This document shows, piece by piece, positions 1 to 64,000 of a DNA stretch of 64,000 nucleotides. The stretch is from Tetmemena sp. SeJ-2015 (taxonomy: Eukaryota > Ciliophora > Spirotrichea > Sporadotrichida > Oxytrichidae). Every line of letters begins with the position of its first letter. The first letter of the stretch is position 1. A model generated the notes under the pieces. It made no database searches, had not been told where the DNA came from, and saw nothing but the letters and a program-made list of their open reading frames with translations. The DNA lies in the NCBI GenBank assembly GCA_027382625.1, contig JAJKFJ010021420.1:1-64000 (forward strand), in the 5' to 3' direction. A program made the translations under genes and the position numbers.

Positions 1-1077
1 AGAAATGAGCTTTTTGAAGCGATCAAACGAGCCCATTTTTGTGGGCAGTTCCCTTAAAAAACGACAAAAAAACAGCCTTTTAAAAAGTCTTCGTTTGATG
101 ATCAGGTACTTAAAAGTGAAAAAATGCTTTTCGCCCCCGCCAGCTCCTCAATGCTCTGCGGTGCAAAGCAGTGGCAAATGGGACTCAGCGCCCCTAAAAT
201 GACCCAAAAGCTCTGTTTGAGACCTCGCAAAAAGTTTGGGGGGTGAGTCGCACCAAAAAGGGGGTTTTTGGCCGACCCCTCTTGAAGTACATGTGAAAAG
301 AGGGTTTTCCCTAATGAATTATAAAGTAAAATATTTTTTTCCGGATTTTAACATCCTACTATAGCTGAGACGTTCTCAAACGATCTAACGAATAAAAGAG
401 TCTTTCTGGAAGCAATAAAAGCCATATTATAAAGTTTTATTTTTTTTTAAAAATGTATAATGATTCATATTTTATTATATTGTTTTTAAATTTTTTTTGG
501 AAATTTTTTTTTTTTGATTAAAGTCTTTTCTTCTTTCATAATCAAAGCCCTTATATTTGTTCTCAATTCTACTTAACAAAATAGCTTTTAAATTTTAAAC
601 TAATAGCGCATAAATTCAATTTGCAAATTGCTCTCCATATCCTTTAATATGACTTTATTTGCACCCTTCAATTCCTATTTTTTCTTTTTTCATTGTCGTA
701 ATTCATTTCTCTGTGTCTAATAGTTTTTATTTCAATATTCTTTTTACGATTATATATTTATCAATTCGATTTTTAATATATTATTAATATGTCTCCTCTA
801 TCATCAAATAATATTCCAGATATTTATTATGTTATTTATCAGTTATTTTAAACAAGAAGCATCTCTTTAGTTTCAGATATAAAATACATGAATTCCTTTA
901 ATCTCAATTTAATCACTTTTAAATTTAAAATTGGAGTCTTTACATCTTTACTTATTTAATATGTAAAATTAATCTTTTATTTAATTTGGTTTTAAATGAA
1001 AATATTAAATTATAATTATTAACGTTTTTTAATATATATATTAATTCTATCCAAATTAGATTAATATTTTATAACTT
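1..1077. other. AT-rich region without a recognised gene
   Basis: The first 300 bases are less AT-rich, with runs such as GGGGGG and CCCC, and hold a 65-codon open frame that matches nothing I know. From about 300 to 1077 the sequence is very AT-rich with no convincing coding pattern. It probably contains the 3' flank of the leftward LRR gene plus germline spacer. I saw no telomeric C4A4/G4T4 repeats. Confidence 0.5.
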
Positions 1078-4000
1078 TCAACTCTTATTTTGCGCTTCCT
1101 CCCTTAACTCATCTCTTTCGTCTTGTATTTCTTTGAGGTTTCTAAGAATTATTGTCTAAATATTTTATATACAAATTTAAATTAAATAAAGAGCTTATAA
1201 TGAAAAGATTTCTATCTATTGCTCCAATTTTAATTAAATTATAGCAATAGCAAAATTTGTCCAAGAGTCATTTGCTCGCCATCTTACATTTCTTTTATTC
1301 TGCTTTCCAATTTATGTATTTAGCTGTCCAGCTCTTCCAGTCGCCTCTATGTTTCTTTATAATATTTTAAAATATTCTTAAGGCTCAGTTTTTAATGGCT
1401 GTTCAATTATCTCATTTTATGTGCTTTCTTAATGCCCACTTGCTTTATTATTATAATTTAACCAAGTAAAATATTTTAGCTAAATAAAATATAAAATATT
1501 TAAATTATAAAATAATAAGCTCTCAAAATTGGATCTTATTAAATTTAGTATAATCTCTTGCTTTTAAAACACAAAATCTTTAAGTCTGAAACAAAATAGA
1601 GCAAATTTACCTACATATTAGCTATAAATTAGCAGTTATTAATTTCCAGAAAAACTTGTAATATCTTTGAAGAATAAATGTGCATTCTTTAAATTAGATT
1701 TATTTAATTTTTAATCTTCTTTTGAATTTTATTTTATCTTAAATCTTTTTAAAAATGATATAGCAAAATTTCGAATTTGATTAAAGTTCTAGAATAATTT
1801 GGGGTGTAATTTTTTTAGGAGAGACTCGATTTGAGTTATTAGCAAATTTACTTTAAAAGTTGGTAATATAATAAAAGTAATCAACCTGCTCATCATAGAG
1901 GGTTTCTTCTCTTGGTTTTGCAAAATTTCTAACTCATTGAACTGCTTCGTAGACTCTTTGTTTGACTTGATGTTTTGCTCAATTTGCTTGTTTACTAAAA
2001 ATAGATTTAAGAAAGAATTATACTTACACTGCCTTAGCTTTTTATCATTGCCAGCAAAGTTTAAATTAACTTCCATTAAGACCTTAATCAGAAATTCAAT
2101 CTTAGTAGACAGCTTGCTATCTTAGCTAGCTATGAACTCCTTGTCCTCTTCATCTTCCTGAATTCCAAACTTATCAACAAATAATTTAAAGCTTGGATCT
2201 TAAGCTCTCAATGTTAAGTTTCTCAGCTATCCTTGCGAGAGCTTCAAGAAACTCCACAAATTACATTTTCATATGTTTGTCTTGGTCAACTTCGTTCACC
2301 TCAGTCATTTTACTCAAGTTAAAATGGATTCCTATCTCTCTTGTTCCAAAACTATCCGAAGATATGCCAGTACAAGTTATCATTTCTTTAATTTAAATTA
2401 CACGTTATAAATTAAAATCTATTTATTAGATAAATCGAATAAAGAGATTAAGTTTTTAATTTCTTGAAACTCTTCCAAGCTCATGAAAGCAGGATATCCA
2501 GGCTTCGCATATCTGCCTGAGTTCTACTTGTAGAGCATTTTAACAACTGGCATATACGCCTTGTAAACTATATCGCAAGCTTCAGTCCAAAGTTTATTTT
2601 TCCTCCATTCATGGCAATCAAAGTTCTTCAGGTAAGGGAGAATATCCTATTCAAATAATTTCTAAACTGATTCAAATTAAGTTTCACACTGCTTGGATTT
2701 AAAGTACTTCTGAATTGCCAACCTCACAAATATCTCCATTAACTAGTACCTTACTAAGGCTCTATCTGGATTAAACTTATGCTGCTTTGTACCTGCATTT
2801 GTTGTTATATAATAAAAACATAGAATTATTAATTTTAGTTAAGATACAATTTTTATAGCCATTATATTGCAAAGTAATTTTGAACTTTATTTATTTTTTA
2901 AGTTTTATCTACATGCTCTATTAATTTTTAATTATGTAATTAAATTCTTTTAGTGTGAGTAATATATTCTAAATCAGCATCACTAGTTGATAAGAACTCC
3001 TTGTGAATGACTGTAGTATTGTTAATGATTTCTTGGAAAATAAGCTGCCCTATACTGAAAATATTGTTGTTTGGAGAAATAGCGGAGAAATATTTATAGC
3101 ACTCTCTGATATATTTGTAAATCTTAGCCAGATAGTTTTTAACTTTAAGAGACTCATCGGGGTCTTTAATGACTTTAGAAATTTTAGAAGTGTCATAATC
3201 AAATTCAAAGCACTAACTAAGCATTATTTCTGAGTCAGCTATGTAAGGAGCAAATACTGATTTGTTGAAGTCCCAGGGATCTTTCACTTTATTTCTTACA
3301 AGGGGTTAACGAGGAGGAGGTCTTATCATTACAGATAAGTCCTCTAAGAGGGTATCCATGATATCTGGCTTTTTCTTGGCGATATTATCTACTATATTAG
3401 TCATGGGGACTTTAATTTCTCTGTGATCGACTTTTTCAGTTTAGTAAACTTCTCTGTGCTTCTGGTCATGAGCGTAAACTTAATTATCCTCAGTACTATC
3501 CACAGTGAAGTAGTAATTGGCTTGGCCAGGTGGGATCATTCTTAGTAGTCTATATATTCCATCCTCATTCCTTTCCATTAAATCAGGTTTATAGTTATCA
3601 CATGACAGATGAATGTATACTGGAGTATACTCGTCCAGATTCTTATGAAGAGTGCTCATAGGATTGAATTAAAACATTATTTAAGTCCAGCCCTCACATA
3701 TCCAGCAATTTGAAGTGCTCTAAAGTTTTTATTTTATACCTTAAACACATCCGATATCTATCGTGGGTTTTATTCTAGTCATTATATGGGAAGCAGCTGG
3801 GTTTTCATCTCTTTGGGTCATATAGCCGAAAGTATCGGTGCATTTCTCATTGCCAAGCATATGCATTCCCAAAATAGTATGGTTCTCCTTCAATCCCTCA
3901 CTCATGATTTTTATTTCCTCATCCATAAAACCGTTGTGAGATAAATCCAAATGGATCAAGGTCTTGTTTTAAGCAAACATATTCTTGAAGCTGACTGCTA

Positions 4001-6047
4001 ATCTGTTCCAGTCAAATTACTGCTTCATTTTTTCTGATGAGGCAGGGGAAGAACTGTCTTATTCTTGAGTGGCTCTAGCTTTTGGTGTTAACATCATTAA
4101 AAAACTTTGCTTTGATTACTAGTTTGATCCAAAAGAATTAAACGATGCATCCAGAATTTACACTCCTTTGTTTATTGCTAAAGATTCTGCTATTAAACTT
4201 GCTCCTTTGTGTCTAATCTTATTCCAACTCATAAACAACACTTTTAAACTTGAGTTTTATTTCAGCATGTTAGACATAAAAGATGCTCCTATATCAAATT
4301 AAGAATATTAAAAGATAAGGATGAAATTAATTTTTATCAGTTATAGAGTTGTTATTTATGTTAAGATAAGTAAGAGAACTATTTCCTTCTAGAGCCTCGC
4401 AAAGTTATTTGCAGACTCCATCAGAAATATTATTCTTCTCTAACTTTAGAGTCTGGAGCTTATTAAATCCCTTGGAAAGAAGTTCATTGATTATCAGATA
4501 ACTTTTAACTTTCAAAAGTGGGTTTGAAGATAAGTCTAGCTCTTGAATATCATTAGAGAGAGAATTTAGTATAGGTACTGCGCCTCTGTCAGTTAGCCTA
4601 TTTATGCTCAGATTTACAACAACAGGATGGTTTATAGTTTTCCTTAAACTTTCACCCAAGGCTTCAGCATAGTCATCACCCATTTTATAGCCTGCTGTTT
4701 AAACTGTGGTCCTCTTAAAATTCTTCTGGTTGATGATGCCAATAGGTTATGGAATTACATGATTAATGTTGCACTTTTGAAAGAATTTAGTAAAGGGTGA
4801 TTCCTTTTATTGTTAAATCATTCTCTCAACTTTGAATCCTTTTTTATAAAAAAGCTCTTTTGCTTCTACGCCTTCAGTCTCCTCTTCAAAGCTAGGCTGA
4901 TCTTCTTAAATAAATGTAGTTGGTTCGAAAAGCTTAGCGAAAGATTTTTCTTTCATCATTATTGTTGAATTAAAATAAGATAAGATTTGATTAGTTTCTA
5001 AAATATTTTCTTAAGATATGACTGCCTTCCTATCACCAGGTTTAATCATTTTAGTAGTGAATGTCCTTGGTGTATAAGTTTTTACTTCAGCGATGTTGTG
5101 TAATTTAGAATCCTGCTTAAAATTATTATCAAGGCTTTATCTAAGCGAAACTGGCTCCGGCTTTATCCCTAATCTCAGTTTAATCTGCTAATTTGTAGGG
5201 TCTTGAAAATTACTAAGTTAGAATCCTGCTAATCTATTCTTAAAAAAATTGTTTTAAGTCACACTCTCTTTAGAAACAGAAGATGCATAGCTTTGGATGT
5301 CTTCTATGTAAACATCTCCATATCCAGACCCTCGCGAAGAACTAACTCTTTAAGTTTGGGATCCATTTTCGTAAGATTAAATTTATAAAGCATTCCTCTA
5401 TCCATTCAAACCTTGGAGAGACTCTTATGCGAAATTCTGTACAATGAGATTAGGGTCCTTAATGAACTTAATTCTATTGCTGGGCGAGTTACCTATTTTA
5501 TTTTTCTCTTTGATTAAGATATTGGCAGGTTGCCTCAATCTAAATCTATGGGACCTCTCTCCGCTTTGCGGGAGTTATGAGCTGATCTTATTTTTGAGAT
5601 TGGCTCTCTGCTCGCTATAATTACTTTGGACCTCGCTTTGATTATCATTTAATATGATAGGTAAATTTTATAATTTCTGGACTATGATTTCAAATCTGGA
5701 AGGTAAAAGTCTTGATGGAAATTATTAGCTGATCGCATCATCGTATTTCTATTAGAAGCTATTCGCCCATCTTTGGACTAAAATCTAGTGGGCTAACTCT
5801 CACTAGTGAACATTGAGTGACGCGGAGTTGTCTTTTACTCAAGCTCTTTAAGCCTATCGTTTACCACTTTTCTCTGAGCATTTTAAATATCTATAAGTAT
5901 AAAAAAGATTTATATAGAGTTACCTTGTGAAGCATGTCAAGTGAGTCTTTTGATGAGGACGTTTGTGTTTTAGACTCTGGTAACTGAACTACCACCAATT
6001 GTTATTTTCTTTTTGATAATGGGATTAATTTGAGGATTCTACTCCAT
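1078..6047 (-). CDS. Leucine-rich-repeat protein with C-terminal helical region
   Basis: A long leftward gene starting at ATG 6047 and staying open, with TAA/TAG read as Gln, to a TGA at 1078-1080. The N-terminal third (about 6047-4700) is polar. LRRs follow at 4683-3740, with motifs such as VVNLSINRLTDRG, IQELDLSSNPLL and MIHLDLSHNGFMDEEI. The C-terminal half (about 2760-1800) has conserved aromatic and acidic helices, including WRKNKLWTEACD, MSLEEFQEI and FVEFLEALARIAEKL. That arrangement resembles ciliate LRR proteins of the cytoskeleton or cilium, so a scaffold role is inferred. A 13-nt pointer-flanked insert interrupts the frame at 2189-2206, and AT-rich gaps near 2403-2460 and 2800-2990 look like further IESs or introns. 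The extension from 1780 to 1078 is lower confidence, although it ends in a charged coiled coil. Confidence 0.7.
2189..2206 (-). other. IES, 13 nt, pointer AGCTT
   Basis: On the minus strand AGCTT occurs twice, 13 nt apart. Removing one copy with the intervening bases joins EKLNIES to FKLFVDKFG in one frame; left in place, the frame shifts and meets TGA. Confidence 0.75.
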
Positions 6048-6216
6048 TATTATTTTACTTTTAATAGCAATTCTCTCAATGAATTTCGAAAAGTGTAACT
6101 TTACTTGAATTCAGCATTTTATATTACCTCTATTGGCGAAATTCTAAAAATATCTAGTTAATTATAGAAACTATTGTGAGCAGCTGATTAGTTTTATTTT
6201 ATTTAAATAATCTAAA

Positions 6217-7813
6217 ATGTCGATCAGGCTTTCTTAAGCATACAGCTTGGGGAAAGAAAAGAGAGGTATCATTTAAGTTCGGTTACAAATATTTAGAGAC
6301 TCAGTTTATCGAGAGCAAAGATATCATAGACACCCCAGGGCCAGGAAACTATCAGCCAAGCATCAAGCAGTCCAAGGGAAAGATAAACCCTTCATGGTCA
6401 CTCAGCAAGGATTAAAGAGATAAAATGTTCTCTTAAACTTCACCAGGACCTGGCTCGTACTTATAATATAAATTCTTTCAAACTATACATTAAATTTACA
6501 TTAGAGTTTTCCCTTTTTTAAATTAAGTACAAGATTCCTTCAAAGATATAAGAAGGTCCACAGTATATTCTAGGGCTTAAGCCTGAATTAATATAGTCAC
6601 TTTTATAATTGTGTACAGTTCATAGCCACACTAAAACTATCACAAAGCCAGGTCCAGGAGAGTACAACCCAAAGACACCTTAGACTTAGTTTGCTTATTC
6701 AATTAGATAGAAGACTCAGGGAAATCTTAGTGCAGATAAAATATCTCCTGGCCCAGGATAGTACACAGATATTAGAGAGCAGTATTACAAGAGTATCCCA
6801 GGTTCTTAGATAAATTTAATCTACCAATATTTACAAAGGTTCTAAAATTGGTAAAGACAACAGGATTTCAAGTTTCTTGAAAACTCCTGCTCATGATAAA
6901 CCAGCTCCCACTTAATACAAAGCATTTTCATTTACAGAGAGGACTGACGGACCTAAGTTTGGGTTCGGATCTTCAAATAGAGAAAAGGACTATTTGACCT
7001 CTACTCAAACAGAGAAGTTGCCTCCTGGTCCAGGTCAGTATCAACATTCATCCACACTTGGAAATGGAGCTCCAATAGCTACCATGCCTGGAAGAAGAGC
7101 AGACTTGAGACCAAAGACTGGAAGAGATGCGCCCGGTGCAGGTCAATACAATCCTTCACTCTCCTATGTGAGAAAGTCTATGCCTAGCTTCAGCGTTTCT
7201 AAGAAGAGCAGAGATGCTGAGCTCAACATTTTCTAAAACACTCCTGGGGCTGGCACTTATTTTGGAAAGGATGGTCTAACTAAAACCCATTCTGCTTCTT
7301 GGAGGATTGGATCTTAAAATTTTTATCTGAAAAAAGACCCAAGTAGCAGTAATATGTGCCTCCAACTCCTGGTCCAGGAAAGTACAACTTGACCTCTACT
7401 CTTAGCGGTCCCAAGTTCCCAATTATTTTTAATTGGGTCGAAGCAAGAGTTTTTAGGCCCAAATAGCCCAGGTCCAGGCTAGTATCACCATAATTCTCAA
7501 CATGCCACTAGTTTCAAGGCTAATCCTTAATTCTCGTAATAATTTTCACTTTTTTAAATTGTATTTTAGAGTTGGAAGTTAAAATAGAATAATGCTGAAG
7601 GAGCTGAATAACAATCCAGGCCCAGGGATATACGAGGTAAACAACCCTAAGAAATTATTTGCAGGACCTAAGTTCGGATTCGGTTCTAGCTAAAGAATGC
7701 CAGTTAAAAATGGATAGCAACCAGGCCCAGGCAGTTACAAGATACCTGTTTAAGTTGGTAACGTAGCAGCTCATATCATACCTAACAGAGATGAAAAGTT
7801 CAAATTTGTTTGA
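6217..7813 (+). CDS. SHIPPO / PG-rich repeat protein (ODF3/STPG-like)
   Basis: The protein contains about ten PGPGxY repeats (TPGPGNYQP, KPGPGEYNP, SPGPGQYH, PGPGSYKIP and others) spread along its length. This is the signature of ODF3/STPG-type proteins that bind ciliary and flagellar microtubules, so an axonemal role is expected. Start ATG 6217-6219; stop TGA 7811-7813. Codon 1 and the first conserved block (AWGKKREVSFKFGYK) are in different frames, so there is an indel or a very short IES near 6230. Three IESs (70, 14 and 10 nt) and one 34-nt GT-AG intron (7536-7569) interrupt the rest. Once they are removed, the repeats run on in a single frame. Many of the Gln codons are TAA or TAG. The next gene starts 140 nt downstream on the same strand. 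Confidence 0.88.
6457..6530 (+). other. IES, 70 nt, pointer GTAC
   Basis: GTAC at 6457-6460 and 6527-6530 flanks an AT-rich 70-nt unit. Precise loss of one copy plus the insert joins PGPGS to YKIPSKIQEGPQY in frame. Splicing it as a GT-AG intron would shift the frame. Confidence 0.88.
7311..7328 (+). other. IES, 14 nt, pointer ATCT
   Basis: ATCT is repeated 14 nt apart. Deletion joins SWRIGS to EKRPKQQQYVPPTPGPGKY in frame; uncut, the PGPG repeat is out of frame. Confidence 0.88.
7421..7434 (+). other. IES, 10 nt, pointer AATT
   Basis: AATT is repeated 10 nt apart (insert AATTATTTTT). Deletion joins GPKFPI to GSKQEFLGPNSPGPGQY in frame. It is among the shortest pointer-bounded inserts in the window. 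Confidence 0.85.
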
Positions 7814-7952
7814 ACCCTCCTCTCTCTGATAACTTATAATGCAGTTATTATTGGATAACATAACCTTAAAGAAATTAATACAAATAAATTGAAAATTATT
7901 ATTCGATAAGCAAATGATTATTTAAATTAGGAATAATTAATTTTAGAATAAA

Positions 7953-9461
7953 ATGTATAACAACCCAAGCAACAGGAGCTTCAGTTCGCTAGATCATTTG
8001 AATTAATCAGCGAGGCTGAGCAAGTCTTTTATGCAAAAGTAAAAAAAGAGATCTCATGTAAACTTGAAGAGGAATGTTACATTTCTAGGTAAAATATAGT
8101 TTACCCATATATTATGTTAGAGGACTAGCTTTTGATTGGCGAAGATCAAGCTACATATGCTAATGAGAATATTTAAATTTTTTTAAAAATAAGAATGACG
8201 CGCTCAGAATAGAAAAGCCAAATATAAATGGGATAGACAATAACTCACAAGAGATCACTCAAGATAAAGAGCCAAGTAATAACCTATAATATTTTAATTG
8301 ATGATATAATCTTATGGAGATCATCAGCAACTGGAAAATAAAATTTATATGAAAAGCTAGGCTTCCAATTTTAACCCTAACTAAACTGAGAGTGCTTCCT
8401 TATAGAATAGTTCAAGCTTCAACCATTTTAATGAGCCTAATAAATACATTATATTATACAGTACAAATAAGTTGATGCATCATGAATCTCTCAGGCCAAG
8501 GAAGAAGACTGATGCTTACCATAACTAAAGAAGATTTTCAAATGCTCCTTCAACTGTTTCCTTTGGATCCAATTACGAAGAATTTAAGGTGTTGGAGTAG
8601 TATGCTTCACATATGATACTACTCAAGAGTTAGGCTTTTGAAAGTTATACTTCAGGAAATTATGAGGATGCATTATACTAGTTCTAAATTATCTTGGAGA
8701 GTTTTTAGAATCTCTCTAGTAAATTTGAGGAGTAAGAGATCCTAGAAACAACCAATATCTTGAAAATGTTCATAGAGGCTTAGATTAATAAGGCCCTTTG
8801 CTTAATTAAGTTATTGGACTTTGAAGGAGCAATTGAAAATCTTAGTGAAGGTCTTTTCTATGAATATGGGGAAGATTACGTAGTTAAAATGCTTTATCTG
8901 AGAGGGAAGTGCTACTTAATGCTTAGAGAATATGATCTATCGATGAGCGATTTCAAACAAGCCAAAGCCTTGAAAATACAGATATAAACTCAAAGGCAAA
9001 GAGGGAACAGATTTGGATCTAGGAACAGCACGGCTATAAACATCCTAGAGCAACCTAAATCACTTAATGAAAGCTCCTACTAAATAGATACAGATATCTT
9101 CGACAAATACTTGAAAGAGCTCGAGGCTACCACTTAAATAAAATAAGACGATCTTCCATATTCATAGTAAAACCATTCCAAAATAGAAAAGAGCATTAAG
9201 CCCTCCTAATTGAAAGAGAAGAGAGGAGGAGTCATGCAAGATGGAGATATTTAGAGAAGCATAAACGAAGTTCTTAAAATGAGCAAGCCAAGAAGTTTAT
9301 TCAGTCTCCTGAGAATGGTGTTTACAATAACCAGAAACTTTGCATTTTCGTTTAATGCGTTTCTATTTGCAATAATAGCTATAACCATATATAACTACTT
9401 AATCAAAAGAAAGCTCCTATGCATATTTACTTTTAGGCTACTAGATAGAATTGCCTATTGA
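7953..9461 (+). CDS. TPR-like protein with C-terminal membrane anchor
   Basis: Start ATG 7953, stop TGA 9459-9461. The first exon ends in a GT-AG intron close to 8092-8123. The middle (about 8590-8980) is helical with TPR-like pairs: an AFESYTSGNYEDALYQF unit, a KALCLIKLLDFEGAIENL unit and an YLRGKCYLMLREYDLSMSDF unit. The C-terminal 60 residues contain a hydrophobic stretch (FNAFLFAIIAITIYNYLI) followed by Lys/Arg, which suggests a tail anchor. TPR repeats bind protein partners, and the anchor would place the protein on an organelle membrane. The frame changes between 8190 and 8345, so an IES or indel is likely there. The exact family is unknown. Confidence 0.65.
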
Positions 9462-9545
9462 TTAATCTTTATAACTTTTATTCAACTATATTTTTTAGAT
9501 GATATTTTTAATTTTAATGCTTTCGCTAAAATAAAATAAAAATCA

Positions 9546-12133
9546 ATGGATTAAAAACTTTTGGATAGATAAGAGAGCTAAGATCTCTCAATGAACAATC
9601 AAATTACATAATTAAAAGTAATTTAAGACAATTTGAATAGGTTATTAATTGTATTGAACATGAGTTAACGAAATGAAAATTAAGAGTAAAAAGTTTCTCC
9701 GAATAAGGAAGTGATTTCTAAGTAAAATTCTGTATTTTCTAGACCTGAATCAACTATTTTATAAATGGTTTTTATACTTCCCTAAATAAGAATTAAAACG
9801 AGCTACAAGAAGATGAAGATGAGCTCTAATCTTAAGGCACAGCAAAATAAATTACAAATACCAAAGAACTAACTACAAATTAAAACAAAATAGACACTTC
9901 AAATCTAATTAATTTATAAGGGAATACATACACCGAGAAGGATCACTAAAATAAACGAAGTAAAGAATTTAAAAATTTACCAGTCAAAACTTTTCTTTCA
10001 TAAGATCCTTATGAATTTGAAAAATATCAAACATCCCTAAATTTTAAATTATTTGTATTTCTATTATTTATAAAAACAAAGTAAGGCATAAAAGTAATTG
10101 CAGAGCCAATCAATCGCTCTGATAAAAATAGATTTGGTTAAGAGAAATATAGTTAGAGTAATTCAATGAATAGAGTTTCAGCTTAAGTTGAGGATCCTGT
10201 TCTGAGATAAACAATCTAAGCTGCGAAGAAGACTGTTGATATGTCAATACATATTATTTATGATATATTTAATATTTAAATACAACTTCATAGCAATAAC
10301 CTAAAGCAAGAGATTGAGAGTATGGACAACCAGTGGGTTATTCTTGAAAAATTGAATAGAGAGAAGGAGTATTTGTAAATTTATTGTACATTAGAACTTG
10401 AGCTAAGAAGCTTATTTAAGATGAACAGAGGAGATACGATAAAGATTTGTCAGAGTTTTAAATGCATTAACAGAAGCAGCAAAACAAAGTCAAATCCATT
10501 TAGATAATTATTTAATAAACTTACATATGATAGATAATAAAGAGCTAGTTTATGCGTGATCTTGAACAGCTGTGTTAAAATGTCTAAAATAAAATTAGTG
10601 CTCTAATTATACTAAGAATTTTTCCATTTAAATTGTAGATAAGCTTATTGATATGATCTATAATGAAGGAATAGACCTGGATGAAATATTTTATGAGATA
10701 AGCGACAATGAAGGATTAAAGTGGGAAGGAGTGAATAAAATTAGCATAGAGAAATCTGCAATTAGCAAGTGCGTGGATCTTAAATACTAAATTCAGCTGA
10801 ACGTCACAGACAGAAGAAGAAATGCAGACATTCAAACTTATGATGTAGAATTCCTTCTTGAAAATGAAAGCAAGAAGCAATAACTCAAAGCTATTAAGGC
10901 CAAGCCTCTTCCTACTTATGATTTAAAAGCTGAATAAGAAAAAGAAAAGTATCAGCAATATCTTAATGCAATTTACTTTTATCTTCAAAATCTAAAATAA
11001 GAACAGGAAAAAATCAAGCAGTATAATTAATTTATATTTTTATGTCATTGATATAAATGTTATAACTTGAGATAGAGCAATTACAAAGCTAGCTACTAAT
11101 GGAGAAATAAAAGCTATCATAGCTGCAGAAGCAAAACCAAAGAAACTAGGAGACAACTCCTCAAGCTAAACACGATTCAACAAACTAGACTTTAATTCAA
11201 GATAGATAATAATCAAACATGAAAACTATAGATATTCCAAAACTTCAAACTTAGCCTGCTTTTGACAACTAAAACTTCTATCAATAAACCTATCATATAA
11301 AATTATTTATATTATTAATTATCCTGAAAATGCAATTCAAGGACAGCGTCAAATTTATTATAACCAGCCTTAATTAGCAATTCCAAGACAATTTCATATC
11401 TTAAATAATTATAGAAACTAATCTAATTAAAGAAACTCCATGCTTAACCTTTCCTATGATAGTCAGTATAATTTACCCACAATCAGATAGAGCTAGGTGT
11501 ATCAGAATTTAGAAATGTAGAGGTAAAGAAATATATAAATTAAATTAATCTGTTTAACTTAAGCTCCGAGTAGGCGCTTCCAAGAATATAGGTGCAACAT
11601 ATTTTTATTGCTTTAAACATAATAACCAAGGTCTAGATATGATGATAAACCCTATGAGATAAGGCTAGCAAAGGGCCACAATGTATTTTTTAATTCAGGC
11701 TAATTGGTAAAATGAAGAAGAAAACTCTTTATTTGAAGAGGATTTAGTAGTTCCTTAGCATATAGTTGAGCAGTCAATTTAGTAAGATGAATTGTTGTCC
11801 TCAATAGGAGATAGAGATTAGCATATGGAGAGAAGAGAGTCACTGCAAACTCTTTAAACTTAGGACGTGGATAAATCTGACTTTGAATTCCTGGCAGGTA
11901 TCTTAAGATAGAATCAAAAGAATGAAATATCCTAAATCATGAGAGAGTCTGAAAGAAAAGACAAACAAAACAGGTACTAGATTTCTAAAGCTCTCACAGA
12001 AAAAGAAAGGAAGCACTTTATTTAGAGGTAAAAGTAAGACAAAATATAAGCTTAAGAAAAGATAATTGCTATCAAGAAAAAGTATGAGAGTAAATACTCT
12101 GATCTTTTGAATAGAACTAACATTTTATATTGA
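9546..12133 (+). CDS. Coiled-coil protein(s) of unknown function
   Basis: ATG 9546 opens a Gln/Lys/Glu-rich frame, and the last block ends at TGA 12131-12133. Recognisable coding blocks include one around 10310-10480 (EIESMDNQWVILEKLNREKEY), one around 10680-11050 (ISDNEGLKWEGVNKI, then a long Lys/Gln/Glu helix) and one at 11700-12130 (EFLAGILRQNQKNEISQI, then KERKHFIQRQKQ). Frames change between blocks, and AT-rich gaps near 9730, 10580-10640 and 11040 suit introns or IESs. A TGA after the second block (about 11050) means two adjacent genes are possible. I recognise no domain. The 3' end meets the 3' end of the next, leftward gene. Confidence 0.45.
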
Positions 12134-12139
12134 ACATTT

Positions 12140-13919
12140 TTGTATCCTAATTTATCTTTAGCCTTAATTTATTGTTAAGCTGATATTGGATATGAGAACG
12201 ATCACCTGTTGGTTAGGGTTTTCTCTAATGAATTGGGGAACAAAGGACTCTACTTCTTATCTTGCTTTGATGTTTTTTGCAAATTAAGTTTTGCGAATCT
12301 GAGTATCTATGCTTTTATAAAACTGCTGAATATCCTTGAAATACCTCATGGTGAAGTAGAACTCATTGGATGAAGACTCCCACATCATTATCTGAGCATT
12401 TTTGTCTAAGCTTGCGATCTCTTATTTTATCACTTGATTGCCCTCTGCGGGGTTGCTAAGCTCAAGCTGCTTTGGTACAGATGAAGAGCCATTCGATTAT
12501 TCAAATAGCTCGATTGCTTTGTTTAAATTTATTAAAAAGACCAAGTAAGTAATTTGATAGATCAATGATATGCAAAATTTAATCAACAGCAATAAATTCA
12601 AGACTCTAAGCTGAACCATTAAGTTTTATAAAATAGATCACATAAATTGCACCAAGGTGTAATTCTAGCTAACAAAAGTGCTGGCTGCTAATGCAGGAGT
12701 ATTAAGCGTTACATTTACTCATATTTTTGGGTGCGCTTAAAACTTATGAATTCTTTCATACTTTAAATATCAAAATAAATTATGAATGGTAATCAAAACA
12801 TTTATCCGGCAAAATTTCTGGATTACCACTTAGAATCGGCTTAAGTACTTTAGTTGTTGCTGATTTGCTATAAGCTTTCGAAGTGGCTACTTTTATAAAT
12901 GAATGTTTTGAAAGAATGAGTATCTCTTATTTATTTGAATTCTTAATGTTTTAAAACAATATCCTCCTCCAATCTTATCCAAAATTTATATAGTTAATAT
13001 GATGAGTTGGGCTTTCATTTTAGGGCCCATACATATTTGCTTCGAGGAGTTAGCTCTAGAGGAAGGACTTAGAATTTTGAAGAAGAGATTCCTTTGCATT
13101 TGATTCGTTCTTCTATGGAGGTTTCTTGCTTGACAAATCAACTTTTGGATTAAATAAAATGTATCTAGAGGAGATAGGTTGCTAGAGACTGGGGCTGAGT
13201 TGAACTGCTTAAAGTAATCGAGAACATCGTGTTCATTTACATAGGCCTTTTCCAGCTGGTAGATAGTGTTTTCTTCTTCTTGCAAGCCTTGGATTTCACT
13301 CATCTCATAGTCCATGTTGAACTTATCTTATCCCTTCAATGGAAATGAATCCTCTTGAATGTGATAATACAATCTCCTGTTTCTCTATTGGTAGTCTTCA
13401 TACAGCTACTCCATTATCTAAAATAAAATCTTGTTATTCAGCAAGTGGTTTATGAATCCTTGGTTTTCAAAACCCTTTGAGTAGGAGGGCGGATTGTTTA
13501 TCGTCAACTGGATGTCCGTATTGTAATCACTCACATAAAATATAAATTATAAAAAGCAAGAATAGTAAGTTCTTATTCTAATTACTTAAGCTAACATTAA
13601 GTATAATAATTATAATAATTTTGTAATCAGTAGTGAAGCCTTAGTTATCAGAGAGATAGCTGAGAGATATTTTATTTTGATTTCTCTGCTCTTTTTCAAG
13701 CTTGAAGAGCACCCTTTCTTGCATAATATCTTGTTTATTAGTTTGCTTTGATAAAGAGAGATGTTTAAATAAAAATAAGAAGCATATAAAGCAATAAAGT
13801 TTGGAGCAAGAGTTTCCTATCTTCAACTCCTGTTTTCGGTCTCTCTTCTTCATCCATTTAGATTTCTTGTCTTCTTATCTGTCTCTGATGCTTTTGCGCG
13901 CTTCAGAAGCTGAAGGCAT
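12140..13919 (-). CDS. Unknown protein with hydrophobic segments
   Basis: Leftward gene from ATG 13919, starting with a basic, charged N-terminus (MPSASEARKS...KKRDRKQELK). The frames at 13320-13510 and 12986-13315 are clearly coding; the latter reads DYEMSEIQGLQEEENTIYQL and then DTFYLIQKLICQARNLHRRT. Further on, at about 12700-12500, comes a hydrophobic run (LNLLLLIKFCISLIYQITYLV), probably membrane-spanning, followed by a polar region ending near 12150. AT-rich gaps at 13540-13640 and 12730-12980 separate the blocks and are probably IESs or introns. No family was recognised; a membrane-attached structural protein is only a guess. Confidence 0.45.
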
Positions 13920-13979
13920 GATCCTTAGAGTCGCAAGCCTTCTTTTCACAAACCTTAATAAATAATTATATTGCAAACA

Positions 13980-15881
13980 AAACTATCTAATTCAAATTAT
14001 TCTATAAAAATTGATTTGAAACATATGCTAATGCTATCTGATAAGTAATATGCTTTTCTTCTTTTATATTATGCCATCATTAAATAAATGATTAAAGTAT
14101 TATAAATTAAGTAAACCTTTAGTCAAATGATAGGCTAGTCTTGTTCTATGCCAGCCCATTACCTTCTGCTTAGAACATTTAAGGGTAAGGATTCGTAGGA
14201 ATACTCTTCTTAGAGAACCGTTAAATGAACTTCCTAAAAATATATTATATTATGGATATTTCCTTTCAAAAGGAGTCTACTATCGCTCTTTAGATTTAGG
14301 TTCCTTAAACTCAGGAGTAAGGACAGCTTTGCAGGGGAGTTTGATTTCATCCATGAGTGCTTCCTCAGTTTCACATATGTCGGACTTCAACTCCTCTTTA
14401 ATTGAATATTGCTCAGATAGTTTAATCTCGTACTCCTCTCGAACATCACCCTCTGGATTTGTAGAGTCTGAGCTTGCGTTATCATTAAAACTAGTTACTG
14501 TTAGGGAAGCAAGATTCTAAGGCTTCTTTCTATTTTCATCTCTGGAATGAGCCTTCTTTTCCCTTTCAATGCAATTCAAGGTTTGTATGGCCTGCTCATA
14601 AGTCAACCCCTAGCTGATATCTACATAATAAATAATAACTCATTTACAATTATTTGAATTGCTTTGAGGATTTAAAGAGAAACTTTGTCAAGATTTATGA
14701 GATGCTTTTAAATCTTAGAAAACACATTTGCCACATGTCTCTTGCAATGCAGTACTCAAGTCATATCTCTGCAACTAGAGTAGAGAGAGGACCCTTAAAT
14801 AGTTGAAGTCGTCGTCTGACCATCTTTCAATCCTGTTTCTCATCTTTGAGTTTTCCTTTATATCTTGCTTTGATGGGTGATTGGTCTTTCTAGAAAAATG
14901 ATGTTTATTAGAGCGCTGAAGATTTCTGCCCTCATTTTATTAATTCTTTTACTTCTAGATCCCCTTTTTCAAGGCAGGAACCTTCTTTAGCTTTTGGCCT
15001 TTTTCAGCACAAATCTTCGCTCTACTGATAGGAGAACTGCACTTGGCTTTTGCCTTTTGCTAAGTATTGCTCTTTTAAAATTTTATATAAGAAATAGAAA
15101 TAAATATTATAAATAATTTAGAATTAAGTCGCTAATCTAGGAAATGATTTACTTCTTTAATTGTAGAGTAATTCTTTTTAATAATGGTAGTATTTTAAGA
15201 TCTAGTTACTCTGGGTTCAAACTTTTTGATTGAAGCAACTTTGGGTGGTAATTGCTGCTAGGATTTATTTTCAAAGATTGTATCCACAAATGAATTCAAA
15301 TCTGTTTAAGCTTAGCCAACACTAAAACTCTGTCTTTCCCCTTTGACCATTGAGTGGCATGACTTGTGGAAAGTGATTGTTCCTCTTTGTCTTTGCTCTG
15401 ATTAGCTTTTGCAATCGCTAGGATTCCTCAATAGAAATGAAGGCCTGCAAGACTGAGGTTTGCATTTTAGATCCACTGGCGAAGAGCTTTTCATGACTGA
15501 AGCAGGATAGGGCTTCTACAAAAAGTCTGAGCAATTTAGGCCTTCAAGACTGTTTTGACGGCAATTTAGCAACTCTTTCACTGGGATGCGAATCAAAGTC
15601 AGGTCCTATGTGGATGGCTCGATCACATACTACTCCAATCTCTTACCCAAATATAAACTAAAATTTCAATTATAAAACATCCCACACTTTTCAATCTTTG
15701 CAAGTGAGCTGAGTTCTTTGGGAATATAGGATTGATCTCCACTTGAAACTGAGAGGGGGGATAATCTTGGAGTAAGGTAGTAAAATCTTGATGAGAACAC
15801 TTTGCGTTGTAAATCATCAGTAACTATTTCCAATTTAATTATTATTGTAATCTCGATTAGATCGCTTAAATACCTCATCAA
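13980..15881 (-). CDS. Unknown Ser/Lys-rich protein
   Basis: Leftward coding sequence with ATG candidates at 15881 and 15817. One clear frame runs from about 15640 to 15130, with motifs RIPVKELLNCRQNSLEGL, FVDTIFENKSQQQLPPKVA and NYSTIKEVNHFLD. Further exons lie at 15060-14930 (basic, AKICAEKGQKLKKVPALKKG), about 14900-14690, and 14620-14290, an acidic block (YEIKLSEQYSIKEELKSDI). AT-rich gaps between them look like introns or IESs. A TGA at about 15663-15665 separates the N-terminal block from the main frame, so the start is uncertain. No known domain. The composition suggests a phosphorylated, mainly disordered cytoskeletal or regulatory protein, but that is inference only. Confidence 0.4.
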
Positions 15882-15954
15882 AATATAAAGCCCAACTATT
15901 GATCACAAGTTTAGTTATTTCAAGAATAACTCTTCATTGAAAAAAGATCAGCAC

Positions 15955-16194
15955 ATGTTTTCTGCTTTGGCCAACTCTATAGATAAAAGAAATCGGCTCA
16001 CCATGAATCCAGGTTTCTACAATTTCGACAATATCTCCTCAGGCTAATATAATGATGGATCCTCCAATCAAGCTGGCTTGACTAGGTAGTATTCACATAT
16101 TCAGCAACTTTACTCAGCCTCTTTTCATTCAAAAGGCTAAGTAAATAATAGTGCTCTCTACCCTTTTCCACATTCTGGGATTTATAGACACTGA
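15955..16194 (+). CDS. Small ORF or gene fragment, unknown
   Basis: Open from ATG 15955 to TGA 16192-16194 with Gln codons TAA/TAG, and open upstream to about 15890. It is rich in Ser, Asn, Tyr and His (for example NPGFYNFDNISSGQYND). Composition is coding-like compared with the AT-rich flanks, but there is no homologue I recognise. It could be the last piece of a gene whose other parts lie elsewhere, given the scrambling seen in this window. Confidence 0.35.
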
Positions 16195-16418
16195 GGAATC
16201 ATACAATATCCTTTTACGCTACACTAACATTAGGTTTATATTGTTTCATTCTTTATATTCAAATTTTTATAATCTTTCACTTTTCTTATTATTCTTATAG
16301 TAACTCATTTATTTATTAAAAATATTGACTACACTAATTAAAATTTTATTGATATTATGCTTTAGACTTTTATTTTTAAAAAATTATTGCAAAAAAGAAT
16401 TTATATTTATTATAATCT

Positions 16419-17658
16419 ATGGTGTCAAGGAATCCAGACTAATTTTTAAAAGAAAATCAGGATAAGGGAAGCGCCAAATTTCTTTATAAATCCTCAGATT
16501 CCTCAAAATAGTTGTCTAATCTACAAGGATAAACCAATTTGCATAAACAAATTACCTAAAATTGTTTCTTTAATTATAAGGTCAGCAATAGAGGAGGTTT
16601 TATTTTTGGTAATTCCAAACTGAAAAGTTGACAGAGGAGCAAATGAACAATTTCATAAATTATGGAACAATCTAATAGGACTAAGAACTCAATAAATCAT
16701 TTGAGAGACTAGATAAGACTAGGAATATCAGATCTCTCAGATCTGGATCATCAACTCAAAGGCAGTCACTATACAACGATCAGGAGGTAGATGGTATATA
16801 AGTTCATTCGAATACTCATACGACTTCTAGAAATGGAGGGAGAATATTTTTAGTTTTTATATCTAGTCATGAAACGACAGATGATTACGTTCTGTTCATG
16901 GGGCTACTTACTTTAATAATTTTTGAAATAGCAGCAGCCCTGAAAGTTAGCAAACTCCTCGATTGGTATTGGATATTCATAGTGATCCCACTTGAAATAT
17001 CTTTGTTCATGTTTACCTATTTCATATTGAGAAAGAGTTCTAAAATATTGGAGAGGCTTGTAACAGATGATCTGAGATACTACTTCTACCTGATTTTGAA
17101 GATTTTAACCATTAAGAGTTTAATAGGGCTGATAACCTTTGCTGCGCTGACTGAACTGTTTCCATTTTTAATGGAGGAATTCGACATCGCTGCTACTTCT
17201 GCAATATGCTTTTAAAAATGAAATTAGTCTTTTCGATTGTGTGGCTCTCAGTCATTTTGATGTATTACCCAGAGATCCAAGCTTATTCACAGAGATTGCC
17301 AAGACTGCTTATTTAGAATGGAGTTCTATCTATTGCATTTTTCATAAATCTGATGGTTCATCTTAATTATAGCGAGGAGTTTTCAAACTATTTGCTTTTG
17401 TTGAGTCCTCTAATTGCTAATTTCTCTCTAAACATTTCGCAAGTTTATCTTCATGGAAAGGAACACAAATTAGTTCATCCTGAAAGAGAAATACTGATAA
17501 ACTCTCTGTTACTGTTTGCTACGATCTAAGTATACATGATTTTGGAGGGCATCTTCAGTTCTATATTTAATTTGGAGTACTTGCTTATATACTCGATTAT
17601 GATGGAAATTTACTTCTACGTTCTGTTGATGGAACTTAATGACGACGAGTTTTATTGA
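16419..17658 (+). CDS. Multipass membrane protein, unknown family
   Basis: ATG 16419 to TGA 17656-17658. A polar N-terminus (about 150 residues, NYKVSNRGGFIFGNSK) is followed by at least six hydrophobic segments: LFMGLLTLIIFEIAAALKV, WIFIVIPLEISLFMFTYFIL, ILTIKSLIGLITFAALTELF, IVWLSVILMYYPE, VLSIAFFINLMVH and two near the C-terminus (SLLLFATIQVYMILEGIF, YLLIYSIMMEIYFYVLLM). It resembles the TMEM/THH-like multipass proteins common in ciliates, with no diagnostic motif. A 20-nt IES (17209-17233) interrupts a membrane helix. One more frame change occurs near 16610-16780. Its place in the cell is some membrane; nothing more specific can be said. Confidence 0.6.
17209..17233 (+). other. IES, 20 nt, pointer CTTTT
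   Basis: CTTTT is repeated 20 nt apart inside a transmembrane helix. Deleting one copy with the insert joins FDIAATSAIC to FSIVWLSVILMYYPE in frame; otherwise the frame is lost. Confidence 0.82.
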
Positions 17659-17734
17659 GTTGGTAAGATTTAATTTATCTATTTCTAAATCGCATTTTTG
17701 TCAGATTGAGTTGTAATAATTTAATTAAATCAAA

Positions 17735-18669
17735 ATGATGAACAAAATGAAATCGTACTTCAAAAGAAGGATGTAGTTGCTAAATTAGTGGTTAACGGAG
17801 CTATCACCTAAAAGACGTATAAATACAGCTGCTTATGTTAATTGTTATAGGTCACATAAATTACTCAAAGACATTCAAAAGATCCACGATAAGAAAAAGA
17901 AAGTTAACATCGTAGCTTTTAGTTTATCAAAATTTAATATTTATAAGTATGAAAATTTAGCTGTTGCACTTGCTATTAACTCACCTGGGGGTCAGCTAAT
18001 CAGTCAGAAATCTTAGGAGCAAGAATAAAAGTTTTGGCTAAGAGTCTGGACACCCCTCTTTACACTTTCAGTGAAAACTTAGCAGCAAGTGGAGGCTACT
18101 GGCTCTTGTGCATAGGGGATGAGGTCTTCACTAATAGAAATTCATTGGTGGGCAGCATAGGTGTGATTTCAGCTACTGTAAATGCTAGAGGGCTGTTCGA
18201 CTAAACTCAAATAAAGAAGATATCAATATCCACCAGTGAACAACTTATTAACATAACTTTATTCAAACTTTTAGAAAGAAGATTGGATTACCTCAAAGAA
18301 GAGGGAGAAGAAACTCAAAAGGATAGAGATTTTCTTAGAGAAGAGATGAAAGATATCTTTGAAATTTTCAAGGGTCATGTTCTAGAGCATCGAAAAGATA
18401 AGATATCTCCAGAGAAATACGATAAAGTCTTTAATGCCGACGTTTTTAATGGAGTAGAAGCAAAAGAGCATGGGTTGGTTGACTCATTTGGAGATTTAGA
18501 TGCTATCATGAAATAGAAGTTCCCCAAGGCAGAAATTGTAAATTATTCAAAGGAGTCACCACTTGAGGGGCTGATTAAATAGGTCTAGTAGTTTACTGGA
18601 ACTCAATCCTAAGCAAATCTGCTCTCTAGATTTTAAATGGGAAATTTAAAGGAAGCAAGTAAACTTTGA
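17735..18669 (+). CDS. SppA-type signal peptide peptidase (family S49)
   Basis: The core matches the S49/ClpP-crotonase fold: LAINSPGG at about 17965, then EILGARIKVLAKS, TFSENLAASGGYWLLC (nucleophile Ser in the ASGGY motif), GSIGVI, and a C-terminal half with an EHGLVDSFGDL motif. SppA cleaves remnant signal peptides in membranes; eukaryotic copies usually sit in plastids or other organelles. This short form (about 300 aa) matches single-domain S49 enzymes. The catalytic Lys expected in the N-terminal half cannot be assigned with certainty. The start is one of two adjacent ATGs (17735, 17738), with a basic N-terminus that could be a targeting signal. A one-base shift lies in a run of five G at 17985-17995 and looks like a homopolymer error. 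Stop TGA 18667-18669. Confidence 0.82.
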
Positions 18670-18734
18670 TTTAACTTAATAACTCACACACACATATCAA
18701 GGTAAATTAAAGGATCAAATTAAAATTTAAAATT

Positions 18735-21700
18735 TCAATTATTGGCCAACAGTGTATTACTGGAGAAAGGCTTTTCGTAGTTAGCATGCATTTTGTCATA
18801 CCTCTTCTTGCTGTTTCTTTTAAACTTTAGACCTTTAAATAGTCTTTGGCTTTGATTTGCACTTTCTTCTTCACTTGAAATTGTGAAGCCAGTATAGACC
18901 TTCAATCCTTTCAAAAGCTCTACTAGTTGAGCCTTATTATTGTTTGTAAATATAACAAATATATTTAGTTCTAAATGTATTTTGATCAAGGAATAAAAAG
19001 TGAAAGGTTTGAAGAGTTGAATCTAGATGCGTGACTCATTTGTAAAAAGAGTTGCGATATCTTCTCCTGTCTTTCCCTATTTGATAGATATCCATAGTAT
19101 CCGCCCTCATCAAATACATATTTCGTCAAGAAATGCCTAAATTTATCATACTAGTGAAGTGGATGAATATTTAACCCCATACTTTTAAGATCGTTAGTCT
19201 CAAAATCTTTAATGGATCTTTTAAATCTCTCTTCTGAATAGAAATTTATGTCCATGCTAAGAGCCAAAGAGAAAGCATTGAAAACTCTCAGCTTATTAGC
19301 CATTTCAAATTAAAGTACCTTCTAATCCTCTAGATGATGAAGCTCTCTTTAGAAATGCTTTAGGAAGAAAGGCTTGTGACACTTTTAGTCCTTCTTCCTA
19401 GGGCTAAGTGAAGTAAGTTCAATAAATTCATTTGAAGTCAAAAATTTCAAAACTTCTTCCTTCTCTTCATCATTTATGTCTCCTTTTTCAATCTGATTTA
19501 CTCCAGCAAAGATAGTGATAAAAAAGATTAATAATCGTAAACTCGAAACTAGGAATATTTTTTCTATAGTAAGGAATTCGATTTCAAAATCTGTAATATA
19601 TCCCTCAAATGAATTAAGGAGCATACTCTTAAATTCCTCCACAGATAGAGCTTCCTTGAGACCTCCATATTCTTTGAACATCTTCCTTATAGTTCTTGGC
19701 ATATTTTTCTCATCAAATGTCATGATCTTAATTATAAGCAGCTCATAGTACCTTTTGAGTAGAGCGAGCTCGTTATTAGACTTCAAAAGATCCCTCATGG
19801 ACATACCAATCATCATCTTAAGATCTCTTTAGATAATAACTTTCTCATTTTCCTCATGATCAACAATTTATTTTTCAAGTTGATCCTAATTCTGCTCCTC
19901 TTTGGTAAAATGCTTATGAACACTCCTCTTCTGATTTTGCTTTTGTCTCCTCATGTAAACTTTACTTCGCTTGAAAATATCTGTCTCTTTCTCGATCACA
20001 TACTGAACTCTGTCTTATTATAAAAGAAGAAAGACTATATAATAAGCTAATAGTCTTTTGCCATCTGAATAAGCTAATTCTTATGGCTATTGACAAGTTC
20101 AAGTAAGTAATCTACATCCATAAACATCCTTTTCTCGTCATTTTAATTTTAAACTGTGTGCTAAAATCCAAAAGCCTCCTAGATAATCAGGAATTCAAAA
20201 AATTAACCAAAGAATCTTCTGCCTATGTCTTAAAATTGGCTATTGCTTCCAATCTTGAGATCCTTGAAAGCATGCTTCAAGCTACTAAACAAATAAATTA
20301 TAATAAGTAAATAGTTATATTGGCAGAAATCTTTCAAGTCGAAGTCAGATAAGACTAGGTAATCAAGCTCTCTATCTTATTTCTTCTTTTGTATTTCTTT
20401 GATAAACTAACACATCAAAATATCGTGAATGTAGGGTCGATTTGTTTGCCACTTGTTGGCCTAGAATAAATGCTGGAAAATTTTAGCTGCAAACATATTT
20501 CCACTTTAGAAATGCCTGCTTTTACTATTTGAATACTCAAAGCAAGTATTGTTTATTATAAAAATCTGATCTGATAGAGAGAGTCGGTTGGTTCTTTCAT
20601 TTAAGCTCTAGGAAGTAGTACATGCAGTGATCTCTAAAGCTAACTGACTTTCTATGCTTGCCATCGACAAAGCTCATCAAGAAGTTGTTTATTTTCTCTG
20701 TGAATAGGTTCTTCTCGAGTATTCTGTCTTTCTCGAAATCTCTCAAAGTCTATGGATCGAAAAAGTCAAATAAACCTCTTAGCTCTTATCTCCGTAGCCT
20801 AATTTTTCAAGTTCGAAAAAATCTCTTATCTCTAAGGGCATTTTTAAACGCTCATCATCAGTTTAAACATCCTTATTCTTTTTCATTTTCTCTTTAAGCA
20901 AATATTTGTTCCTATTAGGGTCATCAAAGTTCATCATATTGGAAAAACTAAAGAGTTATGTCATCTACTGCATATTAAACGTCTCTTATTTATCCAGGTA
21001 TGTCTTCATCTAAGATGCAAATCTATCTTAAAAAATATTTTGATGTCAAAATCTTAACAGTCATTAAAATATTTTAAAGTGAATCTATCCATTTCAGGTA
21101 GAGTTTATTTGACAGCCTCTGTGTAGAGCATATCAATTTTACCTTACATATTAGCTAAGTCAATCTCAAACTTATTTCTCTCAAGGGTAATTCTCTCTAA
21201 CCTCTATTCTAGATTTACTATGTTGTTCTTGAGTGAATCAATTTGAAGCTGTTTTATGCTCTTGGGTACAGGTCTACTTAGCTCATTTATCTTCCATTCA
21301 TAGGCTGACTTCATAGTAGTATGCTATTTATTGAACAGTGTGAAAATCTAATCCATCATCTTAATTGACAGTTTTATAATAGCCTCAATAACAATTAGGG
21401 AACTATTCTGTGCTTGATTCGTCAGGAAGATAAAGGGACGCACTTCTAAGATAAGCTTGTGAAACTATTATCTTAAAAAGTGGCAATTGAACTCTTCTTA
21501 TTGATTCACATCATCTATCTATATAGAATTAACTTGTAGATAACTTACAAGTGCTAAAACTCTATCTCTTATTGCAAATAGTCTATCGTTTTCAGCTGTT
21601 CCTTGGATTGAATGCATTCTGAAGGTCTCTAGGAAAATTGGCCTCAGAGCTTCAAACATATTTTCAATTACTTCTCTGATGTCTTTAAACACTATCAACT

Positions 21701-23450
21701 CTTTCAAAAAATATAATGCTAATTTCAGAAATTGTTCATTCCTTTTTTGCTCACTCAGATATTGATCCTGTATATATTCTGCTTAATGAGTCGATAGTTT
21801 AAAATCCATTTAATTAAACAACCCTGATATAAATTGCTTAGTAGTCAAATTTTCTTTATTGTATTGTTCCATGTCAATAACTTTTCTCTAGAGAGGTTTT
21901 TGAGGCCGTGTTTCTAAATGAATTTATGAAAGCTTCTTTATAAACTTTATTTTTCTAGTTCTGGGAGAATGACATTAGCTAGATGAAATAAATTAAATTT
22001 TATGGATGAATTTCTTGCACTCAATTTATCTTAGGGAGGATCTTATTCAGGTAGAATCTGATCTTTGGCAATAAAGAGTGAAGCTAAACTACTTGATAAT
22101 GACTTAATAAATTTATAAAACTTCTTGGCAAAGGTACGAGTAGGAGATTAATTGGTTGAATAGTCATAGCTCTTGAATGATCTTAACAAGGGAGATACTT
22201 AAGCAGTTTGGGCTCTTTCTTTTGTCTTTACTTTCTTGATAGAGTATTCTTTTATTATCTTATTAGCTTCATCCTATCGATAAAATTAAATAATTATTTA
22301 AGATCTGACTTTTTACTGAGAAGAGTTTCATACTTTTTATCAATCTTTGGAACTTTGAACTTGTAAGTGGTTCGCTAATGATTCTTGTGCAGTTCTTGCA
22401 TCTTCTTTTCTTCATTAAGTCTTCCTTGCTAGAGAGTATTTGTTTCTTTATTTTGTTGATTTGCTCTATCAGACTATTTAATAATTTGCCACTAATTTTT
22501 GTCTAGGTAGGTATTCTCAATTTTTTCCAATTCATCATTTAAAGTTTAATCAAATTATGATAATTTGTATTCATATCTTGATGGATTTCCAGTAACAGTT
22601 ACGTAATTTCCCGCAAAATCAATTGGCTTTAACATAAAAATAAATTCTGAATTAACTATTGATGAATCCTAAAGTCCTCTTTGTTTATTTTGATCACTTC
22701 ATCTGAAATTATTTTTCTTGAATCATTCCTTACGAATCAGGATTCATTATAATTTTATGTAATAGGAGATTAATTGAGTGGAGAAGAAGGCATATGAGGC
22801 CTCCACTCTCATTAACACTAGTCCTTTAATCAATAAGATTTATTTTCAATCCAAATTCATTTGTACTTAAGGTATTCATGAGACTCGCTGCTGAACTCCT
22901 TCTCAAAAGCTTCATTCTTTCTTAGTCGTTTGGTTGAGGGTGAGCACGATCTTGATTTGATATTGATCTAATTTTCTCTTATATTTATGGACCTTTTTAT
23001 TCAGCAGCAGTAAGCCTTGTAGTGCCGTAATAATTTGAGTTGAAAAGGGGTGAGTTGGTTCTATTTACATCTTCTAATTTGGGGTTTTAATTTTGATTGG
23101 GCCTTTGAGCAACATGTTCTTCTCTGTTTTGTCAAAAGATTATCATCTAACCTGTGCTGAATAAGATTCTTAAGTATCTTTTAGGATAAGTGGCTTATTA
23201 GTTTTGATGGTTTGCGCTCTGACTGCTTGACTTAAGATTGCAGCAGTCTTCTCTGGGTTCTTTTACTTTTGATCTATCATATAATTAGTAACTGAGAATA
23301 ATATTTTTATATAGAGCCAAGATGAGCCTTCTCCATCTGTCGAGAGATTTGAATGAACAGCTGATTCTACATTTGCTTTTTCTAGAGCTCCTTATCTTTG
23401 TCTTTAGAGAAGTGAGATTAGTACTTTTAAGGAGAAGGATAAATAATTAA
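18735..23450 (-). CDS. Large unknown protein, multi-exon
   Basis: A leftward coding region of about 4.6 kb ending at TGA 18735-18737; the 5' end is uncertain (ATG 23280, or upstream to about 23450). Clear blocks include 23100-22050 (Lys/Gln-rich, TTYKFKVPKIDKKYETLLSK), 21707-21519 (FEALRPIFLETFRMHSIQG and RLFAIRDRVLALVSYLQ), 21300-21050 (coiled coil, LERITLERNKFEIDLANM), 20900-20350, and 19816-19385 (RTIRKMFKEYGGLKEALSVEE). Several are separated by short AT-rich gaps. A hydrophobic run at about 19540-19480 may be an intron read through rather than a membrane helix. I do not recognise the family. The mix of helical repeats and coiled coil would suit a cytoskeletal or ciliary scaffold, but that is inference. 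Confidence 0.45.
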
Positions 23451-23698
23451 TAATTGGCAGTTTATGGGTACTAGTGTCTTTTAGAGTTAGAAGCTGAAGG
23501 TATTGCAGTTTAAGGACGCAGTTAGGATATCCTAACATTCTTGGCCACCAGCTGTTAAATATAACATTAAAGTTTTTCCTCTCTTGTTTGCAATTTGTCC
23601 ATTAATTAATCTCACTAGTTTATAATTTACAAACAGTAATTAATCCCACAATTAATATTTACTTCATAGTGAATAACTTCACTTTAGAAGAGTGTCTT

Positions 23699-24705
23699 AT
23701 GCTGGTGGAAAATAATTATAGAGAATTAATAAAAAGTAAAATGCCAAATTACGGAGACCCCTAATACTGGGACCAGAGATATAAAGAACAGGAAGGAACC
23801 ATTTTTGATTGGTAAGATCTATTTAAAATCCTATGCTAATATTGATTTTTTAGGCTAGAAGATTATGAAGCAATTGAGCCCTTATTGGAAGATGTGTTTT
23901 CAAAAGAGAAGACTATTCAGAAAGTGATTTGAGTTGGAGAGCTAATGTCCGTATTTTAAACCTGGGTTGCGGCAACTCAATTATCTCAGAGGAAATGTAT
24001 GACAAAGGTTAAAACTCTTATTAAGTTTAATTTGTTACAAGAATATTTTCAACATCGATATATCAGCAGTAGTGATAGAATAAATGGCCAAGAGAAATGC
24101 AATGTAAAGGCCTGAGCTCTAATGTAAAATAGATATTGAGTAAATTGGTAGGGGAGGTGATGGACGTAAGAGATATAAAGTATGAGACAGGTTTCTTTGA
24201 TTTAATAATTGATAAGTCCACAATTGATGCTCTTCTCTGTGGAGATAGCGCCTTCATAAACACAGCGCTGATGATGAAAGTAAGTTGAAATAGGATTTGA
24301 TTCATGATTAAAGGAATGTCAAAGAGTGCTTAAAGTGGATGGAAGCTATATGGCGATATCATACGGTACACCTGCAAACAGAATTATACACTACAAAAGA
24401 CCTCACCTCAAATTTGTGGTTTCAACTTTCGAGATAGCCCCAGAAGGAAAGAAATCTCAGGACTCGGTAATCTTTTATTATAAACTAAATTGGCATAGAT
24501 TCATTACGTTTATGTGTGCAAAAAGCAAGAAGGTGCAGATGAGCAGTGCTAAGAATAGTGGGCTGCTGTGGAATAGCAAATTAAAAAGGAAGAAAATGAA
24601 GAAGATGTTCTAGAAGATTCTGATGAGGAGGAAAAATAAATTGATCTATCATCTAAAAATACAGCTGATCTAGAAGACGAGACCAAATCTGCTCAAGATA
24701 GTTGA
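23699..24705 (+). CDS. EEF1A-lysine-methyltransferase-like enzyme (METTL13/EEF1AKMT4 type)
   Basis: A class I SAM-dependent methyltransferase. Seen in order: PNYGDPQYWDQRYKEQE with FDW (family N-terminal motif), motif I RILNLGCGNSIISEEMYDKG, an acidic residue ending the next strand (NIFNIDIS), VMDVRDIKYETGFFDLIIDK, STIDALLCGD, then a C-terminal half with GSYMAISYGTPANR and YVCKKQ and an acidic tail. Human relatives methylate lysines of eEF1A; the substrate here is inferred. Three GT-AG introns (23812-23853, 24280-24313, 24467-24498) and three IESs (17, 26 and 16 nt) must be removed. After that the frame is continuous from ATG 23699 (or in-frame ATG 23741) to TGA 24703-24705. This gene gave the clearest distinction between introns and IESs. 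Confidence 0.87.
23899..23919 (+). other. IES, 17 nt, pointer TTCA
   Basis: TTCA is repeated 17 nt apart just before motif I of the methyltransferase. Deletion joins LLEDVFS to ESDLSWRANVRILNLGCG; uncut, the frame hits TGA. A one-base sequencing error is an alternative. Confidence 0.65.
24008..24037 (+). other. IES, 26 nt, pointer GTTA
   Basis: GTTA at 24008-24011 and 24034-24037. Deleting 26 nt joins EEMYDKG to YKNIFNIDIS in frame. Treating it as a GT-AG intron gives the wrong frame. Confidence 0.88.
24138..24156 (+). other. IES, 16 nt, pointer GAG
   Basis: GAG is repeated 16 nt apart. Deletion joins CKIDIE to VMDVRDIKYE, the expected methyltransferase motif. The pointer is only 3 bp, so the exact boundary is less sure. 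Confidence 0.72.
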
Positions 24706-24802
24706 AAATGAATTTTCTATACTTTATTATACTCAATCAAGTTTTAAAATAATCATCGATGATGTTTGGTGAACTGATGTGCAATTCTATTATAAATTTA
24801 TA

Positions 24803-25550
24803 ATGGTAGAAAGATAGAACGAAGCTCATAAGGTTTTAGATATGATTCTCTAAACCTCTGAAAATTAAATCTGTTCTGATTGCTGTATGTATATTTTGAA
24901 GAGTTTAAACTTCTTTATTTAGAGTGCCAAGAATAAAGTGTGTAGTTTGCAAGCATGACTCATGGAATTTTCATCTGCGAGAGCTGTTAACAATATCATG
25001 AGCAAGTGGGAAAAGAGTTCTCGATTGTCCGTCCTATTTCCTCAGATTTTTGGTCGCAAGTACAAATAGATACGCTTCAGTTTGGAGGAAATGAGAAATT
25101 CAAAAACTTCCTTCATTAATATGATATTCAAGACTTCGCAATCCAAGAGAAATATAGAACTCTTGCTTGCAAATTCTATCGTATGAAACTAGAAGCGTTG
25201 AGTAGGCATTTAACTCCAGATATCGAGCCTCCTTCAATCGAAGAAGGTCGAAGAATCATTCTAGATGAGTAGCAGGGTAAAGATATAATATCTCTTTATT
25301 GGTTGTAGATTGGGTGATGGTAAAGACAAAAGAAGGCTAAGTAATTAAGACAGAGGACTTCGTGGGAGATATAGTTTTTCACTAAGATAGAGATGACGAC
25401 TATGAGTACAGAGAGTACATTCAAAATCTTATAGCTTATTTATAGAAATATTGAGGAGATTGTAATATTTAATCCAAGATGGTGGAGGCTTACCTTTAAC
25501 CTATTGTGATCTGATGGGAGGTGTGAATTAGCTGAGTTCCGTAATAGGTC

Positions 25551-25609
<59 letters not shown>

Positions 25610-28600
25610 ATTTACGACACTTACGGTTTCTGCACAATTAAGCGATTTGATTGGCTGGCTGGTTAATAATATTTATTACTTAATATCCGTAATCAAAGTC
25701 ACTATGGCCACCCCGACTGCAAGACAGTCCGAACCCTCCAGCATCCAATTGTATCCACTGCTAGACTGCCTGATTCTTGGGTCTCCCAGGCAAGAGTCCG
25801 ATGACTAACTCTCCTATAGCCAAGGCTCCGAGATCAACGAATCAGAGCAGACACTGAGCCATGCTCTACCCGAACTACCAGAGGATATGTCCCTCTGCAA
25901 GCCACTCCCAAGCTATCCTCCTGGGTATCGACGCTTCTCCGATCTCCCCACACGCGAAGGGTCTGAGGCATCGTGTTCTTTTCCTTGCAGCCAGAGTAAG
26001 GCGACTCCTCTCACCGCTCCCTCAATCGAGGCCTGTCCATCGTTCTCAATTGTGCAGCACAGTCTCCAGCCCCACACCTCCAGGCTCCTCCTAGATGGCG
26101 ACTTGCACTACCAGCGCTTCCTTCAATTCCCGGGCCCCTCCTATGCACTCATCTCGAAGCTTGGCAAGGTCCCGGACCTCGTGAGCATCTTGGAGAAGCA
26201 CGAGGGCTGCCAGCTCCAACCACGCGATGTCGAGCAGGACCTCATGTAACTATCCTCATCAATCGAAGGTCTCCTCGCTCGGCAGGTGGACATGGTCGAG
26301 TCCCTCATAGCCTCAGCGGTCCTCACGTAGTCTCGGCTCTAGCCGCGTAACCTCCTCCTCCCACACCTCTGCTATGGGGAAGTCGAATGTTGCGTCAGGC
26401 GTCCCCAACTGTCCCATATCGTTCAGCGCCGATGCGGGGCGCTCTGCCATGTCAGCCCAGCCGTCCACTCTCACTTGGCTCAGCTCAACGAACTGAGGAG
26501 GAGCCTCATGTTTATCAAGACTAGCCATTGCAGCCTCAACGACAGACTAAGAGGCAGAGCGAGGGTGGAGTCGAGCAAGAGCAAGCCCTACGTATACTCC
26601 AGGAGAGCTCTCCAGATGATAGAGGACGCATCGAAGCATCGCCAGCCTAACTCCCCAAGCTTAAGTGGGCCAGAGGTCATTAGAAGGCAGCGACTGACTG
26701 AAGTCTCGAATAAGGTCTTCCTCCAAGTCATCGATGGAGTGAAAGAGTATCAGCAGTACGTGCATTCTATCGTGGAGACTCAAACCGTCTCTCCTAACTT
26801 TGATGGCCGCAACGCCAAAATCCTAGCCTACACAATGCTTGACGCGCACGAGAGCTTCACCAAGCTAAAGGAGGTGATCAAGAGGAGCAAGAAAGGACTC
26901 AAGGAGGCCCTGTAAGATGAGGATGAGGCTGCGCGCATCCTTCTGCTCCTGAAGTCCATCACTTCTAAGGCAAACGACATCACCAGGCTACGCAGGAGGC
27001 AGTTCTGTATGTCCATGCTGATGCACTACGCACGAGATTACGAGCCGCGCCGCTTCGCTTTCGACCTGGGCGATGTGCTTGGTGGGGTAGACCTCGAATG
27101 CATACCTGCAAGACAGCGAGTCTTCAGGGTTACTCTAAAGGAGGGCGAGTCGGTTGATAGCGATCGAGTGAGGATGGAGAGGCAGTCCCTATACGACTGC
27201 ATTAATCTATCTCACCGAGTAGTAGAAGTTGTGGAAGGCTTCGTTCACCTATTGTGGCAGACGAGCCAGAGGATGCTCTCAACAGAGGGTAGATGGAAGG
27301 CAGTCCTGCATGTGATTGACAAACTCGTGGTGAAGCTGGAGGGCACTGTTCCGTACTACAGAAACAACAAGTTCCTCTACCAAAAAGGAGATGGGAGGAG
27401 CAGGAGAATACGCAACGTTTGGTATGATTTCAAGCTACCAGCTCATACCCAAGGCAAGGTGTCCCTCAGACTCTAAGTTATCCGAGAAGCGATGGAGTAG
27501 ATCAACTACCTGAATAGGAGCACGAGGATGGTGAGCTGCACCTTGGAGCAGAGCATTCGTTTTATCTGGGATAACGCACTGTTCCAAAGAATAGCCGCAC
27601 GAGATAGAGCAGCTGAGAGTCCTTATGAGATCGTGAGAAGAATCGGCGAGGATAAGGGCCTCGAGGATGAGTGCGTTGTGGTATATGCTGGCAATGATGC
27701 AAGACTATTGAGAGGGTTATCACTCGAGTTCTGAATATTCAAACCGAGGCGCAGGAGTACAAAAGGTCACTGACACCTAGAGCTAAAATATAATCACTCG
27801 CATTCAGTCAAGGAAATGCTTCCACAGATCAAACAGATCATAGAGACCGAACAGTTGGTCGTAAAGATGCTCTCGAGCCCACACTGGCTGGATTAGGATG
27901 ACAAGACCAGGCTCCGCGATGGCCTATTAACAATGATGAGCAGAGATCAATATTATGTAGGGCCTCAGGTTGCTCAGAGCCTGGTGGTGCTTCACGAGAG
28001 GCTCGGGAACGAGTACAAAATAATGCAGAGTACTGCTATGGAGCTCCTCTATCTCAAAGACTTGGTGGCCACTATCAATGCGCACCCGATCAATAATTTG
28101 AAGCAGCCAGAGATGGCACAGCAGGCAGTGGTGGACAGACAGCCACAATCTGCAGGGAAGGGTGGCATGCTCAGCCAAGATCAATCGTATGCGCAGTCCA
28201 AAGTTGGGAATCAGGATGTGAGGCAAGCTGAAATATTCCGACAGATTCTCGCAGCCTCAGAGGAGGATCAGGCAGAGGCAGTAGAGAATGAAATGGAAAT
28301 GAGGAACCAGCACCCGCTCTTCATCACAGGCCAGGGCGAACCAAAGGTATTCAAGAAGAGCGAGCTTGAAAAGATCGCTAAGGATGTAGCAGCAGCGAAG
28401 CCCTTTCTTAAAGATGAACCACTCAAGATCGTCCAGACGAGGTTCAACGGCCCCGCGAAGTGGAGCAGCATGGTCCTCTCGTTCAAAGTGCCCACTGGCT
28501 TGAAGGAAGTGCGCTTAGTCAGTATGCTAATCGGCTGGAGGGAGAAGGAGTCAGAGGTGCTTGAGCAAATCGAGAGCAAGGAGATCTACCTGATATTTAA

Positions 28601-31600
28601 GGACCCCAAGGAGGTCAATCGCTTCCTTGATTATCTCGAAGAATTCAGAGGAGGTCATGGAGAAGACGATTCGCTCTGGGAAATCAACAAGCCTCAAGCC
28701 AAAGATGCAGTGAAGAAGAGAGATGTGAAGAAGGCAGAGAAGGAAGCCAAGGAAAATGAAAACGGCTGATAGCGAGTGTGAATATTATATCTAATTAAGC
28801 TCCTTATGATTAATTCACTAACTATTAAACTAACTCCACTCTTACTTATTACATTTATAATACATACGACAACTTATTAGATATGGAACCCTCGAGCAAG
28901 ACCTCCCTGAGCCAAGTGAGTACGTTTATCAAGAACAAGGTGGAGCTGTATGAGGCCACACAGAGAAATGGCTACTTCCTCCCGAAGGCCAAGAGCAAGG
29001 CAGTGACCGAGGAGTACTTGCTCAGCGTGATCAGCGGGAAGGTGTGGTGCGCCAAGTATGACGAGATACGATTGCTGCCCTGCCCTCGGCCTCCCTCGTT
29101 AGAGGTGCTATTCGCGAAGTTAAAGGAGGTCGGTGCGCGCGACAAGAAGATTCTAGGCATGGACGAGCAGCACCTGCCAGATAGAGCTTGGAGCCTGGCG
29201 ATGCTTTCCACATTCAAGCCAGCCGACGAGATCTTCAAGAAAGGCTATGAACCACCAAGTAAAGGCCAAACAGGGCCAGGGTACAAGACAGTGGATCTAC
29301 AGTGGAGTTTCCTCGAAGGATTGCCCAAGTCCAAGGCCAAGGCGAAATCTCAGAGGCTCTCCTTCCTGAACTCGAGCAAGCAGTCCATGAAGCTCCTCCC
29401 CCTCAAGGACCAGGGGCAAAAATTTACGTTTATGGAATAGGAGAAGAAGGCGATGGAGGAGCGGCGGTAGAAGAAGTAGCAGCGGCCAGGCGGGAGGTAG
29501 TTCACTGGGGCAATGTTCGGTAAAGCCGAGGTCAACGTGCGCATGAGTGAGAGCAGCAAGTCCCCACACAAGAAGTGATTCAGACGAGGTGGCCGCGCAG
29601 GCAGTGAATTAGTTACTTGATGTGTGAGTTAGCCAGTTACTTAGTCTTAACGTTATCTTAATCTGCGATGAGCCGCTCCAAGTCAGCGACAAGTATTGCT
29701 TGATCCAGAGAGGAACAGGTCCCGCGAGAGACGACACGGCGGCGCCATTCCTGCTTCAAGACCGCCCAGAGTCGCTCGATTGGGTTGAGGGTGCAGCTGT
29801 AGGGAGGTAGATAGACCAAGGTCTGCTCGCCGATGAAGAGGTCCTTCACCTTTGAGCTCTTGTGGATGCTGAGGTTGTCCATCACGATGATGCTGTTGGG
29901 AGGAACTATCAGCAAAAGTTGTCTCATGAATGAGGTGAAGTGCTCAAGGTTGTTGCTGCCCGAGAGCACGAGGTGGAGGATCAGGCCTCGCTACGAGCTG
30001 ATGGCCCCGATGATTGTAGCAGAGCGGCCTCGGCTGCTAGGTATCGCGACTGACATAGAGCGCTTCAGCCATGCCTTCTTCAAAGTCTGCCATCTGTGGA
30101 AGGTGGACTCGTCGATGTACACGATCTCGCGGCCAGCGTGCATCCACCTCGTGATCGCTATGGAGTAGGCCTGCTATTGCTCTTAGAGCTCGCGCTCCCT
30201 CTGGTCTTTGCGGATGTACCTGTAGGAGCTGGCTCGGTAGGAGACCTCATTGCGACGGAAGAGCTTGGCCAACGTGGCCGGGCAGACAAGAGGGGCCCCG
30301 AAGTGCTCGTGGTAGTACTGAGCGCGCTCCTTCAGGCTCATATGGGCCGTCTCGCTGAGGTGCTTGGCCGTGGTGATGCGCTCCTCGATCGCGTGGGGGA
30401 TTTTTCTCTTTGGGCCTTTCGCACGCCTCCCCTTCTCGTAGATGATGAAGTCGTTGCGGCGCCAACGCTATACGATCATGGCCACAGTGCTCGGCTTGAT
30501 ACCCGTAGCTCTAGCGACTTGGTTGTAGCTCATGTATATGCGCTCATCGTGGCTTAGAGTCCCGTAGCGAAGTAGGATAGCCAAGAGCTACTGATCTAGC
30601 GAGTGGGTCATTCACATCCTGAACTTCGGCAGGACAAACTTCTTCCTTTTGTGTATGTCTGTGGCGCCACTGTAGCTCTCAAGGTATGGTATGAGATTCT
30701 GATTCGGGATGTATCGAAGCGGCCTCTAAACTAATGCGGGGTTGCATCCTGGTTCAAGATATTCGGTGAGGGTCCTCTTGCGTTTGCGTGCATTGCCAGT
30801 GTCTTCCATTATGCTTATTAAACTTGGAAATGAATAATTCGACACTTTTGATTACCACCTCAATATTTCTATAAATAAGCTATTAGGTAGAGTGAGATCG
30901 AACAGCATCAAAATAGGAAAACTATAAAAGATGGAGTGAAAGAATTTTGGGGAAAGACGCAGACATTCAGCAAAGCTGTAAGTATAATTCATAACTCTTA
31001 AAATTTTGGATAGTAAGGTGAGAAGATAAAGTCAAAACTGTAAGAGTCACAAATTGGAGATAAGGTTAAGAAGGGGAATGCAAAAGTCAAAACTTTTTTC
31101 CAAGAAAAAATAGCCAACAAAATTAAGGTAAGTCAACTTCATTGTGTCACAAATTTAGAACAAGGAAGAGGATAAACAATAAAATCCCAAGTAAAATAGC
31201 TAATCTCAAAACTTCGGATAGAAATTCAAATCTGGCTTTCAGAATCTATTCAAAAAGAACAAGAACTAGATTCAATATCAAGAGCAAGCGTTCTAATTGT
31301 TAAGTTTTTTAAGCAGAAATATCCAGATAAAAGGGATATACCGAAGTGACCTTAGATTAGAATGAAAATCCCTACATACCTTCTCACTAAAATAAGTATC
31401 TAACTGATAATGGAGATGTAATAAATGCATAGCTGGCAAAATCAGAGCTTATTTCTGAACTCTATGTTGAAGAAGATCCAATCCCAAATATTGTAGATAC
31501 CTCAAAGCAAGCAGTTGCTTTTGATGCCTAAATTGAATCTAAAGAAATACCTCAAAGAGTTTTGAATCAATAATAAAAAGAAATTCCAGATGATAATTAA

Positions 31601-31873
31601 AATGAATAGAATGAACAAATTATTCAACAAGCTAGTTAAGATAATGAAGTTCATTCTGCTGAATAGCCAATGAATTAGTAATTTGAATAAATAGAGGATG
31701 AAGAGTAAGAAGAAGAAGCTGTGGACATAGATGATGCGTAAGACTTGATTTTGATAGACTTTGACGACTTGAAAATGAAGGAAAAGTAAGCAGACGATGA
31801 AAAAGCTGCTTTACAGATCTCTTAAAACTAATCTACTCAAGAGGAACAGTAGGAGGAGGAATCAGACAACTGA
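24803..31873 (+). CDS. ArfGAP, interrupted by a transposon
   Basis: N-terminal ArfGAP domain: CSDC, then after a 38-nt intron (24885-24922) FASMTHGIFICESC completing the CxxC...CxxC zinc finger, QVGKEFSIVRPI, and QIDTLQFGGNEKFKNFLHQY. These match ArfGAP1/Gcs1-type GAPs, which stimulate GTP hydrolysis by Arf on Golgi membranes. The canonical catalytic Arg is represented by the VRPI segment. A second intron lies at 25277-25308. The frame then runs to IQNLIA at 25436, is broken by the 5445 bp element, and resumes at 30878 with IRQSEIEQHQNRKTIKDGV. The region KEFWGKTQTFSKA is reminiscent of lipid-packing helices. Two more introns (30978-31013, 31128-31158) and a Gln/Glu-rich tail lead to TGA 31871-31873. 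One frame change near 31340 is unresolved. The gene cannot be translated unless the element is excised. Confidence 0.85.
25437..25456 (+). repeat. Left terminal inverted repeat
   Basis: Twenty bases beginning TATTTATAG and ending TTGAGG, immediately inside the left AGCT. They match the reverse complement of 30858-30877 perfectly. Because AGCT is palindromic, the repeat can also be viewed as a few bases longer. Confidence 0.9.
25551..25608 (+). repeat. (TAG)n microsatellite, about 19 units
   Basis: An uninterrupted trinucleotide tract inside the transposon between the left inverted repeat and the first ORF. It is read as poly-Gln, poly-Val or poly-Ser depending on frame, but no ORF clearly spans it. 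Copy number is likely to vary between element copies. Confidence 0.97.
25704..28769 (+). CDS. Transposon ORF 1, large protein of unknown function
   Basis: From ATG 25704 the frame is open with TAA/TAG as Gln to a TGA at 27732-27734 (676 codons). The same frame resumes after a second TGA at about 27771 and runs to TGA at 28767-28769. Between the two, another frame is open (ending in IQTEAQEYKRSLTPRA), so two compensating indels probably split one protein of about 1000 residues; two separate ORFs are possible. The N-terminal 150 residues are Ser/Pro-rich, and the rest is helical with alternating basic and acidic stretches (RRALQMIEDASKHRQ, KLVVKLEGTVPYYRNNKF, KKSELEKIAKDVAAAKPF) and ends in a Lys/Glu tail. 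There is no enzyme motif I recognise. By position it would be an accessory protein like the large ORF of TBE elements, without visible sequence support for kinship. Confidence 0.65.
28883..29578 (+). CDS. Transposon ORF 2, 231 aa, unknown function
   Basis: ATG 28883 to TGA 29576-29578. The later part is open only with TAG as Gln. The protein is basic, with two Pro-rich turns (LLPCPRPPSLEVLF, YEPPSKGQTGPGY) and a strongly basic C-terminal third (KSKAKAKSQRL, then EQEKKAMEERRQKKQQRPGG), which suits nucleic-acid binding. Its size is close to the 22 kDa ORF of TBE elements, but the relation is speculation. Its stop lies one base from the stop of the convergent transposase ORF, so the two genes are packed end to end. 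Confidence 0.7.
29580..30809 (-). CDS. IS630/Tc1-like DDE transposase
   Basis: Leftward ORF ending at TGA 29580-29582. It has a helix-turn-helix region (SYNQVARATGIKPSTVAMIV) and then the DDE core: first Asp in IVYIDESTFHRW, second in IIVMDNLSIHKS, Glu in YSCTLNPIERLWAVL. The last two are separated by about 33 residues, as in IS630/Tc1/mariner enzymes. It would cut and join transposon ends. From ATG 30809 the frame is open except for one TGA (30612-30614) after 65 codons. The next codon is ATG 30611, giving a 343-residue protein that keeps the recognisable domains. The upstream 65 codons (KRKRTLTEYLEPG) look protein-like, so the TGA may be a mutation or an error. Several Gln codons are TAA/TAG. 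Confidence 0.9.
30858..30877 (-). repeat. Right terminal inverted repeat
   Basis: Exact inverted copy of 25437-25456, directly followed by AGCT. A further short similarity, GTAATCAAA, lies inside this end and at about 25689 in the left end, so the left end seems to have gained roughly 230 bp, including the (TAG)n tract, between repeat and subterminal motif. Confidence 0.9.
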
Positions 31874-32077
31874 TCAGTAAAGGGATATTAGAGAAGAATA
31901 TTATCAAATTATTCAATTATAGATTAATTAAATTATCGTATTTTCGCTTGAATAAGTCATAAGCACATTTAATTCTAAGATTGGTGTGATGATTATAATT
32001 AAAATTTAGGTTAAATTGATAAACGGTTAGTTTATAAGATTATAATTTGGACTAATATTATTTTGAAGCAAAACATA

Positions 32078-34089
32078 ATGTCGACATAAAAAGTCTCTTA
32101 CATGTTAGTCTAAAAACATTTAAAGAAGTTAACAATACACATTTGTAGGAATTAGATTAACAGGAATTAAGGAGGATAAGATCAGCGTCAGATACCAGTA
32201 GAGAAACTTCGATAAAGCTAGGACAGTTAAATGACTCTTAAGCCTAATATGAATCATTTAAATTACAACCAAAATTCTAAGACTCAAGGAGGAGATACAA
32301 GAGTAAATAACAAGTTTGTTCCTTTATAAAATCCTAACGACCTCAGAGCTTAAAAAAAGATGAGGCCTTAAAGTTCAAGTGATGAGGATGAATTCAGAGA
32401 CTCTTTTATAAATTCACTAGGTAAGTTTTCTTTTAATAATTCTCTTAAGATATTGATGAAAGAGAGCCACTTGGCAGGTCTTCCTAATCATTTTCAAGCA
32501 AATTCAACTCACAAAAGAAACGAGCAACAGACTCTAAGATATAATACGATCAATTATCGCAAATTGAAGAACTCCGATAGACAGATATCTATGATGACAA
32601 CTTTAGTAAAGAGTACAATCTTACTAGGAATTCCAATTTAGTTACAGAAACTAATTTTAACAATCAATATATTTAATTATTTCCAAGCCTCAACATCAGG
32701 TTTTATGCCCTCTAATTCTAAAGCAAATTAATCCAAACTGCTTTAGAGCCAGAGTAAGAACTTCTCTCGCAGTAAATAAGTTGACTCGCCAACCATGTCT
32801 CTGGTTGGATTTAAGAATTCTGATTAAGAGGCCTCTACCTAACTGAAGAAGAATCTATCTCCGTCAATTTTTATTTAGCAGGTGAAGGCCATTTATGATA
32901 GCAAGAGCTTAAACTGGAACATGAAGCAGCAAAACTTTATGAAGTAATCAACTGACATGTCTAAAATAGCTTACACCAAAACTTAAAACTACAATAGAGC
33001 TAGTCAAAATATAAAAAGACCTTCCCCTTAGAAAGAAAGCCAAGACACTACAAAAAATAATAAAGCCACTTTGGGCCAAACTGACAGCACAAGGTTGAGT
33101 GCAAGTGGCTTTAATGGAGGCAGACAGTAAGCTTAAAACCAGGCGCTAGGTTATCTGTCAGAGGGAAGTGTTGACTCTAAGAGCAGACAGCCGAAAGATT
33201 TTAAGAGTGCCTACCAAAAGCTATAAAACTAGATGCTGCAAAAGTACCAAAATGGAAACTACTAGCTGCACACAATGACTAACATTAACAACATGAGTAA
33301 CTACTCCTCTTCTAATAAGCTTATGCTCTCTTACAATTCAATCAAGTCACTTGGGAAGACTGCTAAACTTAATAGTTCTAAAAATGGAGAGTTATTTGAG
33401 AGACTTTACTAGGATAAAGAGAAGTATTTCTAAACAAGGAGCAACATTGTTGATCATAAATTAGAGGAGGAGTTACAAGAGTGTACATTTACTCCTAATC
33501 CCCATAAGAGTAAAGAGAGATAGAAGAGGAGCTTTGGATAATTCTATCAAGAGTAAATTGAGGCCAAATAAAAGTCAATTAGCAGAATGAATGAGATGAG
33601 ACAAAATAAATTTGATAAAGAAATGAACTAGCTCAGAAGCTTCAGCTAAAGCCCAGAGGGTGATAAAAGTCTTAAAATAAGGGAGCTTAGTCCTATTCAA
33701 CTCTCATAAAAGCTCTACTAAGAAGGATTAGAGAAAATGAAGCATACAAATTATGTATGCACAACTAATGATATTGGAAAGCTTGATAAGAATTACACCT
33801 TCAAGCCAAAAATTAGTCAAGCATCTTCCTAAATTGCCACAAAAAAGAATCTTAATAGGAGTCCTGAGGTTTTGATAGAGCAGCTATTCAATGAAAAACT
33901 TAAAGTACTCAAATCATTTGACCCACAAAGAATAGCTAACTAAGTTCAAAGCCTAAGATTAGCGAGACAAATTACAAATTGCTCGAGAAACAAATTGAGA
34001 AGTAAATATTTGATGCTCTAAATAGGATCACCTTTGATCAAGATCAAGGTCTAGATTTTTAGATCCAAGTAATGAATTTTTGCTAATGA
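32078..34089 (+). CDS. CTFxP-motif protein (cytoskeletal-type, ciliate family)
   Basis: ATG 32078 to TGA 34087-34089. A disordered Gln/Asn/Ser-rich N-terminal half is followed by a block typical of a ciliate family with ECTFxP motifs: LEEELQECTFTPNPHKSKER, IGKLDKNYTFKPKISQA, and a helical EVLIEQLFNEKLKVLKSFDP. Members are long coiled-coil and low-complexity proteins presumed to be cytoskeletal; function is not established. The frame changes at about 32420-32690 and again near 33940, implying an IES, an intron or indels; after the last shift the C-terminus reads YKLLEKQIEKQIFDALNRI. The neighbouring gene at 34956 carries the same motif, so the two may be diverged relatives. Confidence 0.65.
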
Positions 34090-34111
34090 TGTTGACTTAT
34101 AAATTTTAAAA

Positions 34112-34358
34112 ATGGATTATTTCAGGAAAATTGTGAGTGGAAAGCGAAGAAGATATCAAGATGGGAATTATGACTTGGACATATCATATATCACTCCGAG
34201 AATAATTGCTATGTCTTATCCTGGCTAAGGCTATGTTGAGACTACTTATCGTAATCCAGGTTAAATGGTATGTGCTTATCTAAAAAGATTAACACAAATA
34301 AATTTCGAGTTTTGAAAATATTGATCGGTAATTTCAATAGGTAGCTCGGTTTCTAAGA
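34112..34358 (+). CDS. PTEN-like phosphatase, germline segment 1 (N-terminus)
   Basis: Starts at ATG 34112 with [20 protein letters not shown] and then [20 protein letters not shown], colinear with the PTEN N-terminus including its phosphoinositide-binding basic patch. A 73-nt insert (34268-34340), readable as a GT-AG intron or as an IES with pointer GGTA, is followed by VARFLR. The segment ends in the 15-base pointer GCTCGGTTTCTAAGA (34344-34358), which occurs again on the minus strand at 38340-38326, where the next part of the gene begins. PTEN enzymes dephosphorylate PI(3,4,5)P3 at the plasma membrane. Confidence 0.9.
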
Positions 34359-34609
34359 TTGTAAGATTTCAAATTACTGGATATTTAACTGTAGTGAAAA
34401 TGGATACTATATAAATTATCATTCTCCGCCTCTTCACTTGTTATTCAGTTTACCTCTATATCTATCTGAAAGGTTAGCAGATATTTTACTTGATGAATAC
34501 TTTTCTTAAGAAAGTAAATTTGAAATTTAATTACCTTTCACAATCTAAAATATTAAAGCATTTAATTACTTATAACTAAATATAAATTGATAGAAAGAAG
34601 GCTATTTCA
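34359..34609. other. Spacer between PTEN segments 1 and 3
   Basis: AT-rich sequence between two germline segments of the scrambled gene, expected to be eliminated. A stretch near 34375-34460 translates to a vaguely PTEN-like string, but it lacks the catalytic motif and is not needed once the segments are ordered by pointers. Confidence 0.6.
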
Positions 34610-34643
34610 AGATGACGCACTAAGGTATTATGGTTGGAAGCGA
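34610..34643 (+). CDS. PTEN-like phosphatase, germline segment 3 (34 nt)
   Basis: A 34-base coding segment bounded by pointer AGATGAC (34610-34616, shared with minus-strand 38015-38009) and pointer GGAAGCGA (34636-34643, shared with minus-strand 37996-37989). It encodes DDALRYYGWKR, matching the EALDFYGEVR region after the phosphatase loop of PTEN. Without it, segments 2 and 4 could not be joined with correct length and frame. Confidence 0.88.
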
Positions 34644-34832
34644 GAGTATAGTCATAAGTTGCACCAGTGGTTAAGAAACTGAAAGCAGTCATCCTCTCAA
34701 ATCCAAATGAAGTTTGATAATTGAATTAAGTAAGAATGTAAATTCCACTAAATATTGTTATATAGATATAACCAAGCGAGGGAGGATCAATTACTTATTT
34801 ATTCGATGAGGGATCTTTTAATCATAATTTTA

Positions 34833-34905
34833 TCAGAGCCTATAATATGTGGGGACATGCACTTTGTAGTACAAAACAGAGGAGTGATGTACGACAGCCA
34901 GCTTT
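34833..34905 (+). CDS. PTEN-like phosphatase, germline segment 5 (C2 domain)
   Basis: A 73-base segment bounded by pointer TCAGA (34833-34837, shared with minus-strand 37766-37762) and pointer GCCAGCTTT (34897-34905, shared with minus-strand 37688-37680). It encodes EPIICGDMHFVVQNRGVMYD, aligned with the PLPVCGDIKVEFF strand of the PTEN C2 domain. The surrounding open frame from 34755 to 35039 is largely spacer. Confidence 0.87.
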
Positions 34906-34955
34906 CCTTCCTCATAATAAGATTTGGATACCCAAGCGAAAAGGAAGGACTTAAA

Positions 34956-37191
34956 ATGCAAAATGTTTCAGATGAGGATCGAGCCACCATGCTATCTTGT
35001 GAACTTCTAATTGATATAATATTTACATCCAAGAGATAAGAGCTTAGTTAAGAGCCAAACTCTGCCTCGATAGTATTCTAAAAATGATGACCTCACTTTA
35101 GAGGAAGAAGAAAAGAAAGACTATTCTCAAATTTAAGATTTAAAGAGTAATCTTTTATTATGAATAAATAGGAATAGTTTGATGGCTTTGACTATGAAGA
35201 TGGATAAATATGAGTGGGATTGGAGATAGATCTGCCTTTGGGAAGAGCTGGTAGACCAGTTACGACTAACTTAGCAAATATAAAGCAAAAGCATATCATC
35301 GATCCTCCTACACAAACAGAATCATAAACTAATCTTAAAAATTTAAATTGTTCCTGAAGTTCAGAAAATGTTTAAGCAATAAAAAATATGCCACTCAAGG
35401 AGAAACAAAATTAGAAGATTTGAGAGAGCCAGATAGGTGGGATGCTTGACATAATATCAATTTGGAATGATAAGAATACAAATCAAATATATCTTAATTT
35501 ACCATAATCAGCGTCAACATAATCTTATGAAAAGATTTATAAATACAATAAGTAAGTCTCTTAAACAAAATCTAATGATGATTTAGTCTTTTTAATATTT
35601 TTATAAAACTTGAATGATTATATTGAAATTAGATCTAGATTTGTAGAACTTGAAAGAATTCTTGATTTAACTCACTATGCTAGAAGAGGCGACGATGAGA
35701 AGATAAAAGCAGTTTATAATCTAATTGGTAATGGTAACCCACTTGGCTTTGACGAGTTGAAGTTAATTATCTGTGGAATTGAAGGAGTGAGTCTGCCCAA
35801 TCTATTGAATGAAATGAGTCTCTATTTTTAAAACTAGGGTGAGTCCTACACTCTCCCTCTCAACAACAGCTCTAACTTCAACAAGTTCAAGAGTATAATG
35901 AGAGAATTTAAGATCACGAAACAGTAAATAGACTATGAATCCAAGCTTAGGAAGATAGCTGAAGTTACTCTCTCCCCCAAGAGCGACTTCAGGCCGAAGT
36001 TATCCAAACGATCTGAGTAGATAGACAGGAGGTCCAGGCAGAAGTCACAGTCCAAACTAGTCAACGATAAATCTCTTACACATGTTGAGAGTCGTAGTGA
36101 GTTTAGCACCTCAACTCACAAGCCAACCAACACTGACAGAGTTGAGGAACTACTGGAGAAGAGCAAGAAATACAAGTCCTCCAAGCTTCAAAAGATAGAG
36201 GAGAAACTCAAGAGTGAACTTGATGGATGCACTTTTCTATTAGATATTTTTTCAACCTGCTGTAAAGAAGAATTATCAATTCACCTCCCCTAAGAATCTT
36301 GATAGGCATGGCTTACCTTAAACAGAAGAGAAGAAGCAAATATTTGACAATCTGCATTCTCTGGCTCAGTCTTCCAAGAAATCTATAAATATTTTGTAAT
36401 CTAAGAGAGATAAGTCCCAAGACGAGTTTGACTACGAGAAGAGTAGAGATGAGTGTACATTTGCTCCCAAAATTTTAAAGAATAAGTTGTACGATCATCA
36501 GCCATCTAAACTCCAGCTCAACAAGCCAAATGAAATCCAAAAGCCTTCTTTTCAAATCTTATCTATTTTTTAAATAGTTCTTAGAACAAACCATAATCCA
36601 GCCAGTAACTAAATCAAAATGGAGATTAGGAAAGCTTGAAGAAATAAGATATTAAAAAGGACTAAGTTTCTAAATTAAAAGTCACATAACCACCTAAGCT
36701 TTAGAGAAATCATAATTTTAAGTTTTGAAACGAAGTAGAGTCTGGAGGAAAGCGACTCTCTTCCAACGTACAGTAAGTAACTCTGAATCCTCTAAATTAA
36801 CCTCCGCAAGGGCTTATCATATCTGATTAAAAGCGTTCTGATATAATAAAGCGCAATCTTATCAACGTCCAAGGATAAATGCAAAATGATGAATCAGGTC
36901 AGGGATAGATAATTTATTTTATATATTTAAATAATTTTAGCTGCAACAATAAGCACCTCTTTTGTATTTGGAAGTAAATATTTCAGAAGGATGCAGGCAA
37001 GATTGATGGTATTTGATAATGACTCCTACGAAGAAGTAGTAGATGTATTCGCAGACTATTATCAAATAGGAGAACTAAAGAAACTCAGACTCCTAGAAAT
37101 TGTGAGAATGCAACTAGCCAAAATTCTACAAAACATTGGCGAAGCAATTGATGAAGAGGAAGAGTCAAATGTTAGTAGAGAATACAACTGA
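34956..37191 (+). CDS. Second CTFxP-motif protein, nested inside the PTEN locus
   Basis: Runs from ATG 34956 (MQNVSDEDRATMLS; start uncertain) to TGA 37189-37191. In order: an acidic N-terminus, LPLGRAGRPVTTNLANIKQK, IGNGNPLGFDELKLIICGI at about 35730, a disordered Ser/Lys region, ELDGCTFQPAVKKNYQF, RDECTFAPKIL, and a C-terminal block MVFDNDSYEEVVDVFADYYQ followed by an acidic helix. The CTFxP motifs and final block match a ciliate family of likely cytoskeletal proteins. A 16-nt IES interrupts the first CTFxP motif. Frame changes near 35085, 35150, 35590 and 36560-36960 suggest more IESs or introns. The gene lies wholly between the two halves of the scrambled PTEN-like gene. Confidence 0.65.
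36233..36253 (+). other. IES, 16 nt, pointer TTTTC
   Basis: TTTTC is repeated 16 nt apart. Deletion joins ELDGCTF to QPAVKKNYQF, restoring the family CTFxP motif; uncut, the frame shifts. Confidence 0.87.
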
Positions 37192-37383
37192 ATATATATT
37201 TGATAGTCAAAATTTTACATCTTGATAGTTTATTTGATTGATCTCTTAAATGTTTTTACAATCTCCAATCCCATTTAATCCTGTAAGCAAACTGTTCCTC
37301 TTTACCTTTCTAGAAGTTATGAATTAGCTAAATCTTCATAGCTTTCCTTAATATATCTTGGATTAACTTTATAGAGACTGCTA

Positions 37384-37688
37384 TCAATAATAACTTGAGG
37401 ATGATTGATCTGGGTATCCATGCTTTTGCATAACCATTTGGATTGAGCGCCAGCTGATAATATCTTCTTATAGAATTTCAGCGCACCTGTCACAATATTC
37501 CTCTAATCTCAAAGTCCTGGGATCCTTGCATTACTAGCAATAGTCTTCGAAGACTAACTTTATCAGAAATCCATCAGAGACCTTCTTATCCTTTTTGAAG
37601 GAATCTGGACTGACAAAGTTTTTAGTAAACACAAGAGAATTCTAAATTGGGACAAAAGCTGAGTTGAATGTTATTCGGCAAAGCTGGC
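37384..37688 (-). CDS. PTEN-like phosphatase, germline segment 6 (C-terminus)
   Basis: Begins at the pointer GCCAGCTTT (minus-strand 37688-37680) and reads CRITFNSAFVPIQNSLVF, then KDKKVSDGFLIKLVFEDY, the last strands of a PTEN C2 domain. It continues with CQQCKDPRTLRLEEYCDRC, a CxxC...CxxC pattern that could bind zinc, and stops at TGA 37384-37386. The C2 part binds membrane lipids in PTEN; the cysteine tail is not a usual PTEN feature. A second open frame toward 37200 leaves the last exon slightly uncertain. Confidence 0.82.
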
Positions 37689-37761
37689 TAATAAATGAAT
37701 GCAAGATAATCATTAATCTTATGTATTCGTTCTTACTTAATAACCTTAAGGCCTTATGCTG

Positions 37762-37996
37762 TCTGAATATTTGCTCGTAAAGGAGAGAGTTTCTTTTTGG
37801 TCTGAGTGGATTCGAACTATATCTAGATAGAATTTGTTCTTGGCATATTCGTTGTTCTCTGACTTTGGTAAGTTTGAGAGGAAATAACTTATGATTGGTG
37901 GTGCATTAACGTATTTATTGTAGATGCCCTCAAAGTAGTAGATATAGCGTAGTTGACAGGGCTGGCTTACTCCTATCCCAGAGGAGAATCGCTTCC
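37762..37996 (-). CDS. PTEN-like phosphatase, germline segment 4
   Basis: Starts at pointer GGAAGCGA (minus-strand 37996-37989), reads FSSGIGVSQPCQLRYIYYFE (compare GVTIPSQRRYVYYY in PTEN), enters the C2 domain with NNEYAKNKFYLDIVRIHSDQ, and ends at pointer TCAGA (37766-37762). The spacer to segment 2 is only 12 nt (37997-38008); the spacer to segment 6 is 73 nt. Confidence 0.9.
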
Positions 37997-38008
37997 TCAA
38001 TTACAGAA

Positions 38009-38340
38009 GTCATCTGTGTTATTAACGAAACCACAAAACAGTAAAACTATATAACTAAGTATAAAAGTATTGTTAATTATAAGAGAGAAACTATTCCAGT
38101 TCCAGTCCTGCCTTTTCCTGACATGCAGTGAACTGCTATCACATTTTTATCGTTCTCTAAGAAAATTAATCCTACTTTTAGATAGTTATGCATTTCCCTC
38201 ACAAAACTGAATAATCTATTTGGAGCATGATGATCCTTCCAATTGAAATCACTCACTCTCCCGTCAAAGATGTTGTGATCATAGTTCTTTTCACTACTCA
38301 TATCTTAATTTGAGCCATGCTTCTCTCTTAGAAACCGAGC
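38009..38340 (-). CDS. PTEN-like phosphatase, germline segment 2 (catalytic)
   Basis: Starts at the 15-base pointer shared with 34344-34358 and reads EKHGSNQDMSSEKNYDHNIF, DHHAPNRLFSFVREMHNYL, then the phosphatase loop HCMSGKGRTG, which has the CX5R signature with catalytic Cys and Arg. A 44-nt IES (38044-38094, pointer ATAGTTT) follows; once removed, the frame runs TGTGIVLLFCGFVNNTDD and ends at pointer AGATGAC (38015-38009). The segment has no N-terminus of its own: only 65 nt separate it from the end of the TRAP-alpha gene. Confidence 0.92.
38044..38094 (-). other. IES, 44 nt, pointer ATAGTTT
   Basis: ATAGTTT is repeated 44 nt apart on the minus strand, inside PTEN segment 2. Removing one copy with the insert gives GIVLLFCGFVNN in frame with the catalytic loop and with segment 3. 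Confidence 0.9.
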
Positions 38341-38405
38341 AACAAATATATCTTTGCTTCCTATCAGGGCCCAAATTAATTTAGAAACTTAATTAAACAA
38401 TAAAC

Positions 38406-39327
38406 TCAGAATGCAAGAATAAGTTCCTTAAGCTGTGCAAGTACTGGGATCTTAGAATCCTTGCCACTAGTCTTCTTCCTATTCTCCTCCTTTGTGAATC
38501 TCTGTTCTACTTTAACGTAAATAGTGAACACAAACAGGAAGGTAATGAGTCCTGTTAAGATCAAAGAGAAGAGTGCTTGAATTCCTACTTCCTCCTCTCC
38601 CTTAATAACCTCAATATAGCCTTCAAAGACTGTATTGGAATACTCGTACTACCTATCTGCATAGAATATTGCTATTTACAGTTTATAGTTCTTAGCTGCG
38701 ATTGTGTGGAAGGGAGAGAACTCGTAAGCAAGGGAAACAGTTTCAGAAGGGTTGATTCTCTGGAACCCAAGGCTTTCAATTGTGAAGTTCTGCACATACT
38801 TGGGCTCGCCACTTAATAAATCTCACAATTAATCTTGGATAATTACATAGATACAAACATATATAACTGCTTTCATCAATGAGTGCGCCTGCAATAAAAT
38901 GTAAGAGATAAATATCTTTGATCTCAAGGGGCATGATTCCATGATTGTAAAATCCAATGAGCACTCTCTAAGTCTCTCCCTGCTTGAGAGACATCTCTAG
39001 CAAGTTCTTTGAGGCTTCCTTGCCAAAGTACTCTGGGAAAACTACTGATATCGATGCAAATGCACTTGGAGTGCTCATTTGGGAGAGTAGATGAACTTTA
39101 GGGTCTAATTCTCCTCTTCTCTTAAAAGCTGAGCCAAACTGTGGTGCGCCAGGCATACCTTATCCACTCGCCATAAAGTCTGGATTACCTCTTAGGATTT
39201 CTTCAGGAATTCCAAACTCAGGATTGATATCCAAGTTGTCTGCTGGCTTGAAAGTTTCTTCATCATCATTTGCCTGTAGAGAGACTACTGATAGAGTAAT
39301 CAAGAGTAGTTTAGAAATAGCTTTCAT
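38406..39327 (-). CDS. SSR1: Translocon-associated protein alpha (TRAP-alpha/SSR1)
   Basis: ATG 39325-39327 to TGA 38406-38408. An N-terminal signal peptide (MKAISKLLLITLSVVSLQA) is followed by an acidic stretch, a lumenal domain with ASISVVFPEYFGKEASKNLL and QRVLIGFYNHGIMPLEIKDI, and near the C-terminus a membrane helix (LILTGLITFLFVFTIYV) with a basic cytosolic tail. This order matches TRAP-alpha, a subunit of the ER translocon complex that assists insertion of secretory proteins. One frame change occurs near 38780-38850, where an IES, intron or indel sits. It reads away from the neighbouring DDRGK1 gene, another ER membrane protein. Confidence 0.8.
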
Positions 39328-39432
39328 TTTTATAAATTATATTTTTTGTACCAATCAGACTATAAGTGAGTTGGAGGATTATGAATTCTTGTATTTTGGG
39401 TAATTATTATAGCATTTTAACTAGGAATAGAA

Positions 39433-40588
39433 ATGTCTTTTTTCATTTTCATCTCACTGAGTTTTATCTCAGTAGCCATCCTTTACTACTTCTTCTTTAT
39501 AGTAAACCTTTTATCTATATAATGAAGCCAAATAGAAAAGCGATACAAATAACAACAATCAAGATGTTTTTATTAATTTTATTATGGAGAGCATAAGAAG
39601 AACGATGATCTAGGTGGAAGATAGCCAGAGCCATTTGAGGAAGAGAAAGTGGTTTAGCCATAAGGAAGAGGGGGCAGACTCAACTAGAGACTCAGAAGAC
39701 GACAAAATTATTATATGATTTAAATGAGAGGGATTCTGAAGATGAAGATGCAGATGGCCAAGAAACCCAGCTGTAGACATAAGCATAGACCCAACTTTCT
39801 TCTTATATTAACTTGAAGCACTTGAGGCTCAGATGAATGACCCAGGTAACCACTATTTCAAGTCTATTGTAAATCTAAATTAATGAGTAGATGCCAAACT
39901 GTCGAAGAAGGAGATGCTCAAACTCCAAAAGAAGATGGAGAAGGCCAAGATGCAGGAGGGTATGAGACTACAGAGAGAGCAAGAACTCAAGAGAAGAGAA
40001 GAGCTCGAACAGAAAGAAGAGCAACTAGAAGCGAGAAGGAAGCACGAGCAGGAGTTGAAAGATGAGGAGGAAAGATAGAGGAAGGAAGAACTAGAGAAAA
40101 AGGAGTAGGAAGAGTACAATAAGTGGGCTGATATGTTCTAAGTGGAGGAAGAGGGTACTCTCTAGGAAGATGGAGATGAGTACTAGAACAGACTATAACA
40201 GTTCATAGAATACATCGAATTGAGGAAGGTAGTGCTTTTCGAGGACTTGGCTTCTGAGTTTGGACTAACTACTAAGGAAGTTGTGGATAGGATTCAAAGT
40301 TTGATGGAGTCGCAAAGACTACTTGGCATCACTGACGACAGAGGTAAATTCATCCACATCACTCAGCCAGAGTTTGACTCAGTAACTAGATACATCAAAT
40401 CTAAGGGCAGAGTCAACAAGACAGATCTGCTTGCCGAGTGCAACAGACTTGTTAGGATGCAGCCAAGAGCAGAGGACAAACTCAAGATCCAAAACGAATA
40501 AAAGTAATTGCTCGATAAGGTTGAGAAAAAGTTCGCTGTCGAAGAGGAAGTATAATCAATACTCAATTTAATTTAAGTAAAAGCATGA
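39433..40588 (+). CDS. DDRGK1: DDRGK1 (UFBP1), UFMylation adaptor of the ER
   Basis: ATG 39433 begins a membrane helix (SLSFISVAILYYFFFIV) as in DDRGK1, which is anchored to the ER with its C-terminus in the cytosol. After an AT-rich interruption (about 39505-39590, IES or intron) come an acidic linker, a long Lys/Glu/Arg coiled coil (about 39900-40120), and the conserved C-terminal winged-helix: FIEYIELRKVVLFEDLASEF, LLGITDDRGKFIHI and KSKGRVNKTDLLAECNRL. The ITDDRGK motif names the family. It recruits the UFL1 ligase to the ER surface. Stop TGA 40586-40588. In-frame TAG/TAA Gln codons are frequent. Confidence 0.9.
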
Positions 40589-40796
40589 ATTCAGAGGGAG
40601 GCTTCAGTCTTTGGGTGGGAATTATTTATTGATAAAGAAAATTTAAAAATTCTGAAAATCTTTATATGCAGTAGCTAAAAGAATTTTTTGTAGAATTTAA
40701 CAAAGTAAAGTGAAAAAGTGCTGCCTTTATCCGCTTAATATAGAGCTACTAATTGAAAATGCTGGAGGGAGGATTTTAATTTAAATTAATATAACT

Positions 40797-43700
40797 ATGA
40801 ACGAGCAGAGTGATGAGGAGAACAGCTTTAAACCAAATTAGCTCTAACCAAATGATTATCCCCTTCCTTCTTATCGTCTTAAACTATCTTAGCAGCCATC
40901 AGCACCTATCACCCACGCTTTTAGTTCGCCTTTAAATTAAGAGAGGTTGAAGCACATCTAACCTATTTTGCGAAAGGAGTAGAACCAGACTTAGATAGAA
41001 GTGAGCCATTTTAACACTTCGAAGAACAGGGAAAAGTAGCCTATAATTTCCAGAATGCACACTCAGAATATGAACCTCCGAATTCAAACTTCTCAACTTT
41101 AAAGAGGCAAGAAAAAATCACTCCCTTAAGTTCAAGAGAGCTTTGCTGCTACACAGCAGATTATGTCAAACGAGGACTAAGCAAGTTAAAGAGTGCAATC
41201 AGTGGGCGAAAGGGTGCTTAGTCCGCATTCTAAAATTAATTACTTGTCTCCTATGCACTAGATTTCTAGTATTGAGAGCAACTATGTCGCTTAGTCTCCT
41301 GAGTTAGGCCACCGCAAAAACAAGTTTTTGGATTCATCTAGAGTCAATCAAGATACTCAAGCCATATATAAGAATTTATCTTTATTACTGTGTCAGATAA
41401 CACAACTCGCAATAAATTAATCCCCATGAGCTACAACCCTTATAGTACTTAAGCAATCAAGAATGAGGAAGACAAAAAGCAGATTTAACTTTTGAACGCT
41501 AATATGCCAGAGTAACTAATTAAGGCGACTAGAGAATTAATTATGTTTGGTAAAACTGGAGGTAGTCAGTCCAAAGACCACATAAGATAAAGCTTTAGAG
41601 GCAAGAAGTATAACTCGGTCTACGGCTATGAGCCGCAAAATAATCAGCAATCACGATTTGTATCAACAACCATGAACAATGATTTTACAAATGAAAATTA
41701 CCTACCCACTACATAGATCAACCTAATGCAAAATTAAATGGCAGGCTCACAAATCCGTTATGATATGATAGAGGATTAAGTATTAGCTAGGAATTTAATT
41801 AATTTTTATCTTCCATATTTCTTATTTGAACTTCAATTAGGATATCTTTGGATTAGAGGAAATGAATAGAAATGTCAGATTCTTCAGAGACTATCTCAAA
41901 GATCAAATAAAAGAACAAAGAAGAAAGTCTATCAAAAAGATAAACTAAATTTACCAGTATATCCAATCATTTATTCCCAATTTTGTCTTTACCGCCTGCA
42001 AACAATGGACTATTTAGGTAAGATTCTCTGACGAAGGAGATTCAAGCACAATCGGCTGCACCATTAAGGAGGCTTACAAATAAAAGACTAGGCATGAATC
42101 CAGAGGACAAGCAACAAAAGAAGAATTAAGAAATGCTAAATAGAACTGTTGGAGATACGAATAAAAGTATCAATAAAAGGAGGAAGTCTGTGTTCGTTTC
42201 CAATAAAAGCAAAAGCATACATGAGAGTGATGAAAATTCTTTTTAGTTCACATCATCTTCAGCCTCTTAAGAAAGGGACAAAATTAAGAGGAAAAAGACT
42301 CTCTTCTAGTCAGCAATATCCTTCCTTGTCAATAAGAATGATGGACGTGGTGATGACGATGACGAAATTAATGAGGAAGACTTTCGCAAAGTCAAAATTA
42401 AAAGAGGCGACTTTCATTTTCTGCTCTACCCTGAGTCAAGTATCAGAAGCTTTATTGATGGACTTTCCTTTATTTTAATGATGATGATATCAGTCTACAT
42501 ACCCTTCGTTATTGCATTTACTGTGGACACTTCAGGTCCTTTCGATTACTTTGAGCTTTTCATTGACATTTGGTTTTTATGCGAGATATTTTTTAATTTC
42601 TTTACTGGGTTTTACCGAAAAGGGCAGCTTATAATGGTTAGAGAATTGATTTTTGCAAATTATCTGAGAGGTTGGTTATTGATCGACTTAATGAGTAGTG
42701 CTCCTATACTGATAATATAGATTGTGTCTTAGGATTCTCAAAACTACCAAGCAATCAGATCTACTAAACTAATTAGGATTTTGAGATTTGCAAGGTATGC
42801 TAGACTCCTGAGACTTATGAAATTCTTGCGACTTAATAAGTATCTTCAGCCATTTGAAGATATAATTGTGAGTGATTGGGCTCATCTTGCTGTGAGATTC
42901 CTAAAGATATCGATAGCTGTGATATTTATAACTCATTGGGCTGGTTGCATGGTCTATAGTGTTAGTCTCATAGAACTTTTAATTAAATTTTAAAAATTAT
43001 TATAAGCTTGAAGCGAATGGATCAAACTGGCTCTCATTAGAAAATTTGAATGATAGCTCTGTGGGTGAGCAGTACATAAGTTCTCTATATTGGGCAGCTA
43101 CAACTATGTGCACAGTTGGCTATGGAGACTTCCATCCTACTTCCACGAATGAGAGAATAGTGTCAATTGCTGTGATGATATCTTCCTCTGGGGTATTTGC
43201 ATTCATTATCGGTGACATCGGAAGAATGGTTAGCAGTTTTAATATCCTTGCAGATCAATATAGGGAGAAGATGATTTACGTGGATCGATTCCTCACCTCT
43301 AAATCTATCCCAATTAACCTCAGATTGCAAATCAAAAGGTACCTAGAGTATAACTGGCAACTCAAGAAGATGTTCAAGATAGAAGAGCATGATAATAAAT
43401 TATATTCTATGACTTGCTTGGACTTCTAAATGACAACTTAAAGGGAAAGATTACAGTTTACTTCAATGGTAAAATTCTACAGAATATTGAGGTCTTAAGC
43501 TAATTCCCTATTGAGTTCTTGAGTAATCTGAGCATAATTCTTAAGAAGGAAACTTTCTCTATCGATGAGAACCTTATAGTCGAGAGAAGTTATGGTAATG
43601 AACTCTACTATATTCAAAATGGAAGGATCTCAGTGATTCACATGAAGAGCAAGACTCACTTAATAGACTTGGAGAAAGAGAAGTATGTAGGGGAGATTAG

Positions 43701-45358
43701 CTTTTTCACTGAGCTACCAAGGCAAGCTACAGTCAAAGCTAGAGACTTTACAGAAGTTTTAGTTTTGAGAAGAGAGGACTTTCTTTCAATGGCTTTGAAG
43801 GTAGAAAACATGTAAGCTATGAGTATGTATCACAAAATGAGGGGCAGTGTGGTTAACAACGAGAAGGATTTTAGGATGCTCAAAATAAGATGCTCTGGTT
43901 TAGAATTTAATATAATTTTAATAACTTATAATGCTATGTCTGTTATACGATAGGCCACATTGCTTTTGATTGCAAGCAGTTTCCAAGACTTAAAGGAAAT
44001 TTAAAGAGGTACTTCAAGAAAATTTACAACAAAAGCCTTTAAAGCCAGGCTGATTCTAACTTATTTTATTAGCTTTAAACGATGAGAGAAAATAGAATCC
44101 GGTGCCAAACTCATAAGAATCATTCAGAAGTACATTTTATTATTTATAAAGTAAGAAAGCGCAAAAGAGGTCTTCTAATGCACACCATTATAAGTTGTCC
44201 TACAAGAAGTTTCCAGTGCCCACCTATAGTCAATCAGAAACGAATGTCATCCAAACTACAAAGAATTTCTTAATAAATCCAAGCTCAGTGAACGGATTCA
44301 GCTTTAATAAGAGAAATCCAGGCTCCTTGGGTGGGTTCTAAGATGATCTTCTTAGAGAGAACAACAATTTTTATGATGAAATATTCGGACAGGAAGAAGA
44401 GAAGTAGGATACCTCTTCAAAGAATGACTTAACTCCAAATGATTTTTACAGAAAGCCTTTCAAGAAAAAGTCCTCTCTGTATAATGAAAGCATTAAGAAC
44501 TTTGATTCAGACAGTTAGAATGAGTTTGGGCAGATCATAAGATTTGATACACCACCGACAGAAGAATTGGAGGACCCAAGCCTCATTCAAAAGCACTAAG
44601 AGTAATCTTAGAGCTAGAAAAGAAGAGCATCAATGAAAAAGCAAATAATTCAACAGCAGAGAATAAAAGACGTTAGTTTGTATTGCTTGTTATCTAGGAG
44701 GAGTTGAGAGAGGAAGATGAAGAAAGCAACTTAGAAATCATTTCAAAGGACTCAGGAGCTGAGAATAAAGTACTGAACATAGAGGGCATAGAAGATATTG
44801 AAGACCTAGAGGAAGAAGATACTAAACCTTTGCTAAGGTAATCTACTTCTAAGTAATATCCTGGAGCTCCTAAGGTGATGAATTAACTCACCAGAATTGT
44901 GAGCTAAAAAAAGCGATTCAGTAGCAAAGAGAGAAAGCTATCTCAAATGGGATTATTATAACGCTCTATGGAAAAACAAAGGAAAATCCATATTAGACCT
45001 TTCAACGAGATTCATAAAGAGATCAAAACTGTTATTAGAAAGACTCACACAACAACAGTCGAGACGATTACAAAGAAGGAGAGTTTTATTTTTGTTGACT
45101 TATAAATACCCTGAGAATATCAAGAACAACAGTGCTTAAAAAGAGACAAAGAGAGACCTAGCCTCTAATTCTAACATAGATCTACAGAACAAATCGTCTA
45201 TGTACCTGAATGATTCTATGAATTACAATCACCATAATACCAGATATAGTAGGACTAGATAGTCAAAGCAGAGTAAGAAGTAAGAAAAAGAAGCTTAAGC
45301 TGTGCAGCTAGGTATTTCTTAAAGTTCATTCCTACTTTCTTAATCAGATTCTTCGTGA
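40797..45358 (+). CDS. Cyclic-nucleotide-gated-type K+ channel with C-terminal zinc knuckle
   Basis: ATG 40797 to TGA 45356-45358. A long Gln/Ser-rich N-terminus is followed by six membrane helices from about 42400: S1 LSFILMMMISVYIPFVIAF, S2-S3 in FELFIDIWFLCEIFFNFFTG, an S4-like basic helix KLIRILRFARYARLLRLMK, S5 FLKISIAVIFITHWAGCMVY, the pore with K+ filter TVGYGDF, and S6 MISSSGVFAFIIGDIG. A C-linker and cyclic-nucleotide-binding fold follow (IVERSYGNELYYIQNGRISV, YVGEISFFTELPRQATVKAR). Next is a CX2CX4HX4C zinc knuckle (CYVCYTIGHIAFDC), then a long disordered tail. It fits EAG/HCN-like ciliate K+ channels controlling membrane potential and ciliary beat (inferred). At least three IESs (31, 20 and 41 nt) interrupt conserved regions. 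Frame changes near 41400-42150 and 45090 are unresolved. Confidence 0.88.
42976..43009 (+). other. IES, 31 nt, pointer CTT
   Basis: CTT is repeated 31 nt apart between S5 and the pore. Deletion joins VYSVSLIEL to EANGSNWLSLENLND in frame; left in place, the frame is lost. Confidence 0.82.
43389..43412 (+). other. IES, 20 nt, pointer ATGA
   Basis: ATGA is repeated 20 nt apart in the C-linker. Deletion joins KMFKIEEHD to LLGLLNDNLKGKI in frame, as expected for CNG/EAG channels. Confidence 0.87.
43890..43935 (+). other. IES, 41 nt, pointer ATGCT
   Basis: ATGCT is repeated 41 nt apart. Deletion joins MLKIR to CYVCYTIGHIAFDC, creating the complete zinc knuckle in frame. Confidence 0.87.
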
Positions 45359-45448
45359 TATTGTTTTAAAGTTTTTAATTTTCTTAATGCGTTTTAATCG
45401 ATAACTTTAGTGGGAGTGCTTAAAATATTCTTTAAAATGTGAGAGAAA

Positions 45449-45720
45449 TCAAAATTTGTCGTTCTCAGTTCTAACATGCAAATTAGTGGTATAGTTTGAG
45501 TTGAAATTAAGTTCCTTGCCTATTCTGTGGTAAAATCTTTGGCCTATCTCTGACTTTGGCTGAGTAACTAGCCTTGAAGAGGATTTCTTAGTTCTGTAGT
45601 CTGGTTTCTATGGATTTTAAAGCAAGGCCATTTTGGGTTCATAAACTAGAACTTGATTGCAGTTATTGATTAAATCATCCACCAATTGTCTTTCTTAAAA
45701 TAAATACCAATGAAATAAAT
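45449..45720 (-). CDS. Small unknown protein or gene fragment
   Basis: A leftward open frame ending at TGA 45449-45451, reading QLVDDLINNCNQVLVYEPK and then KSEIGQRFYHRIGKELNF. It has coding-like composition with TAA/TAG Gln codons, but no in-frame ATG is evident, so the 5' part probably lies beyond an intron or IES in the AT-rich stretch 45720-45790. It is convergent with the K+ channel gene, with about 90 nt between stops. No family recognised. Confidence 0.4.
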
Positions 45721-45797
45721 ATTTGCACTTATTACTGCTTAAAACTAGATATAAAGATACTTATTATGTTATAAGTTTATAGTAGAGATAAATAGAG

Positions 45798-46942
45798 ATG
45801 ATGAAAACTGAGCAGCAGTTCAAGGACTTTTAGAAATTCAATGAGGTTATGTTTGTAAGTAATAGATTTAGTTTATGCATTTATTAATTAACCTTTATAT
45901 TTTAGACTGTGAAGTTGATGGACACGTTTGTGAATTTCCTGGGAGACATAGGCGGCAGACAGAGCTATCCCTTCATGCCCTAGTTTCCTGGCCAGTTTCA
46001 GCTGCATCCCCAATTCATGAATGCCTTCAAGCAAGATGAAAAGCAGGCTCCTTCATAAATTAATGACAGCTTGAATAAGAAACAAAATGCAGGGGCCAAG
46101 ACAGAATCAAAATCTAAGAAGAAGGATCGAAAGCCTGCGCCTTATAACATTTTCTTAGTCTACATCTATGATAAAAAATTCGACCTTATCAAGGAAACAC
46201 AAACAGGTAATACTTCCTTATCGTTTAATTTTCTTTAGGCTAATTAGTGAATGCCTCAAAGAAAGCTTCTTCAAATTGGAAGGAAGAAACACCAGAGGTC
46301 AAAGCTCTCTATGATAAGCTATTCAGGTTAATGAATGCAAACTTCGTTTATCAAACTTACTTCCCCAATCATTACAAGAAGGAAATAATCGAGTATTGGA
46401 AAAGGAAGTGTGAATTTCCATAAACCCTTCTAAACTCAGACTTTGACGATTAAGAGGCTCTGGAGAAGGTACTCGAGACTTTAAAAAGGCAAGATTAAAA
46501 TATAGAAGAGAATAAGCAAGAGCAGCTGCAATCTTAATTGATAGAAGGAGGAAATGAGATTCAAGGAAATTAAAATGCTGAAGCCATTGCAGATTAGCAG
46601 TAGTAATTCGAGTAGGTCTAAGTGCAAGTTGATGAGGAGATGAAAGAAGGAGAAAATATATTTGAAAATACTTTGAGTGCTGAGGAGGAAATTTTAGAGG
46701 CTCAAGAAGTTGCTCAAGCTGATAACTTGCAAATTTTATAAGTTGCAAATAAAACAGTTGCAAATCTCATGGATGAAAATTCCTGCAATAGGATAGAAAA
46801 TTTATCAAACGATGACTCTGAGAATGAAAACAAATCAGAGGAAGATTTCATGACACCAGATTTAGAGTAGGAAGATCCTAAGTTTGATTTGGAGAACTTA
46901 GATCAGAATATGATTAGAGACTATGAGTATGAGTATTAGTGA
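45798..46942 (+). CDS. HMG-box-like protein with acidic tail
   Basis: ATG 45798 to TGA 46940-46942, with introns at 45855-45905 (51 nt) and near 46207-46238. The region APYNIFLVYIYDKKFDLIK followed by SSNWKEETPEVKALYDKLF has the spacing and the Trp-Lys, Pro-Glu and Lys-Ala-Tyr features of an HMG box, a DNA-bending domain of chromatin proteins. Before it lies a basic linker; after it a long Gln/Glu-rich acidic tail (from about 46440), typical of HMGB proteins. A role in chromatin is therefore likely; the specific function is unknown. The gene is continuous apart from the two introns, with no IES detected. Confidence 0.72.
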
Positions 46943-46959
46943 CCAATTTGATTTAAATA

Positions 46960-47758
46960 AAAAGATCTTTCCTAATATTAAAAATTAAATTCTTTCTGTG
47001 TTGATTAGAGGACTTTCAGGCTGGTTATTAAGGAAATTAGTGGAGCTACTAGATCTAAATGTTTGAATGAATCTATAAGACTTTTTATTAGCACTTGACT
47101 CCCATATCTGTATCCTCTTATCCTATGGTATGTTAATATGAAGGGGCACCTACTCTGATATCTTCCTATTCTCAAAATTCTTCTTATTCTTCTGTAGAGA
47201 CTCTAACTTAAGCTCATTTATTCTGCTAACATAGTTAATAAAATGAACTCAGTATCACTTGAATGCTGCTTGAGTTCTTTGAATTCCTCTAGCCTATAAA
47301 TTGTTAATTTTTTCGATAGAGAAGTACCTCCCAAGCCTACTATTGGTGTCAAATTATGGAGGGTGATAAACACTTAAGTTCTTGATCTTGCCCTTTGCAT
47401 CCTTATAAAGTATCTGCCGGTGCTCTTAATCGAGCTTTTAGTACTTTATGTTAACTTCCTTCTCTAAATTTAGTTTGTTTTATTCGAGTTAAGCCACCTC
47501 TTCCTCAATCTGTTGCTTCTCTTTCTAATGGTGGATGTCTTCTTTCTCAATCAACCTCTCCTGTCTTTTCTTCTCCTTTTCTTGTTTACTTATATGATAC
47601 CTTTGAGAGTTGAAAACTACTGGAGCCTGAAGAGCTTTCCCATAGATTCTTCTTTATATGGATTGGTGTTTGACTGAAAACTAATAGGCAGATAGTTTGT
47701 TAAACTTGTTTGTACCAGTCGCATTTGGTGTCACTTCCAATCCATTATTAGTGCTCAT
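46960..47758 (-). CDS. Coiled-coil protein, unknown
   Basis: ATG 47756-47758 (MSTNNGLEVTPNATGTNKF). After a short N-terminus, about 47600-47450 encodes a strongly charged coiled coil (KQEKEKKRQERLIEKEDIHH, then QIEEEVAQLEQNKLNLEKEV). The remaining part is basic and runs to near 46960 with TAA/TAG Gln codons. The 3' end overlaps the end of the convergent HMG-box gene within tens of bases, and I could not fix the stop codon. No family recognised. The region upstream stays open toward the FAIM-like gene, so the two might be one gene; the separate ATG favours two. Confidence 0.45.
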
Positions 47759-47799
47759 AGACTTCTTAAGTAAACATCCTAATTAATTAATTCATATTA

Positions 47800-48367
47800 A
47801 TTAATATATTTTTTATTTTTTTGTAGCCTCCATAGCCAAAATCATTGTTGCTGTCAGAATAGTGCATGGCTTACTGCTTGGTGTCATAGTTGTCATACCT
47901 ATCGAAGTCGAATCCACCTCCGTTGCTTTTGGCAGCTGGTTCCTCTCTTGAGTATGTATTTTCATTGTCGAACTTGTTGCTGTTGTCGTTTCCATCTCCT
48001 TCGAAGACAAAGGCTCTCTTGGTCTTCTCCTGGTGGTAGAGATGTTGAAAGCTCTAGTTATCTATTCTTAGTTCGAAGTGCTCCCCATGCTGGATGATGT
48101 TGAGCATGTGGTTGTTGATCTAGAAAGGGTACTGGAAGGATGTCCCAAACTTCTGTGTATCGTATATCAGCTTCCCATCTCTGAATACCTTCTTCTTCCC
48201 ACTCAAGTGGCTGCAGATCAATTCAATCTAAACCATAAGGGAGTCCAAACTGAACTTCCAAATGAACTAAGACTTAGACCTAACAAAAGTTAAGAGGAGA
48301 GGTGAATTTACTTCTTGAGGCGCGCTCCGATGTCATGCTTTTCATAGTTTATGGGCTTGATTGACAT
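47800..48367 (-). CDS. FAIM-like beta-sandwich protein (tentative)
   Basis: ATG 48365-48367 (MSIKPINYEKHDIGARLKK), a frame change over an intron near 48300-48275, then a domain with WKFSLDSLMVQIELICSHLS, GKKKVFRDGKLIYDTQKFG and HGEHFELRIDNQSFQHLY. The order of strands, the SGKK turn and the FELRID strand resemble FAIM1 (Fas apoptotic inhibitory molecule), which is widespread in protists. An Asn/Gly/Asp-rich tail follows (SNGGGFDFDRYDNYDTKQ). The assignment rests on pattern only. The stop codon is unclear because the frame remains open into AT-rich DNA at 47820. Confidence 0.45.
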
Positions 48368-48479
48368 TTTGAATTAATTTAATAAGAAAAGAGAGAAAAG
48401 AGTTTAAATAATAAAGTAATTTAATTCAAGGTGTGAAGAATACTTAATAAATTAATGATAATACAGTCTTAATTAAGTG

Positions 48480-50036
48480 ATAGCGAAAGAGCTTATCATT
48501 AAGGATTTTAGCCCGGGTAATAGTTCTACTAGGGATAACCTTGCTGAGGGAAGCCCATTCCAAACTAGTTTCCTTATTGCCAAAGAATTAATTAAAAACA
48601 TTTGATAATTGATCAATTATGTGCAATATGGAGGAGGGTACTGATAGCTGCCTTGAGGGAAAGGAACATTTGCTTGTCCAAATTATTACTGACTGAATTG
48701 AGGCTGTTATCCCATATACTGCATTTATTAAAAGTTCTGCTAGGGCTGCATTATCATTTGAGGAGGCTACATCATAAAGGGCTAGCTCATTTGATTTTGT
48801 TGATAATAATTTTAACCTCCGAATTATTATTCAACTCCAAATTAGGTAGGATAGCTTGACTGTGTAGGCATTTGCTGATAGTTCTATTATTGATTGAGTG
48901 AGAAGTTGGTGGAATAGACAGGGATCTAAGCACCTTGAGTGTTGCTTTGATTGTGCCTTTTGAATTGCCTATCCTCTTAGAAATGTTTCTACTATTGTGA
49001 GTTGAAGTTATTATGATGAGAGTATGGCTTGTTAGAGCCTCCTTGATGGTATTTATCATCTTTCTACTTTCTCTTGGATAGCATTTTCTCTTCTTGGATT
49101 TCTCCCTCCTCCATATCTTCATCGTTTCCACCTGCTAATTACTTGTTCTTTCTCTTTAGTTTCCTAGCTTTCTTGGCCTCTTTTTCTTTTTCATCATCTG
49201 AGTAATCCCTATCTCTTTCAGGGATTTCCTCATCGAACATGTTACTAGCGTCACATCCCTTCTTACTCAGAATCTAAGGTAGTTAAGCGTTGATTACCTT
49301 CAAAGTCTTAGTCACTAAGTATAGCTTAGCGTCTAGGACTTAGTTTCTCACTTGCACATCCAAGCCCTTCATCTTTTCAACATAGGCTGGGAAGAGTCTG
49401 ACGGAGTAGACAGGCTAATTTATTTGACCGATCAAGTCCAATACAAAGCCAACTACTTCCTTACTCTTCAGGCAGCAGATATTATCCAGGTCATATATCT
49501 GTAAGGGATTCAAAGGCTCTACCAGAGCTATTTGAGAGTGGCCATCCTCGAAATACCTTCTCACTATTCCAAATTCTAAGATGTCATCTAATTCGTCGAG
49601 TTCTGGCATAGCTGGTGCAAACTTGTCTATCTACTCTATGTCTATCTCATTTTGAGTCTTGAACTTTGCATATGAAGAAACAGTATTATCTTCAAACTCA
49701 TCCACCATATCCATGGCTTTATCTTCAATGGGATGAGCTATCTCTTTTATGGTTTAGGCATCAGGGTTCTTATTCTCCTCATCAGAACTTGCATAGGAGC
49801 TAGTGTCTGAAGTGTTATTAGCTGACTCATCATCACTCTCTTAGTCACTCATAACTGCATTTTACACTGGCTAATTATCACTTAGATGGCAGTTATTATT
49901 GTACTTCAACTTAAACTTCTGGGATTAATGTTTCAGCTACTTGTTCTATTTACTAGCTTTATAAAATTTGAGGTTGCTGGTGGCTTTAATTGTCTTCACT
50001 TTGAATAGTGGGTTCTGGTATGTTAACTTACTCCAT
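48480..50036 (-). CDS. NAF1: NAF1-like H/ACA snoRNP assembly factor
   Basis: Starts at ATG 50034-50036, with an acidic Gln-rich N-terminus (MSDQESDDESANNTSD from 49854). The Naf1/Gar1 beta-barrel follows: DDILEFGIVRRYFEDGHSQ, EPLNPLQIYDLDNICCLKSK, EVVGFVLDLIGQINQPVYSV. Then a basic segment (KKARKLKRKNKQ, about 49200-49130) and a Gln/Pro/Tyr-rich tail. NAF1 shares the Gar1 fold and helps assemble box H/ACA RNPs, which pseudouridylate rRNA. The extra acidic and low-complexity regions favour NAF1 over GAR1. One frame change (about 49880) precedes MSDQE. The stop was not resolved; the coding character ends near 48590, and 48480 is an outer limit. Confidence 0.8.
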
Positions 50037-50096
50037 GACTATATTTTAATTTGCTTAATTAATACTCTGCAATTGATTACTGCGACTTGATTATGG

Positions 50097-50435
50097 TCAG
50101 AGGGCTACTCAGTGTTGGAAAAGGCTTTGATTGAGCACAATATAGAAGTGATCTCCAAGATATACAAGAACATCTCTTTCGAGGAGCTGGGTCGCTTCCT
50201 TGAGATCAGTCCTTAGCAAGCTGAAGCAATCATCGCACAAATGGTCAGCGAGAACAGAATCAAGGCTTCCCTAGATCAAAGAGCCAGGATCATTGAGTTC
50301 CAAGGCGAGAGCCAGGCTGTTTAGACTTACAACACACAAATCCTCAACGTGTGCTAGAACCTAAATCAGCTCATAGCTGACATCCTAAAGCAGCACCCTC
50401 AACTATCAAAGTACGACACTCACATCATTCAGTGA
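50097..50435 (+). CDS. CSN4: CSN4 C-terminal germline segment (scrambled gene)
   Basis: Encodes only the last 110 or so residues of COP9 signalosome subunit 4: [40 protein letters not shown] (PCI/winged-helix), [20 protein letters not shown] and a final helix, ending at TGA 50433-50435. No N-terminal part precedes it; the NAF1 start is 60 nt upstream on the other strand. It begins at pointer TCAGAGGGCTA (50097-50107), found again on the minus strand at 63312-63302 at the end of the preceding CSN4 part. CSN4 is a subunit of the complex that removes Nedd8 from cullins. Confidence 0.93.
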
Positions 50436-50581
50436 CTCTCATTCTTATACTAAGCTTTGATATATTGAATTTATAACTAATAATCTTTCATCCCAACCTT
50501 TATTATACTAATAATATTTAATTATTCACGAATCAATATACTTTATCTTGTTTATTTGTATTTCCATTTTGGGATAATAAA

Positions 50582-51601
50582 ATGCTGGTATGCGAATTCG
50601 TATCTGAGTCATAATTTCGTGTAGAGTTCCCTCCTAGGATTTGCACCCCCAGTAAACATTTATGTGATGTTCAATAAGATCGAGGGCCGAAAGATGGCCA
50701 CCCTCAAGGACAGAACAGGCCAGACCTACAAAGCCCCAGTCTTCCTAGTACATATTCACTCATCATAACCCATTTTAGGATGGCGATGACATCAAAGGCA
50801 AGATCAAAATCGAGATGCTAAAGAAGAATTCAAGAGTGGACCATCAAGGTATAAGAGTGGAGTTGATAGGCACCGTTGAAAATCAATACGACAAAAACTA
50901 GACTGTTAACTTCATTCAGCTTGCTCAAGAGCTAGAAGCACCAGGCGCCATCAACGACACCACAGAGTATAACTTTGCATTTAACAGAGTGGAAAAGCAA
51001 TTCGAGACTTATAATGGAATCATAGTCAAGTTGAGGTAAGTAGCTTTTTATGAGGATTAAGTTTACTAAATGATTCTGTAGGTACTTCATAAACGTAGTG
51101 ATAAACAGGAGCTACAACAGAATAACCAAGGAAGAAGAATTCATCGTGTTTAACCCAATCCAAGAGCCCACTTGGACTGACAAGCCAATCAAAATGGAGG
51201 TGGGAATCGAAGATTGTCTTCATATTGAATTCGAGTTCTCAAGAGCAGTGTACACCTTGAGAGACTGCATACTAGGAAAGGTCTACTTCAACTTAGTCAG
51301 AATTAAGATAAAGCACATGGAGCTGAACATAGTAAAGAAAGAAACTGTGGGTTCAGGCTAGAGTGCAATTACGGAGAGTGAAACCCTCAACAAGTATGAA
51401 GTGATGGATGGTGCCCCAGTAAAGGGTGAGTGTATCCCAATCAGATTCTACCTGGTATCTACCGATCTTACCCCTACCTACGACAACATCAACAGAAGGT
51501 TCTCAGTCAAATATTACATCAACCTTGTACTAGTGGACGAGGAGGACAGGCGATACTTCAAGCAGTAAGAAATCTTCCTATGGAGAGATAAGTTAGCATG
51601 A
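50582..51601 (+). CDS. VPS26: VPS26, retromer subunit
   Basis: An arrestin-fold retromer protein: LLGFAPPVNIYVMFNKIEGR, DGDDIKGKIKIEMLKKNSRV, DHQGIRVELIGTVENQYDKN, YFINVVINRSYN, KMEVGIEDCLHIEFEFSRA, VRIKIKHMELNIVKKETVGS, and YEVMDGAPVKGECIPIRFYL. These follow VPS26 from end to end. Retromer recycles receptors from endosomes. Two GT-AG introns occur near 50749-50779 and 51038-51083. Stop TGA 51599-51601. No ATG in frame precedes the conserved GFAPP block; ATG 50582 is out of frame with it and ATG 50667 would cut it off. An undetected IES, an indel or a missing first segment is likely. Confidence 0.88.
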
Positions 51602-53900
51602 TCAAGAAGCACAAACTTATAAAGTCCATTTAAATATTTTTCTTCCTTATCAGAGTGAAATTTTACCTCTGATGACCATGAACTTGTAATCAGACACTCT
51701 TCCAATTTTCTAAACTCAATATTTAGGAAAAGGAAATTATTTACCTGGAGAGCTTGCAAGAAGGCGTTGAATTACCTGTACTTTTCGCCTACATCGAAAA
51801 AGTGAATCTCCACTGGCTTGTTCATCTCTTATCTCTACTTGAATGCAGCTGCTTTCTGCTATTTATGAAATACAAATTAGGGAATAATTTGTAGGCATAA
51901 AATTTATAATATGATTATATTAAAACTCTTGTTTCTCTTTTTATTTAGTCTCCTAGTCTTCCTTGTAAAGTATGTTTAGCTTAGCTTTCTTAGCCTCAAT
52001 TGAATTTTCGATTTGTTTCTTCTGTTCATCTGATAGGCCAGCTTAGTTGAGTTTGTTGATTGAAGCTTTAAGATCTGCGTTGAGCTTGAAAATAAGGTTT
52101 TTCCTTTGTTGTTCAATCTCCCTCTTCAGCTCAAGCAATTTCCTCTTCTTCTGCATCTCCTCAGACTCATACGTCTTGTTACCAGCCTTTGAAATGACTG
52201 TCTGCGCTTACAGCTCCTCCTATTTCTTGTGAGCGAGTTACTGCTGCTCCAAGCTTTGAGTCTTTGATGGAGAAGAGGCTTGCACTTCCTCAGTCTAAGT
52301 TGGCTCTAGGATAGTATAAACTACTTTGATTCTTGGATTGTTGAGGATCACATCCTATGAAGCAGCAGCTCTCTGAGCACTCTCAATCTCCTTAAACCTA
52401 ATTTAAGCTCCCTTCTTATTCAAGTCCACGTTGATATTGCTAATCTAACCGAACTAAGTGAAGAAGGAATTCAAGTCTCCTATGTTGTTAACCTCGTCAG
52501 GCAGGTTCTTTACATAGATGGAAAACTTTCTAGCTTGCAACTTGGCTGCAGGCATGTTTGCAAGAGCAGCTGCCGCCTTCTCAGAAATGCCACCTTGGCT
52601 ATTTTTATTGTGTAAGGGTTGATGAGAGCTTGAATTATTCTTGCTGCTGTTGATTTGCTGTAGATTGTTCTACTTGTTTTGAGGAGGTAAGGGTCTCACT
52701 GGTACAGCCTATAAACTTTGTTGCAATTGCATGTATTGAGCGAGCATTTGAACATTTGAGGCGCCCTGCATCTGAGGATTGAGATTCCCTTATAGCATGT
52801 TCTGCTATTACTGTTGTTACAAAGCCAGCATTTGAGCTTAGTACTGGGAAAACATAGGATTATTCCTATTGTACATAGCCCACATGTTTCTCTGCTGCTC
52901 TATGTATTGCTGCTGCTATTGAGGAGTCATTTGCTAAAACATTTAGCTATTCTGCTGCTGCTATTAAAATGAGTTTAGTTCAAATCTAAGTTAAATGTGT
53001 TGACACTATTTCAATATTATAAGATTGTTCTATTGGTGAGATTGCTCTGATTTGAATTAGGAGCAGTTTGCATGAGCATATTAGAATCCCTGTTGTTAGA
53101 TGTTTGCTGGGGGATGTTCAAGGGGTCGTACTCGTCTCTTGAGGGCTTACTACCAGGTCTTCTCTGTTAGCCCTGTCTCTCCTGTGATCTACTCCTGCTC
53201 TTCCTTAGTTTTCCTTGGCTTGATGATCTCTCTCTGGCCATTCTCCTCTTGAAGTGGCGATCATTTCCATCTTCCTCTTCGCTTTCGCCCTCACTTTCAC
53301 TCTATAAATACCTTCTACTCAAGCCTATATATTCTTTGCTATCTGCACCCACATTTTGTAGATTGTTACTGCTCTGTTGCTTGGTAAAGGCGCCAAACTC
53401 ATCATCCTCATCGCCCAAATCAAAAGCCAACATCTAGTTGCTCTTGTTAGGGTTCTTGTTTTAAGGGTCTTCCAGGAACCCAGCAAGGCTATTCCCGTAG
53501 TTATATATAAGAAAAAGATAAAACCTCACTCAACTTATCGTGCACATACTTCAGGAAGATGCTGTTATCAGACGCTATATATGTCATTAGAATAATATGT
53601 TATTACCTTCAATAGTCTCTTAAAGAGCAACTACAATGTCTACAACCAACTCACGGAAATCTTTTCCCTGGGTTCTCTCCTTATTTACAACCTCATCCAT
53701 AAACAAATCGAGGAATCTGTTTGCAGACTGGTCTCTATAAGCCCAATAGTGGTTAGCTTAAGCTTATTGATAAATAAAGTTTATTACTGTAAAGATAAGT
53801 TCTCAGTCAAGAAATTTAAAAGGGTGGGCTCAAACATAGAAAGATCGTCGTCCTATTCCACTCTCTCTTTCCAACTAGTTTAGATGCTCTTATTAATAAA
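51602..53900 (-). CDS. RBM26/27-like RRM protein
   Basis: Leftward gene. The N-terminal part (53900-53500) is helical (ANHYWAYRDQSANRFLDLF, ELVVDIVVALQETIEASDNS, IFLKYVHDKLSE), with introns near 53794-53765 and 53608-53577. A Ser/Arg-rich region follows (RKSRSRSQERQGQQRRPGSK, about 53200), then a Gln/Met-rich low-complexity stretch (52980-52650). The RRM follows (FSIYVKNLPDEVNNIGDLNS, FFTQFGQISNINVDL, IESAQRAAASQDVILNNPRI, about 52540-52330); its NNI and VILNN features match the central RRM of RBM26/27, linked to RNA quality control and polyadenylation. A coiled coil comes next (KKRKLLELKREIEQQRKNL). A further coding block at 51860-51620 (MNKPVEIHFFDVGEKYRQFN) is either the C-terminus or a separate small gene overlapping the VPS26 3' end. 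Confidence 0.72.
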
Positions 53901-54040
53901 TAAAGTAAAAAAGTAATGTTAGCTAGAGTTGCTCATTTATTGTAATTAATTTAATGTTTATGTGGAGTTTGCACAAGCTAAGTAGGTATTACTCATAATA
54001 TTCAGTATTTGATTTATCGATTTTTCAATTCAAACTACCC

Positions 54041-54853
54041 TCATTTATCATAGTATGTGTTGTAGTTTTCGCTGCTCTTTCTACCTGTGCCCTCACTTTT
54101 TGGTTCCTTCTTGACTGAAATTTAGACAGCAGATTCTTACTCTTTGAGATTCCTGAACTATCCCCCGTAGCATTTGGGCACGAAACCATCATACTTCTTG
54201 TTCAAGTACTCAGGTGGGAAATTTACCTTGCGCTTGAGGTGCTCTATGGTTTCTTTTTAGTAAAGGTCTGAGATGATAGAGGGTGGTTCCTGTACAGCTA
54301 AGTTTTACAGTTTGCTATATAAGATCTTAATTTCATCCGGAAGGTTTCTCCATTTTTCACTTGCAAACCTGGTGTGATTGAGCATTTAGTTGTTATGGGG
54401 CTGCTGCTTCTCTCCTTCCTCCTCAGGCTATTAATCATAATAAATGTCTCTGACGAATAAGAGATAGCTGGTTGCTTTTTTGACTCGCCTGGGATCTTCC
54501 TTATCAAGTTTTTGCTTCCTAACCTTTCGTTTTGGTGGCTCTTTCCTTTCTTGAGCTATAGCAGATTAAAGTTAGAGTAAACGAAACTTACGTTGTGCAT
54601 CCTATTCTAAGGAAGAGGAATCCATGGGGTCCTAAATGTGAGAAGTTGCGAAAGGGAACATCTCACAGTTAGAGAGTGACTGCTGAAAGATGCTATTCAT
54701 TTGGAAATTCTGAAGTTCCTGAAGTTTCTCAGGAGGCATGAATTGCTAAAGCAGTGAAGCATGTTGATTTAGATAGTCAGCTTTGATATCACTTATGAAT
54801 AACTGAGCTGCTCTTGCACATTTCTCTACCCAAATCTATTCAGCACTTATCAT
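54041..54853 (-). CDS. HMG-box-like protein
   Basis: ATG 54851-54853 to TGA 54041-54043. A helical N-terminus (VEKCARAAQLFISDIKADYL, LLQQFMPPEKLQELQNFQ) is followed by a basic stretch (RKEPPKRKVRKQKLDKEDPR) and an HMG-box-like block (KKATSYSLFVRDIYYD, then NHTRFASEKWRNLPDEIKIL). The rest reads IEHLKRKVNFPPEYLNKKYD and a Ser/Lys tail. The Ser-Tyr-x-x-Phe start and the EKWRNLPDE helix are typical of HMG boxes, so DNA binding is likely. A frame change at about 54290 marks an intron or IES. It is a distinct protein from the HMG-box gene at 45.8 kb. Confidence 0.65.
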
Positions 54854-55317
54854 TTTAATTTAAAAACTAAATAATTATAAATTTAAAATGTCTCAAAAGA
54901 TTATTAAGACACAAATGTTTATTTCAATGGATTTAATTTGCTTAAAATCTAAACCAAGTTAAAATGAGAAAGAAAATACTAAAATCCAAATCTAATTCTG
55001 TTAGACCTTGTAAAATAAGTTTATTTAAAAATAATCTGTCATTATAAATATATCTAGATTAATTTAATCAATTTTATTCATAAAGAGAGGAAGAAATATT
55101 ATAAAAAAGAAGAGTGATATTTTTAAATTGATTATTTAATTTGTTCAATAATATACAAGAATGCTCTATGATTATTTTATTTGATTATGGACTTCCCCAG
55201 CACATAACTTCCTTGAAAGAGAACCCCTTCTCAACAAACCTGTATTGAAATAGGCTGAACTCTCATTCATTTGTTTATTCTCAAAACAGAGAAACTGTGA
55301 GCATCCCCTAGAGTCCA
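54854..55317. other. AT-rich intergenic region
   Basis: Divergent promoter region between a leftward HMG-box gene and a rightward gene. It is very AT-rich to about 55180. The last 100 bases may encode the start of the next gene, as the frame is open upstream of its first clear ATG. Confidence 0.5.
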
Positions 55318-56400
55318 ATGGCCAAGCACTCTCGAAGTCCAAGTCGGTAGTTTAACAGCACTAAAAAGCAGCAAACAATAGCCTCCAACTTCTCTCTCGC
55401 TCAAAGCAGTGCAACTAAGCCCAATCCAAAGCCTAGAACTCTTGACTTCAACTTTGATGATTTACTCCATAAGAATCCTTTAAAGCAGAGCTCTGGCTAA
55501 TTCCAAATGCAGAGCGGCTAATTCAGCATTCAAAATCTCAAATCATTTGCTCACACAAACAATTAAAGCCAACTTAAGAAGTCTTGAATCATCATATATG
55601 CAAATATGCTTGTGAATTTTATGCAGTAAAACATCCTAACTTGATCTTCCATCCTAAGTCTTTGAAGCATGTCTTCAAGTTTGAAACTGTAACAAATCAA
55701 AAGCCTGGCAAAGCTCTCTTCATTTATTAGAGTAGAGTTATCTTTTATAGCTAATTTGTTTTCAACGCCAATTTAGAACACTTCTCTGTCGTTAATTTAG
55801 TTAAAGAGAAGAAGAAATACCAGAGAGTTATGAAGAATAAACTAAAAGAGTTTCTTAAGGACTACCGTCGAGACAAAGAGTAGAAGATTGAACAAGTAAA
55901 GGATCAAGAATTTGTCTAAGAGAAAGAAGAGAGAGTCAAGTAGAATCAACTCAAGTATCTCGTATCTAATTAGAAAGAGAATTACATAGATAGACACATT
56001 CATTTTTAGAACTAATTTAAGTTTAGAGTTTATCGACCATGCACTTAAGCCACCAATAGCTTTCTATCGAAAAGTTAGAAGTTATTGGAGTAGAAGATAA
56101 AGAAGCGAATAACCCAGTCACTAGAATTATAGAGGAATTCAAATACATTTTAAGAGTTCAGACGACAATAGATATTGCGCAGAATAAATGCAACATAACT
56201 TATAGTCCTTAAGCATAATTTGTGTCTGATTTTAAATATACTAATGAAGAGAAATCAACAGCTATGGCTAGGTTCACTAACCAAACATAGGCTTATCTGC
56301 TTGAGGCGTTAGTTAAGGAAGGAGCAATCGCAGAAAGCCCGGAGAGTTAATTCCGCGTAAAGTTGCCGGAACAGCAAAGTTAGGAAGCGAAGGCACAATG
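55318..56400 (+). CDS. Unknown basic protein with coiled coil
   Basis: ATG 55318 (AKHSRSPSRQFNSTKKQQ) to TGA 56398-56400. The N-terminal 90 residues are Ser/Gln/Asn-rich with a TLDFNFDDLLHK motif. After a frame change at about 55590 comes a folded block (YAVKHPNLIFHPKSLKHVFK, ALFIYQSRVIFYSQFVFN), then a Lys/Glu coiled coil (KEKKKYQRVMKNKLKEFLKD, KEERVKQNQLKYL). After a second frame change near 56035-56060 the C-terminus reads NPVTRIIEEFKYILRV and RFTNQTQAYLLEALVKEGA. No family recognised. Frame changes at AT-rich spots suggest IESs. Confidence 0.5.
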
Positions 56401-56641
56401 AAAGTTTAATTTTCAGACAGTCAAGTTTTTGTACATACTCTCTCGTTGAGAGATAGACTGTGTATGTAACACTCACTACTTTATCACACTTCAAAGGTTT
56501 CAGGAAGGGGTATTCCCATTCCTCACTCCTATCACTATACAGTATATTATAAACTAAATGTCGATTAATAATACTTAATTTAGGTCTAGATAATACACAC
56601 AAGATTCAATATCATATTTCTCTTTCTATATAATAATCCTT

Positions 56642-58040
56642 AATGAAATAGCTTTTAGTTGAGGCTACAAGAAGGGTCACTCAGATGTGCAATGGGGAAA
56701 TACTTCTAACTCTTAGAGCATTTCTCAACAAAGATAGAATGATGACTTCAGATCGAAGCCCTATGATAGCTATAGTCCAGCAACTAAAAATGAGAGCAAC
56801 TCTGTCAAACCCCAAACAGGAGGGACCTTCTTCGAATAGTTTGGTGCATCCTAGCCTGTTATAAAAAAGGCGGAGTACATCAACAAGCAGAATCCGCAAC
56901 AAACTATAAGCGACTTGCTTGAAGTTGGTAGCAGCTCGAAGCCATAAACTAAAACATAACCAGCAAAATGCAGCAAACTTCTTTGAGTTTGATTTCAACT
57001 CTCAGAATAACTAGCAATAACCAGCAGCATCTGGCTTTGATTTTAACTTTGATGCCAAGCCTCAACTCATTAAATATTTCTTAGGATTAGATGTCCTTGC
57101 TTGATTTTAAATGAACAGCAGCCTTAAACTTAGACTTTAGGTTTTGATTTCAATTCTTTCAGCGGAAGTAGTGCAAATGCATAGCCAATTCAATCTAGTC
57201 AAAATAGTTCTTCAAATAATGCTAATCTTATGGACACTCTTTTCGAATAACCACCTCCTTAAAGAAGTCTGGATGACTTACTGGGTTCAAACAATAGTTC
57301 ACAATTTAATATGCTAGGAGGTTAACAATAGCAGCCCAGCACTGGACTTAACTCAGAGGACTCGTTCAAGATACAGCAATTACTTGCAACTGGCTATCAG
57401 AACGCTCCTTAATAACAACCTCCTCAGTAATTCTTTATTACATTTGTTTTTATGTTTCATGCCTAATCCTTTGGGAAATCTCTCCTCTTAACAGTTTAAC
57501 ATGCAACCCAACTAACAAATGAGCATGAACACTCTTAACTTTAATATGTCTGCAGGAGTAGGCAGAGAGAAAGAAAATGTAGAGAAATCTCTCGTTAATT
57601 TAGAAAACTTATCGCTTGGAAACCAAGTCCAATCACTCAGGTCTAATAATTTATTAAGTTGTATTAATTGCTAATGCTGATCCATTTGCAGAAGCTTTCA
57701 ATAATTCAAAGCCAGTGATTCCTACTACAAATCAAAAAGACGCATTCAGCTTCGTTTAGAGTTAAATATAAGTAGATCAGAAATAAAACCCAGCCTCGCA
57801 AGCACCTCTTATTCAATAAAGCACTCAACCCTAATAAATTAACCAAGGCGCTGGAAACGACTTATTAATTTTTAATGCTTCTTCTTCGGCTTCTAATAAA
57901 CTTCTAATAGCTAGGCTTAACCTCAGCAATAGCAAAATCCTTAGAACTTCAACTTCTTCTGATATATCAATGAATATTTAGTCCCATATATTTTAGTTCT
58001 TTTTAACCAAACTGCTGTAGATTGAAATATAAATTGCTTA
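56642..58040 (+). CDS. NQ-rich clathrin-adaptor-like protein, 5' end missing
   Basis: Long low-complexity coding region rich in Gln, Asn, Ser and Pro with motifs typical of endocytic adaptors: GGTFFEQFGASQP, TISDLLEV, FFEFDFNSQNNQQQP, GFDFNFDAKPQ, DDLLGSNN, DPFAEAFNNSKP and NDLLIFNAS. DPF- and DLL-type motifs bind AP2 and clathrin in epsins and AP180. The stretch beginning GYKKGHSDVQWGNTS looks like the region after an ENTH/ANTH domain, but no such domain precedes it, and that frame is closed by a TGA at about 56658. The frame changes at least four times (about 56960, 57090, 57290, 57430). An N-terminal domain located elsewhere (scrambled) or a different protein family are both possible. Confidence 0.45.
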
Positions 58041-58109
58041 TCTTAAATTACGACTTAATATGCTTAAATTGCAGAAGGAGAGAAGTACTTAGTGATTTTA
58101 GTTTCAAAA

Positions 58110-60101
58110 TCACTTTCTTGCTCCCATGGTGGCCCATTGATTTATGGCGTTAGACTCTACCTGTGCCTCGACTCTTGCCTTGCCAACCTGCTTTCCATCG
58201 AAATTGAGGTTGTAGTCTTCTTGAGTCTTGGTCGAGTTACCGAAAATCTCTGGGTTGTTAGATTGCAAATTTTGGAGTTTGGAGGCCTTGGAGTCGATTT
58301 CTTGTCTGACTGGGCTTCTGGTGGAAAGGGTCTGCTCCATGGTGAAGTTGGGCTTCTTTCTTGGGTCTTCAGAGTGCTCTTGCACGCCAAAGCCAGCCTT
58401 GAGGAATTGAAGCTTGACATTGTCAATTTCGTCTTCACCTCCAAGTCTGAGCTTGATTCTGCCATTGCCGATGCAATTGTTGGTGATAGCATCTTGCTCA
58501 ACTGTAGCGTTGATCACATGCTTGGCGCCAGATATCTTTTTCAAATCTTCAGCTTAGGTAGAGGCAGGAAGTCCCTTCACATCTAGGTCCACTATTAAAG
58601 TCTGTCTATCAGCTGCGTTGTAGTGTTGGATTGTGTTGCCAGTATTATGAATGTTACTGGAGAGTTCTCTCATCTTGGTAGCCATGGTCTGTTTTCCAGG
58701 AACAATAACTTGCGTGGAGTTATCAGGCTCTTCAACTTATCTCACGGGAGAAGCCACATACTCGTGATTATCAAGTGCAGAGCGCAATTGATTATGCTTC
58801 TAATCCTTGCTGCTGTACTGAGTATAATCCTTAGAGATCTAAGCTCTCACATCTTGCTAGGCCCAGTTGCTTTAAGCAGAGACTTCGCTAGACTTGAGTC
58901 CAAGATTCTTCTTAGAAGATGAAGCGCCGAGTTAGGTGTCTCCAAGAATATCTGAGTAGAGATGATCTTGCTTTCTATGCTTGTCAGCGAGGTTATTAAC
59001 ATCTAGTCTTGGCTTATTCATGGGTTAGTATTCAGAGTAATCAGTCTGCTCAAACACTTGCGATGAGAGTTGAGCTTACTTCTTCTTGTATGGATCTTGC
59101 TTGTATCCTTTGTTAATAATCTTAGCGGAGGCAGCCTGAGCAGTCCAGTTGGCATCGGTGCCGAAGCCAGCCTTCTCCACAGTGCTATCATAAGCAGGTT
59201 GGTCATCTTTACCTTCGAGTCCAAAAATCAAGAATCATTTTCAAAAATGTTGGACTGAAGATTGTTAAACTTCATACTTCTGGAGTTAATAGCCTCGCCT
59301 TGATTTTCGTTCTTTTGGGATGCAGCGTTGGTGTGGGTCTGCTGTAGGTTTCTCCAGTCAGCATTGTTGGCCATCAAAGATCCATCCTTTTTAGAGCCAG
59401 TTCCATAAGTTGCAGCGCTTCTTCCATGGAGTTCCTCCATCTTTCTCTGCTCTGCAGTCTTTTATTGTCTCACAGGTTTCCATTGCTTAGTCTCCTTCTT
59501 TGAAGAGAGAACAGGCATGGCGTTTGATCTGTTATCCAAATCTACTCTGTCACTTCCAAAGAGTTTCTCTACTCCTGAGTCAGCTTGACCAAGCTTCTTT
59601 CTTCTGGCTTACTCCTGGATAGGGCCCTCAAAGATTCCACTCTGCCATTTATCTTCTTGTCTGGAAGCCGAAGGAGGGCGATGAGTATCATCATGTCCAT
59701 CACCTTCTGCAAACACTCTTGATCTAAAGGTTGCATTATATCTGGTCCTGACATCCTTATCTCCTGCAGAAGCTGATGACTGAATAAATGCACTATATTA
59801 TAATAGTTGGGTTAACTTCATCCTTGTAGCCGAAGATATTAGAATCTTAGTAGGAGGCTCTGGTGACTTGGGAATGGAGAGGTCTGTCCTTGAAGATTTG
59901 ATCTCTCTTCTTTGAGGATCTCTCCTCGATTGTGGTTCCACTGTCGACTGGCATCACATTGGATCTGAAAGTGTCGTTATTTCTAACCCTGGCGTCATAA
60001 CCATTGGAGCCAGCTCCTGAGTCATGGGAAAGAATGTCAGTGTGATATTCTCTCAATTTAGCTTGCTTCGCGTAACTCATATCTTTGTGATGATGCTTCA
60101 A
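58110..60101 (-). CDS. Protein with IFG-type repeats, ciliate-specific type
   Basis: ATG 60101 (MKHHHKDMSYAKQAKLREYH; or ATG 60080) to TGA 58110-58112. It has repeated units built on S-x-I-F-[GE]: YQDSNIFGYKDE, WQSGIFEGP, KFNNLQSNIFENDS and LQSNNPEIFGNSTK, each set in a polar, charged context such as RTRYNATFRSRVFAEGDGHD. The C-terminal 150 residues form a different, more ordered block (KHVINATVEQDAITNNCIGN, then IDNVKLQFLKAGFGVQEHS). Repeats of this kind are seen in ciliate proteins thought to associate with microtubules or the cortex, but no role can be assigned. Frame changes near 59800-59830 and 59230-59000 probably mark introns or IESs. Gln codons TAG/TAA occur. Confidence 0.55.
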
Positions 60102-60731
60102 ATAGAGATATGCCCTCTCTTAATCTCTCAAAAGTAAATAAATTTTATTAATTTTATATTCAAACATCACTTATTATTGCAAAAAGCAATATATTTTATT
60201 CCATTTTAGAAATATTTAGTTAAGACGTATGGAGACACTTTATTTGAGAGAAACAATTTTCATCCATTAATTGATTTCCATTTGTCCATTTAAATTTTGG
60301 ATAATTCAGCTATATTAAGCACATTTTATTTGGAGTCAGCGCGGCTTTATTTTGATAGCGATGATTCCTTTCGTTGAAATAAATAACATATGATCTCTCT
60401 CATTTTGATTATACTACTTATTCAAACATTCTGCTGAATTTATTCAATAGAATAACTTATAAACTCTATAACAAAATTTGATTGAAATTGAAAAAATTTC
60501 ATAAACAATCTGAATTTGTTATAAATTATAACTAGAAAATATGATGATATAGATAAGTCATAAACGAGTTAAAATGCATACTATTCATAAAATTAATTTA
60601 AATCTATTGAAAAGATAGAAATCTTATTCCAAGAATAAATAAGTCTTTCTTAATCTACTTTTTATCAAGCAGCGCTTGAGGTTTCAAAGTTTCCTTTTAG
60701 AATTTCATCTTCTCATTCTAATTTGATTATA
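60102..60731. other. AT-rich intergenic region
   Basis: Divergent intergenic region of about 630 bases between the IFG-repeat gene (-) and the disordered gene (+). No ORF with coding character, no RNA gene and no telomere-like repeat seen. It must contain both promoters and probably the germline spacer between two macronuclear chromosomes. Confidence 0.5.
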
Positions 60732-63071
60732 ATGATGAATTAATAGCAGCAAAAAAGCTCGAAGGAATAGCAGGATGAAAAGAGAGCCTAGAACTTTATA
60801 CGACAGTCTCACGCCTCTTCTCTGGTAGGCTTTTCAATATCCATTTACAATACTTGCTTCTGTAGCAAAATCTAATCGAAAAGGTCTCCTCCTCTTACAA
60901 CGATAGCATAGTAGTTTCAAACAATGGGATCGCAGGCCCAACTGGTGGTCTCGTTCTCAACAGTAGCAGCAGCAATAATAATATCCCTTCTTCCCAAGAC
61001 CAATACAAAATCATTCCAAACATGATTGTAGTCAATGGCAGCTAAAGAAGAGAGGGATAGGTATTTTCGCAATCCAGGTAGAGCAAGGTGGTTTCCAACA
61101 ACAGACCAGTAAGTCGCTAGTTTCCAATAATCAACATTTTAGACAACGTAGTTTTCTCTTAGTCCTTATCACTAATCTGGAGCTCAAATTGGCATTAGCA
61201 GCGGGATGAATAACGTAAGCAGCAATAACGCTGGCTTTGGGCTTCAGAGCAGCGGACACGGAATTATCATGAGGAACTCGAGTGGCCCTGAGGAAGCCTT
61301 GAATAGACTCTCCTCCGTGGGAGGTGGAGTTGTTTAGTTGTAAGATAATAAGAAGTCAATTTTGGGGCACCAGAGGAACGCAAACATTGACATCCTCACT
61401 CGCAAAAGACAGTGGGAACAAGATAAGAGAGGGACCTTGATAAGTGCAGACGCCTCCAGGCTCTATCAGACCTCAAACAAAATTAATAACGAGATAGACA
61501 AAAGGATGTAAAATGGCTAGCCTGCATAGAGAGAGTCTCTGCAATCCAGGCTTCTGGAGAGAATTACTACAAAGAAGCAAGCTTAAAACGAGATATACCT
61601 GCAAGAAGAGATTTCTAGTGAGGAGGAGGATGACGATGGAGAAACTACGAATCATCATCAGAACGAGATAGAGGAAGAGGATGATGAGAATAAATCAACT
61701 GCAAGAAAGAGTCAGTCGCACTTGAATTAAAGAGGCAAGAGAGCAAGCGAAGCGAAAGTCTATTCTCAGGAGTATGATGATGAAAACGCCGCTGATATTG
61801 AAGATGCTGATAAGGTTGAGGAAGAAGAGCAGGATAACTCTGGCAGTTAAGTCAGGAGAGTCATTGGTAATCAAAAGAAGGGTTTATATAAGGAAGATAT
61901 TGGGAGCAATAGTTCTTCAGCAGTGGGTGGTTAAGGATCGGGAGCGGGAGCTCTTAATGGCGCAGACCTAAAACGGAAGTTTCACTTTTAAATATCCTAA
62001 AAGCAACAGTCTAGTACAGTCTACGGCTCGAAGTTCTTGGATTTTCGCAAAACGTTTTAAAATTTCACTAATTCTAATAAAGCCCTCCACATCGCTAATT
62101 AAAATCAGAGTTCGACCTACGGTCTATAGTAAATTTAAAATTAACAATAAGTATAAAATCAGCAGCAATAATACACGACTTCTTATGGAGGAGGCTTTGG
62201 AGCAAAGCAAAGTTTCTAATCAGAGGAGTAGTATGGCGGAGTTGCAGTTAACTCCAATATCTATTAGAACCACAGTCAAGTCAGAGCTCAAGCTAGTGCA
62301 AGTTAAAAGAAGGACAAGCTTGGCTAGGGCTGGCACAAGTTTGCTGTAACCTCAAACAACTTCTATGATCCTCGCTCAGCTTCAAGCAAGAACTAGCAAT
62401 AAATAGACACCGCGATGCTGATCCAGCAGCAGTCGAGCATGAACCTCTATCAGAATTAAGGCCAACAGCAATCTTCGCACTAGCACTTCCGTTTTCATTC
62501 AAATCGAAGAGCTGATGCTCCCATGCAAAACCATCTGACAAACTCTAATAATTACCAAAACAAGCCATATACATAAGCACCGAACGCTGGAGCAGCTAAT
62601 TTCGGGCGCAAGACTTTTTATGTGAGTGACTATCAAAAGCAAAAGCACTCCATCAATTCTCGTGGGAACAACCCCGCTAATTAGGCTGCAACTGACAAGA
62701 ATTAGCAAACTTTCACCAAGCCAAGAGCCTTGTCAAGACAGGCAGACGCGCATATCAAAATTGAGGTGCATAGAGATGAGAACATCAGAAACCACTTATA
62801 AAGAGAGTAGAGGGAAAACATGAACCTTATGTTCTATGACTTCAACGGCTCTTCATCGAACTAGCAATAGAACAGCACAGGTCAAAATTTTTACTAGAGT
62901 AATGGCCAAAGACAGAATTATAAAGTTGAAGGAGATAGATTACCCACTCGAGAGAGGGGCTATAGAAGTGCATAATAAAATCTAAGAAGGCGAGTCGTTC
63001 CAACCAACCAAGAGATCGGTCTCGGGGAACCTCATAATCAATACGAGGACCTAACGCAAAATGTGTTCTGA
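60732..63071 (+). CDS. Large disordered Gln/Asn/Ser-rich protein
   Basis: ATG 60732 (MMNQQQQKSSKEQQDEKRAQ) to TGA 63069-63071. A GT-AG intron near 60822-60863 follows ASSL. The protein is low-complexity: IVVSNNGIAGPTGGLVLNSS, a helical middle with NIDILTRKRQWEQDKRGTL and ERITTKKQAQNEIYLQEEIS, an acidic block (EEEDDDGETT, EDADKVEEEEQDN), then Gln/Asn/Tyr-rich sequence and a basic C-terminus (NLRRRVVPTNQEIG). Gln is often encoded by TAA/TAG. No domain recognised; the composition resembles RNA-granule or nuclear scaffold proteins, which is inference. Some frame changes (about 61140-61200, 62080-62150, 62930) suggest IESs. Confidence 0.55.
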
Positions 63072-63301
63072 ACAAATAAGCCGCATCTCTGAAATTAAAA
63101 GCCTTCTCGCTCTCCTGAATTGTAAAACTATTTTCCTCCATTCTGAGCGTCTATCTTATAATTTTAAGTTTATATTGGTGATGCAATAATATATTCAATG
63201 TAAGTTATACTTTATTTAGATTAGCCTTTCTAAAGTCTCATTTGCGAATAACTTAGTAAAGACAATTGCATCCTATTTTTCTTGAAATTTAAATGGATGT
63301 C
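63072..63301. other. Spacer between a gene end and a scrambled segment
   Basis: AT-rich, with no coding pattern except near its left edge, where a shadow frame continues. It ends at the CSN4 pointer, beyond which (toward lower coordinates) the minus-strand CSN4 frame no longer makes sense. It is therefore expected to be eliminated. Confidence 0.5.
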
Positions 63302-64000
63302 TAGCCCTCTGATGAGACAGTCTTTTAGTGCTCTGCAAGAGATTCCTCGAAGTGCTTTACGTCTGGCTTCTTAATATAATTAAATTTTTAATGAAAATCC
63401 TAATTGAATTAAAATAGTAAGTGAAAATAGACTATCTTAAAAATTAATTCAACCTAGTCAAAAAAATGATTGATCAAATATTTTATATCCAAAACTCACA
63501 CTTCAGATTTAAGGATTTTAAATCTATCATAGTCAATAAATTTTCATTTTAATGAAATCATCAGCTGTAATCTTTCCCATAAACATCCTATCTAGGATAT
63601 CATACTGCTCTAGCTTTGAACTTCTTGGGTCCTTATGAATGACAGTCAAGATTCTAGCCTTTTAGGGTCCTGCTGGGGCAAGAAGAGCACATGTTGCAGC
63701 ATTTCCCAAGAGAACAAGAAGGTCTGCAGGGTCGACTCCTTCTTGATTTGAGAGTTCATAGAAGGAGAAGGAGGCATTTAGAAACTTTCTTTTAGAGTCA
63801 GCGATCCTAGCATGGCTAACCTTGTACCTGATTCTGACTGCGATATCTTACACCTTATGAATCAAGTGAGCTGCCTTGTTGATATATTTCTCCGCATTAA
63901 CTGCATCGTCAAACTCGAACCAGTGCTCAGCAATTGTGACATACAGCTGACCCTTTTCATCATCTGAAACTTAGCGATTCACGTTCTCCACGTTTATCTT
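63302..64000 (-). CDS. CSN4: CSN4 middle germline segment(s), partial at window edge
   Basis: The minus-strand frame from the window edge encodes the TPR/helical part of COP9 signalosome subunit 4: QLYVTIAEHWFEFDDAVNAE, KYINKAAHLIHKV, IRYKVSHARIADSKRKFLNA, ILTVIHKDPRSSKLEQYDIL and DRMFMGKITADDFIK. A 178-nt IES (63371-63553, pointer ATTAA) follows. Then KPDVKHFEESLAEHQKTVSS leads into pointer TCAGAGGGCTA (63312-63302), where the frame leaves CSN4. The next residues of CSN4 are encoded on the plus strand from 50097. The N-terminal half lies outside the window. There is no stop codon here because the gene is broken in germline order. Confidence 0.93.
63371..63553 (-). other. IES, 178 nt, pointer ATTAA
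   Basis: ATTAA on the minus strand at 63553-63549 and 63375-63371. Removing one copy with the insert joins ITADDFIK to KPDVKHFEESLAEHQ in frame. A longer repeat, TTCATTAAAA, also flanks most of it but would give the wrong frame. Confidence 0.87.

Follow-up and report, generated by a model that had tools for sequence, protein, structure and literature searches.

A PTEN-like gene of a likely hypotrich germline, predicted to lie in twelve strand-alternating segments

The PTEN-like locus and its surroundings

The 64-kb window, the whole stretch of DNA analysed here, contains a predicted PTEN-like phosphatase gene with the layout of the PTEN family, namely an HCxxGxxR loop (HCMSGKGRTG) followed by a PTEN-type C2 domain. 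In the best map, the gene is divided into 12 segments. Specifically, the odd segments lie on the + strand (34112-34905) and the even segments lie inverted on the − strand (38340-37384), in the strict order 1 3 5 7 9 11 and then, inverted, 12 10 8 6 4 2 (Table 1). Between the 12 segments are 11 pointers of, in order, 15, 8, 10, 4, 11, 7, 8, 7, 10, 12 and 10 bp. All 11 pointer words (4–15 bp) match exactly, including CTCC, which is not distinctive. In some segments, merely 12–14 bases lie outside the pointers, and segment 12 was trimmed to end at its own stop codon.

The map also holds one intron and four small unscrambled IESs. The A+T content is higher in the intervening pieces (0.773 over 313 nt) than in the segments (0.639). 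The 73-nt piece in segment 1 is called an intron because a GT..AG intron precedes the same valine in a paralogue (L029) and a matching acceptor is present in another (L034; by eye). It may instead be an IES, since a GGTA repeat is compatible with this cut too.

The odd half of the PTEN-like gene sits inside a second + strand gene, whose second half lies between the PTEN halves. The sole relative found for this gene, P0160 (990 residues), has its first half matched at 32381-34129 and its second at 35649-37188, both on the + strand; its record number presumably points to Oxytricha. Near-identical words at 34047-34063 and 35631-35647 both contain the 9-mer TCTAGATTT. The frame across this 9-mer is off by eye, so that TCTAGATTT is only a candidate junction of the second gene.

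Upstream lies a mobile element with a GC content of 0.41–0.56, versus about 0.32 around it, and 29-bp inverted ends that are 97% complementary. It carries a DDE_3 transposase frame, with at least 121 matches in the assembly, and we take the element to resemble the telomere-bearing elements of hypotrichs. Across the assembly, the C4A4 pattern occurs 67 times, and 11 of these matches fall in a contig's first 9 bases. Since the pattern is unchanged by reversal, a backwards control is uninformative for this count. Downstream, a − strand gene adjoins the even half. Its reading frames recall, we presume, translocon-associated protein alpha, and its piece 38776-39351 has no match in Pfam. Further on is a DDRGK1 gene in a single open stretch (PF09756, E 3.2e-53), whose best named relative, among the best 120 of 320 matches, is from Stylonychia lemnae (70% identical). 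An Rfam scan of the whole window gave no match. TAA and TAG are read as Gln in the genes here.

Table 1. Predicted features of the PTEN-like locus and its neighbourhood
Feature	Position	Strand	Content	Evidence
Mobile element	25428-30886			composition, inverted ends
Transposase frame in mobile element	29580-30611	−	DDE_3
Second interleaved gene	32381-34063 and 35634-37188	+		match to P0160
Segment 1	34112..34358	+	start codon, N-terminus; pointer GCTCGGTTTCTAAGA (15 bp) at end	exact word, profile path
Intron in segment 1	34268..34340	+	73 nt, GTATGT..AATAG	in-frame TGAs if uncut
Segment 2	38306..38340	−	pointer TCAAATTA (8 bp) at end	profile path, exact word, word chain
Segment 3	34369..34400	+	NYWIFNC; pointer GTAGTGAAAA (10 bp) at end	relatives' proteins, profile path, exact word, word chain
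Segment 4	38222..38297	−	pointer CTCC (4 bp) at end, weakest junction	relatives' proteins, exact word
Segment 5	34424..34451	+	PLHLLF; pointer TTATTCAGTTT (11 bp) at end	profile gain 12.1 bits, word chain
Segment 6	38009..38214	−	catalytic loop HCMSGKGRTG; pointer AGATGAC (7 bp) at end	profile path, exact word, word chain
Unscrambled IES in segment 6	38157..38174	−	18 nt, repeat AG	profile path, profile score
Unscrambled IES in segment 6	38042..38079	−	38 nt, repeat TTA	profile path, profile score
Segment 7	34610..34643	+	pointer GGAAGCGA (8 bp) at end	profile path, exact word, word chain
Segment 8	37899..37996	−	pointer TGCACCA (7 bp) at end	profile path, exact word
Segment 9	34660..34701	+	VVKKLKAVI; pointer TCCTCTCAAA (10 bp) at end	relatives' proteins, profile path, exact word, word chain
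Segment 10	37730..37882	−	pointer ATTAAGTAAGAA (12 bp) at end, in place of TCAGA	exact word, profile score, word chain
Segment 11	34725..34905	+	start of C2 core; pointer AGCCAGCTTT (10 bp) at end	profile path, exact word, word chain
Unscrambled IES in segment 11	34732..34773	+	42 nt, repeat AAG	profile gain 10.8 bits; not picked by profile path
Unscrambled IES in segment 11	34813..34831	+	19 nt, repeat ATC	profile score; profile path cut same place with repeat TTTTA
Segment 12	37384..37689	−	remaining C2 domain, C-terminus, TGA stop	exact word, profile path, open frame
Interval between odd and even halves	34906..37383	.	second half of another + strand gene
Gene adjoining even half	38406-39354	−		reading frames
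DDRGK1 gene	39887-40588	+	single open stretch	PF09756

Evidence for the joined gene

Joined as predicted, the segments give one frame that stays open over 381 codons and has a single TGA at its end. The frame is open only once the intron and the four small IESs are removed; the cuts that yield the 381 codons, of 73, 18, 38, 42 and 19 nt, lie at short direct repeats. The map predicts a coding sequence of 1146 nt (stop included, intron removed), which would encode SNYWIFNC, APPLHLLFSF, APVVKKLKAVILS and YQVSEGGSITYLFDEG. An early join resembles PTEN (E 5.8e-30 against the solved PTEN; 39 relatives found). In PTEN_C2, the first join covers positions 47-133 with 32.5 bits, above the cut-off, and the 12-segment product covers positions 3-133 of 133 with 38.0 bits (cut-off 27.1).

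A profile of 16 relatives was run against both strands; the alignment could jump, at a penalty, wherever two positions are preceded by the same word. The best path scores 639.6 with strand switches, versus 349.9 without them. Unaided, this path recovers eight of the 11 pointers and three of the five same-strand cuts of the final map. It skips segment 5, misses the segment 4 pointer CTCC, takes another route through a poorly conserved linker in the region of segment 10, and has one switch (GTTAT) and two cuts (AA and TTTTA) that are absent from the final map. The final map, which was picked with the relatives in view, reaches 446.1 bits when scored on a profile of the 16 relatives only. On the same scale, the two-strand path scores 438.4 bits, the map with the 42 nt retained 435.3 bits, and the map without segment 5 434.0 bits.

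The second line of evidence is blind to protein. Ordered words of at least 7 bp common to + 34112-34905 and the reverse complement of 37384-38340 form a chain with a score of 50.5, versus a mean of 24.7 and a maximum of 38.0 for dinucleotide shuffles (0 of 1000 as high). As controls, the direct orientation scores 25.5, and 279 random pairs from the window score at most 45.5. Pointers account for nine of the 13 words of the chain, and among opposite-strand words of at least 9 bp, eight of 14 are not pointers. CTCC is outside the chain because it is shorter than the word length used, while TGCACCA is pushed out by an adjoining 9-mer, TCATAAGTT. Ten of the 11 pointers are picked up by the profile path, the word chain or both, and CTCC is placed solely by homology. 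A scrambled gene may thus be mapped from germline DNA alone, by means of relatives' proteins and a protein-blind test of opposite-strand words.

The 9-mer TCATAAGTT lies in unused DNA of both strands beside the TGCACCA junction, at 34652-34660 (+) and 37894-37886 (−). It is perhaps an older pointer, or a chance match.

Formation, origin and alternative readings

The locus is probably a PTEN-like gene of a likely hypotrich germline, with 12 predicted strand-alternating segments that would be rejoined at 11 pointers, the even ones inverted. The exact words, their order, the alternation of strands and the one open PTEN frame after joining are seen directly in the sequence. We infer that the DNA is germline (micronuclear) because its genes are interrupted, a transposon is present and the gene itself is scrambled. 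During development of the somatic nucleus, the segments would be joined by recombination at the pointers, with the even segments flipped at joining and the exact cut points falling inside the pointer words. The DNA between segments would be discarded, and the PTEN product would likewise lose the interval between the halves. A signalling phosphatase would then rely on faultless DNA joining.

The arrangement may have originated from an inverted duplicate of the gene, with two copies decaying in alternation and the working sequence weaving between them. This corresponds to the duplication-and-decay model of Gao et al. 2015, as described in a portion of PMC9797194. After an inverted duplication, a skipped stretch should be as long as the segment used from the other strand and should initially resemble it in sequence. 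The lengths of IESs and exchanged segments are correlated in the 10 pairs (Spearman 0.93; 0 of 5000 permutations), with the IES shorter in all 10. Net of inner IESs, the correlation is 0.91 (3 of 10000 permutations) and the IES is shorter in nine of the 10 pairs. Sequence similarity between IES and segment was not found in the 10 pairs (sum z −0.70, equalled or exceeded by 761 of 1000 shuffles; lowest p for any pair 0.149), and the argument for duplication is therefore one of lengths.

Three candidate relics of a second copy were considered. The + gaps do not form a degenerate PTEN copy: parts of them are used segments by comparison with the relatives P0006 and P0018, and the remainder has no similarity. 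One match to PTEN on the + strand after segment 11 was rejected, with 79 of 200 shuffles as good and a DNA match to segment 12 at p 0.976. No relic of segment 1 was found upstream of segment 2 on the − strand: the p value is 0.645 (0.802 when the 73 nt are cut), and 168 of 200 shuffles do as well.

The odds seem even that what we see is the late-stage remnant of an inverted duplication, in which two complete PTEN copies would have decayed in turn to alternate scraps and the pointers would be the last identical words of the two. The count of strand switches would then be the number of steps of a one-way ratchet. In the part of Feng et al. 2022 (PMC9797194) that treats locus age, young odd/even loci have a strong length correlation together with similarity, and both are weaker in old ones. 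If duplication and decay applies, the PTEN locus would be an old locus; older loci may have lost their similarity.

Stepwise exchange of segments and IESs at short repeats, with real scrambling and no inverted gene duplicate, is a possible origin that we hold only tentatively; it is the model of Chang et al. 2005, as cited in a portion of PMC9797194. It is consistent with the IESs having no similarity to the segments exchanged for them, but the length correlation, with or without the inner IESs, is not expected from it. There are thus two origins to weigh, duplication and decay, with which the lengths agree, and swaps at short repeats, with which the loss of similarity agrees. The locus is convenient for tests of odd/even origin, since it has eleven inversion junctions and the genome also contains one-strand paralogues.

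The paralogues are known from 10 other PTEN-like stretches taken from the assembly, eight of which have two or more matches. In all eight, the matches are in order on one strand, although the eight are not all independent, L029 and L030 being 97.5% and 95.4% identical to L031. The one exception is an extra partial match 6 kb away at L034. L029, L030 and L031 (contigs C722, C4482 and C3356) are near-copies of one PTEN-like gene and could be alleles, recent duplicates or redundant contigs. A second copy of the PTEN locus studied here was not found in the 146.2-Mb assembly (5213 contigs), in which the window opens contig C2499 and where other matches are at most 68% identical.

The existence of other PTEN-like loci would fit a dead locus made of two distinct PTEN paralogues, each partly decayed, that face opposite ways and undergo no rearrangement, and the matching words could then be leftovers of homology. 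We regard this as improbable. The two halves are complementary with almost no overlap, and the joined frame is open throughout its 381 codons. Decaying paralogues should also keep some PTEN signal in the DNA that is not used, but the profile detects none in six unused stretches.

Very improbable is a gene of six segments only, joined via TCAGA at the fourth junction, as in the original prediction. Its general architecture, a PTEN-like gene with odd segments ordered on the + strand and even segments inverted on the − strand, is well supported by the profile and the word chain. The six segments are all present exactly in the sequence, as are the common words of 15, 7, 8, 5 and 9 bp between them, and the product is recognisably PTEN. 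Other than that, six segments are too coarse. Joining was said to keep one frame, but in the raw join every one of the three frames is interrupted by TGAs, and one frame needs the 73-nt cut in segment 1 and further cuts in the second of the six segments. The frame is also kept by a 26-nt GT..AG intron at that second segment's end, but this fits the relatives worse than the 38-nt cut.

The six-segment product is also without blocks present in relatives. When P0006 and P0018 were compared with both strands, the absent blocks were matched in the + gaps, each flanked by words that recur at the matching site of the − strand. The intervals originally drawn as gaps contain three + segments (3, 5 and 9 of the 12-segment map), and segments 10 and 11 extend beyond the limits drawn for them, displacing the TCAGA junction. 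The fourth word is exact like the other four, but it is probably a chance match, and the path via ATTAAGTAAGAA gains 17.5 bits over it (428.6 bits with TCAGA). Against the profile of relatives only, our rendering of six segments, already aided by two introns, reaches 346.1 bits, 100 bits below the 12-segment map. With shuffling confined to the six-segment gaps on both strands, the real score of 609.0 (shuffle mean 579.4, sd 2.9, maximum 586.0) was reached by 0 of 60 shuffles, so that the gaps carry signal. Half of the segments can escape notice when a map is drawn by eye.

Judged from the assembled sequence, an artefact from a fold-back or chimeric read is scarcely credible: fold-back chimeras give identical inverted copies, whereas the halves here share short words only, and eleven ordered alternations are impossible from one false join.

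Comparison with known systems

The joined product shares the N-terminal motif, the HCxxGKGRTG loop and the C2 domain with ciliate PTENs (P0001 of Moneuplotes crassus; P0006, P0018 and P0020 of Halteria grandinella). It is 42% identical to P0001 over 372 columns and 50% identical to P0006 over 246. The loop of the solved PTEN is HCKAGKGRTG, compared with HCMSGKGRTG in the predicted joined product. Among the papers listed in a literature search, none treats a scrambled ciliate PTEN gene.

The actin I gene of Stylonychia lemnae, in an extract of PMC2394655, likewise has inverted segments, and its pointers of 3–19 bp are in the same size range. Two of its 10 segments are inverted, whereas six of 12 are inverted, in alternation, at the PTEN locus. 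The odd/even loci in the cited portion of Feng et al. 2022 (PMC9797194) are similar in that IES lengths track the exchanged segments. They differ in that young loci there keep similarity, whereas the PTEN locus is without any.

The closest counterparts are the return loci of Oxytricha trifallax. In the portion of Braun et al. 2018 (PMC5940158) concerned with such patterns, an odd/even locus with an inverted even half is described by the return word 1..n n..1, combinations of two such operations account for the topology of 96% of the scrambled chromosomes in Oxytricha, and interleaved loci are described. The original prediction was thus correct that inverted odd/even scrambling is already known in spirotrichs; the locus is therefore a good example rather than a surprise, and what it adds to the field is an example, not a principle. 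Unlike those loci, it concerns another gene, probably of another species, and was read from germline DNA alone. Like them, it has ordered odd segments, inverted and reversed even segments, pointers at the joints and an interleaved gene. The PTEN locus is, on its predicted map, a further case of the canonical odd/even return pattern known from Oxytricha.
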